Source of the DNA: Candidatus Gastranaerophilales bacterium
GTDB lineage: Bacteria; Cyanobacteriota; Vampirovibrionia; Gastranaerophilales; Gastranaerophilaceae
Direction of reading: 5' to 3'
Length of the DNA stretch: 64,000 nt
Assembly (NCBI GenBank): GCA_016280955.1
Contig: JAEEHV010000023.1
Span: 1-64,000 of the forward strand
Shown here: positions 1 through 64,000 of the stretch, piece by piece
How positions within the stretch are numbered: position 1 is the first letter of the stretch
How the letters are laid out: each line of letters opens with the position of its first letter
Made by a program: the position numbers and the translations under genes
The notes under the pieces: generated by a model
Seen by the model: the letters and a program-made list of their open reading frames with translations, nothing else
What the model was told of the DNA's origin: nothing
Databases searched by the model: none

Positions 1-2
1 CT

Positions 3-398
3 GAACGTGGTATGGAGCGGCATAAAAAATATTTTCCGCAAATAGAAGAGGCTGTTAATAAGGCAGAAAATTTATATCAAAACGGTTTATTTACCGAAGC
101 TGATTATGAATTGTTGAACAGTATTCCAAAACGTGCTCAACAAGTAATCAGCCGTAATGCCCAAAAGTTTAATGATATCGCATCAAAAACAGAATTAAGT
201 GAAAATGAATCAAAACAACTTGATGATATTTTGAAATACCAAAAAGAACTGATAGAAGATTTGTGGAATAGAATAGAAGTTGATAAAAAAGCATACTTTG
301 AACGAATGGAAAAAGCAAAAGCCGAATGGGAAGCTATAAGTAAAGCCGAAGAAGAAAGACTTCGTGCTGAATATGGTGATGATTTGCCGCCGTTTTAG
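3..398 (+). CDS. hypothetical protein, probably the 3' part of a longer ORF cut by the window edge
   Basis: Frame is open from base 3 (E-R-G-M-E-R-H-K...) with no stop or clear RBS before the ATG at 12; charged helical protein. Confidence 0.5.
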   Translation, partial: ERGMERHKKYFPQIEEAVNKAENLYQNGLFTEADYELLNSIPKRAQQVISRNAQKFNDIASKTELSENESKQLDDILKYQKELIEDLWNRIEVDKKAYFERMEKAKAEWEAISKAEEERLRAEYGDDLPPF

Positions 399-439
399 GG
401 GGTAAATAGATAACTGTGGTAAAGAGGTAAATATAAAAG

Positions 440-898
440 ATGCAGGTACAACGAATACAAAATAATCAAACATCATTTCACGCATTAAAGAGCTTTGAAT
501 GCAGCAAAAATTTAAAACCGATTATAGGTGATGCGGGAGAAAAAATCGAACAAAAACTCCTGAAAGCATTTAACGAAAATAAATACTTTCAGGAATTATG
601 CAAAAAAAATGATGTCTGGGTTAATATAAAACCGAAACACACCAATTTCATACGTTCTGGCTTGGATGTAGAAATATATGCTACAAAACTTAATGAAATG
701 AACATTGAAAATCGGAAAAATGTAATCAATTTTACAACAGTAAAATTCTATGGTGATCCGCATTACTGTACATTTTTAGACGAAAGTTACCGATACCACG
801 CAGAAGATATAATGCAGGGTTTTTTAAAGGATGTTGACGGTCTGAAATCCGGAATCAGAAAGTTTTTCGAAAAATCAACTCCGAAAACATATATGTAA
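440..898 (+). CDS. hypothetical protein with N-terminal MQVQRIQNNQTSFHALKSF motif
   Basis: ORF; N-terminus resembles that of 33838..34203 (MQIQRINNSTNFKGL). Confidence 0.7.
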   Translation: MQVQRIQNNQTSFHALKSFECSKNLKPIIGDAGEKIEQKLLKAFNENKYFQELCKKNDVWVNIKPKHTNFIRSGLDVEIYATKLNEMNIENRKNVINFTTVKFYGDPHYCTFLDESYRYHAEDIMQGFLKDVDGLKSGIRKFFEKSTPKTYM

Positions 899-954
899 AC
901 TTTCAAAAATTTGTCCGGCGAAATGCACTGTGTGCTTAATAGAAATAAATTGCG

Positions 955-980
955 TTAACATTTCTTAACAAAAATTTAAA
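955..980 (+). promoter_or_regulatory. 10-bp-periodic direct repeats TTAACATTTC-TTAACAAAAA-TTTAAA upstream of giant fliD-like promoter
   Basis: TTAACA at 955-960 and 965-970, TTAAA at 976-980, ending about 18 bp before the -35. Confidence 0.35.
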
Positions 981-997
981 ATTATTAATTTTACATG

Positions 998-1025
998 TTG
1001 AAAAAGGTTAAAAACATGGTATAAT
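998..1025 (+). promoter_or_regulatory. sigma70-type promoter for giant fliD-like gene
   Basis: TTGAAA (998-1003), 16-bp spacer, TATAAT (1020-1025); start codon at 1154. Confidence 0.6.
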
Positions 1026-1153
1026 GTACATGTAGTTATAGTATTTTGTCTTAGATTAGCAAATGGATTGTAAAACTTATCCCCACTAATACAGAGTCCG
1101 GTTGACGAAGTATTGAGCTATGGTTACGTAATACATAAAACCCCCGAGGAAAA

Positions 1154-4100
1154 ATGTCTATATCATTCGGCGGACAAGCGTCCGGAGTTGATACATCAGC
1201 ATGGATAGAAGCTCTTGTTCAAATGAAACAAGCCAGCTTGGATACATATCAGGCGAAGAAAGAAACACTTGAAGCTACTGCAAGTATTTTGGACAACGTC
1301 AAGAGTTTCTTTGCGTCTTTTAAGGGTGTTATTTCAACAGTTACGAATTCAAATTTAGGGATTTCTTCTTTAGATTTATTTATACAAAATTTAGCAGAAA
1401 CTACCAATGCGGAGATTGCAAGTGCAACCGTTACAACAGAAGCACAAGAGGCTTCTTACGAAGTTTTTGTAGATCAGCTGGCAACTGAAACGCAAGCTGT
1501 AAGCAACTTTTTTACTAATATTATAACTACAACACAATCAACTGCTTCACACGACTCGTTATTAAGCAGTATAGGGATTAGTGCAGGGGTATTCGGAGTT
1601 AATATTGACGGAGTAGAGGGAACCAGAACAATTACAATACAGAGCAATGACACAATAGCTACATTGATTGAAAAATTTGAAAAAATTGGTGTCAGTGCAA
1701 GTTATGATGCGGTAAACGGTTGGTTTGCCGTAGACTTGAGTGCCGACAATATCAATGATGATATTGATGGTGACGGAATTAAAAATACCGGTATTGTAGA
1801 GGCTTTGGCTTTGACAAACATAAATTCCTCATATATGAGTGATTTATTGGAGATGTTGTCATACTTTACAAACACCGTTATAGCAACAGAAACCGCTACA
1901 ATTAGTGATTTTGGCATTACTGAAGCTGAGTTTATCATTAATGATGCAAATGGTGGTTTCACAACTCACACAATTGATTTGAACGGTACATTTGCTGATT
2001 TATTCAGTATATTAGCTGAGAATGGTATGCGTGCAACTTTTGATGAAAACGGTTCAATACTGATTGAATCAGAGAACGGCAATACCATTTCAGGCGGATT
2101 AGCCGAACAGCTGGGAATTATTGTAACCGATAATTCTTATCAAACGGATACAAAATCTTATTCTACTGTCGGGGCATATTCTACGGAAACGATGATGGTA
2201 GACTTCTCATCTTCTTTGGGAGATATAGGTGCCGTAACATCAAATGCCGATACACTGAGGATTTTAAATGCAAATAACGAACTTATTAGTGAAATAACTA
2301 CATTGACGGCGGAATCATCTGTTGATGATTTATTTGCAGTTTTGGCACAACACGGTATTGCTGCGGCATTACAAAATAACGTTGTTGTTCTTGAATCCAA
2401 TACGGGTAATATTATAGGCGGTGCAATTGCCGAAAATATGGGAATTGCTACAAATTATCAATATTCAACTACAATCAAGGAAGGTCAAAGCACAACTTCA
2501 ACATCAATGGTTTCATATGTTGCAAGTGCGACAGACTGGGTATCAGACTGTTTATGGGATGTTTGGGATAGCTACAGTGATGCTGATAAAATTCTTAAAG
2601 TTACTCACACTGACAGATACGGCACTAATCAAACTTATTATTATACCGTAATAGAAAAGAATTCTATTGGTTCTGACGGTTCCGTACAAAAAGGAACACA
2701 ATTCCAGGATTTAATAAATTGGTATAAAGAAAAAGATCCGACATCAACATTCAAGTTTAATGATAACGGTCAGATATTTATTGATTCAAACGACTGTTTC
2801 TACTTTGAAGGTAAGATTGCGGAATACTTAGGTATTACAGGGCACACAGATACATATACATGGACACACGGTGCATCAACTACTGTTGTAAGTACGGATA
2901 CCGTATCTTATCGTGTAAGAAAAACTGACTATATATCCGATGTATTGTGGGATAACGGCTGGAACAGCTACTCTGATGCTGATAAGGTTATTTCTGCATA
3001 CAGCCTGACAGTTGACCATACGGCGGGTGATGCTACTTATCAGCATACGGTTCAGACATTAGTAGGAACATTTACTATCAAGCCGAGTATCACAACAATT
3101 CTGGAAGACGGAACTGCTGATGGTAATTCTGTAACAATGCAGGTTGGAACAACATTTGAAGACTTTGCAAGATGGTACACAGAAACCATTGATACAACCG
3201 CATCTTTTGCAATTAATAATGACGGTACAATTTCAATTGATTCAAATGATACGTTCCACCTGGAAGGTCGTGCAATAACCGATTTACACTTGGGAATCGG
3301 TACTGTCGGTCAGACTTGGACACAAGGTCTTGAAGAAACCACCAGTTATGCAAGTGTAACTTATGCTGTCAAAATGACAGACTATATATCGGATACTTAT
3401 ACCGATGATGAATGGGGACATGTTAATAAAACATTGTCAATATACACCAGCTATATTGACCACCAGGACGGCGGTGACGGAAACAGTGTTTATCAGGTTA
3501 CCATTCAGCAGAAAGTAACAGAGATAACGATTGATGAACAAACCACATTTAACGATTTGGCTGATTTTCTGGAAGGTTATGATATCCACTTAACTATTAA
3601 TGACGGTATAGTAACAATCGATTCAGGCATTACGAACTATTTGGTTGAAGAACCGTTCCAAAACTATACAGTCCAAAACGGTGTTACTATTATGACTCCG
3701 GGCACAGGTCCTTCCGGTGTAACACAAATGCTCGGACACTATGGTATGACAACAAGTACCTTGCATCAGAGCTGGACAACCGGTACTGCTGCAACAGAAA
3801 GTACTGCTGCAGTATTTCATGCTATTCAGATGACCGATTATATGTCAGACACCTTCACACTAAGCGATTGGAACAGTTTGGCATCATATACTGACAGTTC
3901 AGGCAAAAGTCATAGCGGTAAAACTATTGCGATAATGCATAACTATTTGGATCACGAAACTCAAACGATGAAAATCGAAAACATCGCAAACTTTACCGTA
4001 GATGAAAATACAAAATTTGAAGACTTACGTGATTTCCTTGCTACGATTAATACACTTGGTGTAAGTTGTACTGAAATCTCAAATACTGATTCCAGACTGA

Positions 4101-7100
4101 ATATTACAATGGGAATCACAAACGGTGTGTTAACTCTTGATTCAAACTGCTGCTGGATAGAAGGAAGTATTCCGAACCATTACGGTGTAACCTTCGATAC
4201 TAAGCAAATGACCTGGACACACGGTGCAATTACAACACAAAGTTCAGCTCCTATCACATACAAGACCAGCAACGGCGATTATATCAAAGATACATTCACA
4301 CAGAATGATTGGAATGGTACAAACAAAAACATTAAGATTGTATATGAGCAGCTTAACCACGATAATCATACAGTCACAACAACAACAGTTAATACAACCC
4401 TTACAATTACAGACAATACAAAATTCAAAGACACCAGTGAATCTGAAATCATAGTTGACGGTGTATTGAAAAAAGGTGCATCATTAGCTACCGAATTAGC
4501 CAGATACGGTATAACATTAGATGTTAAGAACGGTATAGTAACCTTAAATTCAGACAGAGTAGCAGCAGACAGCAACCAAATGTACTATGCTCTGGGTGCT
4601 GTAATAGACCATGTTGGTTCAAAAGTTGATTCGTTTACTCAGACCTGGACACTTAGTACAGCAGAATCCAGTGGTGCTAATGTAACGTATGATATTAAAG
4701 GTACGGATAAAATCGCAGATACGTTCTCCTACAATTCCGACTATAATTATCACGGTATAGATAACACTAACTGGTCTGAGATTAACCATGATATTGTAGT
4801 CAGATATTCTTACCTCGACCATGATACACACCAGACTGTTACAGTTGCAGCTTCAACAATTACCGTCGATTATGAAACAAGATTAACTGATAATTACGAT
4901 TCAAGTCTTAAAGTAAACGGTGTTACAAAAACCGGTACTTCACTTGCAAAAGCATTAAGTGATTATGGTATAACTTTGTCCGTTTCAGGCGGTAAAGTTG
5001 TCATGAGTTCTGCTAAAGGACCTGACGGACACATTTACTATATAACCGGTGACATTCCTGACCACTATGGTATATCCGCAATGGAATTAGGCAGAGTAAG
5101 TCAGAGTTGGACATTTGGTACCGATACAACTGGTGTTTCTTCACAATTTGCCGGAAGCGGCGGTTCTCCCGGAAGCGGTATTCAGTATGACGACTATATC
5201 AAAGATACATTCTATGAAGATGTTTGGAAAAATAGTACAAACAAAAATATAGTAATCAAATATTCTACACTTGTTCATAACGGAACAAGTGCATCTACAA
5301 CAGTACTTATAACAGCAACCATTACGGCAACTGATACAACCAAATTCGGTCAGGATGTAGACTCAACTGTTATAGTAAACGGTCAAACAAAAAATGGTAA
5401 ATCTCTTAAAACAGCTTTGGCTGATTACGGCATTACTCTGACTATTGAAAATGGTGCCGTAAAAATGGCATCTGATGCTATTGGAACACAAGTTACCGGC
5501 GGTGTAACTCATCAGGCTATTTGTTATGCAACAGGTGATATTCCTGACCACTGGGGTATTTCAGCTACAACCTACGGTACTATTTCACAAACCTGGACTT
5601 ATGCAACTGATAATACATCAACCAAATTATACAAATATTTAATCAGAGATGATGACTTTGTTCAGGATGTGTACACTGATGAGGATTGGGCAGCTGTAGA
5701 CAAAACTATTTATGTAAAAAGTTCTTATTTTGATGTCAATAGAGGTGTCGCCGTTACTACAATCTTGGGTACAATGACACTGACGGATACTACTAAATTT
5801 GGTGAAGATGTAAACTCATCAATTATAGTAAACGGTCAAACAAAAACCAAAACATCACTTAAAAAAGCATTGGCAGACAATTTCAGCATTACCATGAATG
5901 TAAATAGTAACGGTACTATAGCAGTAAGTTCTGCACCGCATTCAGACGGTAATATCTATTTTATAGACGGTGTTGTTACAAATGGTTTAGGCTTCCAAAA
6001 TACAACAACAGACCAGACATGGATATATGGAACCGATGTTACAGGCATATCCGGTATATATACAGGTGGTACCGGCGATGGTCCTACTGGCGGTACAGGT
6101 ATCCAAATGGATGACTATATCAAAAACTCTTTCTCTAAGAGTGAATGGACAAATGTCGATAAGAAAATAGTTGTCAAATATGAATCACTTATACAGACTA
6201 GTACAAGCAGTACAACAATACTGGCTACGGCAACTATGACAGCAACGGATACAACCACATTCCAGGGCTTGGCTGATTGGCTTAGCGGTTATGGTATATC
6301 TTTAACTATTAAAAACGGTGCCGTAACAATGAGTTCTAAGGCTCAGAATATCAGAACCGTTGATGGTGTACAATATCAGGATATCTTCTTTATGACCGGT
6401 GCAATTGCCGATCACTGGGGTGTTTCTGCTCCGACATACGGAGCTGTCAGTCAGACCTGGACATCCAATACAAGTACCACCTCCGGAGAAAACAAATATA
6501 GAATATATATAGATGACTATATTCAGGACAAGTATAAAGATGCAGAATGGGCAAGTAAAACTACTGAGCAAAAGACAGTTTATATCAAAACTTCATCGTA
6601 TGATGTTGGCACCTTAACAGAAGGAACAGAGACTAAAGCATCATTTGTAATAACAGATACCACCAAATATTCTGATTTACAAACATTCCTTGCAAATTAT
6701 AACATAACCATGACAATAAACGAGAGTAATGGTTCATTAAATATAAGTTCAACACCGAAAGACGGTGTAATATATTTTGCAGACGGTATAGCTACTTCTG
6801 TTATTAAAGATTTGGGCTTTGATGTTTCAAAAGCAAGTCAAACCTGGACATACGGCACAGATGCAACCGGAACAACTCCTGTAACCTTCAAAGCAAGGAG
6901 AGGAACAGACCGTATTTCCGATACATTTACTAAAGCTAACTGGAATGTTACAAACAAAGAACTGATTATCAGACATGACGAACGTGACCATGCTAATGGA
7001 ACCACCAAAACAACTCATGTAGCACACTATACAGTTACTGAGACTACAACATTTGACGATTTAGATACCTGGCTTACTGCAAACGGTATCTCTATGTCAC

Positions 7101-10100
7101 TGGATGATGGTGTAATCAATATTGATTCTGATTGTAATAACTATGTAGAAGGTGAAATTGCCACCTGGTTCGGCTTAAGTAAATCTGTTATTTCACAGAC
7201 TTGGACCTATGGTGCAAATGTAACAGAAAGCACTTCAGGCATCTGGTATGATGCCAATATGGATTGCAGAGTTATAGAGTTAAAGCGTGATCATGATACG
7301 ATTATGTTAGGTGCAGACATTTATGAAATGTATTATGATTATGCAACACACGAAACAAAAGAACGCAAATTAGGTAATATACAGTTTAATGCGGAAACAA
7401 CTATCAGACAATATGCTGAAATGCTTAGTGCATACACAATATCATTAAGTGTAACCGATGGTAATGTAAGTTTATCCAGTAAAGGCGCCTATGTTGTATT
7501 TAAAGGTGATACCAGCAATGCTAGTACTGTTGTTGACATAATGGGCTTAGGTTCAACCAAAACAACATATACCCATACAATCGGTAACACCCAGACAAGT
7601 TCAAGTGCTGTTACTTATGCAATTGACATTAATGACACAATATATGAACGTTTCTCCAACGAATGGAGCAGTATTAATAAAACCCTCAGTATATATGAGA
7701 GCAGACTTGTTACAACGGGTGCTACACCAACAACCACTGTAACAGTAATTGCAACAAAAACATTCGGTGAGTCAAGTACATTCAAAGATATACAAAGCTG
7801 GCTTAGCGGCTATGACATTAGTATGAGTGTAGGTGCTAATGGTTCATTTAGTGCGTCAAGCAGCAAAAACAGATATGTATCGGGAGATATTGCAAGCAAA
7901 GTCGGATTAGGCAGTAAAGATAACAATACAACATATACCTATGGTAAGAGCACAACAAGCAGTGATAAAATAAAATATACGATTACTGTTCCGACAACTG
8001 TTACAAAAACAATAACAATAGAAGGAAGTGCAACCGGCAGTTCAAAAATTAAAGATACGGCTGGTTTTAGCGGTAATACGATTAGCTTATGCTATTATTA
8101 CTGGGATGGCGGTTCTAACGGTTCAGGTACCCAAAAAACTTTAAAAACATATACTGTAGGTGATCATACTTGGGATGATTTTAAAAATTGGCTTGCAAGT
8201 GATGGAGTAAATACTTCAATCTCCATGGACAACGGAACTTTAAAAATATTTACGGGTTGGACTGAAACCTATAACGGTAGTGTTATGCGTGCTGCCGTTG
8301 GTATTGAAGGTGGTACATCATCTATATCTTCGACTGAATACAAAGGTGGTTTAAGTGCCAGAATAACAAAATCTAACACAGGTAATGTATCACTAAGTTC
8401 TTCTACAAAACTTGTAGATTTAGGTGTTTCAACAGGTACTCAAACCCTTGCCGGCTGGCACAGAACATATAACGGTGTTACCTGGGAAACTAAACCTGAC
8501 CTTACAATTAATGTAACAGATTCTACTACCGTACAGGATGCATTAAATATATTAAATTCAACACCGGGCATCAGTGCATCAGTATCAGGCGGCAAGGTAA
8601 AATTATCACATAAAAATTCGGGTGTAGATTCCGGCTTCCTGAAATACACCGGAGTTGTTCTGGAAAAAATGCTGGGTTACAGCCTGTCAGACTCAGACGG
8701 CAGTGCTTGGTCAACTATCAGTTTACTTTCATACGATACCTCCGCCACTGAAACAAAAAGCGGAGTAAAAACCAAGATTGTAACAACAACTGTAGAAAAT
8801 ACAACAACAACCTCAGTTGTTGAATTAAAGACTTCAACAAAATTATCTGAATTAGGTATAAGCTCAAATCAGGTATTTACAATAACCAAACACACCAATA
8901 ATGTTGATTTTGGCTCTGTTCAATCAACCAATGTTACCTGGAGTACAAGCCAGACATTTGGCGACTTTATGTCTGCATTTAATAATGTTGGTGGTCTGAC
9001 CATGTCTTTGAGTAACGGCAAAGTAACGGTTAGTCCGAATGGCAGCGGTGCATATCTGAGCTCTGCCGGTTCAAGTAATGTTTTGAAACTCGGTACATCT
9101 ACCCAGACAACGACATTAAAGCCGCTAACTGCAAAATCAAGCGGAGCTTCAAACTATGCAACACTCAACAGTCAGACAACACTTGATGATTTGGGTGTAA
9201 CCTCTAATACATCAGTATCGGTTACACGTTATAAAGACAGTGAGCATTCCGGTACACAAACAGCTATTGCAACAGAAACTATTACAAAAACCTTTACCTC
9301 ATCTACAAAAGTTGGTGATTTAATCAGTACACTCAACGGAATAACTGACTTCTCAGCAAGCAATGATTTTTCTGCCGGCAAAGTTACACTCACCGGTAGT
9401 AACAGAGCGTTCGTTTCAAGCATCAGCAGCAGCCTAGCCTCGGCATTAAAACTTGCTACATCAGCAAGCAGCTACTATACTAATAATACTACTTACAGTA
9501 TTGTTACAACAGCAAGTTCCAACAAAACGGGTGTGAAAGCAAGTTACAACGGTGCAATTACAACACTGAAAGATTTGGGAATCAACTCAGCCCAGACATT
9601 TACCATTGTTGCACACACTAACAATACTTATGCTCAGGATAATACCAAAGCAAATAATTGTGTAAAGAAATTTACTTTCACTTGGGGTGTCAATGAAACT
9701 ACGGCTGATATGAAAACTAAAATAACGACCGCACTCGACAATGCCGGAATTTCATATACATGGGGACAAAATAGTGATAACGGTATAGGTTTTGGACGTA
9801 TTGGAACAAAAGGAGCACCCAGCAGATTCAGAATATTTGGCAGTGAACATTTATATGTAGAGAGCATGTCATCATCTCTTATGAGTGCTCTGAATTTATC
9901 ATCATTAGGCACTTCTTCCTACAACTACACCGTCAGGTATGCAAAGGATGATGATAAAGTTACAGAACCTATGTTACTGAACCCGCGTGATATGGACATA
10001 AAGCTGAGCGATATCAGAATAAATAATGCGCAGACTTTGACATTTGTTGTACACAATAACAGCACATTTACGGTAGATAACACAAATGCTAACAAGGTTG

Positions 10101-13100
10101 TTAGCACTGTTACCGTAACATGGACAACATCAGAAACTCTGGCTGAGTTTGAAGCCAAAGTACAAAATACTATTCAGCACAATGGTGTTTCTGATGTAAC
10201 ATTCGGAGAGGTAGTTGACGGCAGATTGAACATTAAAACAGGTAAATGGTCATATCTGACAGGTGTAAGTACTGAATTGCGAACTAAAACAGGTTTGAAA
10301 CCAAACTGGCAAACCGATGATTATGAAATGGAATACACCGCTTCCTCGAAAGGAAACGGTAACCAGAGTTACCTTGATGATACTCGCGGTCCTATCGGAA
10401 TAAACGATCCTGATTATAGCACAAGTACATTGAAAAAATTAGGTCTTACTGACCAAACTCTGACTTTTGTTGTACACAAAAACGAAAACTTTGTTACAGA
10501 CAATGATAATGCTAAAAATACAACAAAAACCATTACTTTAACTTGGAATACCAACGAAACTCTGGGTGCTTTTGAAAAAGAAGTAAGAAATGCCCTGAAT
10601 AATGAAGGTGTTGCTGCTTATAATAATTTCAGTATAACCGCTCAAGACGGCAAAATAACTGTTACTACAGGCAAATGGGCATATTTGTCTGCCGCAAGCA
10701 GCGGATTTACGAACACTCTCGGACTGGCGGTAAAATACAATGTCGATACAAGTTATAGCATGGTTAAAACCGATGCGGATGACCAAAAAGCTGAAAGTAT
10801 TCGTCTGAACGATGAGAACGGCACAGGTAACTCATTCCAGCTCTCAAATATGGGAATTTCTTCAAATCAGTCATTAATATTTGTTGTACACGAGAACACG
10901 ACCTTTACAACAGACAACACTAATGCTCAGAATGTTCTTAAGACTATTACAGTTGATTGGACTACTACCGAAAGCTTATATGACTTTGAAAGAAAAATCG
11001 AAAATGCTATGGTAGGCACTAATGCTGAAGGTGATGTACATTTAACTGTTCAGGGAGATGGTCAATTACATTTAACAACCGGTAAATGGGCATACTTAGA
11101 AGGCGTCAGCACGCAATTGGCAAATAAAACAGGTTTGGTATACAAAGACAGCAACAACAAACGATATAACTATAATATTGCATATATTGCTTCTTCAAAC
11201 GGTACTGTAAACAAAGCATTTCTTGATGATACAAACGAGAGCATAAACACAATGACGCTGTCAAAATTAGGTTTAAATTCAGATCAAACCATAACATTTG
11301 CAACGCATAATAACGCAGACTTTGTAACAGACAACAAAAATGCTCATAGTGTTGTAACAACAACCACATTAACCTGGACAACGGGTGAAACTTTGTATCA
11401 GTTTGAAAAGAAAGTTGAAAATGCCCTGAAAGCTATCAATCCGCTGAATGACGGTCAGGTAAGCATTACCGCTAAAGATGGTTATATCACTGTTAAGACC
11501 GGCGAATGGGCATATATGACCGGTACAAGTCAGGGATTAATTGATAAAACAGGTCTTAAATATGATACAAGCAAACAGAAAACAAAAGATTATAGTATTG
11601 TTTACACTGATGCATCCGACAACACAGCTGAAAGTATCTTCCTGAACGATTCTAACGGTTCAGAAAACACATTCCAGCTCTCAAATATGGGACTTTCTTC
11701 AGCTCAGTCATTAACATTTGTTGTTCACAACAACTCAACCTTCATGACTGACAACACAAATGCTTCAAATACAACACAAACAATCACCGTTACTTGGGAT
11801 CTCGGCGAAAGCTTGTACGACTTTGAAAGAAAAATTGAAAATGCTATGGTCGGTACAATGGCTGAAGGCGGAGTTCATTTGACGGTTGAAAAAGACGGTG
11901 TTTTACACCTTGAAACAAATGAATGGGCATATCTGTCAGGCGTAAGTGCAGGATTAACTCAGAAAACAGGTCTGAAATACGACGAAAGCAAGCATGACAA
12001 ATATAGTTATGATGTTATCTACACCGATAAAGCAGATAACGTACAAGAACAAACCTTCCTCAACAGAAGAAATACCAAACTTGGTAACCTGAGCATTACT
12101 TCTAATCAGACAATGACATTTGTAATACATACAAATAATACTTTTGCTCAGGACTTCACGGATTCAGTTATTTCCGGCGTTTCAAACAGCGGAACTGTCA
12201 GCGAATCATCTGTTGTCAGAGCAAAAGATGTAACTAAAACAATTACAGTTACCTGGACAACAAGTGAAACTCTTGAACAATTTGAAGATAAAGTCAATGA
12301 AACTTTGTATCATTTATATGAACAATACGATGATATTCCATACAGCATCCCAACTGATAATGATAACTTCGGTACAACTCTGGCTTCGGGCACTGAGGTT
12401 AAAGAGCTTGATGAAAGTCATTGTGATGATTATAAAAACAGCGGATATTCAATTCACTTTGAAGTTGATGCAAACACCGGTAAATGGAAATTTACGGGTA
12501 ACGAATACACCTATGTTCAGTCTATATCCGGAGTACTTCAAAATGCTATGCACTTAGACGGCAATTACAACGATTCATATACTTATACCGTTAATTACCG
12601 TTCCGATGCTGACAAAGAAGTTGAATATGCGTTCCTGAACGAACGAAACAGTACCGTAAACAACTTCACTATCGGCACTACAAATTCGCTTGCTAATGCT
12701 GCAGCAAGAAGTTTTGATGTTGTAATTCATACACACAAAACCTTCACTCAGGATAACACAGATGCTACCAGCACTAGCTATACTGTTGGTGTAACATACA
12801 CACAAAAATTCACTTGGACAGAAGGTGAAAGCCTCAGCGAATTTGAATATAGAGTAAATACACAACTGAAAGCTCTGTATGACCAATATGGCGCACCGCA
12901 GGATATAGCTCACTCCGTTCATACAATGACGGTCAAACCGGGTGTTACAACAGATAATTATACAACGAGTTTTGACACGGCTTACTTCTTAGAATTCGGA
13001 GTTGACCCGCAAAACGGAAAATTGAGTATTAAGGGTAATGAATATACGTATATTCAGAACCTTGGCAGCTTCTTTACAAATGATATACATTTGAATGCTC

Positions 13101-16100
13101 AGACACAACAGTATAATTATACTATTGCATATCGTGCGGATTCCGATACTCTTGCAAAAGACGGTGAAAACGCAAGAGATTACACATACATGAACGAAAG
13201 AAATACCCGTCTTAGCAACCTTATCCGTTATGACCACCTTGGTAACAAAACACAGGTTACAGGCAACCAGTCAATGACCTTTGTTGTCCACACGAATAAC
13301 ACCTTCGCTCAGGATAACACCGATGGTATGACAAGTGTATCACACGTTACCCACACAATCACCGTAACTTGGGAACAAGGCGAAAACCTTTCCGAATACG
13401 AATTAAAAGTTAACCAGGCACTTAAAAATATATATGACCAATACGGTGCTCCAAACAATATTGCTCACTCCGTTCATACCGTAACCGTAAAACCGGGTGA
13501 TACAAATGAAACTTATACAACAACAATCGACACCGGTTACTTTATGCAATTCTCGGTTGATCCCGAAAACGGTAAGTTGAAAGCAGTCGGTAATGAATTT
13601 ACATATTTATATGACGTAAGCGATTCGCTTGAAAACTTCATGTACTTATCAGGTGACAAGAAAGAAAACGGAACTTACGGTTCATCGTATGGTTACGATA
13701 TCATATATCGTGCAAATGCCGATACTTATAAAGACTATACATACCTTAACGAAAGAAATACAACTCTTGCAAACATGTCAATTAACCAATCACAAACGGT
13801 TGATATTGTTATCCACCTGAACAACACTTATGCTCAGGATACAACAAAAACCGGTTGGGAACAGCAGGCAAGAAGTAATGGTGCTGTTAATAAGGTAACA
13901 CGAACAATAACAGTTACTTGGACAGCAGGTGCATTAGGTACGGAAGATTCAGATGCTAAACCTGAAACTTTGGGCGAATTCCTTGATGACATTAACAGGT
14001 CACTTCTGGCAGCATCTACAGAATACGGTCAAATGTTTAATATTAGTGAAGACTATAGTATAGATGCTTATGTAGATGGTGAAGGCAAACTGCACTTTAC
14101 CGGTGATGAATACACCTATGTTAACAAAGTCAGCGATGCACTTGCTCAAAAACTTAAAATTGACACGTGTACAAAAGAAGGCACCTCTTACGGTAAGTCA
14201 TATAATTATACCGTAGAGTATGCTAATACTACAAATAATGTAAATGAATACACTTATGTCAACTATGACAACATGAGGCTGCAGAACTTTGATATTTATC
14301 AGAATCAGTATATTACAATCGTTACACACAACAACACAACCTTTGTTGCTGATTCAACAGATGACAGAATTATTAAAAATAATACTGTATTTATGCAAAA
14401 GACAACTTCAACTTATGTAATTACCTGGACTGCAGGAAGTACAGGTCATACGTTGACGGGCAGCGGATACAACAATAATGACAACGGTGTTCGTGATGGT
14501 GAAACCTTCGAAGAACTCAGGTTTGAACTTGAAAATTACGGTTCTATACATAATCTGCAGACGCAGGCGAGTGCTGTCTTAGGTAATGATATATACGGAA
14601 TACAGGTTAATATTGATTCAAATAACAAAATAACCCTTACCGGTAACGAATATACTTATATTCTTGGTATATCTTCGGAAATACAGGATAAGTTCAAGAT
14701 ATCAAATCAGGTCGGTGACGGTCATTACTATGAATCGTATGATTATAGTATAAACTTCAACAGCGATGGTTATACAAGACAGAATACAACTCTGTTGAAC
14801 TACGATACGCGGTTGGATAACTTTAGTATATTTGCAGACATGACAATGACACTTGCAACTCCTGAAGGTGGTAAGAGTATTGAAATCGACCACGATACAA
14901 CAATGCAGGAACTCAAAGAACGTCTGTTCAGCGACTATGGTATTGATGTAACAATCGAAGACCACACCGGAAGAATTACATTCACTCCGACACGTGCCGA
15001 TGAAGGATATTATATCCTCGGTATGGATACGGAAATGAAAGGTGCTCTTAAAGTTATTACCGGTGAAAACGGTGTATATACTTATGATTCCGAACAGATT
15101 ATTGCCGGTTCTAAAGCAGGAACATACACTACAACAATCTACCATGATGTAACTTCTACACTCGGTACTTTAGAAACAAGTGTCTTAGATAACTTTGATA
15201 ACTCTAATTCAAGAAATCTTCAGTATGTAGATGAATCTGTTACCGCAAAACTTAACACCAGAATATCAAAACTGAACGGATATGAAGGCGGAAATGGTAA
15301 CATTACTGTCCACTATGCAGACGGACTTGAACAGAATATAAGTGTAAGAGCTTCAATGACATTAGGACAATTGTTCAATGTATTACACGATTATGGTGTA
15401 GAAGCAGAAGTTCTTGCAGGCGGCAGAGTTACATTCAAATCAAACGATGGTACTTACGTCAAGAGCGCAGAAGGCGGTTCTAACCTGCTTGATGTACTGA
15501 ATATGTCAGATGTTTCAATTAAGGTTGAAGGTACAACCGTAATGAATTCTAAGACTCTGACAACAACAATCAGCGGTGAAACCACATACTATGCAACCGA
15601 AGATACTCTGCTCAGTGAATTTGCAGAAGGTATGCTTGAAGCAAACGGTGTAATTACCTTCCGTGTTAACGACAAGTATAAATCAGTTACAATTAACCAG
15701 GAAGATACTTTTGGAACCTTAATTAACAAACTTGAAGAAAAAGGCTTACGTGCAAAATTAGAAGCCGGCAGATTCTCATTCACAGGCGGTTTTGATACAG
15801 TATCTATCGTTCAGGCTGCTACATCATCTAATCTGGCAGCAATGATTGGTTTGGTTCAGAATTCTTCCGTCAGCGGATATTCTATGACAGACCGTTCGAA
15901 AACTATTATATCAACAACAACATACTCAGAAACCAAAGCATTGTCTGTTGTAAATTATGCGGACGATACAACCAAAATGGGCGCATTCAATATCAGCACC
16001 GGTACTCTGAGTGTATACAAAGACGGCAGAAAAGCAACTATACAGGTCAACAAAGCTGATACTGTTAAAGATATTCAGGATAGTTTACGTGCAGCATTAG

Positions 16101-17374
16101 GTCAGAACGTAAATGGTGACGATGAAAATAATATCAACGTTAAATTAGAAGACGGATTTATAAAAATCTATCAGAAAGGTTCAAATATCATTGTCGGTTC
16201 TAACGAAGATACAAGTAACTTTGGTGCAATAACAGGTATTATGGGTGATGGCACCGGTTCAACTGCAAGTACAAGATCCTTCTATAAGGCTAATGAAAAT
16301 TCCAAACTTACAGAATCCGGATTATTCAGAAATGGTGATATTACTACAGGTGACTTCGTTATAGGTGATGCAACAGTTACAATTGATGAAACAACAACAA
16401 TCGGTGAACTTGTTTCCATGATTAATACAAATCCTGATTCCAATGTAACTGCATACTGGGATAATATTGCCGGCGAATTCAGATTCAAATCTAAAAATAC
16501 AGGTGATTTCTACATTAACTTTGAATCAGGCTCAAGCAATATTACTGATGTTCTCGGATTTACAAAGAGTTATGTTGATGAAGATACCGGTGAAAATGTA
16601 TCATCAATCAATACTGATTCTCAGATAAACGGTAAGAATGCTAAAGTTACAATTAACGGTGCAACATACACAGCTGTTACAAATACAATGGGCAGCGATG
16701 TAACAGGTATTGATGGTATGACACTGAGCCTGAGAGGAATGTCAGCAGGCAGCTCTACCGTAATATCCGTTAAGAAAGATGTTCAGTCACTGGCACTTGC
16801 AATTAGTGATGTTATTGACGGATATAACGCATTAGTTGACAATATCAACAGCACATTAACATCAAAGAGCGAACTTCAGAATGATACAGAGTTGAAACGT
16901 ATAAGAAATCAGATAAAATCAATTCTGACCGGTACCAACAAGAACTCTTCTGCATTCAGAAATATTGTTGCAATCGGTATTGTAACAAATACTGCAGATG
17001 CAACAAATCTGTCAGTAGGAAGCGGTATCTTCAAACTCGCTCTGGATTATGATAAATTTGCAAAAGCATTTGAATCAGATTCAGAAAGCGTAAGAACATT
17101 ACTTATCGGTAAAGTTAATGAAGATGGCGAACTCATTGAAGAAGGTGTTTTAACCAGATTAGAAGCCTTTATTGATGAAACTCTCGACAGTGCGGGCGGT
17201 TATTTCGAAAGAACAGAAAATTCCTTTGACAAGCAGATTGAAAGAATAGATAATAAGATTGTTAAAGGTAATGCTGCAATAGAAAAATACCGTGAGCGAC
17301 TTGAGAAAAAATATATGTCTATGAACATATTGAACAGTAACATACAAACTCAATATCAGGTATACTTTAAATAA
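1154..17374 (+). CDS. giant FliD-like flagellar hook-associated protein 2 / filament cap protein (5406 aa) with tandem flagellin_IN-like modules
   Basis: FliD_N-like start (SISFGGQASGVDTSAWIEALVQMKQ), FliD_C-like end (INGATYTAVTNT..GMTLSLRGMSAGSSTVISVKKD..DGYNALVDNINSTL), colinear with the adjacent paralogue at both ends. Confidence 0.85.
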   Translation: MSISFGGQASGVDTSAWIEALVQMKQASLDTYQAKKETLEATASILDNVKSFFASFKGVISTVTNSNLGISSLDLFIQNLAETTNAEIASATVTTEAQEASYEVFVDQLATETQAVSNFFTNIITTTQSTASHDSLLSSIGISAGVFGVNIDGVEGTRTITIQSNDTIATLIEKFEKIGVSASYDAVNGWFAVDLSADNINDDIDGDGIKNTGIVEALALTNINSSYMSDLLEMLSYFTNTVIATETATISDFGITEAEFIINDANGGFTTHTIDLNGTFADLFSILAENGMRATFDENGSILIESENGNTISGGLAEQLGIIVTDNSYQTDTKSYSTVGAYSTETMMVDFSSSLGDIGAVTSNADTLRILNANNELISEITTLTAESSVDDLFAVLAQHGIAAALQNNVVVLESNTGNIIGGAIAENMGIATNYQYSTTIKEGQSTTSTSMVSYVASATDWVSDCLWDVWDSYSDADKILKVTHTDRYGTNQTYYYTVIEKNSIGSDGSVQKGTQFQDLINWYKEKDPTSTFKFNDNGQIFIDSNDCFYFEGKIAEYLGITGHTDTYTWTHGASTTVVSTDTVSYRVRKTDYISDVLWDNGWNSYSDADKVISAYSLTVDHTAGDATYQHTVQTLVGTFTIKPSITTILEDGTADGNSVTMQVGTTFEDFARWYTETIDTTASFAINNDGTISIDSNDTFHLEGRAITDLHLGIGTVGQTWTQGLEETTSYASVTYAVKMTDYISDTYTDDEWGHVNKTLSIYTSYIDHQDGGDGNSVYQVTIQQKVTEITIDEQTTFNDLADFLEGYDIHLTINDGIVTIDSGITNYLVEEPFQNYTVQNGVTIMTPGTGPSGVTQMLGHYGMTTSTLHQSWTTGTAATESTAAVFHAIQMTDYMSDTFTLSDWNSLASYTDSSGKSHSGKTIAIMHNYLDHETQTMKIENIANFTVDENTKFEDLRDFLATINTLGVSCTEISNTDSRLNITMGITNGVLTLDSNCCWIEGSIPNHYGVTFDTKQMTWTHGAITTQSSAPITYKTSNGDYIKDTFTQNDWNGTNKNIKIVYEQLNHDNHTVTTTTVNTTLTITDNTKFKDTSESEIIVDGVLKKGASLATELARYGITLDVKNGIVTLNSDRVAADSNQMYYALGAVIDHVGSKVDSFTQTWTLSTAESSGANVTYDIKGTDKIADTFSYNSDYNYHGIDNTNWSEINHDIVVRYSYLDHDTHQTVTVAASTITVDYETRLTDNYDSSLKVNGVTKTGTSLAKALSDYGITLSVSGGKVVMSSAKGPDGHIYYITGDIPDHYGISAMELGRVSQSWTFGTDTTGVSSQFAGSGGSPGSGIQYDDYIKDTFYEDVWKNSTNKNIVIKYSTLVHNGTSASTTVLITATITATDTTKFGQDVDSTVIVNGQTKNGKSLKTALADYGITLTIENGAVKMASDAIGTQVTGGVTHQAICYATGDIPDHWGISATTYGTISQTWTYATDNTSTKLYKYLIRDDDFVQDVYTDEDWAAVDKTIYVKSSYFDVNRGVAVTTILGTMTLTDTTKFGEDVNSSIIVNGQTKTKTSLKKALADNFSITMNVNSNGTIAVSSAPHSDGNIYFIDGVVTNGLGFQNTTTDQTWIYGTDVTGISGIYTGGTGDGPTGGTGIQMDDYIKNSFSKSEWTNVDKKIVVKYESLIQTSTSSTTILATATMTATDTTTFQGLADWLSGYGISLTIKNGAVTMSSKAQNIRTVDGVQYQDIFFMTGAIADHWGVSAPTYGAVSQTWTSNTSTTSGENKYRIYIDDYIQDKYKDAEWASKTTEQKTVYIKTSSYDVGTLTEGTETKASFVITDTTKYSDLQTFLANYNITMTINESNGSLNISSTPKDGVIYFADGIATSVIKDLGFDVSKASQTWTYGTDATGTTPVTFKARRGTDRISDTFTKANWNVTNKELIIRHDERDHANGTTKTTHVAHYTVTETTTFDDLDTWLTANGISMSLDDGVINIDSDCNNYVEGEIATWFGLSKSVISQTWTYGANVTESTSGIWYDANMDCRVIELKRDHDTIMLGADIYEMYYDYATHETKERKLGNIQFNAETTIRQYAEMLSAYTISLSVTDGNVSLSSKGAYVVFKGDTSNASTVVDIMGLGSTKTTYTHTIGNTQTSSSAVTYAIDINDTIYERFSNEWSSINKTLSIYESRLVTTGATPTTTVTVIATKTFGESSTFKDIQSWLSGYDISMSVGANGSFSASSSKNRYVSGDIASKVGLGSKDNNTTYTYGKSTTSSDKIKYTITVPTTVTKTITIEGSATGSSKIKDTAGFSGNTISLCYYYWDGGSNGSGTQKTLKTYTVGDHTWDDFKNWLASDGVNTSISMDNGTLKIFTGWTETYNGSVMRAAVGIEGGTSSISSTEYKGGLSARITKSNTGNVSLSSSTKLVDLGVSTGTQTLAGWHRTYNGVTWETKPDLTINVTDSTTVQDALNILNSTPGISASVSGGKVKLSHKNSGVDSGFLKYTGVVLEKMLGYSLSDSDGSAWSTISLLSYDTSATETKSGVKTKIVTTTVENTTTTSVVELKTSTKLSELGISSNQVFTITKHTNNVDFGSVQSTNVTWSTSQTFGDFMSAFNNVGGLTMSLSNGKVTVSPNGSGAYLSSAGSSNVLKLGTSTQTTTLKPLTAKSSGASNYATLNSQTTLDDLGVTSNTSVSVTRYKDSEHSGTQTAIATETITKTFTSSTKVGDLISTLNGITDFSASNDFSAGKVTLTGSNRAFVSSISSSLASALKLATSASSYYTNNTTYSIVTTASSNKTGVKASYNGAITTLKDLGINSAQTFTIVAHTNNTYAQDNTKANNCVKKFTFTWGVNETTADMKTKITTALDNAGISYTWGQNSDNGIGFGRIGTKGAPSRFRIFGSEHLYVESMSSSLMSALNLSSLGTSSYNYTVRYAKDDDKVTEPMLLNPRDMDIKLSDIRINNAQTLTFVVHNNSTFTVDNTNANKVVSTVTVTWTTSETLAEFEAKVQNTIQHNGVSDVTFGEVVDGRLNIKTGKWSYLTGVSTELRTKTGLKPNWQTDDYEMEYTASSKGNGNQSYLDDTRGPIGINDPDYSTSTLKKLGLTDQTLTFVVHKNENFVTDNDNAKNTTKTITLTWNTNETLGAFEKEVRNALNNEGVAAYNNFSITAQDGKITVTTGKWAYLSAASSGFTNTLGLAVKYNVDTSYSMVKTDADDQKAESIRLNDENGTGNSFQLSNMGISSNQSLIFVVHENTTFTTDNTNAQNVLKTITVDWTTTESLYDFERKIENAMVGTNAEGDVHLTVQGDGQLHLTTGKWAYLEGVSTQLANKTGLVYKDSNNKRYNYNIAYIASSNGTVNKAFLDDTNESINTMTLSKLGLNSDQTITFATHNNADFVTDNKNAHSVVTTTTLTWTTGETLYQFEKKVENALKAINPLNDGQVSITAKDGYITVKTGEWAYMTGTSQGLIDKTGLKYDTSKQKTKDYSIVYTDASDNTAESIFLNDSNGSENTFQLSNMGLSSAQSLTFVVHNNSTFMTDNTNASNTTQTITVTWDLGESLYDFERKIENAMVGTMAEGGVHLTVEKDGVLHLETNEWAYLSGVSAGLTQKTGLKYDESKHDKYSYDVIYTDKADNVQEQTFLNRRNTKLGNLSITSNQTMTFVIHTNNTFAQDFTDSVISGVSNSGTVSESSVVRAKDVTKTITVTWTTSETLEQFEDKVNETLYHLYEQYDDIPYSIPTDNDNFGTTLASGTEVKELDESHCDDYKNSGYSIHFEVDANTGKWKFTGNEYTYVQSISGVLQNAMHLDGNYNDSYTYTVNYRSDADKEVEYAFLNERNSTVNNFTIGTTNSLANAAARSFDVVIHTHKTFTQDNTDATSTSYTVGVTYTQKFTWTEGESLSEFEYRVNTQLKALYDQYGAPQDIAHSVHTMTVKPGVTTDNYTTSFDTAYFLEFGVDPQNGKLSIKGNEYTYIQNLGSFFTNDIHLNAQTQQYNYTIAYRADSDTLAKDGENARDYTYMNERNTRLSNLIRYDHLGNKTQVTGNQSMTFVVHTNNTFAQDNTDGMTSVSHVTHTITVTWEQGENLSEYELKVNQALKNIYDQYGAPNNIAHSVHTVTVKPGDTNETYTTTIDTGYFMQFSVDPENGKLKAVGNEFTYLYDVSDSLENFMYLSGDKKENGTYGSSYGYDIIYRANADTYKDYTYLNERNTTLANMSINQSQTVDIVIHLNNTYAQDTTKTGWEQQARSNGAVNKVTRTITVTWTAGALGTEDSDAKPETLGEFLDDINRSLLAASTEYGQMFNISEDYSIDAYVDGEGKLHFTGDEYTYVNKVSDALAQKLKIDTCTKEGTSYGKSYNYTVEYANTTNNVNEYTYVNYDNMRLQNFDIYQNQYITIVTHNNTTFVADSTDDRIIKNNTVFMQKTTSTYVITWTAGSTGHTLTGSGYNNNDNGVRDGETFEELRFELENYGSIHNLQTQASAVLGNDIYGIQVNIDSNNKITLTGNEYTYILGISSEIQDKFKISNQVGDGHYYESYDYSINFNSDGYTRQNTTLLNYDTRLDNFSIFADMTMTLATPEGGKSIEIDHDTTMQELKERLFSDYGIDVTIEDHTGRITFTPTRADEGYYILGMDTEMKGALKVITGENGVYTYDSEQIIAGSKAGTYTTTIYHDVTSTLGTLETSVLDNFDNSNSRNLQYVDESVTAKLNTRISKLNGYEGGNGNITVHYADGLEQNISVRASMTLGQLFNVLHDYGVEAEVLAGGRVTFKSNDGTYVKSAEGGSNLLDVLNMSDVSIKVEGTTVMNSKTLTTTISGETTYYATEDTLLSEFAEGMLEANGVITFRVNDKYKSVTINQEDTFGTLINKLEEKGLRAKLEAGRFSFTGGFDTVSIVQAATSSNLAAMIGLVQNSSVSGYSMTDRSKTIISTTTYSETKALSVVNYADDTTKMGAFNISTGTLSVYKDGRKATIQVNKADTVKDIQDSLRAALGQNVNGDDENNINVKLEDGFIKIYQKGSNIIVGSNEDTSNFGAITGIMGDGTGSTASTRSFYKANENSKLTESGLFRNGDITTGDFVIGDATVTIDETTTIGELVSMINTNPDSNVTAYWDNIAGEFRFKSKNTGDFYINFESGSSNITDVLGFTKSYVDEDTGENVSSINTDSQINGKNAKVTINGATYTAVTNTMGSDVTGIDGMTLSLRGMSAGSSTVISVKKDVQSLALAISDVIDGYNALVDNINSTLTSKSELQNDTELKRIRNQIKSILTGTNKNSSAFRNIVAIGIVTNTADATNLSVGSGIFKLALDYDKFAKAFESDSESVRTLLIGKVNEDGELIEEGVLTRLEAFIDETLDSAGGYFERTENSFDKQIERIDNKIVKGNAAIEKYRERLEKKYMSMNILNSNIQTQYQVYFK
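2859..7950 (+). repeat. repeat family A inside giant fliD-like gene, about 13 units with Q-[TS]-W-T anchors
   Basis: CAGACCTGGAC-like anchor near 2859, 3313, 3767, 4207, 4640, 5102, 5588, 6013, 6452, 6839, 7196, plus two more divergent units; spacing about 360-490 nt. Confidence 0.8.
8870..14400 (+). repeat. repeat family B inside giant fliD-like gene, about 13 units with FVVHNNxTFxxDNTNA anchors
   Basis: Repeated motifs QTLTFVVHNNSTF.TDNTNA...TVTWTTSETL..FE.K..NA...TGKWAYL.GVS; four consecutive units spaced about 420 nt near 10464, 10880, 11297, 11717. Confidence 0.8.
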
Positions 17375-17402
17375 CACAATAATCTAAAACAGAAAGGTAA
17401 TT

Positions 17403-20400
17403 ATGGCAATCTCTTTCAGCGGTTTAGCATCAGGCATGGATACGTCTTCTTGGGTAGAAGCACTTGTTTCTGTTAAACAGGCAGAAATAACAAAACTTGA
17501 ATCCAGTAAAACGGCGATTTCAGAAGCTCAGTCTGTGCTGAATAACATAAAAAGTTATTTCAGTTCTTTTGAAAGTCTTTTATTAAATATTACCGATTCA
17601 AATAAGTTTTCACAAAGAGATTTATTTACTTCAAACATTGCCGAATCAAGCAATGTATCTGTTTTAACCGCTACTGCCAGCAATACCGCCGAAAATACAA
17701 CGTACAATATTGAAGTAAACCAGTTAGCTTCCGCAACAGAAGTTAACAGCGGAATTAAAAAGAGCTATACAGTAACAGAAACTCCATACGCAAGAATGGA
17801 TACCAGATTATTTAATTTGATAACAGATGAGTATGGCAGTACAGATGTTCATGCTGCTGATATTACATTCTCTGTTGATAACCATCTGCGTACAATTTCA
17901 GTAGACGAAAATTCTACAATAGCCAGTTTTATTGACAATCTTGACAGTATTGGTATTGCAGCAAGCTATAATGAATCTACCGGTATATTTTCAATTAATA
18001 TGGCAACAGCAAATACTGAAAACGCAAGCATAAAACTGGTTAGTGATGCATCAGGTGTAATGCAGGCATTCAATTTGCAGGATGTTAATACCGGATATAA
18101 AACAGAAAATACAATTGAGATTGTTACCAGAACAGAAGATAACGGTGCAGTTAAACTTTCTACAAAGTTTAAAGACATGGGTATTACAGGCAGTAACTTA
18201 AATTATAAAATTGTTACTAATGATAATACTACAATTACACCAACCGGAACAAGTCGTCTGTTTACAGAAGATACCACATTAGAACAAGCATTCAATATAC
18301 TTCAAACCGAATACGGAATTTCAGCATCCATTGATGCAGACGGTGTAATAACATTCTCTTCCGGAACGGAAGGGAATGTGCTTGCCGGAAATTTAGCAAC
18401 AGCTATGGGATTGTCAATGGTCGAAAAACCGCATGTATCACTGACAAAAATGACATCTACGGCTATTGTATATTCAACGCAGGATACGCTTGTACATCGT
18501 GATTCAACACTTTCTCAGATAGGTGCCGTAAGAAATGCCGGCGACACACTTGTAATAAGAGAGTGTGACGGAGGTGAAGTAGTTGACACTATTACTTCAT
18601 TAACAGGAGATTCTACGGTTCAGGATTTATTTAATATCCTTACTTCATACGGAATAACAGGAACTATTGATGACGGTGTTATTAAGCTTAATTCAACAAG
18701 CGGTAATTTTGTTGACGGTAATATTGCTACAAATATAGGTATTCTCCAGCCGGTAGCAGAAACATATTATACAACAGCACCGACGACTATGACTTCCACC
18801 ACAGATATAAATCTGACCACTGCTTTACACAATATGTCAAGTGACGGTTCTGTAGTAATATATTCTCCTGTATATGGTATTGTTTCCGTTAACATAAATA
18901 AAGAACTTACCGTTCAGGGGTTCTGTGATAAAATTAATAACAGTAACTATGGTATAAAGGCTGAAATTGTAGGCAACAAGGTTAGACTCAGTGAATTAGA
19001 AGAAAGCGGTGCATACATAAAAGGTATGAGTTCTGTTTTACAAACAGCTTTGAAGTTAAGTGTCGGTGAAGATTATTCATACGACTCAACAACTATTAAT
19101 GTATATTCTAATACTGATTCGGGTTATTTGAGATACGGTGATGATGCAGTTGAGATTAACGGCGGTACCGTAATAAGTTCTATAAACGGATATAGCCACG
19201 GTAACGGTCAGATATTACTTCATCAAAACGGTGAAACAACAACAATTACGGTTGACTCAACTCTTACTCTGGAAGAATTTATCAATAATGAGATTATTGG
19301 TCTGGCACAATATGGTATAACAGGAAACATATTATCAGACGGTAAAGCCTATTTGACATCTGACAGTAATATTTATCTTGAGCAGATAGCAGGCGGCTCA
19401 CAAATATTGACGGCACTGAAATTAACACCTAAACAGCAAACATACAGCGGAAATCACGTTTGGGATACATCAAATCTCGGATATACTATTGTTACGGTAG
19501 AAACAGAAGCTGCAAAAGGTTCAGACAGAATTAATTCAACAATTCAAATAAACGGAACTACGGTAACAGCTGCAACTACCGGAACGTCTGCATTTACCGG
19601 CTCTCTTGTATTTACCGTAAACGGATACTATAAAACAGTTAATGTTGAGGAAGACGATACTTATAATTCTCTTATTGAAAAATTAGGTGCTGTTGGCATA
19701 AATGCATATATGACGCAGGGTAACTTCTATATTTCAAGCGGATATGATGACGTAAACTTTATTTCAGACCAATCGACTTCTAAATTTGCTGACTTCATAG
19801 GACTTAGTGGTCCGATGGCTCTGGGTGGATTTTCATCAACGCAAAATAATAAACAAGTTCTGGAAAAAGTAGTTACAGAAAAAGAAGACAAACTTTCCGC
19901 AGCGAATTATGCCGGTTTGCAAACAAAATTGAGCACTTTATCAATATCTACAGGTCAATTCTCATTATATAGAAATGGTCAAAAGAAAACCATAGATGTT
20001 TATGAAACCGATACTGTTGCAACTCTGCAATCCAGAATAAGTGAAAAATTCAATGATTTAAGTTTTGATATTGATGAAAACGGTTTCCTGAAAGACGGTT
20101 ATCTGAGAATTAAATCTTCTGATGCAAATGCAAATATAAGTATAGGTTCAACAAGCGATACTTGTAACTTCGTTGCAATTACAGGTATGACATCTGCAAA
20201 AAATAACGTACTGGAAAGTTCAAGACAACTGTATAAAGTTAATGACAAAACCTCTCTTGATGAAGAAGGTTTGTTCAGAACTTCGGCGAAAAAGAGTACT
20301 TTATTGAGTACTGTAGGTATAACAAGCGGTACGTTCAATATAAACAGAAATGGAACACAAAGGACAATCACAATTGAAGACGGTGATACGTTTGAAACAC

Positions 20401-21617
20401 TTCAAACAAAAATTAACTCACAGTTCAGTGATGTTCATATAGATTTTGATGCAAAAGACCGTCTGAGAGACGGATGTTTGCAGATATATTCAACAAACGG
20501 TGCATCTTTATCTTTCAGCAGCACTACCGGTTCAGAAGCATCTAACTTTGTTACTGCGACAGGATTAACAGGCTCTTCCGTTGACGGAAAAATCAGTTCA
20601 AAACAATTGTTCCAGAAAGTACTTGACGGTTATTTCAAAGTCGGTGATGAAAATATTTATATAACAGAAGGTGTAACAACTATTTCAGATATTGTTTCAC
20701 AAATTAATTCCAGTGAAAATTCTCTTGCAACTGCATACTGGGATAATATTGACGGTAAACTTGTTATAAAATCATCCGTAACAGGTGCTTCTGCGGTAAA
20801 TATTGAATCCGGAACTACAAACATTACAGAACTTTTGGGATTAACTGATGGTGATATTCTTGTTATGGATAATCAAAAAATCGGTTCAAATGCCATAATA
20901 ACAATAAACGGCTCCCGTTATACATCATTTACTAATACAGTCACAAAAGATGCTACAAATATAGAAGGTTTGACAATAAATCTTAAAGGATTATCAAACG
21001 GTTCTGTTGTACAACTGACTGTAAAACGTGACAAAGAAACATTATCAAATGCACTTGAGAATGTAATTGACGGATATAATGAGTTGATGTCTAATGTAGA
21101 TTCGGTTATTTCTAAAACCGGACAATTAAAAAGCCAGTCAATGTTAAAACTTATCAGAAATGACATACGTACAAAAATAATGAGTTCTTATTCAGGTTTG
21201 ACAACATCATACAGAAACCTTTCACAGATAGGTATTAAAACGGCTAATGCGGCAGCCAATAATATTTCTACAGCGAACAGTGACATTACAATGCTTTCTA
21301 TTGATAAAGAAGAATTTATGCGCGCCTTTGATGCTGATGAAGAAGGTGTAAGGCTTTTGTTAATAGGTGATGGTACTGAGGCTAATGTTGGAATACTTGG
21401 TGAAGTATATAAAGATGTATTCAGAGCATTATCTTCAAGCGGATATTTTGAATCTGCAAACAGATCTTATAACACTCAGAAAGAAAACTATTCAAAGAAA
21501 ATTGTTAAAGGTACTGCAGCAATTGAAAAATACAGAAAACGACTTGAAAATAAATTCTCCTCTATGGATATGATGATTGCAGAAATGCAAAATCAATTCT
21601 CATCATTCTTGTCATAG
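17403..21617 (+). CDS. FliD-like flagellar hook-associated protein 2 (1404 aa), paralogue of the upstream giant
   Basis: AISFSGLASGMDTSSWVEALVSVKQ N-terminus; C-terminus INGSRYTSFTNT..GLTINLKGLSNGSVVQLTVKRDK..DGYNELM; shared KG(N/T)AAIEKYR(E/K)RLE(K/N)K end. Confidence 0.85.
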   Translation: MAISFSGLASGMDTSSWVEALVSVKQAEITKLESSKTAISEAQSVLNNIKSYFSSFESLLLNITDSNKFSQRDLFTSNIAESSNVSVLTATASNTAENTTYNIEVNQLASATEVNSGIKKSYTVTETPYARMDTRLFNLITDEYGSTDVHAADITFSVDNHLRTISVDENSTIASFIDNLDSIGIAASYNESTGIFSINMATANTENASIKLVSDASGVMQAFNLQDVNTGYKTENTIEIVTRTEDNGAVKLSTKFKDMGITGSNLNYKIVTNDNTTITPTGTSRLFTEDTTLEQAFNILQTEYGISASIDADGVITFSSGTEGNVLAGNLATAMGLSMVEKPHVSLTKMTSTAIVYSTQDTLVHRDSTLSQIGAVRNAGDTLVIRECDGGEVVDTITSLTGDSTVQDLFNILTSYGITGTIDDGVIKLNSTSGNFVDGNIATNIGILQPVAETYYTTAPTTMTSTTDINLTTALHNMSSDGSVVIYSPVYGIVSVNINKELTVQGFCDKINNSNYGIKAEIVGNKVRLSELEESGAYIKGMSSVLQTALKLSVGEDYSYDSTTINVYSNTDSGYLRYGDDAVEINGGTVISSINGYSHGNGQILLHQNGETTTITVDSTLTLEEFINNEIIGLAQYGITGNILSDGKAYLTSDSNIYLEQIAGGSQILTALKLTPKQQTYSGNHVWDTSNLGYTIVTVETEAAKGSDRINSTIQINGTTVTAATTGTSAFTGSLVFTVNGYYKTVNVEEDDTYNSLIEKLGAVGINAYMTQGNFYISSGYDDVNFISDQSTSKFADFIGLSGPMALGGFSSTQNNKQVLEKVVTEKEDKLSAANYAGLQTKLSTLSISTGQFSLYRNGQKKTIDVYETDTVATLQSRISEKFNDLSFDIDENGFLKDGYLRIKSSDANANISIGSTSDTCNFVAITGMTSAKNNVLESSRQLYKVNDKTSLDEEGLFRTSAKKSTLLSTVGITSGTFNINRNGTQRTITIEDGDTFETLQTKINSQFSDVHIDFDAKDRLRDGCLQIYSTNGASLSFSSTTGSEASNFVTATGLTGSSVDGKISSKQLFQKVLDGYFKVGDENIYITEGVTTISDIVSQINSSENSLATAYWDNIDGKLVIKSSVTGASAVNIESGTTNITELLGLTDGDILVMDNQKIGSNAIITINGSRYTSFTNTVTKDATNIEGLTINLKGLSNGSVVQLTVKRDKETLSNALENVIDGYNELMSNVDSVISKTGQLKSQSMLKLIRNDIRTKIMSSYSGLTTSYRNLSQIGIKTANAAANNISTANSDITMLSIDKEEFMRAFDADEEGVRLLLIGDGTEANVGILGEVYKDVFRALSSSGYFESANRSYNTQKENYSKKIVKGTAAIEKYRKRLENKFSSMDMMIAEMQNQFSSFLS

Positions 21618-21618
21618 A

Positions 21619-22764
21619 TTAAACAAGTTCTGTAATATTATCACGTGTTATTACTGCATCGTAGTTTTTGTAACCGAGTATGTTTTCGATGTCATTTGAA
21701 TGTGAGCCTACAATTTTGCGGCATTCTGCAGAACTGTAATTTGCCATACCTCTTGCAAATTCTATATTGTTTTCATCCATGATTGAAACAACTTCACCCT
21801 GCTTAAATTCATTGACTACACTGATGATACCGATAGGAAGCAGACTGGAAAACTGTTCCAGAATAGCTTTTTTTGCTCCGTCATTAACAATCAGACCGCC
21901 AAAGATGTTGGTTGCATAACCAATCCATCTTTTTTTATCTGCCAGATTTCCTTTTGCGGGAAGAAACATTGTTCCAAGTTCTTCACCGTTGAATATTTTG
22001 GAAATAACAGAAGGAACTTTGCCGTTTGCGATAAGGACTTTGCCGCCAAAACGTGTTACGAGTTTTGCAGCTTCAAGTTTTGTTCTCATTCCGCCTCTGC
22101 CGCCTTCTGATGCATCTGTTCCGAGTTTTAAGACATCATCCGTAACGGCTTCAACTTCTTTGATAAGTTCGGCATCACTATTTTCTTTCGGATTAGACGT
22201 GTATAAACCGTCAATATCTGTCAAAAGAATTAACAAGTCAGCATCCAGTTCGCTTGCAACAAGTGCGGAAAGTTTATCATTGTCGGAAAAGTTTACTTTC
22301 ATACCTGCATTAACAGCACTTGCTTGTATGGGTGTAACTGTGTCATTTTGATTTATAACAGGAACAACACCAAATTCCAAAAGTTTATTCATTGTTGTTC
22401 GCAAACTTAAATATTTATGTCTGAGTGAAAAATCATCTTCTGTTAAAAGAATTTGTGCAATAGGAATATCATATACACCAAAACCGCTTTCATAAAATGA
22501 CATTAATTTGCTCTGACCGATAGCGGCACAAGCCTGTTTTACACCTTCATCCGCAGTTGAGTCAAGGTTGAGTTTTTTCTTGCCCAAACCTACTGCACCG
22601 GAAGTTACAAGAATTACTTCTTTTCCCTGTTTGACCAGTTTTGAGATATCTTCTATGAAGGAGTATATTCTTGAAAGAGCAACCTCTCCAACCTCATTTC
22701 TGATAATATTTGTACCCAGTTTTATGACAATTCTTTTGGCTTTTATAAATTCTTCTCGCTGCAT
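21619..22764 (-). CDS. proB: glutamate 5-kinase
   Basis: RIVIKLGTNIIRNEVGEV..VILVTSGAVGLG.. kinase motifs and C-terminal PUA-like region. Confidence 0.93.
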   Translation of the reverse strand: MQREEFIKAKRIVIKLGTNIIRNEVGEVALSRIYSFIEDISKLVKQGKEVILVTSGAVGLGKKKLNLDSTADEGVKQACAAIGQSKLMSFYESGFGVYDIPIAQILLTEDDFSLRHKYLSLRTTMNKLLEFGVVPVINQNDTVTPIQASAVNAGMKVNFSDNDKLSALVASELDADLLILLTDIDGLYTSNPKENSDAELIKEVEAVTDDVLKLGTDASEGGRGGMRTKLEAAKLVTRFGGKVLIANGKVPSVISKIFNGEELGTMFLPAKGNLADKKRWIGYATNIFGGLIVNDGAKKAILEQFSSLLPIGIISVVNEFKQGEVVSIMDENNIEFARGMANYSSAECRKIVGSHSNDIENILGYKNYDAVITRDNITELV

Positions 22765-22893
22765 TTTCCCTCACTTGTGACAAGTAATATAAAAATTTTT
22801 TATCAACTGCAATAATAATTATACCATAATTTTACAGTACAAAAATGTCAGTATCAATATAACTAAATATGTAATAAATGCAGGAAGGATTTT

Positions 22894-23496
22894 CTAAAAA
22901 TCGTCATCCGGTTCTTTGTCGGCATTTATGTATCCGTCCATAATGCTGAAAAGTTTTGTCTGCCATTCATTATTTTTTTCAAGGAAGAAGTCGGCACCTC
23001 TTGAACGGCATTGTTGCTCAATTTCTTTTCTTGAAGACGCAGTTATTACACCGATAACAGTTTTTACATCATAACTTGCTGCCAGTTTACGCAGTTCTGT
23101 TAAAAGAATAAAACCTTCTCTTTCGGTCGGAATAAACAAATCCATAACAACATAATCATATTTGCGTTTTTTATATTTGTTAACCGCATCATAGATTTCC
23201 TGTGAGCAGTCGACATCCAGTTCAAATTTGGAAAGGAGGACTTTAAGCTGATATGTTATTACACCTAAATCATCAACAACCAAAATTGCCGGTCCTGTAG
23301 CTTCTTCATCTTCCATGTTGCCGAGAGCTTCACTTTTGTATGGTTTTTTTGCATTAGCATTTAATTCTCTAATGATATCAATTATGTCTATAAGCTGTAA
23401 CTTTAATTGCTGAATATTAATATCAGCAGGAACTTTGGAACTGGTTACGCTATAAAACAATTCTAAGAATTCATCATCTAAATCAATGTTAGGCAT
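22894..23496 (-). CDS. response regulator receiver-domain protein
   Basis: ILVVDDLGVITYQL..YDYVVMDLFIPTEREGF REC domain; start moved to MPNIDL behind a GGAG. Confidence 0.75.
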   Translation of the reverse strand: MPNIDLDDEFLELFYSVTSSKVPADINIQQLKLQLIDIIDIIRELNANAKKPYKSEALGNMEDEEATGPAILVVDDLGVITYQLKVLLSKFELDVDCSQEIYDAVNKYKKRKYDYVVMDLFIPTEREGFILLTELRKLAASYDVKTVIGVITASSRKEIEQQCRSRGADFFLEKNNEWQTKLFSIMDGYINADKEPDDDF

Positions 23497-23557
23497 ATAA
23501 AACTCCAACTTTTAAACTTTATTTATTATAACATATTTATTAACAAAATAATATACA

Positions 23558-24085
23558 CTAGTTGCCGTATGCTATTATTTGGTTTTTTATACCCAAAACT
23601 GCTTTCTGCAGTGTTTCATAGTCATTATTATTATCGATTATAAAATTCCAGTCTTTAATGTTATCAAGCTCTGTTTCCGTAACATCATCTTCGCCGACAA
23701 GTTTTCCGCCGCGTTTTTCTCTTATATCACGGTCAGCCTCTATTCTTATGGAAATTGCACCGGCAGATTTAAAAACTTCATATTCATGTTTCATACGAAC
23801 ATCTGTTACAACAATGTTACCGCTCTGTGAAATAATTTTTTCAAGCCAGTAGTCAGGATTTTTTGCCCTGCCGAGATTGCCCAAGTCAATTAACCCCTGA
23901 CGATATTTAGATTTGTTATTTTCAATTTCTGCAAATGAAATATTATGCAGTTTTCCATATTCAATTTTAATAATATCTCCCATAGCACATCTTTTAAAAT
24001 CCGGCATTTCCTGCATTAAAATTTTTGCTGCAGTATCTTTGCCTGAATATTGTTTCCCTGAAAAAATAATTATCTTATCTGCCAT
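23558..24085 (-). CDS. P-loop nucleoside/deoxynucleoside monophosphate kinase-like protein
   Basis: IIIFSGKQYSGKDTAAKIL Walker A; NIVVTDVRMKHEYEVFKSAGAISIRIEADRDIREKRGG. Confidence 0.65.
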   Translation of the reverse strand: MADKIIIFSGKQYSGKDTAAKILMQEMPDFKRCAMGDIIKIEYGKLHNISFAEIENNKSKYRQGLIDLGNLGRAKNPDYWLEKIISQSGNIVVTDVRMKHEYEVFKSAGAISIRIEADRDIREKRGGKLVGEDDVTETELDNIKDWNFIIDNNNDYETLQKAVLGIKNQIIAYGN

Positions 24086-24087
24086 GT

Positions 24088-24306
24088 TTAAGCCTCCTCC
24101 GGAACAGGATCGTATCCGCCTTCATTTAACGGGTGGCATCTGCATATTCTCTTAACTCCGAGCCATCCGCCTTTTAGCAGTCCAAAACGCATTATAGCAA
24201 TTTTCATATATTCCGAACAGGACGGATAAAATCTGCATCTGTGCGGCATAAATGAAGTAACTTTTTGATATATCCATATTAATGACAATACTGCTTTTTT
24301 TATCAT
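24088..24306 (-). CDS. yidD: membrane protein insertion efficiency factor YidD
   Basis: [47 protein letters not shown]. Confidence 0.95.
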
Positions 24307-24311
24307 AATTT

Positions 24312-24968
24312 TTAATTTGATGAGCTGCAGATGCTGACTCCGGAGCTTGTTCCCAGTCTTACCGCCCCTGCTTCTATCATCTTTAAAGCGGCTTCTTTAT
24401 CACGGATTCCTCCGGATGCCTTTACTCCCAAGCCGGAATCCTTCACGATACTATACATCAATGCTACGTCTTCAGGTTTAGCACCTACACCGTTTTTAAC
24501 AAATCCTGTAGAAGTTTTTACAAAATCTGCATTTCCCTTAATGCATAATTCGCAAGCTTTGACAATTTCTTCTTTTGATAATAAATCTGTTTCCAGTATA
24601 ACCTTTAAGGCATGTCCCTGGCAGGCAAACTTAATCTTGGATATTTCATCAACAATATAATCATATTTTCCTTCTTTTAACTTTCCGCAGTTAAGTACCA
24701 TGTCAATTTCATCAGCACCGTTTTTAATCGCATCGATTGTTTCCAGAATTTTGACTTCCGTTGTTGACTGACCAAGAGGAAAACCTATAACCGTAACAAC
24801 TTTAACATTCGTTCCGTTTAAATATTCTTTTGCAAAAGCTACATTGCACGGATTTACGCACACACCTAAAAATTTATATTTTACAGCCTCATCCAAAAGT
24901 TTTTTTATTTCATTTTGTTGTGCATCCTGCTTCAAAAGTGTATGTTCAATGTATTTGTTCAGCTCCAT
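24312..24968 (-). CDS. deoC: deoxyribose-phosphate aldolase
   Basis: [57 protein letters not shown]. Confidence 0.95.
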
Positions 24969-24989
24969 ATTTTCTCCTTGTATCTGTAA

Positions 24990-25697
24990 TTATTCTCCGA
25001 ACGGTGTTAATTTATATCCGACATTTGTTACCGTATGAAGATATTTTGGACTTTTTGCATCAGGTTCTATTTTATTTCTTAATGCACCTACATGAACTCT
25101 CAGCATTCTGACATCTTCGTCGCTTGAGTAACCCCAAACCTCCTCAAGCAAAGTTGCCAAAGTAACAGATTTATTAAAATGCTGCATCAGACAATAAAGT
25201 ATTTCAAATTCTGTCGGGGTAAGTTTAATTTTTTTGTTCAGAATAACAGTTTCCAGAGTATCCGGTAATATTTCTATATCACCTGCTTCAAGAATCTCTG
25301 AAATAGCAGATGTTTCAGGTACCGGCTGATTCCGCCTGAGCAACACTCTTATTCTTAATAAAACTTCCTGTATATCGAAAGGTTTTACCAGATAATCATC
25401 GGCACCGCTGTCAAACCCACTTGTTTTATCTCCTATAGTTCCTTTTGCAGTGAGCATTAATATAGGTACATTAATTTTTGCCTGACGAATATTTTTGCAA
25501 ACATCAAATCCGTTCATTTTTGGCATCATAACATCTAAAAGAATCAGGTCATATTTATTATTCAGGGCTTTATTTAATCCGTCCATACCATCTACGGCAG
25601 TATCGGTAAAATATCCGCTTGAAGAAATATCAAATTCAAGCAAATCTCTGATTTCGGTATCATCATCAACTATTAATATTCTTTTTTTCTCTGTCAT
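24990..25697 (-). CDS. OmpR-family DNA-binding response regulator
   Basis: REC domain (ILIVDDDTEIRDLL..LILLDVMMPKMNGFDVC) plus winged helix (KLTPTEFEILYCLMQH..VGALRNKIE). Confidence 0.9.
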   Translation of the reverse strand: MTEKKRILIVDDDTEIRDLLEFDISSSGYFTDTAVDGMDGLNKALNNKYDLILLDVMMPKMNGFDVCKNIRQAKINVPILMLTAKGTIGDKTSGFDSGADDYLVKPFDIQEVLLRIRVLLRRNQPVPETSAISEILEAGDIEILPDTLETVILNKKIKLTPTEFEILYCLMQHFNKSVTLATLLEEVWGYSSDEDVRMLRVHVGALRNKIEPDAKSPKYLHTVTNVGYKLTPFGE

Positions 25698-25829
25698 AAA
25701 AACCCCTTTTCCGACAATAAAAAAGTCTGATATACAGATGTTCTTGTCTTGTTTTAATTTTAAAAGAATATTTTTATCTTTGCAAGAGTTATTATTGTTT
25801 CAAATCTGATTCTTATATATAATGTTGTT

Positions 25830-27272
25830 ATGAAAACTTTTTTATTTGGAATTTTTATTTTATTCTTTGGGTATATTTTTTATTCAAAATTTATTGAAAA
25901 AATCTTTTCTCCGTCAGATGAGAGTACACCTGCTAATACTATGAAAGACGGTGTAGACTATGTTCCGATGTCTAAAGGAAGGAATGCTTTAATTCATTTG
26001 CTTAATATTGCAGGCATGGGACCGATTATTGGTGCAATTCAGGGGATTCTTTTCGGACCTGTTGCATTTATTCTCATTCCTTTGGGATGTATTGTTGCAG
26101 GCGGTGTCCATGATTATTTTGCCGGAATGCTTTCTATAAGGCATAAAGGAGCACAAATTACGGGATTAATAAAAATATATCTTGGAGAGAAAGTTTTTAA
26201 AATATTTATGGTAATTGTTGCCGTTATGCTTCTTTTGCTTGCTACTGTTTTTGTATATACTGCAGGTGATTTATTTGCGGAAAGATTTTTTGGTATAAAA
26301 GAATTTGTTATAACAAATCCGGTTGTTTTGGGAACTTATATTACCATTTTGCTTTATTTTATTATGGCAACTCTGTTTCCTATAGATAAAATTATCGGGA
26401 AATTTTATCCCGTATTGGGTTTAATGCTTATTCTCGGAACGGGGCTTGTGTTAGCAGGATTTTTTATAAACGGTGTAAATTTGCAAAATTTCAGTTTGGC
26501 AAAATATAATCTGCACCCGAATAATCTTCCTCTGATTCCGATGTTTTTTATGACTGTAAGCTGCGGTCTTTTATCAGGGTTTCATTCGACACAGGCTACA
26601 ATTATATCCAGAACGGTCAATAATGAAAAAGACGGAAAAATAATTTTCTACGGAATGATGTGCTTAGAGTCACTAATTGCCATTATTTGGGCAGCAGCTG
26701 CTATGGATGTTTATAGTCTTAATCTTGTGCCGGCAAATATTGTAGGAACGGTTAACGTTGTTAATATTATTGCAAATAAATTTGTGCCGCTTAACCTGGC
26801 TTTTCTTGTAACACTTGCGATAATAATATTGCCTGTTACATCAGGTGATACAGCACTCAGAGGGTTGCGAATTACAATTGCGGATGCGTTAAAAATTGAA
26901 CAGAAAAAAATAAGTAATCGATTAATTATTGTAATTCCTATAATTATATGTGTTTTGTCAATACTTATTTGGGCAAAAACAAATGCGAACAGCTTTTCTC
27001 TGATTTGGAGATATTTTACCTTCTTTAATCAGCTGATTGCGATTCCTGTATTATGCTGCGGAACAATTTTTCTTGCCAAAAACAAAAAAAATTATCTTAT
27101 AACGTTGCTCCCGGCTCTTTTTTATGTGTTTATTACAATGTCATTTATATTTTCCGAAAAAATCGGATTTAATCTTCCGCTTAAGACAGCAGAAATTATC
27201 GGGGCAATTTTGACAATCGGTACCTTGTTGTATATTTTCAGAATCATAAAAAATAATAATTCAAGCGATTAA
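25830..27272 (+). CDS. cstA: CstA-family carbon starvation/peptide transporter
   Basis: Polytopic membrane protein; DGVDYVPMSKGRNALIHLLNIAGMGPIIGAIQGILFGPVAFILIPLG. Confidence 0.88.
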   Translation: MKTFLFGIFILFFGYIFYSKFIEKIFSPSDESTPANTMKDGVDYVPMSKGRNALIHLLNIAGMGPIIGAIQGILFGPVAFILIPLGCIVAGGVHDYFAGMLSIRHKGAQITGLIKIYLGEKVFKIFMVIVAVMLLLLATVFVYTAGDLFAERFFGIKEFVITNPVVLGTYITILLYFIMATLFPIDKIIGKFYPVLGLMLILGTGLVLAGFFINGVNLQNFSLAKYNLHPNNLPLIPMFFMTVSCGLLSGFHSTQATIISRTVNNEKDGKIIFYGMMCLESLIAIIWAAAAMDVYSLNLVPANIVGTVNVVNIIANKFVPLNLAFLVTLAIIILPVTSGDTALRGLRITIADALKIEQKKISNRLIIVIPIIICVLSILIWAKTNANSFSLIWRYFTFFNQLIAIPVLCCGTIFLAKNKKNYLITLLPALFYVFITMSFIFSEKIGFNLPLKTAEIIGAILTIGTLLYIFRIIKNNNSSD

Positions 27273-27733
27273 TTAATATCCTGAATATTAGATAAGTCTG
27301 ATTGGAATTTTGTACTCAGTACATGCAATAAATCAATTTCTTCATCAGATATATTTTCAAAAATATCTGTTATAAACTGTTTAATTTTGGGCATATTATC
27401 ACTAACTATTTTTTTTCCTTTGTCGGTAACATGTAAAAAATAAACAAGGCGGTTATTTACATTTCCTGCTGAACGTGCAATTAAACCTTTATTTTCAAGA
27501 ACTTTTAAAATTCTTGTGGTGTTTGATTTATCTTTCATTAACAATTCCGACAATTTCTGTTGATAAATTTCATTAAAACAGTCTATTGTGTCCAAAACTA
27601 CAAACTGTTCTCCCGTAATACCGATATTAAGACTGTCAATTTTTTGTTTTAATTCACGTTTTAGATTACGTATAATGTGGTCTATTGAAAATATTACTGT
27701 ATCAACGTAATGCTGTGCCTTAATCTCTTTCAT
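27269..27733 (-). CDS. MarR-family transcriptional regulator
   Basis: LSELLMKDKSNTTRILKVLENKGLIARSAGNVNNRLVYFLHVTDKGKK wHTH. Confidence 0.85.
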   Translation of the reverse strand: MKEIKAQHYVDTVIFSIDHIIRNLKRELKQKIDSLNIGITGEQFVVLDTIDCFNEIYQQKLSELLMKDKSNTTRILKVLENKGLIARSAGNVNNRLVYFLHVTDKGKKIVSDNMPKIKQFITDIFENISDEEIDLLHVLSTKFQSDLSNIQDIN

Positions 27734-27827
27734 AATATGCTCCTATACGATTATAAACACAATTGCAAATATAAGTCAAAGAGTTGTCGTATCAGCCGTA
27801 ATAAACGGTTTTATAAACAACTGATAC

Positions 27828-29090
27828 CTATGTTTTTTTAATTTCATATACCCTGAAGCCGGTATCAACTTTCGGAAAATTATTACTTATAATTTTTCCG
27901 GCTTTTTTTATTCTTTCTTCTCCGATATCACATAAAGTTTTATATTTGTTATTTGAGCTCTTATTTTTTTCATCTATAATATCAGGTCTTTGAACCAGTA
28001 TAAATTGTCTTTTTCCACCGTCAAGGGAATTTAAGTGCATACAGGCATGGGCTGTTGTACCTGAGCCTGAGAAAAAATCCAAAACGGTAAAATCCTTAGA
28101 AAAGTTATTACTTTTTTCATCAAAAATTAAAGACAACAAGTACGATATAAGCGAAAGCGGTTTTGGATAATCAAACAAAGCCGAATCCATGATTTTGCTT
28201 AATTCACTTGTAGCGGTTTCGGTTGTTGTAACTCTTTCTCCGAATCGGGAATAAGTACATTGTCCGTTTTTTTGATTAGTAAATATTATTTGCTTAGGAG
28301 CTATTTTGGTAAACTTGTTATTGCCATATACGGCACGAACAGCAAAAGCCTCTGTCTTTATCCAAAAAGTTGTTCCTTTCTTTATCTCTTTAATAACATT
28401 CTCAGCTGACCATCTGGAACGAAATCTTAAAGAAAAGGAGTCTGAATTAAAACCGTTTAAAACCTTAACCGGTGTAGTTAATTCATACAACTTTGAATTT
28501 GTTTTTTTATAGATTCCGTCTTTAATATTAAATTTAACGGTTCCCTTGGGAAATGTTACTGTTGTTATATTATTTGAGGCATTATATAATGGTGCATCCA
28601 GTAAGCTGTCGCTGATTCTCTCAACAAGCAGTTCTTTTGTCTTTTTATTGTACAATTTTTTTGCATAACAAATTATATATTCCGCATTAGAATATGAATT
28701 AAGTTTTTGTCTGCCGAAATGCTGTGTTTTTTCCCAGATAAATGTTGTTATAAAATTTTCTTTTCCGAAAATTTTATTGCATATTTCTTTAAGTTTATGT
28801 ACTTCGTTTTCATCAATAGATATAAATATAATTCCGTCGTCACTGAGCAGTTGTTGTGCAAGTTCAAGCCTTGCAAGAATCATATCATGCCAATCTTTAT
28901 GAAAATCCTTATAAATAAATCGTTTTCCTGTATTATAGGGAGGATCAATATATATAACCCTTATTTTGTTTTTGTGAGTGTTCAGTAATATTCTGAGAGC
29001 ATCAATATTATCTCCCTCTATATAAATATTCCCGGTATTATCCGGATTAACACTTTTTTTTGTTAGCAAATTCAGCATACACTCAGACAA
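27828..29090 (-). CDS. beta-class (type III Mod-like) DNA adenine methyltransferase, no adjacent restriction gene
   Basis: VIYIDPPYNTG (motif IV) precedes VLDFFSGSGTTAHACM (motif I). Confidence 0.88.
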   Translation of the reverse strand: MSECMLNLLTKKSVNPDNTGNIYIEGDNIDALRILLNTHKNKIRVIYIDPPYNTGKRFIYKDFHKDWHDMILARLELAQQLLSDDGIIFISIDENEVHKLKEICNKIFGKENFITTFIWEKTQHFGRQKLNSYSNAEYIICYAKKLYNKKTKELLVERISDSLLDAPLYNASNNITTVTFPKGTVKFNIKDGIYKKTNSKLYELTTPVKVLNGFNSDSFSLRFRSRWSAENVIKEIKKGTTFWIKTEAFAVRAVYGNNKFTKIAPKQIIFTNQKNGQCTYSRFGERVTTTETATSELSKIMDSALFDYPKPLSLISYLLSLIFDEKSNNFSKDFTVLDFFSGSGTTAHACMHLNSLDGGKRQFILVQRPDIIDEKNKSSNNKYKTLCDIGEERIKKAGKIISNNFPKVDTGFRVYEIKKT

Positions 29091-29114
29091 AACATAACCC
29101 TCTTTTCAGCAATC

Positions 29115-29153
29115 ATAACACAAAAACAGACGGAATCTCATAACTTCCGTCTG
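29115..29153 (-). terminator. Rho-independent terminator of the 29188-29641 operon
   Basis: Minus strand CAGACGGAA-gttatgaga-TTCCGTCTG followed by TTTTTGTG. Confidence 0.7.
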
Positions 29154-29187
29154 CTTTCGCTTAAATTTTGCTCTGACAAATTACAGG

Positions 29188-29433
29188 TTATCTCGCGAGT
29201 TCTCCGGTATAAAATCCCATAAGATTTGCCAGACGTCGCTGTTTTTCAACAGCTCTTTCAATGTTTTCCTTGATTTCATCAAGTTCTTTTAATAAAGTTT
29301 TTAAATCTTTGCGTTGTTTACTCTCTAGGCGTTCCTCCTTATTTACTTCAGTCCGGTAGCTTTCCGCCCCATTTGTGTCTATTTCAAGCCAATTAGGCGA
29401 GAAACAGTTATTGTTAAATTCTTTTTTAGACAT
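29188..29433 (-). CDS. hypothetical coiled-coil small protein (MSKKEFNNN...)
   Basis: ORF; internal ATG behind GAGGA is the better start than 29448; second gene of sigma28-type operon. Confidence 0.65.
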   Translation of the reverse strand: MSKKEFNNNCFSPNWLEIDTNGAESYRTEVNKEERLESKQRKDLKTLLKELDEIKENIERAVEKQRRLANLMGFYTGELAR

Positions 29434-29458
29434 ACACTGTATCCTCATTTATAATATT

Positions 29459-29641
29459 TTAGTAAATTCTGTTTGGTCTGAATCTCTTAAACAAAGATTT
29501 GAAATTTTCTGCAAAATTACTGATTGCATTTTTGCAATCAATGTAATCTTTTCTGACCTTTTGAAATTCCTCCGAATTGAAATCAAATGTGGTCATCTCG
29601 GAATATTGAATTAACATTTCATATTCATCGTGGTGTCCCAT
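29459..29641 (-). CDS. hypothetical small protein (MGHHDEYEMLIQYSE...)
   Basis: AAGGAG RBS, ATG at 29641; downstream of a perfect sigma28 consensus promoter. Confidence 0.7.
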   Translation of the reverse strand: MGHHDEYEMLIQYSEMTTFDFNSEEFQKVRKDYIDCKNAISNFAENFKSLFKRFRPNRIY

Positions 29642-29741
29642 TTGTTTGCTCCTTAAATTTGACTGTACTACTACCTATTTACGTTTTCCCTAAAAAACAA
29701 CTATACTTGATTTTTCATTCATCTTTTTACTTACATTTTTG

Positions 29742-29768
29742 TTATCGGCATTTTTTAGAAAAACTTTA
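29742..29768 (-). promoter_or_regulatory. sigma28 (FliA-type) promoter
   Basis: Minus strand reads TAAAGTTT-N11-GCCGATAA (TTATCGGC at 29742-29749, AAACTTTA at 29761-29768), a full match to the sigma28 consensus. Confidence 0.85.
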
Positions 29769-29785
29769 GAGTTTATTTGTTTTTT

Positions 29786-29803
29786 GTTACAAAAATTTAC
29801 AAA
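29786..29803 (-). promoter_or_regulatory. HLR1-like direct repeat
   Basis: GTTACAAA-aa-TTTACAAA, 17 bp upstream of the sigma28 -35. Confidence 0.55.
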
Positions 29804-29863
29804 CAGATGATTGTCTGTTTGCCTAAAACTCTTTTGGTGCAAGCATTTTCACAGTGTTAAATG

Positions 29864-30604
29864 TTATGCTTTTAACATTATGTAAACAGGATTATATGTT
29901 AACGTTGGTCTGTTTGAACAAAAATTATTGTATTTTTTCTCAAAATCCGATAAGTCTTTTTTTGTCCACACTTCTGTTGATATAGCATTGACACCGGTAT
30001 TTTGTATGTGTTTTAAGACATCTTTAGGGGTTTTAAAAGCCATTATACGTATTTCTTCTTCAATAACCGGATTGAATTTTTTAAAAAAATTGTTTAGTTC
30101 TTTTATCGTGTAGTATGGCAGAGTTTTTCCCAAAACATAGAATATCTCCCGAAAATTTTCAATTCCGAATGTCGAAAATAATAATGTTCCGTCTGTATTA
30201 AGCATACCGGCTAGTTTTAAAATAAAATCCGGCAGGTTATCAATCCATTGAAGTGATGCATTTGAAACTATCAAATCAAATTTTTTATCAGAATTTTTTG
30301 CATATTCTTCAATATCTGATGATATAAATTTAATGTTGCTGTTGATTTTTTTTATATATTTTTCGCAATCTGAAACGATATCAAGAGCATAATATGAGGT
30401 ACTGTTTATTTTTTTACAGGCATATTCAGTAAGTAAACCTGTTCCGCAGCCAATCTCTAATACCGAACCATAATCATTTTCCGGCAAATAACTCAGCAGT
30501 TTTTCTGCCATCTGTTTTTGAATCCTCGCATTTTCATTATATAAATTAAGTTTTTTGTTAAAACGTTGTTTTATAAGCTCCTTGTTCATAAAAGTTCGCC
30601 CCAC
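29864..30604 (-). CDS. bioC: malonyl-ACP O-methyltransferase
   Basis: VLEIGCGTGLLTEYACK SAM motif; LIVSNASLQWI; overlaps BioG-like gene. Confidence 0.85.
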   Translation of the reverse strand: MGRTFMNKELIKQRFNKKLNLYNENARIQKQMAEKLLSYLPENDYGSVLEIGCGTGLLTEYACKKINSTSYYALDIVSDCEKYIKKINSNIKFISSDIEEYAKNSDKKFDLIVSNASLQWIDNLPDFILKLAGMLNTDGTLLFSTFGIENFREIFYVLGKTLPYYTIKELNNFFKKFNPVIEEEIRIMAFKTPKDVLKHIQNTGVNAISTEVWTKKDLSDFEKKYNNFCSNRPTLTYNPVYIMLKA

Positions 30605-31197
30605 TTTTTAAAACAAATAAACGGAGCGTGTCCGCTTTTAATGTTAGGTTCAATATTCCAAAATGAAGTCTGGTTTTTTGCAGGAATTATTTTATCATAC
30701 TCGGATATAATAATTTTATCGTATCTGAAGTTCAAATCAGAGTGGTAATGTGTTAGTGCTTCAAGTTCTGATTTTTGATTTTCAAACTCTCTTTTAACTT
30801 CAGGAAGTACACAATCTTCATAAAACATTGATTTGATGAAACGTTCTGCTCCTTTTGGCGAGAATCCTTTTAATGTTAAATTATAAATTCTTTCGGGGAT
30901 TCCGTACCGGTCGTCTATAGGTTTTAATGTGCCGTTTATAGCGGTTTTTGACTGATATTCAATATCAAATAATGTTGCCGTCATAACACCCATTGACCAT
31001 GATACCAAATATTTTTGAGAATAGTTGTTTAGTTCATTCCTGTCAAAATCAGTGTCGATTGTGTTGTAATCATAAAACATTAATATGTCGAAATCTTCAT
31101 TATCGAGATGTTTTACAACACTTTCATCCATCCCCCAGCCGTTAAAAAAAATGATAACTTTTTTATTGTTATATTTATGAAGCCATTTATATCTCAT
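30586..31197 (-). CDS. bioG: pimeloyl-ACP methyl ester esterase, BioG/DUF452 family
   Basis: VIIFFNGWGMDESVV..YLVSWSMGVMTATLF..NGTLKPIDDRYGIPERIYNLTL. Confidence 0.88.
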   Translation of the reverse strand: MRYKWLHKYNNKKVIIFFNGWGMDESVVKHLDNEDFDILMFYDYNTIDTDFDRNELNNYSQKYLVSWSMGVMTATLFDIEYQSKTAINGTLKPIDDRYGIPERIYNLTLKGFSPKGAERFIKSMFYEDCVLPEVKREFENQKSELEALTHYHSDLNFRYDKIIISEYDKIIPAKNQTSFWNIEPNIKSGHAPFICFKKWGELL

Positions 31198-31237
31198 AAA
31201 TTACATGTTAACAAAAAAAGACAACACATCAAACTGT

Positions 31238-33475
31238 TTAGTAATCTCTTGACATAGAAAGTAAAACCTCTTGGGGAAGATATGTATTTTTAACGGCAGA
31301 ATCAGTATTAGCCATAAAAAATTCCACTGTTTCGCCCTTATCAATACCTAATTTTTCAAAAGGAATTAAGACGTCTATAACATCTTCATAAGTCATTTTG
31401 ATTCCTTCCGGATTATCAAGAGTCCATATATCAGGATGAATTACCGTTGTCAGCCTGAGCGGATACAAAGTATCTTTTACAAGTGTTAAAGTTAATTCGT
31501 GTTCAAATTTTTCCGTAAGAATAGGATAAGGGTTATCAGTCCGGCTTATAAGTCTTATATGGGCTCTATTGCCTACTTTTGAGGCATTACGTGTATAAAT
31601 ATAAAACTGATTTATTCTTTCAACAAAACTTATATCTCCGGCACCTTTATTCACATAAAGCCTGAAATATATGTTATCTGTATCACACCCGAAATCAATT
31701 TTATCAACATTTTTGTTTTCTCTGAAAACAGGACCGTCAAGCAGGCTTATTGTTCCTGCGTTGTACCACTCATCAGAGCTTTTGTTTAGACCGTCCATAC
31801 TCGGCGAAATATTTTTTTTGGGATACTTAAACGGAACTTCTATTTTGGTAATAATTGTATTGTTCAAATATTCCGGATAATCAATTCCAAGTGTTGTATA
31901 TACATGTTTTAGCCGTTCTCTGAACATATAATCAAACAAAAAATCCTGTCCTGAGTTATTAGGTTCTCCGTACCACCAGAACCAGTCACTTCCTTCGGAT
32001 ATCAGCAGCTCTCTTGTTGCCTGAGGTATTGCCGGATGGTTTTTGTTATGTTTTATAAAGTTATTGAGTGCATCTTTTGTATTTTTCAAATATAACCAGG
32101 CTTTATTTTTTTCCGGTTCTCCAATCCAATACTGAAAAGTTTTATCAATCCATGAGCCAGAAAATATCTTTTTAAGTTCTTTTTTGTGTTTTTCATTTTC
32201 GATATAGTCACTTATTAAAACTGTTTCCAGACTTTCATCATTTTCAATTTGGGAATATATTTTTTCAAGGAATTCAATTCCGTCATTCTGATAATTTTCC
32301 CAGCAATTTTCACAATCTGCAGCAATTGTGAGCAGATGCGAATTATCGGGAGAAACCAGTAGTTTATTTTGTATTGTTTTAATTTTTTCATAAAAATCAC
32401 TTGCTGCCATATCCGGATTTATACCGGCATATTCAAAATTTATAAGATGCGGAATAGAACGGTCACGGAAAACTATATCAATATTGGCACCTCGGGTTTT
32501 ATACTGATAAATCTTCAGCAAGTGATACGGATCGCTCAGATTTCCTTTAAAATCTCTAATAAAATCAAAATTAATAGAATTTGAGAGTACACCTTCATCA
32601 GAGATTGTCCATTTAATACCTTCTCTTGCAAATAATGAAAGTGTTTTTGGGCCGATACAAAGTTCGGGAGGCCACATTCCTTTCGGACGAATTCCAAAAA
32701 CATCTTCAATTCTGTCCAGTCCTGCTTTAATTTGCAGTTTTGCATCATCAAGCATTCCGAGACTATTAGGCAATCCTGCTGTTGTTAAACCGGTTTTGGC
32801 AGAGCTTTTTACATCAATAAGAATCGGTAAAATTGTATGATAATAAGGACTTGTAGTTAATTCTACCCTTCCTTCCCGAATGTATTTTTTGTAGGTTGGG
32901 ATAATTTCTCTAATTATCTGCTTTTGAATTTCGAGTATTTCGATTCTGTCCTCTAAGGTGTAACAATTCTTTTTGTCGGCTAACTCCTTTAATCTGGGAT
33001 ATCTTTCGTAATGCATCGGATCTATCCATACAAGGTTAAATACAGCCATTAAATCCGCATATTCCTGAGAGTTAAAATCATTTATAGAAAAATTTTCTTT
33101 AGAAAATCTTTTTTGGTAAAGATTTCTGAAAGTTTCATTTTTGTAAACCATTGTTTCAAATTTTGCGTTGAAAAAGTTATTTATAATAAATGACTTTTCG
33201 TCATCGCTCAGATTATCCGTATCTGTCGCAGTTAATACTGAATGTATATCTTTATAATCTTTTTCACCGTAGTCAATAATTGCATCCAAAAGAGCAGGGA
33301 CAATGTTAAAATTTAATTTTAGTTTCGGGAATTTTTCAAGGTAAAGTGCCATATCCAAATAATCTTTTACTGCGTGAAGTCTTACCCATGGCAAAAGATA
33401 TGTTCCTTCCAGTTCATAAACCGGTTGATGCATATGCCAATAAATAGCAAGTGATAGTTTCTTCCCGTTATTCAT
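31238..33475 (-). CDS. glycoside hydrolase family 57 protein
   Basis: LSLAIYWHMHQPVYEL...GMWPPELCIGPKTLSLFAREGIKWTISDEGVL; internal start MNNGKK preferred over 33514. Confidence 0.88.
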   Translation of the reverse strand: MNNGKKLSLAIYWHMHQPVYELEGTYLLPWVRLHAVKDYLDMALYLEKFPKLKLNFNIVPALLDAIIDYGEKDYKDIHSVLTATDTDNLSDDEKSFIINNFFNAKFETMVYKNETFRNLYQKRFSKENFSINDFNSQEYADLMAVFNLVWIDPMHYERYPRLKELADKKNCYTLEDRIEILEIQKQIIREIIPTYKKYIREGRVELTTSPYYHTILPILIDVKSSAKTGLTTAGLPNSLGMLDDAKLQIKAGLDRIEDVFGIRPKGMWPPELCIGPKTLSLFAREGIKWTISDEGVLSNSINFDFIRDFKGNLSDPYHLLKIYQYKTRGANIDIVFRDRSIPHLINFEYAGINPDMAASDFYEKIKTIQNKLLVSPDNSHLLTIAADCENCWENYQNDGIEFLEKIYSQIENDESLETVLISDYIENEKHKKELKKIFSGSWIDKTFQYWIGEPEKNKAWLYLKNTKDALNNFIKHNKNHPAIPQATRELLISEGSDWFWWYGEPNNSGQDFLFDYMFRERLKHVYTTLGIDYPEYLNNTIITKIEVPFKYPKKNISPSMDGLNKSSDEWYNAGTISLLDGPVFRENKNVDKIDFGCDTDNIYFRLYVNKGAGDISFVERINQFYIYTRNASKVGNRAHIRLISRTDNPYPILTEKFEHELTLTLVKDTLYPLRLTTVIHPDIWTLDNPEGIKMTYEDVIDVLIPFEKLGIDKGETVEFFMANTDSAVKNTYLPQEVLLSMSRDY

Positions 33476-33561
33476 ATCACAGTTTATTATACAAGAACTA
33501 ATACCATTCTGCAACTTAATATATTTTGAAATTAAGAAATAATGTATTAAGTTATATATTT

Positions 33562-33680
33562 AGGTGTTGTGTTGTATGTAAAGACTTTTGCCCTCCCTTT
33601 ATAGGGGGAGGGATAGGGTGGAGGCTGATTTTGTTAATGGTATATTCCCCAACCGAGCTTCCAAGTTTCGAAACAAAGTT
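33562..33680 (+). repeat. dispersed repeat, copy 1
   Basis: ACTTTTGCCCTCCCTTTATAGGGGGAGGGATAGGGTGGAGGCTGATTTTGTTAATGGTATATTCCCCAACCGAGCTTCCAAGTTTCGAAACAAAGTT, near-identical to reverse complement of 45535-45659. Confidence 0.88.
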
Positions 33681-33837
33681 CCGTTCTTCTTTTTACCAGG
33701 GAAAAAAGCCCTGTTCGTATATTGATATTTTTGTTTGGGGACATTGTATATCTTTGCACATCTTATACATCGGCTTGTGAATTTTACCAACAACTATAAT
33801 AAAAGAGAATTGTCCTTAAACAAAATCGCTAAGTATT

Positions 33838-34203
33838 TTAAAGTTTTTTGCCAATATGATTAACTTTTAAATGTAAATCTTTAATAGCATCCTTAACAGA
33901 ACTAATTATTCCTGCATGAGCTTCTTCTGTGTTAAAAGATAATTTAAAATTGCTTTCCCCTTCAGGTCTGAACAATTGCTTAAAAAAGCCCATACCTTTT
34001 TTTAGAGGTTTTACTATTACATTAATGTATGCAAGCCCGGTTTTTTTGCTTTCAAAAGATGTAAGACAAATGTCATAATCATTGCCGAGCCGGGAAAGTT
34101 CTCTATAATTACCTCTTACAAAAAATTCTCTGTCCAGAACGCTGACATTTTCAATGTCAAGACCTTTAAAATTGGTTGAGTTGTTGATTCGTTGAATTTG
34201 CAT
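33838..34203 (-). CDS. hypothetical protein with MQIQRINNSTNFKGL N-terminal motif
   Basis: ORF with motif shared with 440..898. Confidence 0.7.
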   Translation of the reverse strand: MQIQRINNSTNFKGLDIENVSVLDREFFVRGNYRELSRLGNDYDICLTSFESKKTGLAYINVIVKPLKKGMGFFKQLFRPEGESNFKLSFNTEEAHAGIISSVKDAIKDLHLKVNHIGKKL

Positions 34204-34349
34204 AGTTGATACTCCATAATTTGATTTGTAAATGTTATTTTAAATTTTAATGATACACACATAAAACGTGGATTTCTATTGTTTATATTATACACCAAAA
34301 ATTTAAATTTCCACTATATTTTAATTTTTGTTTATGCAAAACTTAATAA

Positions 34350-34859
34350 ATGACTGAAATAAATATTTTTACAGAAAACATTTATGAAAATTATAGTCTT
34401 GACGAAAGAGATGTTATAGAAAAAACAAGACATCTTTTAGAGTTTTTTATATCCGATATCGGCAGCAAATCCTGTCTTTATAAAAAGGAATTTGATTCAA
34501 TAACTTTGGATATTGTTTTTTGTGATTCGGAAAAAACACACGAACTGAACAGAGAATACAGAAATAAAGATTATCCGGCTGATATTATAACGTTTGCTAT
34601 TTTTGCGGACGATGAAAACAGTTTTATTTTTGACGGTGATATAAATCTGGGTGAAATAATAATTGCAATGGATAAAGTTCTTGAAGGGACAAACCGTGAT
34701 ATAAGCGGTTCAAAAAATGAAAAACAGGAGCTTATGTTTTTGATAAGTCACGGACTTATGCATTTATTAGGGTTTGACCATCAAAGCGAAGAGGAGTACA
34801 ATTTTGTTGTAGAAGAACAAAAGAAAGCTCTCGGGTGTATTGAATATGACAAAATTTAA
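34350..34859 (+). CDS. ybeY: endoribonuclease / rRNA maturation factor YbeY
   Basis: LNREYRNKDYPADIITFAIF..LISHGLMHLLGFDH H3XH5XH motif. Confidence 0.95.
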   Translation: MTEINIFTENIYENYSLDERDVIEKTRHLLEFFISDIGSKSCLYKKEFDSITLDIVFCDSEKTHELNREYRNKDYPADIITFAIFADDENSFIFDGDINLGEIIIAMDKVLEGTNRDISGSKNEKQELMFLISHGLMHLLGFDHQSEEEYNFVVEEQKKALGCIEYDKI

Positions 34860-35238
34860 ATCTCAGGGTTTTAATAACACATTTAAGAATGCCAGAAAAG
34901 GATTTAATCTTGCAGTAAGAAGTGAAGTTAATATTCGTGTCCATGTTACGGTTGCTGCCATTGTCCTTTTAGCCGGTTTTATGCTGGAATTTACGGGTGT
35001 CGAATACTGTATCCTTCTTATTGCAATTGCTATGGTAATTTGTACCGAGATGCTTAATACGGCAATAGAATTTGCTCTTGATTCGATTTATCATAATCGT
35101 TATTCCAGAATGGTCGGTATGGCAAAAGATATTTCTGCCGGAGCTGTAATGTTTGCAACTGTGGTAAGTATTTCAATCGGAGTAATTTTGTTTGGCGGAA
35201 AAATAATAGCACAGTTAGACTTGCTTAATTATCTTTAA
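34840..35238 (+). CDS. dgkA: diacylglycerol kinase family protein
   Basis: FNLAVRSEVNIRVHV..EMLNTAIEFALDSI..MAKDISAGAVM. Confidence 0.93.
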   Translation: MNMTKFKSQGFNNTFKNARKGFNLAVRSEVNIRVHVTVAAIVLLAGFMLEFTGVEYCILLIAIAMVICTEMLNTAIEFALDSIYHNRYSRMVGMAKDISAGAVMFATVVSISIGVILFGGKIIAQLDLLNYL

Positions 35239-35277
35239 CATATTAACCTTTAACTTCTGTTGTGATATTATGTAGTT

Positions 35278-37011
35278 ATGGGGATTAACAGACGAAATAG
35301 CAATAACAACGGTAAAAATAAAATGTTTTTAAACCGCCTTTTCGGGTTCCAGATATTTTTTCTGATCCTGTTAATCTGGTTTATTGCATACCTGTTCTTT
35401 GTGCAGATACTTGATTATAAAGGATATCGTGACAAGGCAAGAAAACAGAGAAGAGCAAGTTCTTTTGTTATGCGCGGAGATATTTATGACCGAAATGGAA
35501 TAAAACTTGCAACTGATACCGTTTATTATGATATTTTTGCTCGTCGTGCAGATTACGTACATAAACCGGAAGAACTTGCAAAATTGCTGGCTCCGATACT
35601 TAAAATTTCTCAGTACGATTTAACCGAAAAATTACGGCAAAATACATCATTGGTTTCATTAAAGAAAAATGTTGACAGGCATACAAAAGATGAAATAGCA
35701 AAACTTAATCTCAGGGAAATCCCGATGGATAAAAAAAGTGTAAGAACGTATCCGCAGGGTTCGCTTGCTGCCCATGTTCTCGGATATTATAATTTCGATG
35801 CCGATGTTGCTGCCGGAGTTGAACAAACAGCTGCAGATAAACTGGAAAGTGTTAAAAAAACAGCGGAATTTGAAATGACTCCGGGCGGTAAAGTTATCTA
35901 TAATATTACAACTGATCCTGTAGCTGCTACAAAACCTGTAAGAGGGAGTGATATTACACTGACTATTGATGCTGCAGTTCAACATGTTTGTGAAAAAGAA
36001 TTAATGAAATCTATAGAAAAGTTTCATGCTCTGCGTGGTGCTGTTATAGTTATGAATCCCAGAAATGGTGAAATATTAGCTTATGCGGTTTATCCGTATT
36101 TTGATCCGAACAATTTTAAGAGTGCATCAGTTTTTCAGACAAAAAACTGGACTCTGACAGATGTATTTCCGCCCGGTTCAACATTTAAAACCATTACAGT
36201 TGCATCTGCAATAGAACTGGGGAAAATTAATAAATACTCACGTATAAACGACACAGGAAAAATTAAAGTTGGCTGGTGGACGATAAAAAATTACGATTAT
36301 GCAAGACGTCCGAATCCGGGGCTTATAGATTTGGTATATTTATTTGAACATTCAAGCAACGTTGCTTCGGTAATGATTGCACAGATGATGGAAAAACACG
36401 AATATTACAATATGCTTAAAAAATTCGGTTTTGGGGACAAAACCGGCATAGATTTACCGGGTGAATCTGTAGGTTTGCTAAAAGCACCTTCAAGGTGGGA
36501 TGCATCAGACCATGCTTCAATGGGCTACGGATATGGTTCGTCCGTAACGGCAATACAGATGGTATCTGCTGTATCGGCACTTGCTAATGACGGAGTTCGT
36601 GTTACACCGCATGTAATAAAATATTCTCCCGAAGAAGCGGCTGAAAAAATTAAAAAGGTTCAGGTAATGGCACCCGAAAATGCAAGAATTGTTACGGAAC
36701 TTCTTACAGAAAGCATTAATCGCGGTCATTCGCCTATTAAAAATCCGAGTTACAACATTGCGGCAAAAACCGGTACTTCAATTAAGCCAAAAGAAAACGG
36801 TGCAGGTTATACCAATAAATTATATACTTCTATTGTAGGATATATGCCTTCAACAAATCCTCAGGTTTTAATTTATGTAATAGTTGACTCTGCTCAGGGT
36901 GGTGAAATTTGGGGTAACACCGTTGCCGCACCTATATTTAAAGAAATTTCCACTCAGATTGCGCGAATTTTGAATTTACAACCAGACAAAATTGGTGAAT
37001 TTAGGGTATAA
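35278..37011 (+). CDS. ftsI: class B penicillin-binding protein (FtsI/PBP2-type transpeptidase)
   Basis: RGDIYDRNGIKLA..PPGSTFKTIT..SSNVASVMIA..AAKTGTS. Confidence 0.9.
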   Translation: MGINRRNSNNNGKNKMFLNRLFGFQIFFLILLIWFIAYLFFVQILDYKGYRDKARKQRRASSFVMRGDIYDRNGIKLATDTVYYDIFARRADYVHKPEELAKLLAPILKISQYDLTEKLRQNTSLVSLKKNVDRHTKDEIAKLNLREIPMDKKSVRTYPQGSLAAHVLGYYNFDADVAAGVEQTAADKLESVKKTAEFEMTPGGKVIYNITTDPVAATKPVRGSDITLTIDAAVQHVCEKELMKSIEKFHALRGAVIVMNPRNGEILAYAVYPYFDPNNFKSASVFQTKNWTLTDVFPPGSTFKTITVASAIELGKINKYSRINDTGKIKVGWWTIKNYDYARRPNPGLIDLVYLFEHSSNVASVMIAQMMEKHEYYNMLKKFGFGDKTGIDLPGESVGLLKAPSRWDASDHASMGYGYGSSVTAIQMVSAVSALANDGVRVTPHVIKYSPEEAAEKIKKVQVMAPENARIVTELLTESINRGHSPIKNPSYNIAAKTGTSIKPKENGAGYTNKLYTSIVGYMPSTNPQVLIYVIVDSAQGGEIWGNTVAAPIFKEISTQIARILNLQPDKIGEFRV

Positions 37012-37049
37012 TAAATTATAATATAATTGTTTTATGAAAGGGATAAAAA

Positions 37050-38513
37050 ATGAGATTGAGAACGATAATAGATAATATTGATTATCTGGAGCTTGTTGAT
37101 ATAGATGGATTCTGTACTGAAATTCAGGGTATTTCATATAACTCAAAAAATACACAACGTGACTATGTTTTCGTTTGTTTGACAGGTGAGCATGTTGACG
37201 GGCATGAATATGCAGAAGAAGCTGTTACAAACGGTGCATGTATATGTATTGTAGAAAGAAGGCTTAATCTTGATATTCCGCAGATTGTTGTTTCAAATAC
37301 ACAGGAAGCACTTGCTCAAATCGCTGATATATTTTATGTTTCTCCGTCTCAAAAATTAAATTTAATCGGTGTAACCGGAACAAACGGCAAAACAACAGTA
37401 ACACATCTTATTCAGAAATTGTATGAAGCCGAAAATCTTAAATGTGCTCTTATTGGTACACTTGGTAATAAATACAGTTCTGATGATACATATCACGATG
37501 TAAAACACACAACTCCGCAGGCACCTGAATTACAGGAATTGTTCTACACTATTTATAAAAAGAATATACCAAATGTTGTCATGGAAGTAAGTTCGCATGC
37601 TCTTGCTCAACACAGGGTTGACTATTGTGATTTTAACGGTGCAATCCTGACAAATTTAACTCAGGATCATCTTGATTTCCATATAACAATGAATAATTAT
37701 TTTAAAGCTAAAGCAAAATTATTTGAAGACTTATATACCGGTGACTTTGCAATTATCAATGCGGATGATGAATATGCCGGAAAATTTATGCAGGTAGTTT
37801 CACCAAAAGCAAGACTTTTAACATACGGTATAAAATCCGAAGCTGATGTAAGAGCGATATCTATCGAATTTAACAATGACGGAGCTAAGTTTGTCTGCGA
37901 TATTCAGGGTAAAAAATATGATATAAGCCTTCAGATGAACGGAATGTTCTCGGTTTATAACGTTCTTGCTGCTTTGACGGCTGCTTATGCATTAGGATTT
38001 AATATAGAAAATTCAATCAAAACACTTGAGCAGGTTAAAGGTGTTGCCGGAAGATTTGAAATAGTTGTAAATAAACCTACCGTAATTGTGGATTATGCTC
38101 ATACACCTGACGGCTTGCAGAATGTTTTAAATGCGGCAAGAGGTATAACTCCGCAGGGTGGCGAACTGATTTGCATTTTCGGATGCGGCGGAGACAGAGA
38201 TGCAACAAAACGTCCAAAAATGGGTGCTATTGCAGAGGAGCTGGCCGACAAGGTTATTGTTACCAGTGATAATCCTCGTTCAGAAGATCCGCAGCAAATT
38301 ATTACTGATATTCTTGCAGGGTTCAAGAGTGTAAGCAATGTTATAGTGGAGCCGGACAGAGAGCTTGCCATAAAACAGGCATACAAGCTTGCAAATGCTA
38401 ATGATGTTGTTATTGTTGCAGGCAAGGGACATGAAGATTATCAGATTCTTGCAAATGAAACAATACATTTTGATGACAGAGAAAAAGTCAGAGAAATATT
38501 TATTGGTGAATAA
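37050..38513 (+). CDS. murE: UDP-N-acetylmuramoyl-L-alanyl-D-glutamate ligase
   Basis: GVTGTNGKTTVTHLI..HTTPQAPELQ..VDYAHTPDGL..FGCGGDRDATKRPKM..DNPRSEDP. Confidence 0.96.
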   Translation: MRLRTIIDNIDYLELVDIDGFCTEIQGISYNSKNTQRDYVFVCLTGEHVDGHEYAEEAVTNGACICIVERRLNLDIPQIVVSNTQEALAQIADIFYVSPSQKLNLIGVTGTNGKTTVTHLIQKLYEAENLKCALIGTLGNKYSSDDTYHDVKHTTPQAPELQELFYTIYKKNIPNVVMEVSSHALAQHRVDYCDFNGAILTNLTQDHLDFHITMNNYFKAKAKLFEDLYTGDFAIINADDEYAGKFMQVVSPKARLLTYGIKSEADVRAISIEFNNDGAKFVCDIQGKKYDISLQMNGMFSVYNVLAALTAAYALGFNIENSIKTLEQVKGVAGRFEIVVNKPTVIVDYAHTPDGLQNVLNAARGITPQGGELICIFGCGGDRDATKRPKMGAIAEELADKVIVTSDNPRSEDPQQIITDILAGFKSVSNVIVEPDRELAIKQAYKLANANDVVIVAGKGHEDYQILANETIHFDDREKVREIFIGE

Positions 38514-39412
38514 TGAAAACTTTACCTATCATAGAACAGCATTTTCATGGTGCGTACGGTGTTGATTTTAACAAAGCCGGTGCGGATGAAATAATAGAGC
38601 TTTCATATAAATTAAGAGAAATCGGTATTGCAGGTTTTTTCCCTACACTTGTGACAGATTCTGTTGAAAATACCAAAAAACAAATTGATGTTATAAAGCA
38701 AGCTTCAAAAAAAAGCAGCGGAATATTGGGTATTCACCTTGAAGGAATTTTTCTTAATCCTGAAAAACGCGGAATCCACAATGCAGAACATTTTTTACCT
38801 TTAACAGAAGATAATTATAAAAAAATTGAGGATGAATTTATTAAAATTGTAACCTTAGCTCCCGAATCAGACAAAGGTTTGATTATGTATTTGAAAAGTA
38901 ATGGGGTAAAAGTTCAGGCAGGACACTGTACCGGTTGGGCATCCGGCGAATTAAAACCGGACGGTGTAACGCATATGTTTAATGCAATGTCGGGTATATC
39001 CCATAAAATGCCTTCAACAGCTTTATCGGCACTTTTGGACGATGAAGTTTATACGGAAGTTATTGCTGACGGAGTTCATGTAATTGACGATGCTTTAAAA
39101 CTTATATTTAAAACCAAACCGGTAAATAAAATTTTATTAATCAGTGATGCATTACCAATTACTTATAGTGATATAAAAGAAACAATTTTTGCCGATTCTG
39201 CTATTTATTATGACGGAAAAGAAGCAAAATCTGCAGCCGGAACTCTTGCAGGAAGTACAAAACTGCTGCCGGAAATTATTAAAATTCTTGGACGGAAAAA
39301 TCTGTTTAACCCTAAATTTATAGAAAATACGTATGTATATCACGGAATAGAACCAAAAGGCGAACTGGTTTGGGATGAAGATTTTAATATAATAAATAAA
39401 CAATATAATTAA
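38513..39412 (+). CDS. nagA: N-acetylglucosamine-6-phosphate deacetylase-like amidohydrolase
   Basis: HFHGAYGVDFN..GIHLEGIFLNPEKRGIHN..GHCTG..VTHMFNAMSG..VIADGVHV. Confidence 0.88.
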   Translation: MKTLPIIEQHFHGAYGVDFNKAGADEIIELSYKLREIGIAGFFPTLVTDSVENTKKQIDVIKQASKKSSGILGIHLEGIFLNPEKRGIHNAEHFLPLTEDNYKKIEDEFIKIVTLAPESDKGLIMYLKSNGVKVQAGHCTGWASGELKPDGVTHMFNAMSGISHKMPSTALSALLDDEVYTEVIADGVHVIDDALKLIFKTKPVNKILLISDALPITYSDIKETIFADSAIYYDGKEAKSAAGTLAGSTKLLPEIIKILGRKNLFNPKFIENTYVYHGIEPKGELVWDEDFNIINKQYN

Positions 39413-39422
39413 AAATAGTATT

Positions 39423-40064
39423 ATGATAAAGTTCTTAAACTCAATTATAGATTTAATTTACAGAAAGAAATGTTATTTTTGCGGTAAATCCAAACAATCT
39501 GTAAAAATGTGTTCTGATTGCTACAACGAGCTTTATTTCGCTGATATTCAGGTTCAGCGGATTATTAGCGGTATAAATGTATATTCCTGCGGAGTATATG
39601 ACAAATACCTTCAAAAACTTATCAGGGGCATAAAATACCATAATCAAAAAGAACTTGCATATTATTTGGCAAAATTTATGTATGAATACTTTGAACAGAC
39701 CGGAATTGAAAAACAATTTCAGGTTGTTCCGGTTCCTATGCACAAAAGCAGAAAAAGAAAACGAAAATATAATCAAACAGAGCTTATAGCAGAGGAATTC
39801 TGTAAATTAACAGGTTTTACTTTTAATAATGAATTAATAGAACGCATAAAAGATACGAAACCACAGTATAAATTATCCCGTCCGGAAAGAATAAAGAATC
39901 TTTCCGGTGCATTCAAAGTTAATAAAGAAAAGTTATTAGATATGCCAATATTAATTATTGATGATATTTGCTCGACAGGTTCCACTTTCGAAGAAATGAT
40001 AAAAACTCTTAAAAGCGAAAATATTTCGGATATAGTGTGCCTTGCTGCATCATCTCCTGTTTAA
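39423..40064 (+). CDS. comF: ComF-family phosphoribosyltransferase
   Basis: CYFCGK..CSDCY; VVPVPMHKSRKRKRKYNQTELIA; ILIIDDICSTGST. Confidence 0.9.
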   Translation: MIKFLNSIIDLIYRKKCYFCGKSKQSVKMCSDCYNELYFADIQVQRIISGINVYSCGVYDKYLQKLIRGIKYHNQKELAYYLAKFMYEYFEQTGIEKQFQVVPVPMHKSRKRKRKYNQTELIAEEFCKLTGFTFNNELIERIKDTKPQYKLSRPERIKNLSGAFKVNKEKLLDMPILIIDDICSTGSTFEEMIKTLKSENISDIVCLAASSPV

Positions 40065-40099
40065 ACCGTATGTTTGAAAAATGCGGTATTTTGATGTTT

Positions 40100-40117
40100 T
40101 TTGTAAAGTATTGTAAC
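40100..40117 (+). promoter_or_regulatory. HLR1-like direct repeat
   Basis: TTTGTAAA-gt-ATTGTAAC (reverse complement GTTACAAT-ac-TTTACAAA). Confidence 0.55.
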
Positions 40118-40145
40118 AAAAATTATATACTCCGGCCGAAAACCC

Positions 40146-40172
40146 TAAAGTTTTTTGAATTTGTGCCGTATA
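40146..40172 (+). promoter_or_regulatory. sigma28-like promoter
   Basis: TAAAGTTT-N11-GCCGTATA: perfect -35, GCCG core of the -10. Confidence 0.6.
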
Positions 40173-40198
40173 TAAATTATATATACACAGGAGTATTA

Positions 40199-40375
40199 AT
40201 GCTAAATAATCTGGATATTAATAAATACTTAAAATCTATAAATTCAAGTGCAGCAATAAATGCTGTAAGCGACAAGTCAATTTCTAATAATCAGGAAACT
40301 GCTGCACCGAGTGTAAATATGCAGTTTAATAATTCATCAAACCTTCAGGGTTCTACGAAATTCTGGGTAACATAA
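40199..40375 (+). CDS. hypothetical 58-aa Asn/Ser-rich protein
   Basis: RBS CAGGAG upstream of ATG 40199; own promoter and terminator. ORF-track start at 40037 is too early. Confidence 0.7.
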   Translation: MLNNLDINKYLKSINSSAAINAVSDKSISNNQETAAPSVNMQFNNSSNLQGSTKFWVT

Positions 40376-40406
40376 ATAGTGTGAAGTTATTTATATAGTA
40401 CACATT

Positions 40407-40438
40407 CTGTCGTAATTGCTCGTTATTACGGCAGTTTT
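40407..40438 (+). terminator. Rho-independent terminator
   Basis: CTGTCGTAAT-tgctcgtt-ATTACGGCAG-TTTTTG. Confidence 0.8.
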
Positions 40439-40466
40439 TGTTTGTATACAAACAAAAAATTTTTAC

Positions 40467-40495
40467 TTGACAAAGTGTTAGGCATGCCTTACAAT
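40467..40495 (+). promoter_or_regulatory. promoter with overlapping DtxR/MntR-type operator
   Basis: TTGACA (40467-40472), 17-bp spacer, TACAAT (40490-40495); palindrome TTAGGCATGCCTTA in the spacer. Confidence 0.75.
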
Positions 40496-40506
40496 ATAAT
40501 CAAAAT

Positions 40507-40923
40507 ATGAACAGTAAAAATTTATCATCAGGATTGGAAGATTATATTGAAGCAATCTACATTGCAGAACTTAATAAGACACAACTGAAGGGTGCAGGGC
40601 TGGCGCGCAATCTCAATATCTCCCGTGCGTCAGTCTCAGAAGCACTCTCAAAGCTGGTTGAGAGGAAACTTATTGAGTACAAAAGCTATGGAATTATTAC
40701 CCTGACACCTCTCGGTAAAGAGGAGGCCATAAAAGTTTACAGCAAGCACAATATTCTCAAAGATTTTTTTGAAATAGTGTTATTAGTTTCTCCTGATGAG
40801 GCAGAAGAAAACGGATGCAAAATTGAGCATATCGTATCGCAAACCATTCTTGACAGAATGATGAGGTTAACAAGCTACTGTAAAAAACATCCGGAATGCA
40901 TAAAATTTAATATTAATGACTAA
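40507..40923 (+). CDS. DtxR/MntR-family metal-dependent transcriptional regulator
   Basis: LEDYIEAIYIAELN..ARNLNISRASVSEALSKLVERKLIEYKSYGIITLTPLGKEEA. Confidence 0.9.
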   Translation: MNSKNLSSGLEDYIEAIYIAELNKTQLKGAGLARNLNISRASVSEALSKLVERKLIEYKSYGIITLTPLGKEEAIKVYSKHNILKDFFEIVLLVSPDEAEENGCKIEHIVSQTILDRMMRLTSYCKKHPECIKFNIND

Positions 40924-41077
40924 ATACAATTTTCTTTTTGGCTGAAACTCTGATTGGTGTGTTCCACAAATCAGGCTGGCTTACATAGTCAAAAATTTTA
41001 GACTTATTTTTTTCAACAATGCCGCTGATTTCAGATTCATTTTCAAACGTATCATAGTCATAATGTTTAATTTCCAT
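40913..41077 (-). CDS. hypothetical 54-aa protein MEIKHYDYDTFENESEISGIVEKNKSKIFDYVSQPDLWNTPIRVSAKKKIVFSH
   Basis: Uninterrupted ORF with GGAG 7 nt before ATG; absent from the ORF track because it is below 60 aa. Confidence 0.6.
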   Translation of the reverse strand: MEIKHYDYDTFENESEISGIVEKNKSKIFDYVSQPDLWNTPIRVSAKKKIVFSH

Positions 41078-41164
41078 ACATTAACTCCTATAAATAAACC
41101 ACACTATTGTAATATAAATCCACACCGGCATTTTAACACACTCATTTTAAAACCTCAAGTGTCC

Positions 41165-41275
41165 GGGGGGGGGGTAAATATTTTTTTTGGTGGGGGTAAA
41201 TATTTTTTGGGGGTAAATATTTTGGGGGTAAATATGTGGGGAGGGAAAATAAATATGTGGTGGTAAATGTGCAGG
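41165..41275. repeat. degenerate tandem repeat (GGGGG-TAAATATTTT)n with G10 tract
   Basis: G10-TAAATATTTTTTTTGGTG5-TAAATATTTTTTG5-TAAATATTTTG5-TAAATATG... Confidence 0.9.
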
Positions 41276-41281
41276 TGTAAA

Positions 41282-42436
41282 TTAATTAATTGCTATGAAT
41301 CTCATTTGACTTATCATATAAAAAGAACCGCATATAATATTCAATTTATCTGTCGGGGGTAAATAAGAATTACAATACTTTTTTGCTTCATAAGGACACG
41401 ATTCCGCCAGTTCTTTATAAGTACAGGCATTAGGATAGTCAAATTCATTTAAGTATATTTCATCCTCAGGACGAAAAAGAATTTCCATCATTTTTTTGTA
41501 GTCTTTTGTTTTAAGGCAGCCAAAAACAAATCTTCTCGACGGATTAGGGAAATATGTATCAAGATTATCTCTTAAAGCCTGTATTCCGTTTGGGTTATGT
41601 GAAGCATCAATGATTAAGTTTTTGTCTTTTATATATTCAAACCGGCATGGGTGCTTAACTTTTTTCAGTCCTTCAATAATTGTTTTGTTTGATATTTCAG
41701 GGAATAAATGCTGAATTGCCGTAATCGCAAGTGCAAGATTTTCAATCTGATGCTGCCCTTTAAGAGAAAGTGCATCAGTAAATTCCTGTTGAACAAATGG
41801 TGAAACAAATATAAGTAATGAGTTTAACTCGTCTGCCCTGTCTTTTATAACTTCATATCCCATGCTTGTAATAACGGGACAATCGGGTTTTATTATTCCT
41901 GCTTTTTCATAAGCGATTTTGTCTTTGGTGTCACCAAGTCGGTCTGTATGGTCTAAATCGATATGAGTTATTATTGAACAGAGATTCTTTTTAATTACAT
42001 TTGTTGCATCAAGCCGTCCACCAAGACCTGTTTCTATAACGGCAACATCAATTCCCTGCTCTTTAAAGTATAAAAACATAATAACTGTTAAGATTTCAAA
42101 TTCGGTTAAATGTATTTTACAGTTACTTATTTTATCAACATAATACGCAAAATCTTCTTTCGGAATCTGCCTTCCGCATATCTGAATTCTTTCCGTGTAT
42201 TCCCAAATGTGCGGACTTGTGTATAAACCAGTTTTATATCCTGCTTCCCTTAATATACTTTCAAGCATTGCACAGACAGAGCCTTTGCCGTTTGTACCCG
42301 CAACATGAATAATTTTCAGACTTTCCTGAGGATTCCCAAACATCTCAAGGACTTTTGAGATTCTTTCCAAACCCAAATCAATATAAAAATTATCCTTACT
42401 TGTAATAAACTCTATTGCTTCTTCATAACTGAACAT
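41282..42436 (-). CDS. folC: bifunctional folylpolyglutamate synthase / dihydrofolate synthase
   Basis: IHVAGTNGKGSVCAMLESIL..TGLYTSPH..VIETGLGGRLDATNVI..IIDASHNPNG. Confidence 0.94.
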   Translation of the reverse strand: MFSYEEAIEFITSKDNFYIDLGLERISKVLEMFGNPQESLKIIHVAGTNGKGSVCAMLESILREAGYKTGLYTSPHIWEYTERIQICGRQIPKEDFAYYVDKISNCKIHLTEFEILTVIMFLYFKEQGIDVAVIETGLGGRLDATNVIKKNLCSIITHIDLDHTDRLGDTKDKIAYEKAGIIKPDCPVITSMGYEVIKDRADELNSLLIFVSPFVQQEFTDALSLKGQHQIENLALAITAIQHLFPEISNKTIIEGLKKVKHPCRFEYIKDKNLIIDASHNPNGIQALRDNLDTYFPNPSRRFVFGCLKTKDYKKMMEILFRPEDEIYLNEFDYPNACTYKELAESCPYEAKKYCNSYLPPTDKLNIICGSFYMISQMRFIAIN

Positions 42437-42472
42437 ATCTAAATTTTAGGATAAGCGAGTTATTCATGCAAT

Positions 42473-42498
42473 AAAAAAACCTCTTTCGAGGTCTTTTT
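42473..42498 (-). terminator. Rho-independent terminator
   Basis: AAAAAAACCTC-TTTC-GAGGTCTTTTT hairpin downstream of 42526..42831. Confidence 0.75.
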
Positions 42499-42525
42499 AC
42501 AATTATCAATTAACACAATTTCTTT

Positions 42526-42831
42526 TTAAGCAATCAGAGTTTTTGTAAATTCAAAAGCTCCTTCACCATTTGTATAGTATGTTTTCTGAGCGAAGTTTTC
42601 AATATTCGGTCTACGGTCATCTGCAACACTGCCATAACCTCCATTACCGCCTGTATATATAGCCGTCGGATTAACAAAGAAGTTCGAACTTAACGGATCT
42701 ACTGCCGGAGTATATCCGGTTTGACCTTTTTCAGTATCAATTTTATGCTGATTATAGTTTGCATAAGCAGCATTCCATTTATCATATGGATTTTGATTGC
42801 TATAGAATTGTACTGAATTTTCGTAGCCCAT
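42526..42831 (-). CDS. hypothetical protein (MGYENSVQFYSNQNPYDKW...)
   Basis: ORF flanked by terminator and HLR1-like upstream element. Confidence 0.7.
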   Translation of the reverse strand: MGYENSVQFYSNQNPYDKWNAAYANYNQHKIDTEKGQTGYTPAVDPLSSNFFVNPTAIYTGGNGGYGSVADDRRPNIENFAQKTYYTNGEGAFEFTKTLIA

Positions 42832-42906
42832 GAAATTATACCTATTTTTCTATACATATATATAAAGTATTATAATTTTTAAAAATTTCAGAAATAATAA
42901 AAAATT

Positions 42907-42924
42907 GTTACAAAACTTTACACA
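42907..42924 (-). promoter_or_regulatory. HLR1-like direct repeat, one mismatch
   Basis: GTTACAAA-ac-TTTACACA, 76 bp upstream of 42831 start. Confidence 0.45.
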
Positions 42925-43067
42925 ACTTGTGTATTAAATGAAAAAAATTTTTCAATCAGATATTTTTTATTCCGATAAATTATTTACCGAGGTTTATAAA
43001 ATTGCTATAGTCTGCCGGTATAGTAAAGACTTATGCTGTCGTATTTTATATAGTTTCCTGAATTTTC

Positions 43068-44333
43068 TTATCCTAGATAATCTAAAATTTCTGCTACGGA
43101 ATAATTATTGTACGTTACAACAATATTTTTACCTGTCTTTTCCTTTACATAATCAAGTGAATTTCCGTCAAGAAACAGGTTTGTATATGGTTTTAGCATT
43201 ACTGCGGGAACAAAAATATAATCTGCTTTGACATCTTTTATTGAGTTAATTAAATCTTCTGAAGTAATAAGTCCCGCAACAGTAATATTTTTACCCCAGT
43301 ATGTAGATTTTACGGGGTTTACAAAACATGTAAGATTTTTTACTTTATTAAGACCTTTTGAAATATAATCAAATGCGGTTTCTGCCGCCATCGAACAGGC
43401 GAAACAAATTGTTAAAGGTTTTTTTATGGCTTTCGGAAGTTCCAGACAGTCAAAATCATCCATAATTGTTCTCAGAGAACCGACTCCGTCATCAAGTTGC
43501 GAAAAATTTCCGTAATATTTACTATTCGGAATAGGTTTACCGCTCAGTAAAAAGAATTCGTCTGAACAGCAAACTTTTTTGTATTTGGATGCAATTTCCA
43601 ATGTTTTTTCTGCAACTTTTGAATCAACGGTTTTCAGTTCATCTTTTCTGAATTGGGTAATTCCTACAGGAACGATTGCGACTGATAAAAGCGAACTTCC
43701 CAGTGTTGACAGGTCTTTTAGTGTCCTTTCAAGCTCTGTTCCGTCATTATATCCGGGACACAAAACTATCTGTACATGGAATGGGATTTTATTTTTTTTA
43801 AACCATTTAAGATTTTCCATTATTTTTCCGGCATTGGGATTTTTAAGCATTTTAACCCTTAAATCCGGGTTGGTTGTATGTACCGATATGTAAAAAGGTC
43901 CCAAATGAAGTCTTGCAATTCTTTCTTTGTCGGCTTCGGTTAAGTTTGTTGTAGTTATATATGTTCCCTGAAGATATGATAATCTGTAGTCATCGTCTTT
44001 TACATATAAGGTATTTCTGAGCCCTTTTGGCTGCTGTGATACAAAACAAAAAATACAATTATTCAGGCAAGGTTTAACTTTATCAAAAACAGCACTCTCA
44101 AAAACAATTCCCAAATCTTCGTCATAATCTTTTTCGAGTTCAATTTCTTCAATTTCACCGTTTTGTTTTTGAATTTCAATTGTTATAAGTTCGTTTTTGC
44201 ACAAAAACTTATAATCAATCATGTCCTGCATTTTCTCTCCATCAATGGAGAGAACGATATCACCTTTCTCTATTTCAAGTTCTTCTGCAATTGAACCGGA
44301 AATAATATCACTTACCAGAGCAGGCATTTTCAA
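43068..44333 (-). CDS. DUF512-family radical SAM protein with N-terminal PDZ-like domain (TIGR03279-type)
   Basis: PDZ-like IISGSIAEELEIEKGDIVLSIDGEK; CLNNCIFCFVSQQPKGLRNTLYVKDDDYRLSYLQGTYITTTNL. Confidence 0.88.
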   Translation of the reverse strand: MKMPALVSDIISGSIAEELEIEKGDIVLSIDGEKMQDMIDYKFLCKNELITIEIQKQNGEIEEIELEKDYDEDLGIVFESAVFDKVKPCLNNCIFCFVSQQPKGLRNTLYVKDDDYRLSYLQGTYITTTNLTEADKERIARLHLGPFYISVHTTNPDLRVKMLKNPNAGKIMENLKWFKKNKIPFHVQIVLCPGYNDGTELERTLKDLSTLGSSLLSVAIVPVGITQFRKDELKTVDSKVAEKTLEIASKYKKVCCSDEFFLLSGKPIPNSKYYGNFSQLDDGVGSLRTIMDDFDCLELPKAIKKPLTICFACSMAAETAFDYISKGLNKVKNLTCFVNPVKSTYWGKNITVAGLITSEDLINSIKDVKADYIFVPAVMLKPYTNLFLDGNSLDYVKEKTGKNIVVTYNNYSVAEILDYLG

Positions 44334-44823
44334 ATCCTTCTAATAATGATATGAAATTTTTACATTCACAAATTAAATTATCAAAAACCATTTTTGGGAA
44401 AAAAGATAAATCTTTGAAAGCTATAAGGTTTTGTGTATCAATAAGTATGCTTTCGGCTTTTGTTTTCAGATTCCGAATCATTTCTAATTGGTTTTGGGGT
44501 TCGAGAATATCGGCACATGCTATTTTCACTCTTGCCATCGGCAAAAACTGAATAGGATTTTCAAGCGGCGGCTCCATAATCAGACGTTTTAGTTCTTCTA
44601 CTCCGTCTTTTGTAATCGAATAGTAAGTCGAAGGTCTGCCGCCCGAGGATATTGTTTTCTGAGTTTTAACAAACCCGTTCTTTTCAAGACGTCTCAGAGC
44701 CGGTTTTATTGTTCCGTAACTTGGGGTTGTCAGTACGGAAAAATCGCCTCTAATCTCTTTAGAAACACCATACATTGTTAAAACACTTTTGTTTAGTTCA
44801 AATAAAATTAAAAGTTCTATCAT
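44308..44823 (-). CDS. PadR-family transcriptional regulator
   Basis: SYGTIKPALRRLEKNGFVKTQKTISSGGRPSTYYSITKDGVEEL. Confidence 0.88.
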   Translation of the reverse strand: MIELLILFELNKSVLTMYGVSKEIRGDFSVLTTPSYGTIKPALRRLEKNGFVKTQKTISSGGRPSTYYSITKDGVEELKRLIMEPPLENPIQFLPMARVKIACADILEPQNQLEMIRNLKTKAESILIDTQNLIAFKDLSFFPKMVFDNLICECKNFISLLEGFENACSGK

Positions 44824-44946
44824 AGTTTAAATTATATCACATCGATACATTTTTACATAATGTGTTTTTTTGATGAATTTTTTTGGATTGAATGTTATAA
44901 TAATTTTTGTTAATATTAGATGGTAGCAGAATATTAGGAGTTTTTT

Positions 44947-45408
44947 ATGTTTAAAAATTTAGGAAAAGAATTAAGAGATTTTATCTTACGCGGAAATGTT
45001 ATGGACATGGCAGTCGGTATTATAATTGGTGCTGCATTCGGTAAGATAGTTGACTCTCTTGTAAAAGACATTATTATGCCTCCGATAGGTGTTCTTTTGG
45101 GAAAAGTAGATTTTTCAAGCTTATATTTCCAAATTTATCCTATGGGAACAAAATATGACAGTCTTGATGCGGCAACAGCAGCAGGTGCGGTAACTATTAA
45201 TTACGGTTTGTTCCTGAATACTGTAATCAGCTTTTTAATCGTTGCTTGTGCTATTTTTGCAATAATCAAATTTGTTAATACGATTAAAGACAAAGCTTGT
45301 AAAGAAGAAGCAGCAGAAGAAGCGGCAACTGAAAAAGAATGTCCGTATTGCTGCACACAGATTCCTATCAATGCAAAAAGATGTCCGCATTGTACTTCAG
45401 AACTGTAG
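44947..45408 (+). CDS. mscL: large-conductance mechanosensitive channel with C-terminal zinc-ribbon
   Basis: [39 protein letters not shown]...; tail [23 protein letters not shown]. Confidence 0.95.
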
Positions 45409-45420
45409 TATGAATTACAA

Positions 45421-45450
45421 AAAAGGGGTGGCGGAATGCCACCCCTTTTT
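45421..45450 (+). terminator. Rho-independent terminator of mscL
   Basis: AAAAGGGGTGGC-ggaat-GCCACCCCTTTTTT. Confidence 0.9.
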
Positions 45451-45534
45451 TATTTTTATAATATTATTATTTAATTTTTTCAGAAATAATACTTTCCTTC
45501 TCCTGATGGGGGAAGGCAGAGATTCCTGTTGAGA

Positions 45535-45659
45535 AACTTTGTTTCGAAACCTGGAAACTCGGTTGGGGGATATACCATTAACAAAAACAGCCCCCACCCT
45601 ATCCCTCACCCTATAAAGTGAGGGCAAAAGTTTTTACATAAACCATTATTTAACACACC
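45535..45659 (-). repeat. dispersed repeat, copy 2 (inverted relative to 33562-33680)
   Basis: Reverse complement ACTTTTGCCCTCACTTTATAGGGTGAGGGATAGGGTGGGGGCTGTTTTTGTTAATGGTATATCCCCCAACCGAGTTTCCAGGTTTCGAAACAAAGTT. Confidence 0.88.
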
Positions 45660-45676
45660 AAATAATATATAATCTT

Positions 45677-46654
45677 TTATATATAAAGATTTAAAGCTAT
45701 TGCAACGATAGCCAGAATCAGTGATACGGCAGTAAATTCATTAACAATTCTTATCTCACTGTGTCCGCACAGTTCGAAATGGTGATGTATCGGAGACATT
45801 TTAAAAACCCTTTTCCCTGTCAGTTTATAGCTTGTAACCTGTATAATAACAGACAGTGTTTCCATTACAAAAACTCCGCCGAAAACCGCAAGTAAAAGTT
45901 CAAATCGTCCTATAACTGCCAATGTACCCAAAAGCCCTCCAAGAGCAAGAGAACCGGTATCACCCATAAAAACTTCTGCTTTTGGTTTGTTGTACTTTAA
46001 AAAACCAATTAATGCACCGATTACTGATGCTGAAATTATTGCAACATCATTGTGTCCGTTAAAGAATGCCAGAATCCCGCAGGCAATAAATGCAGGAATC
46101 CCTGTTGATGCGGCAAGTCCGTCTAATCCGTCGGTAAGATTATATGCGTTAGAGGCTCCGGTTATTATAAATACTGCCAAGATAGGATAAAAGAAACCGA
46201 TATCAAAGCTCAAAGAACCCAATGTTATTACTGTTCCGTAGTGCTGCATTGCATACAATGAAGGGATAAGTGCAATTAATATCTGTCTAACAAGCTTTCC
46301 TCTGGGGCTTAAACCCTTATTTTCTTTGCCTTTTATTTTTAAATAATCATCTTGCAGTCCTGCAAAAGCCATAAAAGTGAGAGTTATCAGAATAATCCAT
46401 GCAGAATTTCCCATTATTTGTGCCATATACAGAGTTATTATCGAACTTAAAATGATGGCTGCTATAATAAAAACACCGCCTGTTGTGGGTGTTCCTTGCT
46501 TTTTTGCATGAGCTTCGGGTGCAAGGTCAAGAACATACTGTCCTATTGTTTTTTTTCTTAAAAAATCTATATACGGAATGCCAAAAAGCAGGCATAATAC
46601 CAAACTTAGCAGCATACTAACGGTTATCATTATCATAATAATCTCCTTTGGCAA
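45677..46654 (-). CDS. mraY: phospho-N-acetylmuramoyl-pentapeptide-transferase
   Basis: KKQGTPTTGGVFI..NAYNLTDGLDGLA..VFMGDTGSLALGG..SPIHHHFELCG. Confidence 0.96.
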   Translation of the reverse strand: MPKEIIMIMITVSMLLSLVLCLLFGIPYIDFLRKKTIGQYVLDLAPEAHAKKQGTPTTGGVFIIAAIILSSIITLYMAQIMGNSAWIILITLTFMAFAGLQDDYLKIKGKENKGLSPRGKLVRQILIALIPSLYAMQHYGTVITLGSLSFDIGFFYPILAVFIITGASNAYNLTDGLDGLAASTGIPAFIACGILAFFNGHNDVAIISASVIGALIGFLKYNKPKAEVFMGDTGSLALGGLLGTLAVIGRFELLLAVFGGVFVMETLSVIIQVTSYKLTGKRVFKMSPIHHHFELCGHSEIRIVNEFTAVSLILAIVAIALNLYI

Positions 46655-46718
46655 ATTATTTATGTGATAATTCTATCTCAAAATGAAGTAAATGTATATG
46701 TTTTGAAAATTGTTAAGA

Positions 46719-46743
46719 AACCTGTACCGGATGGGTACAGGTT
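46719..46743 (-). terminator. hairpin, probable terminator of 46776..47936
   Basis: AACCTGTACC-ggatg-GGTACAGGTT perfect 10-bp stem; weak U tract. Confidence 0.55.
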
Positions 46744-46775
46744 CTATAAATGTGTAGCGTGTAATGAAAGTAAAT

Positions 46776-47936
46776 TTATTGAATTTGTTTCAGTTCAGCA
46801 AGAGCTCTTGATGCTGATTTTGAAACCACAATATCTTTGTCTGTAGATGCAATTGTAAATATAGCTTCCAGTTCCTTTTTATATTCAGGACGTTCTATAT
46901 TTCTTAAAGCATCTATTGCGGCAAGTTTAACTCCGGTATCCGTACTCTTTCTGAGAGAATCAACAATAGCGGAAACACCCGGTGTATCTGTTATAGGAAT
47001 AATTTTTCCTTCTTTTTCTTTATAATCTTCAATAAATAAATCCGCTAATGCTCCAAGGCAGGTTAATGCATAGTCTTTATTGCGTTCTACAAGTTCAAGC
47101 GGAGACAACTGAAGAGCATAAGCTTTTTCTTTATCCGTTAATTTATATGGCGGATTATCTTTTGCTTTTTCGTCCTGTTTTTCAGCAACAAAGTTTGCGA
47201 AATACTTTAAACGAAGTTCTTGTTGTTTTTTTGTAGGAGGAGCCAAATGAGAAGAGTCTTCTTTTGTTATATTTATAAGATTTGTAAATACATCACTTAC
47301 AACAAAATCTTTTGCAAGTTTTTTATCGGTACCGTACAATCTTACAATTTCTTCCATTTGAAGTGCCTGTACATCTTTGTCCGGATTAGCAAGGTTAGAT
47401 GTAACTACTGAGATATCAACATTCGGAAGAATATCTACTGAAGGAATTATTTCAGGTCTTTTTACATCCTGTGCTGCTCCGTGAAATGAAACTTCAGCTG
47501 CTGCGTTTTCTGTTTTGTCTTCTTCTTGTGCGGGAGCTTTTTCCGCTTCTAATGTTGTGTAGTTTGCTTCAGGTAAAAAAAACGAAGGAACTTCTTCATT
47601 TGAGAGTTCTTCTGTTTTTTGTTCCTGCTTACAATTTTCCCCTTCGCATTTAGCTGTGCCGTTTGGCAGTTCTAACGGCTGTATATTAAGCATATCATAG
47701 GTTATAATTTCATTTGCCTGCGGGTATTCATAAATTTGTTTTGGCTGAGTATTAACGCGCGGATTGTCTATATCTATTTTTACCGCATTATATATGCCGT
47801 TATCAAAATTAACTTCTAACGGGTTTGTAACTTTGTTTTCCGCATTAACTTCCGGCTTCTTAATATTAATGTTTACTGCATTATAAATCGGCTTTGTAAA
47901 ATCAACAGGTTGTACCATACTATATATTCCTTTCAA
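46776..47936 (-). CDS. HEAT-like repeat protein, lineage-specific
   Basis: C-terminal helical repeats (STDTGVKLAAIDALRNIERPEYKKELEAIFTIASTDKDIVVSKSASRALAELKQ); N-terminal IYNAVNINIKKPEVN/IYNAVKIDIDNPRVN repeats. Confidence 0.7.
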   Translation of the reverse strand: MKGIYSMVQPVDFTKPIYNAVNINIKKPEVNAENKVTNPLEVNFDNGIYNAVKIDIDNPRVNTQPKQIYEYPQANEIITYDMLNIQPLELPNGTAKCEGENCKQEQKTEELSNEEVPSFFLPEANYTTLEAEKAPAQEEDKTENAAAEVSFHGAAQDVKRPEIIPSVDILPNVDISVVTSNLANPDKDVQALQMEEIVRLYGTDKKLAKDFVVSDVFTNLINITKEDSSHLAPPTKKQQELRLKYFANFVAEKQDEKAKDNPPYKLTDKEKAYALQLSPLELVERNKDYALTCLGALADLFIEDYKEKEGKIIPITDTPGVSAIVDSLRKSTDTGVKLAAIDALRNIERPEYKKELEAIFTIASTDKDIVVSKSASRALAELKQIQ

Positions 47937-48001
47937 AACTACACATTTTCATTTCTATTAAAACCTATCAATATAAAAATTTGCTTATAATGAATAAGAT
48001 T

Positions 48002-48019
48002 TTTACAAATATTTACATA
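48002..48019 (-). promoter_or_regulatory. HLR1-like direct repeat
   Basis: TTTACAAA-ta-TTTACATA, 66 bp upstream of 47936 start. Confidence 0.5.
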
Positions 48020-48091
48020 AAAAATTTTTTTGAACATTTGATTAAGAAAATCGTTATATTAGATATAGTATGTGAAAAAGGTGGGGTAATT

Positions 48092-48760
48092 ATGCGTTTA
48101 GTTCTTTTGTTTTTGATAATTCTGCTTACTGTTACCAATAGCTATGCATTAACCGATGATAAGGATATTCAGCAGGCAAATAAACCGGAAGAAACATCAA
48201 AATATGTATTTTTTGATGATAATATGAGCGGTAAAGTTGTAAAAATAGATAAAGGAACAACCTTGCCCGTTACATTACAGACACAGCTTGACACTCTTTC
48301 CGCACAGAAAAACGATACCGTAGAAGCAATACTCGATGAAGATTTGAAAGTTGACGGGGCTGTTGTAGCAAAAAAAGGAAGTATAATATCAGGAAATATT
48401 ACTACGGCAAGACGCGGCTCAGGATGTATGAGGGGCGGAAAAATAAAAATCAAATTCAATAAAATTATAACTACGGAAAAACAAGTTTATACAATATCAA
48501 CAAAAGCAGTAGAATTTATAATTTCAGAATCCGGCAAGTGGTCTGTTATTGCACGTTCCGTTATTGAGATTGCAATAATTGGTGCCTGCACGGTTTTAAC
48601 AGGCGGAGCCGGAATAGTAATTGGTGCAATAGCAGTAACATGCGGGGCATGCTCAGGAATAACGAAACTGTGCCAAAAAGGACCGGATGCGGAAATCCCT
48701 GCTTCCACACCAATCGAGGTTTCGCTAAGTTCCCCTTTAATTGCAGTAGCAACCTATTAA
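48092..48760 (+). CDS. exported hypothetical protein
   Basis: Signal peptide MRLVLLFLIILLTVTNSYA; RBS AAAGGTGGGG before ATG 48092; ORF-track start 47981 runs through the regulatory region. Confidence 0.7.
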   Translation: MRLVLLFLIILLTVTNSYALTDDKDIQQANKPEETSKYVFFDDNMSGKVVKIDKGTTLPVTLQTQLDTLSAQKNDTVEAILDEDLKVDGAVVAKKGSIISGNITTARRGSGCMRGGKIKIKFNKIITTEKQVYTISTKAVEFIISESGKWSVIARSVIEIAIIGACTVLTGGAGIVIGAIAVTCGACSGITKLCQKGPDAEIPASTPIEVSLSSPLIAVATY

Positions 48761-48824
48761 TTTCAAATTATAACAATTTTTAATATTCTATTGACAAAAA
48801 CTAAAATTTCAACAATAATGATAA

Positions 48825-48839
48825 TGATAATAATTATCA
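48825..48839 (+). promoter_or_regulatory. Fur/PerR-type operator (7-1-7)
   Basis: TGATAATAATTATCA, exact inverted heptamer repeat; TTGACA at 48791. Confidence 0.85.
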
Positions 48840-48856
48840 TTATGGGAAGTGAGATT

Positions 48857-49297
48857 ATGAGGAACTCAAAGCAAAAAGATATAATTTTGCGTGCTTTAGA
48901 TGAGCATAAAATTCATCCGACAGCTGATGAATTATATCAATATATTCATAAAGAGCATGCCGAAATCGGTGTTGCTACAGTATATCGTAATCTTAATAAG
49001 TTTGCTGAAAAAGGAATTATACGAAAAATTGTAGGTTTAGACGGTTCTTCTCATTTTGACAGCTGCCTTGAACCGCATTATCACTTTATTTGCAGTTGCT
49101 GCGGAAAAATTTATGATATTCCAATGAATATTGGAAAGGACTTGATTGCCAAGGCAGAAGAATTTACGGACTGTAAAATAACTTCAATGGATATAACCTT
49201 CAGAGGACTTTGCAGAAAATGCGAAGACGAACACAACGGTAATTTTGTTTTTGATGAAAAAGAAACAGAAATGTTGTTAACGGCAAGCATGTCTTAA
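48857..49297 (+). CDS. Fur-superfamily regulator, PerR-like
   Basis: HPTADELYQYIHKEHAEIGVATVYRNLNKFAEKGIIRK..SSHFDSCLEPHYHFICSCCGKI..CRKC; real start 48857 downstream of operator. Confidence 0.88.
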   Translation: MRNSKQKDIILRALDEHKIHPTADELYQYIHKEHAEIGVATVYRNLNKFAEKGIIRKIVGLDGSSHFDSCLEPHYHFICSCCGKIYDIPMNIGKDLIAKAEEFTDCKITSMDITFRGLCRKCEDEHNGNFVFDEKETEMLLTASMS

Positions 49298-49302
49298 ATG
49301 AT

Positions 49303-49321
49303 AATTGTAAAATTGACAATT
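49303..49321 (+). promoter_or_regulatory. near-palindrome upstream of pfl promoter
   Basis: AATTGTAAAATTGACAATT. Confidence 0.35.
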
Positions 49322-49339
49322 TATATAAGTTAATAATCT

Positions 49340-49368
49340 TTGAAAAAATAAACCTGAAATGTTATAAT
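49340..49368 (+). promoter_or_regulatory. sigma70-type promoter of pfl operon
   Basis: TTGAAA (49340-49345), 17-bp spacer, TATAAT (49363-49368). Confidence 0.65.
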
Positions 49369-49410
49369 AAAAGACCATTAACATTTGGGGGTTAAGGAGA
49401 AAAACATAAA

Positions 49411-51504
49411 ATGATAACAATGGAAGAAGAAAGTACCGAAAGATATTCCACAACAGAATTTATTGGCGGTAAATGGCAAAAAGAGATTAATGTAAGGGAT
49501 TTTATACAGAAGAACTATACACCGTACGATGGTGATTCAAGTTTTTTGGCAGAACCTACAGAAGCTACCAAAAAATTGTGGGAAGAATGCTGCGAATTAT
49601 TCAAGCAGGAACGTGAAAATATGGGTGTTCTTGATATGGATACAAAAATCGTATCTACAATAACTTCTCACGAAGCCGGATACATTGATAAACCGCTTGA
49701 AAAAATTGTAGGTTTACAAACTGATAAACCGCTTAAACGCGCACTTCAACCGTTTGGCGGAATAAGAATGGCTGAAAGCGCATGTGAAGCTTATGACTAT
49801 AAGGTTGACAGTGAAATCTCCGAGATTTTCAGAAAGTACAGAAAAACTCATAATCAGGGTGTATTTGATGTTTATACACCTGAAATGCGTGCGGCTCGCC
49901 ATGCAGGAATTTTAACAGGGCTTCCTGATGCGTACGGCAGAGGAAGAATTATAGGTGATTACAGAAGGGTTGCTCTTTATGGTATTGACAGATTAATTGA
50001 AGATAAAATGGAGCAGCATGCCTCTGTCCACGGTACAATGACACCTGAAAAAATACAATTAAAAGAAGAACTTGCAGAGCAAATCAGAGCACTTCATGAA
50101 ATGAAGGAGCTTGGTAATATATACGGTTTGGATATTTCAAAGCCTGCAAGAAATGCACGAGAAGCTGTTCAATGGTTATATTTTGGTTACCTGTCAGCAG
50201 TAAAAGAACAAAACGGTGCTGCTATGAGTATCGGAAGAACTTCTACCTTCCTCGATATATTTATTGAAAGAGATTTGCGTGACGGTATTATAACCGAAGA
50301 AGAGGCTCAGGAGCTTATAGATCATTTTATTATGAAGTTAAGATTGATAAAGTTTGCAAGAACTCCTGAGTATAACGCACTTTTCTCGGGCGATCCGACG
50401 TGGGTTACGGAATCTATCGGCGGAATTGGTGTTGATGGCAGACATATGGTTACAAAAAACTCCTTCCGTTATCTTCACACACTTGAAAATCTCGGAACAG
50501 CACCTGAGCCAAATTTAACAGTTCTTTGGTCAACAAGATTGCCGCAGAACTTTAAACAATATGCAGCACATATTTCTATAAAAACATCATCTATTCAGTA
50601 CGAAAATGATGATATGATGCGTCAGGTTCATGGTGATGATTATGCAATTGCCTGCTGTGTATCTTCAATGGTAGTCGGTAAAGAAATGCAGTTCTTTGGT
50701 GCAAGAGCAAACCTTGCAAAATGTTTGTTGTATGCAATTAACGGCGGTGTTGATGAAAGACTGAAAGAGCAAGTAGGACCAAAATACAGACCGATAACTT
50801 CAGAATACCTTGATTATGATGAAGTAATGGAAAGGTATGACAGCATGCTTGATTGGCTTTCCTGGTTGTACGTCAATACTTTAAATGTTATTCATTATAT
50901 GCATGACAAATATTGTTATGAACGTGCTCAAATGGCACTTCATGACAGGGATGTAAAAAGGTATTTTGCAACAGGTATTGCCGGCTTGTCGGTTGTTGCC
51001 GATTCACTTTCAGCAATTAAGTATGCAAAAGTTAAAACAATACGTGACGAAAACGGTATAGTTGTTGATTATGAAGTCGAAGGAGATTACCCCAAATACG
51101 GAAACAACGATGACAGAGTAGATTCTATTGCAGTTGATATTGTTCATAAGTTTATGAACATGATACGAACTCATGAAACATACAGAAATTCAATTCCTAC
51201 AATGTCGATTCTGACAATTACATCAAATGTTGTTTACGGAAAGAAAACAGGCTGTACACCTGATGGCAGAAAACAAGGTGTTCCGCTTGCCCCGGGAGCA
51301 AATCCGATGCACGGACGAGATACAAACGGTGCTGTTGCATCTCTTGCATCCGTCGCAAAACTTCCGTTTGCAGATGCGCAAGACGGTATATCAAATACCT
51401 TCTCAATTATTCCAAATGCTTTGGGTAAAGATGAAGTATTTATGGGTGATTTGGATATTTCACTTGACTGCGGTTGTTGTGAAGGGGTTAAAGGACTTGA
51501 ATAG
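49411..51504 (+). CDS. pflB: pyruvate formate-lyase catalytic core lacking the C-terminal glycyl-radical domain
   Basis: [50 protein letters not shown] (CC active-site pair); ends after [11 protein letters not shown]. Confidence 0.93.
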
Positions 51505-51525
51505 ATAATATAAAAGGAGAATAAA

Positions 51526-51939
51526 ATGATAACTCAACAGGAAGAAAATTTAATAAATTTACTTGACGGATATGTAGAAAAAGGCGGACACCATCTTAAT
51601 GTCAATGTATTTAACAGAGAAACTCTGCTTGACGCACAGGCACATCCGGAAAAATATCCGCAATTAACCGTTCGTGTTTCAGGATATGCAGTTAATTTTA
51701 TTAAGCTTACAAAAGAGCAGCAGGATGATGTAATCTCAAGAACATTCCATTCATCTTTAGGTTCAGCACAGGTCAGTCAGCCGATTGAAACAAAAGCTGA
51801 AGAAAATCTTGTTGAATATACCCCTGTTGAAGAATCTCATACAGCACCAAGAACAAGTGTCGGGACAATGTCTATGCCGTCAGATTTTTCACGAAAAGCT
51901 CAGGAGAATATTCAGGAAAAGATTCATGTTCATATATAA
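51526..51939 (+). CDS. separate glycyl-radical domain subunit of pyruvate formate-lyase, with extra C-terminal tail
   Basis: [62 protein letters not shown] upstream. Confidence 0.92.
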
Positions 51940-51957
51940 GAAAAATCATTTAATACA

Positions 51958-51992
51958 AAAAAATACGATATCTGCTGATATCGTATTTTTTT
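51958..51992 (+). terminator. Rho-independent terminator of pfl operon
   Basis: AAATACGATATC-tgct-GATATCGTATTTTTTT. Confidence 0.9.
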
Positions 51993-52062
51993 ATGCAAAC
52001 TAGCAAAAAAAATTTTTTTTGTTTTTATATAATATCAAATAGCTATATAACAGGAACTTAAT

Positions 52063-53172
52063 ATGTTTATATCACCAATTAATTTATATCAACAAAACAA
52101 GCAACCAAATTTTTGTGCAAACAAAAAAGATTACTATATCAGAAAAGAAATGATATATGGTAAAGGAAAATTATCCGATGCAATAAAAGAAACAGCTGCT
52201 CCGCTTGTAGGAACAGTAAAAGAAGTTGCAGATTATGCAAAAAAAAGGGTTGAAGAATCATTAAAACCGCAAGAGTTAATAAAACAAAAAGGTATTACAT
52301 ATATAAACAACAACGGATTAAAAATAGATATAGCAACCGGTCAGAAAGGATTTTTCACGATAACAAGTCCTTATGAAGTCCCTAAAGAATATCTTCGGGA
52401 TTATGTTGCAAAGCGCTTAGTATATAATCCGAAAGAATTCAACAGTCTTGGTGCATATATAGACTGTGTTAACGATTTAAAACGGCAGGATATTATGATG
52501 CGCGCAGTAGACATTTCCACATACGAGCTGAATCCGAAAATCACTGATGCTCAACACGTCGGAGCTTTTGTATGTTTATCAAAAAAGGTTCCCGAAAGTG
52601 ATATATATACTGAAATGTTTTACATCAACGACAATGCATTTTATTATGATGCAGTTGAAAAAACTCTTTACAAGCTACGGGCTAATTTGGATGCAAATAA
52701 TTTAAACGAGAAAAATATTGTAACTTGCAAATTTGTATCCGATAAAGACGGAAATATTATAGGTTATGACAAAAAAGAATGGGATTTGTATGCCGGTGCA
52801 TTCAGAGAAACAAGTTATTGCGAACAGACAGAACCCAGTCAAAAGCTCCCCGGTATTGTTAAGAAGAGCAATGATAAATTATATGCTGAAGCATTCCGTT
52901 TCGGTAATGCGGAGAAAGATATAAAAATGCTGAAAGGCATTAAACCAACTCTTGAACATTTGGAAAACAAGGCAAGAGTTAAAAATATTAACGAAGGAAA
53001 GCTTACGTTTGTAAAATTCTATGATGATAATAACAACATACAAAGAAGAATTTGTTACTATAACCCCGAATCAGGCAGAACAATAGTTTATAACGAATTC
53101 GGACAATACCTTAATCAGATTGAATTTATCAAAAATAAAAACGGTGAAATAACAACCTGCTATCGTGCTTAA
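52063..53172 (+). CDS. hypothetical protein (MFISPINLYQQNKQPNFCANKKD...)
   Basis: Long ORF, no recognised domain. Confidence 0.75.
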   Translation: MFISPINLYQQNKQPNFCANKKDYYIRKEMIYGKGKLSDAIKETAAPLVGTVKEVADYAKKRVEESLKPQELIKQKGITYINNNGLKIDIATGQKGFFTITSPYEVPKEYLRDYVAKRLVYNPKEFNSLGAYIDCVNDLKRQDIMMRAVDISTYELNPKITDAQHVGAFVCLSKKVPESDIYTEMFYINDNAFYYDAVEKTLYKLRANLDANNLNEKNIVTCKFVSDKDGNIIGYDKKEWDLYAGAFRETSYCEQTEPSQKLPGIVKKSNDKLYAEAFRFGNAEKDIKMLKGIKPTLEHLENKARVKNINEGKLTFVKFYDDNNNIQRRICYYNPESGRTIVYNEFGQYLNQIEFIKNKNGEITTCYRA

Positions 53173-53181
53173 AATTCTTTG

Positions 53182-54513
53182 TTATTGCTGCTTTTGAGGA
53201 TGCAGAATTGAAATAACCGCATTATTCAAACCAAGATATTGCTTTGCTGTATCCTGCAAATACTCTTTTGTAATACTTTCACAAACAGGAATATATGATT
53301 CTGCCAAAGCCAAATCATCACATACAGTCATATAATAACCGATGGTTTCTCCTATATCAGAAACTGTTTCAATATCACATGCAAAACGTGATTTCAATTT
53401 TTTCTTTGCTTTGTTTAATTCCCGTTCTGTAATATTTTCTTTTAATAATTCTATTTCTTTATTAATAAGTTCAATAGCCTTATCCTTATATTCAGGATTT
53501 AAGTTTGCCTGAATAAACAAATTACATCCGTCACGGAAAGTATAATTTTCTGCATCAATAATGTTAAAAATCTGTTCTGTTTGATTTTCTATTAAGTTTT
53601 GGTACAGTCTTGAACTTGTTCCTTCGCCCAGTATTATTGCAAGCATTTCAAGTGCAATAACATTTTTTAAATCTTTTGCCTGAGGTCCTAAAAATCCATA
53701 CATCATAAACATAGAATTGATATTAGCATCATTTTCTACATATACGGTTTCTTGTACGGGCTCATCAGGAGTTATGTTTCGTTCAGGCGGTTCAGGTCTT
53801 TCCCCCCAATGAAATTCATTTATGACTTTTTGTAATATTGTTTCGGAATCAAAATCACCAACAACAATTGTTGTAACATTTTTTGGTGAATAATAGGTTC
53901 TGTAATAATTCATTATTTCATCTCTGGAAATTTGAGAAATTATTTCAGGAGTACCTATAACATCACGTTTGTATGGGTGTGAAGAATACATTGAATTATT
54001 AACCGCATTATAGACCTTTGTCCATGGCTGATCTTTTCTCATTCTGATTTCTTCAATAACAACGTGACGTTCTCTCTTATCCGTTACACTTTTATCATTT
54101 ATATCAAATACTGCTCCCATTTCATAATCAGGTATTACAGGATCAGTCATCATATCTGCATGGAGTTCTATTGCAGTATTGAAGTTTTCATCACCGTCAC
54201 CCTTTGGCAAGGTAACATAATAAAACGTATAGTCTTTCCAGGTTGCAGCATTAACTATTGCACCTTTTGACTCTAAAATCTTATCAAACTCACCTGCTTT
54301 ATGCTTATGTGTTCCCTTAAACATTAAATGTTCAAGAAAATGAGAGATTCCGTTATTTTTATCATTTTCGTTTATAGAACCTGTTTTTACCCAGGATGAA
54401 ACATTAACCATATCACCGTCTTTGTGGGCTAAAACTATCTTATGTCCGTTATCCTGCTCATATATCTCTACTTCGTTCGTTAAAAACGGATATTTTACCA
54501 ATGTTTTTTTCAT
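53182..54513 (-). CDS. M16-family zinc peptidase (insulinase/processing peptidase-like)
   Basis: GISHFLEHLMFKGT HxxEH motif; YYSPKNVTTIVVGDF. Confidence 0.94.
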   Translation of the reverse strand: MKKTLVKYPFLTNEVEIYEQDNGHKIVLAHKDGDMVNVSSWVKTGSINENDKNNGISHFLEHLMFKGTHKHKAGEFDKILESKGAIVNAATWKDYTFYYVTLPKGDGDENFNTAIELHADMMTDPVIPDYEMGAVFDINDKSVTDKRERHVVIEEIRMRKDQPWTKVYNAVNNSMYSSHPYKRDVIGTPEIISQISRDEIMNYYRTYYSPKNVTTIVVGDFDSETILQKVINEFHWGERPEPPERNITPDEPVQETVYVENDANINSMFMMYGFLGPQAKDLKNVIALEMLAIILGEGTSSRLYQNLIENQTEQIFNIIDAENYTFRDGCNLFIQANLNPEYKDKAIELINKEIELLKENITERELNKAKKKLKSRFACDIETVSDIGETIGYYMTVCDDLALAESYIPVCESITKEYLQDTAKQYLGLNNAVISILHPQKQQ

Positions 54514-54595
54514 AATAAACCTCTTCTATGGGTATATTATACCAGTATAGTATTCTTAGGGCAACTTAAAACGATATTTTAAACGTTTACCGGCT

Positions 54596-55951
54596 TTATT
54601 CTTCTTTTTCTTTTCTTTTATAAAACTCTTCAATGAATCCGGTATTAAATTTACCGCTTTTAAAAACTTCGTCCTCAATAATCTGTTGATGGAAAGGAAT
54701 TGTTGTTTTTACACCGGTTATAACATACTCTTTTAATGCCTGATACATTCTTCTTCTTGCCTGTTTTCTGTTCTCACCCCAGCAAATGAGTTTTCCGAGC
54801 ATTGAATCATAATATGGCGGAATTGAATATCCCGGATAAATATGAGAATCAACTCTTATGCCAAATCCTCCGGGTGCAAAATAACCGTCAATTTTTCCCG
54901 GACATGGCATAAAATCATTTTCAGAATCTTCCGCATTAATACGGCATTCAATAGCATGCCCTCTTAATTTAACATCATCCTGCGTATATCCGAGCTTTTC
55001 TCCTGAGGCAATAAGTATTTGTTCTCTGACAATATCTATTTGAGAAATCATTTCAGTTACACAGTGTTCAACCTGAACTCTGGTATTCATTTCCATAAAA
55101 TACCATTTTCCGTCATGGTCAAGCAAAAATTCGCATGTACCTGCTCCTTCATAGTTAATTGCTTTTGCAGCCCTAACTGCAGCAGCACCCATTTCTTTAC
55201 GAGTTTCTTCATCTATTGCCGGAGAAGGAGCTTCTTCTAAAAGTTTTTGGTGTCGTCTTTGAATAGAACAATCACGTTCTCCGAGGTGAATTACGTTACC
55301 GAAAGAGTCACCTAAAATTTGTACTTCAATATGTCTTGGATTTTCAAGAAATTTTTCTGCATATACATCAGGATTACCAAAGAAATTTTCTGCTTCCTGT
55401 CTGCATAAATTGAGGTTTGCTTCTACTTCGTCATCCTCTCTTACAACTCTCATGCCTTTTCCGCCGCCGCCTGCGGTAGCTTTAAGAATGATAGGATATC
55501 CGACCTTGTGGGCAAAATCCATAACTTCTTGTGCGGTTTTGACTATACCTGTTCCGGGTGTTACGGGCACGTTGTTGTCTATCATCGTTTTACGGGCTGT
55601 AGCCTTATCTCCCATTTTTCTCATTGCTTCAGCCGTCGGTCCGATAAATTTTATATTATACATATTGCATATTTCTGCAAATTCGGCTCTTTCTGACAAA
55701 AAACCGTATCCGGGGTGAATAGCATCACAGCCTGCCATTAAGGCTGTTGATATTATTGTCGGAATATTTAAATAACTTTGTGTGCTTGGTGCAGGACCTA
55801 TACAATAAGCATCTGTTGCTAACCTGACATGAAGAGATTGTGCATCAGCCTGTGAATATATCGCAACTGTAGGAATCCCCAGCTCTCTGCATGCTCTTAT
55901 AACTCTTACCGCAATTTCTCCCCTGTTTGCTATTAATACTCGTTTAAACAT
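54596..55951 (-). CDS. accC: acetyl-CoA carboxylase biotin carboxylase subunit
   Basis: KRVLIANRGEIAVRVIRACRELGI..KATAGGGGKGMRVV..FMEMNTRVQVEHCVTE. Confidence 0.97.
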   Translation of the reverse strand: MFKRVLIANRGEIAVRVIRACRELGIPTVAIYSQADAQSLHVRLATDAYCIGPAPSTQSYLNIPTIISTALMAGCDAIHPGYGFLSERAEFAEICNMYNIKFIGPTAEAMRKMGDKATARKTMIDNNVPVTPGTGIVKTAQEVMDFAHKVGYPIILKATAGGGGKGMRVVREDDEVEANLNLCRQEAENFFGNPDVYAEKFLENPRHIEVQILGDSFGNVIHLGERDCSIQRRHQKLLEEAPSPAIDEETRKEMGAAAVRAAKAINYEGAGTCEFLLDHDGKWYFMEMNTRVQVEHCVTEMISQIDIVREQILIASGEKLGYTQDDVKLRGHAIECRINAEDSENDFMPCPGKIDGYFAPGGFGIRVDSHIYPGYSIPPYYDSMLGKLICWGENRKQARRRMYQALKEYVITGVKTTIPFHQQIIEDEVFKSGKFNTGFIEEFYKRKEKEE

Positions 55952-55980
55952 TTTTCTTAAATTATCCCTTGTTAACTATC

Positions 55981-56083
55981 GCAGCCGTCTGTGTAATCAA
56001 ATACTACTGCAGCTATACCGCAGAGTTCCGCTGTCTGTCGGCATTGTTCTCACAATACCTTACTGTAGCTGTGCTCCGGCTGC
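55981..56083 (-). other. structured intergenic region between accB and accC
   Basis: Closing stem GCAGCCG/CGGCTGC, inner CAGCTA/TAGCTG, hairpin ATTGT-TCTC-ACAAT; locally GC-rich. Confidence 0.4.
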
Positions 56084-56089
56084 TGCTTT

Positions 56090-56539
56090 TTATTCTACAT
56101 ACATCAAAACTTGTCCGAATTCAACAGGATCACCGTTTTTAACGCATATTTTAACAACTTTTCCGGCTTGTTCAGACTTGATTTCGTTCATTAACTTCAT
56201 TGCTTCTATTATACAGACAACATCACCTACAGCAATTTCTGTTCCGACTTCTACAAACGGTAATGCGTCAGGTGACGGAGCTGAATAAAACGTACCAACC
56301 ATTGGTGAAGTAATTGCTTTACCGTTTTCGGCCGGTTCATCTTTTTGCTCTGCAGATGCAACAGGTGCGGATTGAACAACAGGTGCTGCCGCAGATACTG
56401 CCGGCATGCTTGTTATTACTTCCGGCAAATCTTTTCTGATTGTAATTGCCTGTTCGCCATCTTCAAGCGAAATTTCGGTCAAACCGTTATCTGTAATAAT
56501 TTTAGCTAATTTTTCAATATATTCGGGTTTAAAATCCAT
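56090..56539 (-). CDS. accB: acetyl-CoA carboxylase biotin carboxyl carrier protein
   Basis: [48 protein letters not shown]. Confidence 0.97.
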
Positions 56540-56606
56540 TTTTATTCTCCTTTAAGGAAAGGTTAATAAGTGGTACGAAAACCACTTAATTACCGTTTTA
56601 CTTTCC

Positions 56607-57164
56607 CTAGCATCTGTCCAAATATTCGTTTGTTCTGGTATCAACTCTTATAACATCGCCATTTGATACGAAGAACGGAACGTTAACAACAGCTCCTGTT
56701 TCAAGAGTTGCAGGTTTTGTACCTCCCTGAGCCGTATTACCTTTTTCAGCCGGCGGAGTATCAACAACTTCCAATTCTACGTGAGCCGGTATATCAACAC
56801 CGATAATTCTGGTATCATGCTTTAATATCTGAACAATCATGTTTTCTTTAAGATATTTTTTACCGTCACCAACTTGTTCTTCAGTAACCTGTATTTGTTC
56901 ATAGGTTTCATTATCCATCATAACGTAATCGTTACCTTCTTTATACAGATACTGCATTTCTCTTCTGTCTAACATAGCTTTGGCAACTTTTTCACCAGCT
57001 CTGAATGTTCTTTCAACAACGTTGCCAGATTCTACGTTTTTAAGTTTTGTTCTTACAAAAGCTGCTCCTTTTCCGGGTTTTACATGTAAAAATTCAACTA
57101 CTGTCCAAAGCCCGTTATCAAGCTCTAATGTTAAGCCATTTTTTAAATCGTTTACTGAAATCAT
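56607..57164 (-). CDS. efp: elongation factor P
   Basis: VEFLHVKPGKGAAFVRTKLKNVESGNVVERTFRAGEKV. Confidence 0.97.
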   Translation of the reverse strand: MISVNDLKNGLTLELDNGLWTVVEFLHVKPGKGAAFVRTKLKNVESGNVVERTFRAGEKVAKAMLDRREMQYLYKEGNDYVMMDNETYEQIQVTEEQVGDGKKYLKENMIVQILKHDTRIIGVDIPAHVELEVVDTPPAEKGNTAQGGTKPATLETGAVVNVPFFVSNGDVIRVDTRTNEYLDRC

Positions 57165-57415
57165 AGGAAACTCCTTAATTTACTGTTTACTCTTATTTCT
57201 TTCCTTGATACTAACATAAACCAAACTATTAAGCAACATAAGCACATTTGAGGAGTGTATATAAATCAACGAAAACAAATTGTCAATAACTTTTTAATGA
57301 AATTTGAAGTAAACTTTTGTTAATTTGAATTTTGCTTAATAGGCATGGGCGGCATGGTCGATTGTAAAATTTTTTGGGAATTTTGTTACTTGATAAATCT
57401 ATTTTGCAGAATTAC

Positions 57416-57655
57416 TATAATCACATAGACGAAAGGAGTGATGGCTACTAAACTTAAGGAGGAGGAGTAAATAATAATTTTTACTCATAGATTTAAGTAA
57501 AAAAACAAAAAGAGAGATTTAGAAAATCCAAAAAAATCAGTATTAAGTATTTATCATTTATCCAAATTAATATTAAAGAGAGATTTGAGGAAAAACAACA
57601 ATTTGGGGTTGGAGATTTAGGGTTAATAGACTTTTCGGACAATGGAAAGTCTATT
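57416..57655 (+). ncRNA. candidate short transcript with 9-codon ORF (MATKLKEEE) and terminator
   Basis: TATAAT at 57416-57421; GAAAGGAG-tg-ATG GCT ACT AAA CTT AAG GAG GAG GAG TAA (57441-57470); hairpin at 57625-57655. Confidence 0.4.
57625..57655. terminator. hairpin, possibly bidirectional terminator
   Basis: AATAGACTTT-tcggacaatgg-AAAGTCTATT followed by ATTTTAT, directly after the stop of 57659..58480 on the minus strand. Confidence 0.65.
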
Positions 57656-57658
57656 ATT

Positions 57659-58480
57659 TTATGCTAATGTACTGAATTGTCTGAATTTAGACGGATCAAT
57701 CTGTACATCAACATGATCTCCTTCCGGCAGTACATGGCTAAAGTAACCTGTTGCTCTTAGTCGCTCGGCAAACTGTCTTGCATTTCCGTTTGTCCTGATG
57801 TCAAGTTTCGGGTTTTCGGCATTATGGTGGCTCTTATATCCTTGTCTTACATGCGGATTTCCCTTTTGTCCGGTTCCCAGGGCTGAAGTTATAACGAGTT
57901 TTTCTCCGAGCATGTTTGAAACTCTGTCTAAAATTTGCCCCGTTCCTTTTTTTGCATAGGGAATATCCGTCCAGAAAGTATCAGCAACGGACCAGTTTTT
58001 TCCTCCGCTCAATCGTTCTAAGTTAGTATCAGAACTGGCTTTACGTTCCGCCTGTGCCTTAGTAAGCGAAGAATATGAATTATCTATCTTTTTTCCGCTT
58101 GATGGTGAATTTGTATTACTTCGGGTTATACTGCTTTGGCTACTACTGCTTCTGCTGCTGCCGGTTGACGGTGCAGGATTACTAGCTTTTGGCTTAGGCG
58201 GTGTGCTAATTCTCGGGGTATGGTAATTAAATGAAAAATCCGTATTTATACGTGGTTTTAAAGCGGGTGTCGGCATTCTGTACTGAAATATCGGCATAAT
58301 TACAGGTCTTGGCAGCCAGTTAAACCAAATATTCGGAAGGGGCTGTATTACAGGATATACAGGAGCTCTGAAAACAGGAAAAATATTGGGGATTACATAA
58401 TTAAAACGTGGCAAAGTCGGCATGAACCAGTTGTTCATCCCGGAAATGAATCCTAAATTTAAGTCTCTAAAAAATGCCAT
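57659..58480 (-). CDS. hypothetical protein with C-terminal M15-peptidase-like motif
   Basis: Pro/aromatic N-terminus; C-terminal QGYKSHHNAENPKLDIRT...EGDHVDVQI resembles zinc-binding signature of M15-type peptidases. Confidence 0.55.
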   Translation of the reverse strand: MAFFRDLNLGFISGMNNWFMPTLPRFNYVIPNIFPVFRAPVYPVIQPLPNIWFNWLPRPVIMPIFQYRMPTPALKPRINTDFSFNYHTPRISTPPKPKASNPAPSTGSSRSSSSQSSITRSNTNSPSSGKKIDNSYSSLTKAQAERKASSDTNLERLSGGKNWSVADTFWTDIPYAKKGTGQILDRVSNMLGEKLVITSALGTGQKGNPHVRQGYKSHHNAENPKLDIRTNGNARQFAERLRATGYFSHVLPEGDHVDVQIDPSKFRQFSTLA

Positions 58481-58538
58481 TTTCCCGAATATCCCTTACA
58501 TATATAAACAGTTTAACCCTGTTAAAATTGCCATGTTA

Positions 58539-58556
58539 TTTACATTTTGTTACAAA
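58539..58556 (-). promoter_or_regulatory. HLR1-like direct repeat
   Basis: TTTACATT-tt-GTTACAAA, 59 bp upstream of 58480 start and 103 bp upstream of 58659. Confidence 0.5.
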
Positions 58557-58658
58557 TTACTCTATCTTAAAATTTTTTTGTATTATACTTTTATATGGTT
58601 GTAAAATACAACCGATATTTTTTGAGAAATAAGAATTATAAATTGGGAGTATAAATTT

Positions 58659-61313
58659 ATGAAGAAATTTTTAACTACATTACTGTCGTTAATGATATTT
58701 TCTATGTACACGGGTGTTGTATCTGCGGCTCCAAAAATATCAAAAAACGGTAATAAAATTGCGGCAAAATCCGCTCAGACAACTCAGGCTGCAACGGTTC
58801 AGCAGAATGATGCTCATGTCAAAGCAAAACAACAGGCTGCCGCTTCTCAAAAAGCTGCTCAGCAGCAAATGCAGCAAATGGCAATAGCTGCAAAATCTCA
58901 TATTCATGCGGCTCCGAATGCTAAGCCAATTGAATTGGCCTTTGTTTTTGACGGACCATCTGATAAAAATCAACAGGTTTTAGAGAAGTTCCAAAAAACA
59001 ATTAAGTTACAATTACTGCCTGATTATGTGGCAAACTTTCCTAAAGACTTAGTATTTACCGGCAACTGGACTGAAGCCGGAGCAAAAGCAGCATCAGAAA
59101 AGGCTTTGGCATCTCGTGCCAGAATGGTTATTTCTTTAGGTTATCTGTCAAGTAACTATTATGCAGATAAAAAAGATAAGAAAAAATATGTTATTACAAT
59201 TGACCAATACGGTTTAAGAGATTTCGGTGATCATTTCTTTAATCCTGTTCAGCAAATGACAAGTGATTTTGTAACTTTCAAAACACTTAATCCGCAAATA
59301 AAGAAGACGGCAATTTTGATGAACGAAACATATTATAAAACAAGAACAGACTGGAATTCATTCATTTCCAAAAAATTAAAAGATAAAAAATGTGATTTGG
59401 CATTTGTTGTAGTTCCGGTTAATTCAAATATAAGTGCATCACTTTCTAAGATACCTAAGGATGTGGATTCGGCATTTATAACACCTTTGTATAATCTTTC
59501 TTCAGCACAAAGAAAAGATTTATATAATCAATTATTGGCAAAAAAACTTCCCACTTTCTCATCTGTCGGTAAAGAAGATGTTGATTTGGGAGCTATGTTA
59601 GGTGCATCAACTGCTGATGTTGATAAAAAATTAGCAGAAGCTACATCATTTAATATCCACGGAGTTCTTCACGGTCAGGCTGTAAAGAACGAAAAAATAC
59701 CTTTCTATGATGACAAGGTAATTTTCTACAATGCTGATACCGGCGAAGCTCTCGGATACACACCTGCACTTCGTTTATTAAATAATGCAACGGTTATCTC
59801 ACATAAGCAGTTGCCTACTTATGATTTGGATTCTTTAATCAGAACACTGGATGATTCTAACTTGGATATGATTAGAAAAAATTACTTAATCAATGCGGCA
59901 AGACGTTCTGTAGCAAGTGCATATTTGAGATACTTACCTACGTTAAGACTTGATTTGGGTTATCAAACATACAACAGCGGTTATGCTAATTCATATTCTA
60001 ATGTTCCTACAAATGTAGGTGCGTTTACAATCGGTATGGATCAGGTTTTGTATTCTCCTGATTTGGTAACAAATATTATTGTAAAGCATAAAAAACTCAA
60101 ATTTGATAAGGCTGAATCTGATTTAACTAAAGCAAACACAGAGTATCAGGTAGCTAACTTATACATTGAAACTTTAATGCTTGGAAATATGATAAAGATT
60201 CAGGAAGAATACGTACAGGAAACAAGAGAAAACCTTGCAATGGCACGTGTTCGTGAAAAAACAGGCAAATGCGGATATGAAGAAGTGTTCCGTTGGGCAG
60301 GTGAAGTCAGTGAAGCTGAAAAGAAACTTCTTGCAATGCAGGCTTCATACAAAAACTTAAAAATTCAAATCAGTAAACTTTTGAATAAAAACCAGAAAGA
60401 AGACTTTAACTTCAAACCGCTTACTGCAAACGATCCGGCTTTCTTCTCATCTGATTTGCATATTATAGACCACGTTCGTGATCCTAAAAAACTCGGTCAG
60501 TTTACAGATATGTTGATTAAAGAGGTTCAGTATCTTTCACCTGAAACAACTAAGTTAAAAGCTGCAATCGCTATGAAGAAAGCTGAAATGTCAAATTACG
60601 GACAAAAATTCTTTATGCCGAATGCAAAGATGTCTTTAGAGTACCAAACACAGTTTGGCAGACATTTACCGTATGAAGAATCAGGTCATAATCAGATAAA
60701 AGGAGCAACAGCTGCCGCTACGTCTGCAGGAACACAAGCTGCTTATGTGAAAGGTGGCGCTCCTGCCGCATACGCATTAGATAAAGCTGCGGATGCATTT
60801 AATTCAAGCTTTGCTGATTCTCCATATTTAGGACTTAAAGAACAATCATTCAGATTCTTTATTGGTGCTCAATGGAAACCTATTGAAGGCGGACATAAGA
60901 TTGCGGAAATAGCAAGATGTAAATCCGAACTTAACGAATTAAATGCATATTTGGAAGAAGTTAATACAGAAATAGAAATGCAGGTTCGTTCTGTTGTTAA
61001 CCGCGCAATCTCAAAATACTTTATGATTGAAAAATCATATAAGGCTATGTTTGCTGAACAAGAAAACTATGACATGGTTAAAGCAAGATACTTAAGAGGT
61101 GAAGCAAATGTTACACAGTTAGCTGATGCTCACGATTTGTATTTTAAAGCAAAAGCAGATGCAGTTAATTCACAATATGAATTTTTCAAAGAACTTGTAT
61201 GGGTTCAGAGAGGTTTGTTATCTGTTAACTGGACTCAGGCAAGTGACGAAGCTAAGAAATGGATAAATAATATTCCTAATGTTCTTCCTGCCGAACCTGA
61301 TTTTAGTTTGTAA
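58659..61313 (+). CDS. ABC substrate-binding-like domain fused to TolC-family outer-membrane channel
   Basis: Signal peptide; N-half ITPLYNLSSAQRKDLYNQLLAKKLPTFSSVGKEDVDLGAMLGAS..VLHGQAVKNEKIPFYDDKVIFYNADTGEALGYTP; C-half long TolC-like helices. Confidence 0.75.
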   Translation: MKKFLTTLLSLMIFSMYTGVVSAAPKISKNGNKIAAKSAQTTQAATVQQNDAHVKAKQQAAASQKAAQQQMQQMAIAAKSHIHAAPNAKPIELAFVFDGPSDKNQQVLEKFQKTIKLQLLPDYVANFPKDLVFTGNWTEAGAKAASEKALASRARMVISLGYLSSNYYADKKDKKKYVITIDQYGLRDFGDHFFNPVQQMTSDFVTFKTLNPQIKKTAILMNETYYKTRTDWNSFISKKLKDKKCDLAFVVVPVNSNISASLSKIPKDVDSAFITPLYNLSSAQRKDLYNQLLAKKLPTFSSVGKEDVDLGAMLGASTADVDKKLAEATSFNIHGVLHGQAVKNEKIPFYDDKVIFYNADTGEALGYTPALRLLNNATVISHKQLPTYDLDSLIRTLDDSNLDMIRKNYLINAARRSVASAYLRYLPTLRLDLGYQTYNSGYANSYSNVPTNVGAFTIGMDQVLYSPDLVTNIIVKHKKLKFDKAESDLTKANTEYQVANLYIETLMLGNMIKIQEEYVQETRENLAMARVREKTGKCGYEEVFRWAGEVSEAEKKLLAMQASYKNLKIQISKLLNKNQKEDFNFKPLTANDPAFFSSDLHIIDHVRDPKKLGQFTDMLIKEVQYLSPETTKLKAAIAMKKAEMSNYGQKFFMPNAKMSLEYQTQFGRHLPYEESGHNQIKGATAAATSAGTQAAYVKGGAPAAYALDKAADAFNSSFADSPYLGLKEQSFRFFIGAQWKPIEGGHKIAEIARCKSELNELNAYLEEVNTEIEMQVRSVVNRAISKYFMIEKSYKAMFAEQENYDMVKARYLRGEANVTQLADAHDLYFKAKADAVNSQYEFFKELVWVQRGLLSVNWTQASDEAKKWINNIPNVLPAEPDFSL

Positions 61314-61330
61314 TAAATCTTTTAAACAAT

Positions 61331-61360
61331 AAAAAGGTGACTGAAAAGTCACCTTTTTTT
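61331..61360 (+). terminator. Rho-independent terminator
   Basis: AAAAAGGTGACT-gaaa-AGTCACCTTTTTTT. Confidence 0.9.
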
Positions 61361-61431
61361 GTAAATAATTTTGAAATCTAAAAATAAAAAACCTGAATTA
61401 CTGTTTTTTATTTTATGTTACAATCTCTTTT

Positions 61432-62538
61432 ATGAAACAGAAATTCTGGATTGCATTTTCTTCCATAGAACAAATTGATTCAACTTTTATCCAAAGGTTG
61501 TTTAATTATTATGGCGATATTGAACAGGCTTTTAATTGTTCAAAGAAAGATTTTGAAAATATTGAAGGTTTAAATGTTAAAAAGGCTGAAACTTTCTTAA
61601 AACTGCGTGACAAAATTGATGTTGAAAAAGTTTATGAAGAAGTTGAAAACCGTGGTATAAATGTACTAACGTTTGACGATGCAAAATATCCATATATGTT
61701 AAGTCAAATCCACAATCCGCCAATGGTGCTTTATTATAAAGGAGATTTATTTTCCTGCAATTTAGAACGTACTGTTGCTTTTGTCGGTTCGAGAAGGGCA
61801 AGTTCAAACGGCAAGGATAGTATCAAATCCGTAATTAATGATTTCAGAAATACCGATATTTGTATAGTTTCCGGTCTTGCGGAGGGTATTGATGCAACCT
61901 CTCACAGGAGTGCAATTGAAAACAATCTTAAAACCATAGGTGTAATTGCAAGCGGATTTGATTTTAAATACCCGTCTTCTAACAGAGATTTATATGAAAA
62001 ACTTGAACACGGATGCGGAGCGGTTGTTACCGAATATTTTCCGACTTTTGAACCTGTAAAATTCAGATTTCCGCAAAGAAACAGAATTGTTACCGGCTTA
62101 TCATACGGAACCGTTGTTGGTGAGGCTGCGATAAAGAGCGGTGCCTTAATATCCGCTAATTTAACTCTTGAACAGGGCAGAGAACTAATGTGTATTCCGG
62201 GTTCAATTAATAACAAAAACACGGAAGGTGTATATAAACTCCTCAAAAACGGTGCAACGATGATAACATCGGGAGAAGATGTTTTAAATGCACTCAACTG
62301 GCAAATAATAAAAGAAAAGAAATCATCTGCAGAATGTAACAACAATCAGATTTTGGAACAAAATCATGTATATAAAATAATTTCTGATATAATAGGTATT
62401 GAACCTTTGTGTTTTGATGAAATTCAGGCTAAAACAAATATTGAAACGGAAGAGCTTTTAAATACCCTGACTATGATGGAAATCGAAGGATTAATAGAGT
62501 TTACGGACGGAGACAGGTATAAAGGGGTTAATAAATAA
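61432..62538 (+). CDS. dprA: DNA-processing protein DprA
   Basis: YPYMLSQIHNPPMVLYYKGDL..VAFVGSRRAS..IVSGLAEGIDATSHRSAI..FRFPQRNRIVTGLS. Confidence 0.95.
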   Translation: MKQKFWIAFSSIEQIDSTFIQRLFNYYGDIEQAFNCSKKDFENIEGLNVKKAETFLKLRDKIDVEKVYEEVENRGINVLTFDDAKYPYMLSQIHNPPMVLYYKGDLFSCNLERTVAFVGSRRASSNGKDSIKSVINDFRNTDICIVSGLAEGIDATSHRSAIENNLKTIGVIASGFDFKYPSSNRDLYEKLEHGCGAVVTEYFPTFEPVKFRFPQRNRIVTGLSYGTVVGEAAIKSGALISANLTLEQGRELMCIPGSINNKNTEGVYKLLKNGATMITSGEDVLNALNWQIIKEKKSSAECNNNQILEQNHVYKIISDIIGIEPLCFDEIQAKTNIETEELLNTLTMMEIEGLIEFTDGDRYKGVNK

Positions 62539-62540
62539 TA

Positions 62541-64000
62541 ATGACAGCATCGGTTGCAGAGAAGAAAGAAATTAAGTCTAAAAAAGAAAAAGTTTTGGTA
62601 ATAGTCGAGTCACCGGCTAAATCCAAAACCATAAAAAAAATTCTTGGTGAAGGCTATCAGATTGAAGCAAGTTTCGGACATGTAAGAAATTTGCCGGAAA
62701 ATGTATTAGGCTTTGATGTCCATAACGGATTTAAACCGACCTATGTTGTTATTCCGGATAAGAAAAAAGTTGTGGCAAAACTGAGTGATTTGGCAAAACG
62801 TTCCGACAAAGTTTTGCTTGCATCAGACCCTGACCGTGAGGGGGAAGCTATTGCATGGCACGTTAGAGAACTTCTTCCTGTGGGTGATGAAAAAGTTCAG
62901 AGAATTGAGTTTAACGAAATAACTCCAAAGGCTGTAAAATATGCCGTTGAACATTCTCGGGAGATTGATATGGACAGGGTTAAAGCTCAACAGACAAGGC
63001 AAATTCTCGATAAACTTGTAGGTTATAAACTTTCACCCGTTCTGTGGAAACAACTGGGCAACTATCACCTTTCAGCAGGACGTGTTCAATCTGTTGCACT
63101 CCGTATGATTTGCGAAAGAGAAGAAGAAATAGAAGCTTTTGTTCCGAAAGAATACTGGTCTGTTCATACAATTATGGACAAAGGGGGTAAATTATTTGAA
63201 GCGGAAGTCAATAAGTACAAGGGCAAAAAGTTCGATATAAATAACGAAGAAGAAGCAACAAGGATAAAAGAAGTTTTACTTAATCCCCAAACAGAATGTA
63301 TTGTGGAAAAAGTTACCAAAAAAGAAACAAAACGCAAACCTACAGCACCGTTTATAACGTCAACACTTCAGAGAGCCGCAAGCACAAAACTCGGTTTTGG
63401 AGTTCAGAAAACAATGCAGGTGGCACAAAAACTCTATGAAGGTATGGAAATAGACGGAACCCCTGTTGGTTTGATTACCTATATGAGAACTGACAGTGTC
63501 CGTATATCAGATGATGCACATGCTGCTGCAAAAGATTTTATTTTGAATAACTATGGTAAAGAATATTATCCTGAAAAAACAAATATTTATGTAAAAGGCA
63601 AACAAAATGTTCAGGATGCACACGAAGCAATCAGACCGTCTTATCCTGACAGAACTCCGGAAAGTTTAAAACCGTACCTCGATAATGACCAGTACAGATT
63701 GTATAAATTAATCTGGGAAAAATTCATGTCCTCAGAGATGCAGGCTGCTACAATTGCCAATAAAACCATTGATATTAAAGCGGGTGATTACAATCTGAAA
63801 GCAGGAACGAGCAAAGTTGTATTTGACGGTTTCTTAAAACTCTATAATGATGCTGAGGAGGAAGAACAGGAAACAGAAACAAAGATTCCCGACTTAAATG
63901 AAGGCGACAAGGTTATCTGCAAAGAAGTGACTCCGAAACAGCACTTTACGCAGCCGCCGCCGAGATACAATGAAGCTTCTCTTGTAAAAGCCTTGGAAGA
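62541..64000 (+). CDS. topA: DNA topoisomerase I, 5' part, runs off window
   Basis: VLVIVESPAKSKTIKKILGEGY..LASDPDREGEAIAWHV..ITYMRTDSVRIS. Confidence 0.96.
   Translation, partial: MTASVAEKKEIKSKKEKVLVIVESPAKSKTIKKILGEGYQIEASFGHVRNLPENVLGFDVHNGFKPTYVVIPDKKKVVAKLSDLAKRSDKVLLASDPDREGEAIAWHVRELLPVGDEKVQRIEFNEITPKAVKYAVEHSREIDMDRVKAQQTRQILDKLVGYKLSPVLWKQLGNYHLSAGRVQSVALRMICEREEEIEAFVPKEYWSVHTIMDKGGKLFEAEVNKYKGKKFDINNEEEATRIKEVLLNPQTECIVEKVTKKETKRKPTAPFITSTLQRAASTKLGFGVQKTMQVAQKLYEGMEIDGTPVGLITYMRTDSVRISDDAHAAAKDFILNNYGKEYYPEKTNIYVKGKQNVQDAHEAIRPSYPDRTPESLKPYLDNDQYRLYKLIWEKFMSSEMQAATIANKTIDIKAGDYNLKAGTSKVVFDGFLKLYNDAEEEEQETETKIPDLNEGDKVICKEVTPKQHFTQPPPRYNEASLVKALE

Follow-up and report, generated by a model that had tools for sequence, protein, structure and literature searches.

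Two adjacent genes encode the parts of one pyruvate formate-lyase

The window, by which we mean the whole 64,000 nt stretch of DNA analysed here, encodes the catalytic core of a pyruvate formate-lyase (PFL) and, directly 3′ of it, a separate small protein that carries the glycyl-radical site (Table 1). The original prediction, made from the sequence alone, described a 697-aa core with paired active-site cysteines and a radical domain in its own 137-aa ORF, and both were found as described. The core reaches 1139.8 bits with TIGR01255, above the cut-off of 994.2, and 746 bits with PF02901. The spacer reads TAG ATA ATA TAA AAG GAG AAT AAA ATG, also as predicted, so that the two ORFs share a frame, two in-frame stops lie between them, and the Shine-Dalgarno sequence AAAGGAG is positioned six bases before the ATG of the small ORF. 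One detail needed correction: the core had been said to end directly after a given motif, whereas a 24-aa tail follows.

When aligned to Escherichia coli PFL, the core corresponds to residues 13-679 and the small ORF to residues 682-758, which indicates that the fission removed nothing. The PF01228 (Gly_radical) domain is divided correspondingly, with model positions 2-49 located in the core and positions 52-106 in the small ORF. Because the core matches this model only to position 49 and the remainder resides on the next ORF, the pair is better described as a two-subunit PFL than as a standard PflB. The small ORF scores 160.5 bits against NF038360 (GrcA3; cut-off 158) and 94.5 bits against TIGR04365 (GrcA/YfiD), where the cut-off is 170.

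A Fur/PerR-family gene lies directly 5′ of the core, as it does in three related loci (L065, L069 and L087), and its product may control the operon in response to O2/peroxide or metal. The number of promoter-like sites around the locus, including the one listed in Table 1, is not above that in shuffled sequence. No terminator-like site was found in the spacer between the core and small genes. The hairpin 3′ of the small gene was missed by the terminator scan because it is GC-poor.

Table 1. Features of the split PFL locus in the window, followed by third-protein ORFs in the clostridial loci named
Feature	Position	Strand	Remarks
Fur/PerR-family regulator gene	48791..49297	+	PerR/Fur models 72-85 bits, below equivalog cut-offs
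Promoter-like TTGAAA-17-TATAAT, 5′ of core gene	49340..49368	+	11/12; consensus match only
PFL catalytic core, 697 aa, without radical hairpin	49411..51504	+	TIGR01255, PF02901
Active-site Cys415-Cys416, IACCVSSM	50653..50658	+	Equivalent to E. coli C418/C419
Core C-terminal tail, 24 aa	51430..51501	+	VFxGDLDI part and CGCC Cys motif
Stop codon and spacer	51502..51525	+	In-frame TAG, TAA; Shine-Dalgarno AAAGGAG
Glycyl-radical subunit, 137 aa, GrcA3-type	51526..51939	+	NF038360; PF01228 positions 52-106
Radical residue Gly53 of RVSGYA	51682..51684	+	Equivalent to E. coli Gly734
Radical-subunit C-terminal extension, 62 aa	51751..51936	+	Variable linker, then conserved motif
MSMPSDF motif, end of small-subunit linker	51868..51888	+	Conserved with relatives
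AT-rich terminator-like hairpin and T-run, 3′ of small gene	51957..51992	+	-17.5 kcal/mol
Third-protein ORF, L121	3684-3890		
Third-protein ORF, L124	5665-5871		
Third-protein ORF, L136	5758-5976		
Third-protein ORF, L130	5728-5955		
Third protein 3′ of small gene, L122	within 6108-6425		

An activase but no second PFL was found in the genome

The original prediction called for a search of the genome for an intact PFL and for the activase gene pflA. The assembly that includes the window (2.78 Mb, 97.5% complete) holds no second PF02901 protein, the single match being the split core, and no intact PFL was found in it, so that the main result capable of overturning the prediction did not appear; at this level of completeness there remains a small chance that one was missed. 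The only other PF01228 match in the genome is the anaerobic ribonucleotide reductase NrdD, whose gene adjoins that of NrdG. An activase is present, unlinked to the core and small genes: PflA is encoded at C70:20245-20940 and scores 302 bits with TIGR02493 (cut-off 231.75). The genome carries one copy of the small-subunit gene.

The split is conserved and is shared with Clostridia

Among 34 genomes of the genus, that of the window included, 32 have the small ORF and 31 the core. Wherever both ends were sequenced, the two occupy separate frames and are never fused. Only one of 23 further genomes searched at the level of order or class (G044) returned a match, and that match is fused. When 84,980 species genomes were scanned, 542 relatives emerged, and a separate small ORF is present in all of the best 80 of these, which include Ruminococcus (among them sp. 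YE71 and an R. flavefaciens MAG), Lachnospiraceae and Oscillospiraceae. The split, whose conservation had been proposed as a check, thus holds in nearly all congeners and is not confined to the window locus; it is a property of a PFL lineage common to Ruminococcus and other Clostridia.

We also examined 196 Clostridia genomes drawn evenly from the class of Ruminococcus sp. YE71. Eleven encode a standalone radical subunit with a score of 154-169 bits, and every fused PFL scores below 142 bits. No fused PFL occurs among the matches listed for these 11 genomes. Split and fused PFLs coexist in another Clostridia genome (G063). In loci where the core is nearby, the spacers between the core and small genes range from 10 to 464 nt and fall in all three frames, which excludes read-through or a single sequencing error as the source of the arrangement. 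One locus (L071 2772-6001) has 3.2 kb between the two genes. The order core-small-pflA is observed in many split loci, though not in the window. Ruminococcus sp. YE71, which carries a split PFL, is an organism with a sequenced genome.

Both PFL parts are under strong purifying selection. Compared with congeners, omega is 0.04-0.08 for the core and 0.01-0.05 for the radical domain, and mostly 0.1-0.37 for the C-terminal extension of the small subunit. The retention of the divided arrangement in relatives and the constraint on both parts bear out the proposal that this is a genuine natural split. GrcA-like radical domains are also encoded in 1543 phage records, the best being 83% identical to that of the window; several of these records are short, unannotated and from human faeces.

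The new ends carry conserved motifs

At the junction, fused clostridial PFLs read ...ALGK-xxxxxxNLxxLLDGY..., whereas split cores read ...ALGKD-xVFxGDLDI... and then stop. The start of the small protein therefore coincides with the former junction, and a new tail has been added to the core. The VFxGDLDI sequence is found in nearly all split cores and is absent from the fused PFLs compared. In Gastranaerophilales the core tail also bears a CGCC cysteine motif, which in the window takes the form SLDCGCCEG. The small protein of the window and those of its near relatives share an SVGSMSMPSDF-type motif after a variable linker. In six relatives that lack this motif, the core tail is long and contains YMTPL(I/M); none has both.

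When the E. coli core is cut at residue 695, binding of YfiD is undetectable and activation is reduced 32-fold; the recognition element was proposed to consist of residues 696-733 (PMC8683613). A core that ends near 680 must therefore hold its partner in another way. We infer that, in split cores devoid of the 696-733 stretch, the best candidate to replace this recognition element is the new core tail, joined in Clostridia by an additional small protein.

A third small protein accompanies the split PFL in many Clostridia

The long clostridial spacers owe their length to an additional ORF of about 65-80 aa, with the pattern ...(E/D)LxxxIDxLMxxGxGHxNI...STDCxGxKGACCQPTE (Table 1). In two cases (G219 and L122) this ORF is located 3′ of the small gene instead, which identifies it as a gene rather than a leftover of the fission. 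A terminator in the long spacers was considered and rejected, as only one of the 17 that were folded (L141) has a strong hairpin followed by a run of T. The third protein lacks the glycyl-radical loop but has a C-terminal cysteine motif. It matches no Pfam or NCBIfam family, apart from a weak GrcA3 match over its first ~28 residues only, and has no meaningful match in the PDB. Positions ~5-38 of its profile recur, weakly but systematically, on GrcA3 and on the radical domains of fused PFLs. This recurrence points to probable homology between the first half of the third protein and the helix-strand located before the glycyl loop in the radical domain.

A full-length third protein is encoded by five of the 196 Clostridia genomes, all of them within the 11 that have a split PFL (Fisher P 2e-7, not corrected for relatedness). 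Where the third protein is present the core tail has no cysteines, and where it is absent the tail mostly has them (23 and 44 loci). Both elements occur together in 0 loci and neither occurs in four, one of which has a broken reading frame. Moreover, the cores of L171, L173 and L174 end in an LDCxxGACSxPTLFEGLD-like sequence that corresponds to the cysteine half of the third protein. On the tree, the presence and absence of the third protein require only two changes rather than many independent events, and mutual exclusion of the third protein and the core-tail cysteine motif is accordingly suggestive.

These patterns raise the prospect, which we consider unlikely, that split PFLs are multi-part glycyl-radical enzymes with a dedicated non-radical partner element. 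The third protein (DC..KGACCQPT) may occupy the slot of the radical subunit, either as a placeholder or in the second protomer of a half-of-sites dimer; alternatively, it may guide loading of the radical subunit. The core tail of the window (LDCGCCEG) would be the same cysteine element in cis, and this element on the core tail could serve as a redox or metal switch that signals acceptance of a fresh radical subunit. When the L136 core and its third protein were predicted as a read-through chain (38 rows), pLDDT was 55.9 and pTM 0.49, with the core itself unfolded.

Origin of the split PFL

The split PFLs group as a single clade (94/80) in a tree built on the core together with the radical domain (61 rows and 518 columns), and a single change accounts for them in 92% of bootstrap trees. 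The Gastranaerophilales-type group (100/98) is placed beside the clostridial split PFLs, and the fused PFL of G044, from the same order as the window, falls outside the split clade. The simplest reading is that there was probably one fission followed by horizontal transfer into Gastranaerophilales, for which the support of the tree is good but not decisive. The single gene fission would have lost nothing and gained a new conserved core tail, and the split design would have spread among gut Clostridia and Gastranaerophilales. Gut cyanobacteria would on this reading be recipients of a fermentation enzyme that was probably acquired horizontally.

A probable obligate two-subunit enzyme

The features described above make it very probable that the locus encodes an obligate two-subunit PFL, with the small subunit docking where the radical domain of a fused enzyme would be. 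Weighing against this reading are the poor performance of the truncated E. coli core and the presence of both PFL types in G063. We used AF2 to model a read-through chain composed of the core, an 8-residue spacer and the small protein (57-row alignment), which gave a mean pLDDT of 74.9 and a pTM of 0.81. The model matches 2PFL in Foldseek over 774 columns with a TM of 0.91 by target length, which suggests that the small subunit can occupy the radical-domain position of a fused PFL; the confidence is moderate, and a tethered single chain aligned with fused homologues favors canonical docking. Confidence is low over the C-terminal extension of the small subunit.

How the split PFL would assemble, acquire its radical, act and exchange its subunit we infer as follows. 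The large subunit would provide the pyruvate/CoA site and the cysteine pair, and the small subunit would complete the barrel with its helix and beta-strand and contribute the Gly53 loop. PflA, encoded elsewhere, would generate the glycyl radical on the core-bound small subunit. The radical would then pass from Gly53 to Cys416/Cys415, with catalysis proceeding as in a fused PFL.

Fermentation in gut anaerobes depends centrally on PFL, an enzyme that O2 destroys at the glycyl radical. A likely benefit of the split is that cleavage by O2 would cost the cell a small, cheap subunit and not a full-length chain. The small subunit may even be a disposable cartridge that is swapped after O2 cleavage, with spares expressed under stress. 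This YfiD-like rescue made obligatory would refine rather than compete with the two-subunit reading, and we judge it to be possible, although slightly less probable than not. What makes exchange plausible is that congeners can carry a further small gene that is not linked to the core: 13 of the 34 genus genomes have at least two small genes but only one core (some cores being broken over contig ends), as opposed to the single small gene in the genome of the window. A Crp/Fnr-type regulator divergently adjoins the small gene in nine of 18 inspected loci that have the small gene only (L081, L082, L085, L086, L088, L092, L093, L112 and L115), although the regulator assignments here and for the Fur/PerR-family gene 5′ of the window core are below NCBIfam equivalog cut-offs. 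Ferritin is adjacent in two of these nine (L112 and L115), and a D-2-hydroxyacid dehydrogenase is encoded near the small gene in L082, L085 and several other orphan loci. The neighboring genes of the orphan loci and of the window fit with oxygen or redox control but prove nothing.

The membership of the small ORF in the NCBI family named ‘autonomous glycyl radical cofactor GrcA3’ could be taken to mean that it serves purely as a GrcA-type spare part of some other glycyl-radical enzyme, the core being inactive or having another role. We rejected this reading as very improbable, since the single PF02901 match leaves no other PFL-like enzyme in the genome to be served, the small gene adjoins the core and is conserved with it, and the core retains its cysteine pair under strong constraint. 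A decaying or disrupted PFL pseudogene, or an assembly error, might also account for the two in-frame stops that separate what E. coli makes as one chain, but this has a negligible chance of being correct: the split is kept over the genus and in a second phylum, with spacers and frames that bear no relation to one another, omega is far below 1 in both parts (0.01-0.08), and the small ORF has its own Shine-Dalgarno sequence. A true nonsense case looks unlike the window. In Ruminococcus sp. YE71, a second glycyl-radical enzyme (L198 2028-4529) contains one in-frame TAG (GSSAS*GADKNGPTAV), directly before the radical domain, with coding that continues across it and an activase next door; an independent split of this enzyme was considered and rejected in favor of a single nonsense codon. 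Equally hard to credit is the production of a fused protein in vivo by stop-codon read-through or frameshifting, which the shared frame of the window ORFs would allow but which was rejected on the basis of the two stops in the spacer and the long spacers of relatives, which lie in all frames and can hold a whole extra ORF.

Comparison with known systems

The obligate two-subunit PFL proposed here aligns end to end with E. coli PflB (TIGR01255; 2PFL, 1H16) in its core, cysteine pair and radical domain, and its AF2 model superposes. The E. coli enzyme is one chain, whereas that of the window is cut between the equivalents of ~679 and ~682, and it differs further in the new tail of the core and the C-terminal extension of the small part. 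Standalone radical domains that act on a PFL core are likewise known from GrcA/YfiD of E. coli and Y06I of phage T4 (PMC8683613, 6OWR), and as of 2021 these were the only validated spare parts (PMC8683613). YfiD, whose disordered N-terminus spans 60 residues, rescues full-length PFL that has been cleaved by O2. In contrast, no intact PFL was found for the small subunit of the window to rescue, and its presence is predicted to be essential from the outset. The name of NF038360 implies a spare part, but in the split-PFL genomes examined here it is the sole source found for the PFL radical domain; its member in the window carries a 62-aa extension. The GrcA-type annotation should therefore change within the split-PFL lineage, from spare part to required subunit.

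An NCBI family for the small subunit (GrcA3) is already known. Among open-licence papers we found none on a naturally split PFL and none that names ‘GrcA3’, which does not prove their absence. The recent PDB entries 38la and 38lb, both titled ‘Formate acetyltransferase’ (687 and 739 aa), have chains that match no radical domain and that stop at, or run past, the end point of split cores. The chain of 38lb continues as NVMFGECDMCEMKELD, which bears cysteines like the split-type tails. No GrcA3-like chain was found in either entry, and the two may be natural split cores or constructs. The existence of these entries and of the GrcA3 model indicates that others are probably studying split PFL. The freshest element is thus the third small protein beside the split PFL in many Clostridia. 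Split PFLs provide natural material on how a separate radical domain is recognized, loaded and activated, and because a simple cut works poorly in the truncated E. coli PFL/YfiD system, the core tail and third protein make the mechanism directly testable.

Glycyl-radical enzymes with extra small cysteine-containing subunits include benzylsuccinate synthase and 4-hydroxyphenylacetate decarboxylase. Unlike in split PFL, the radical domain of these enzymes stays on the large subunit. The split class II ribonucleotide reductase of Pseudomonas aeruginosa (PMC4520616) is, like the PFL described here, a radical enzyme that is naturally made as two polypeptides, although the enzyme and the radical are different and the likeness is one of analogy only.
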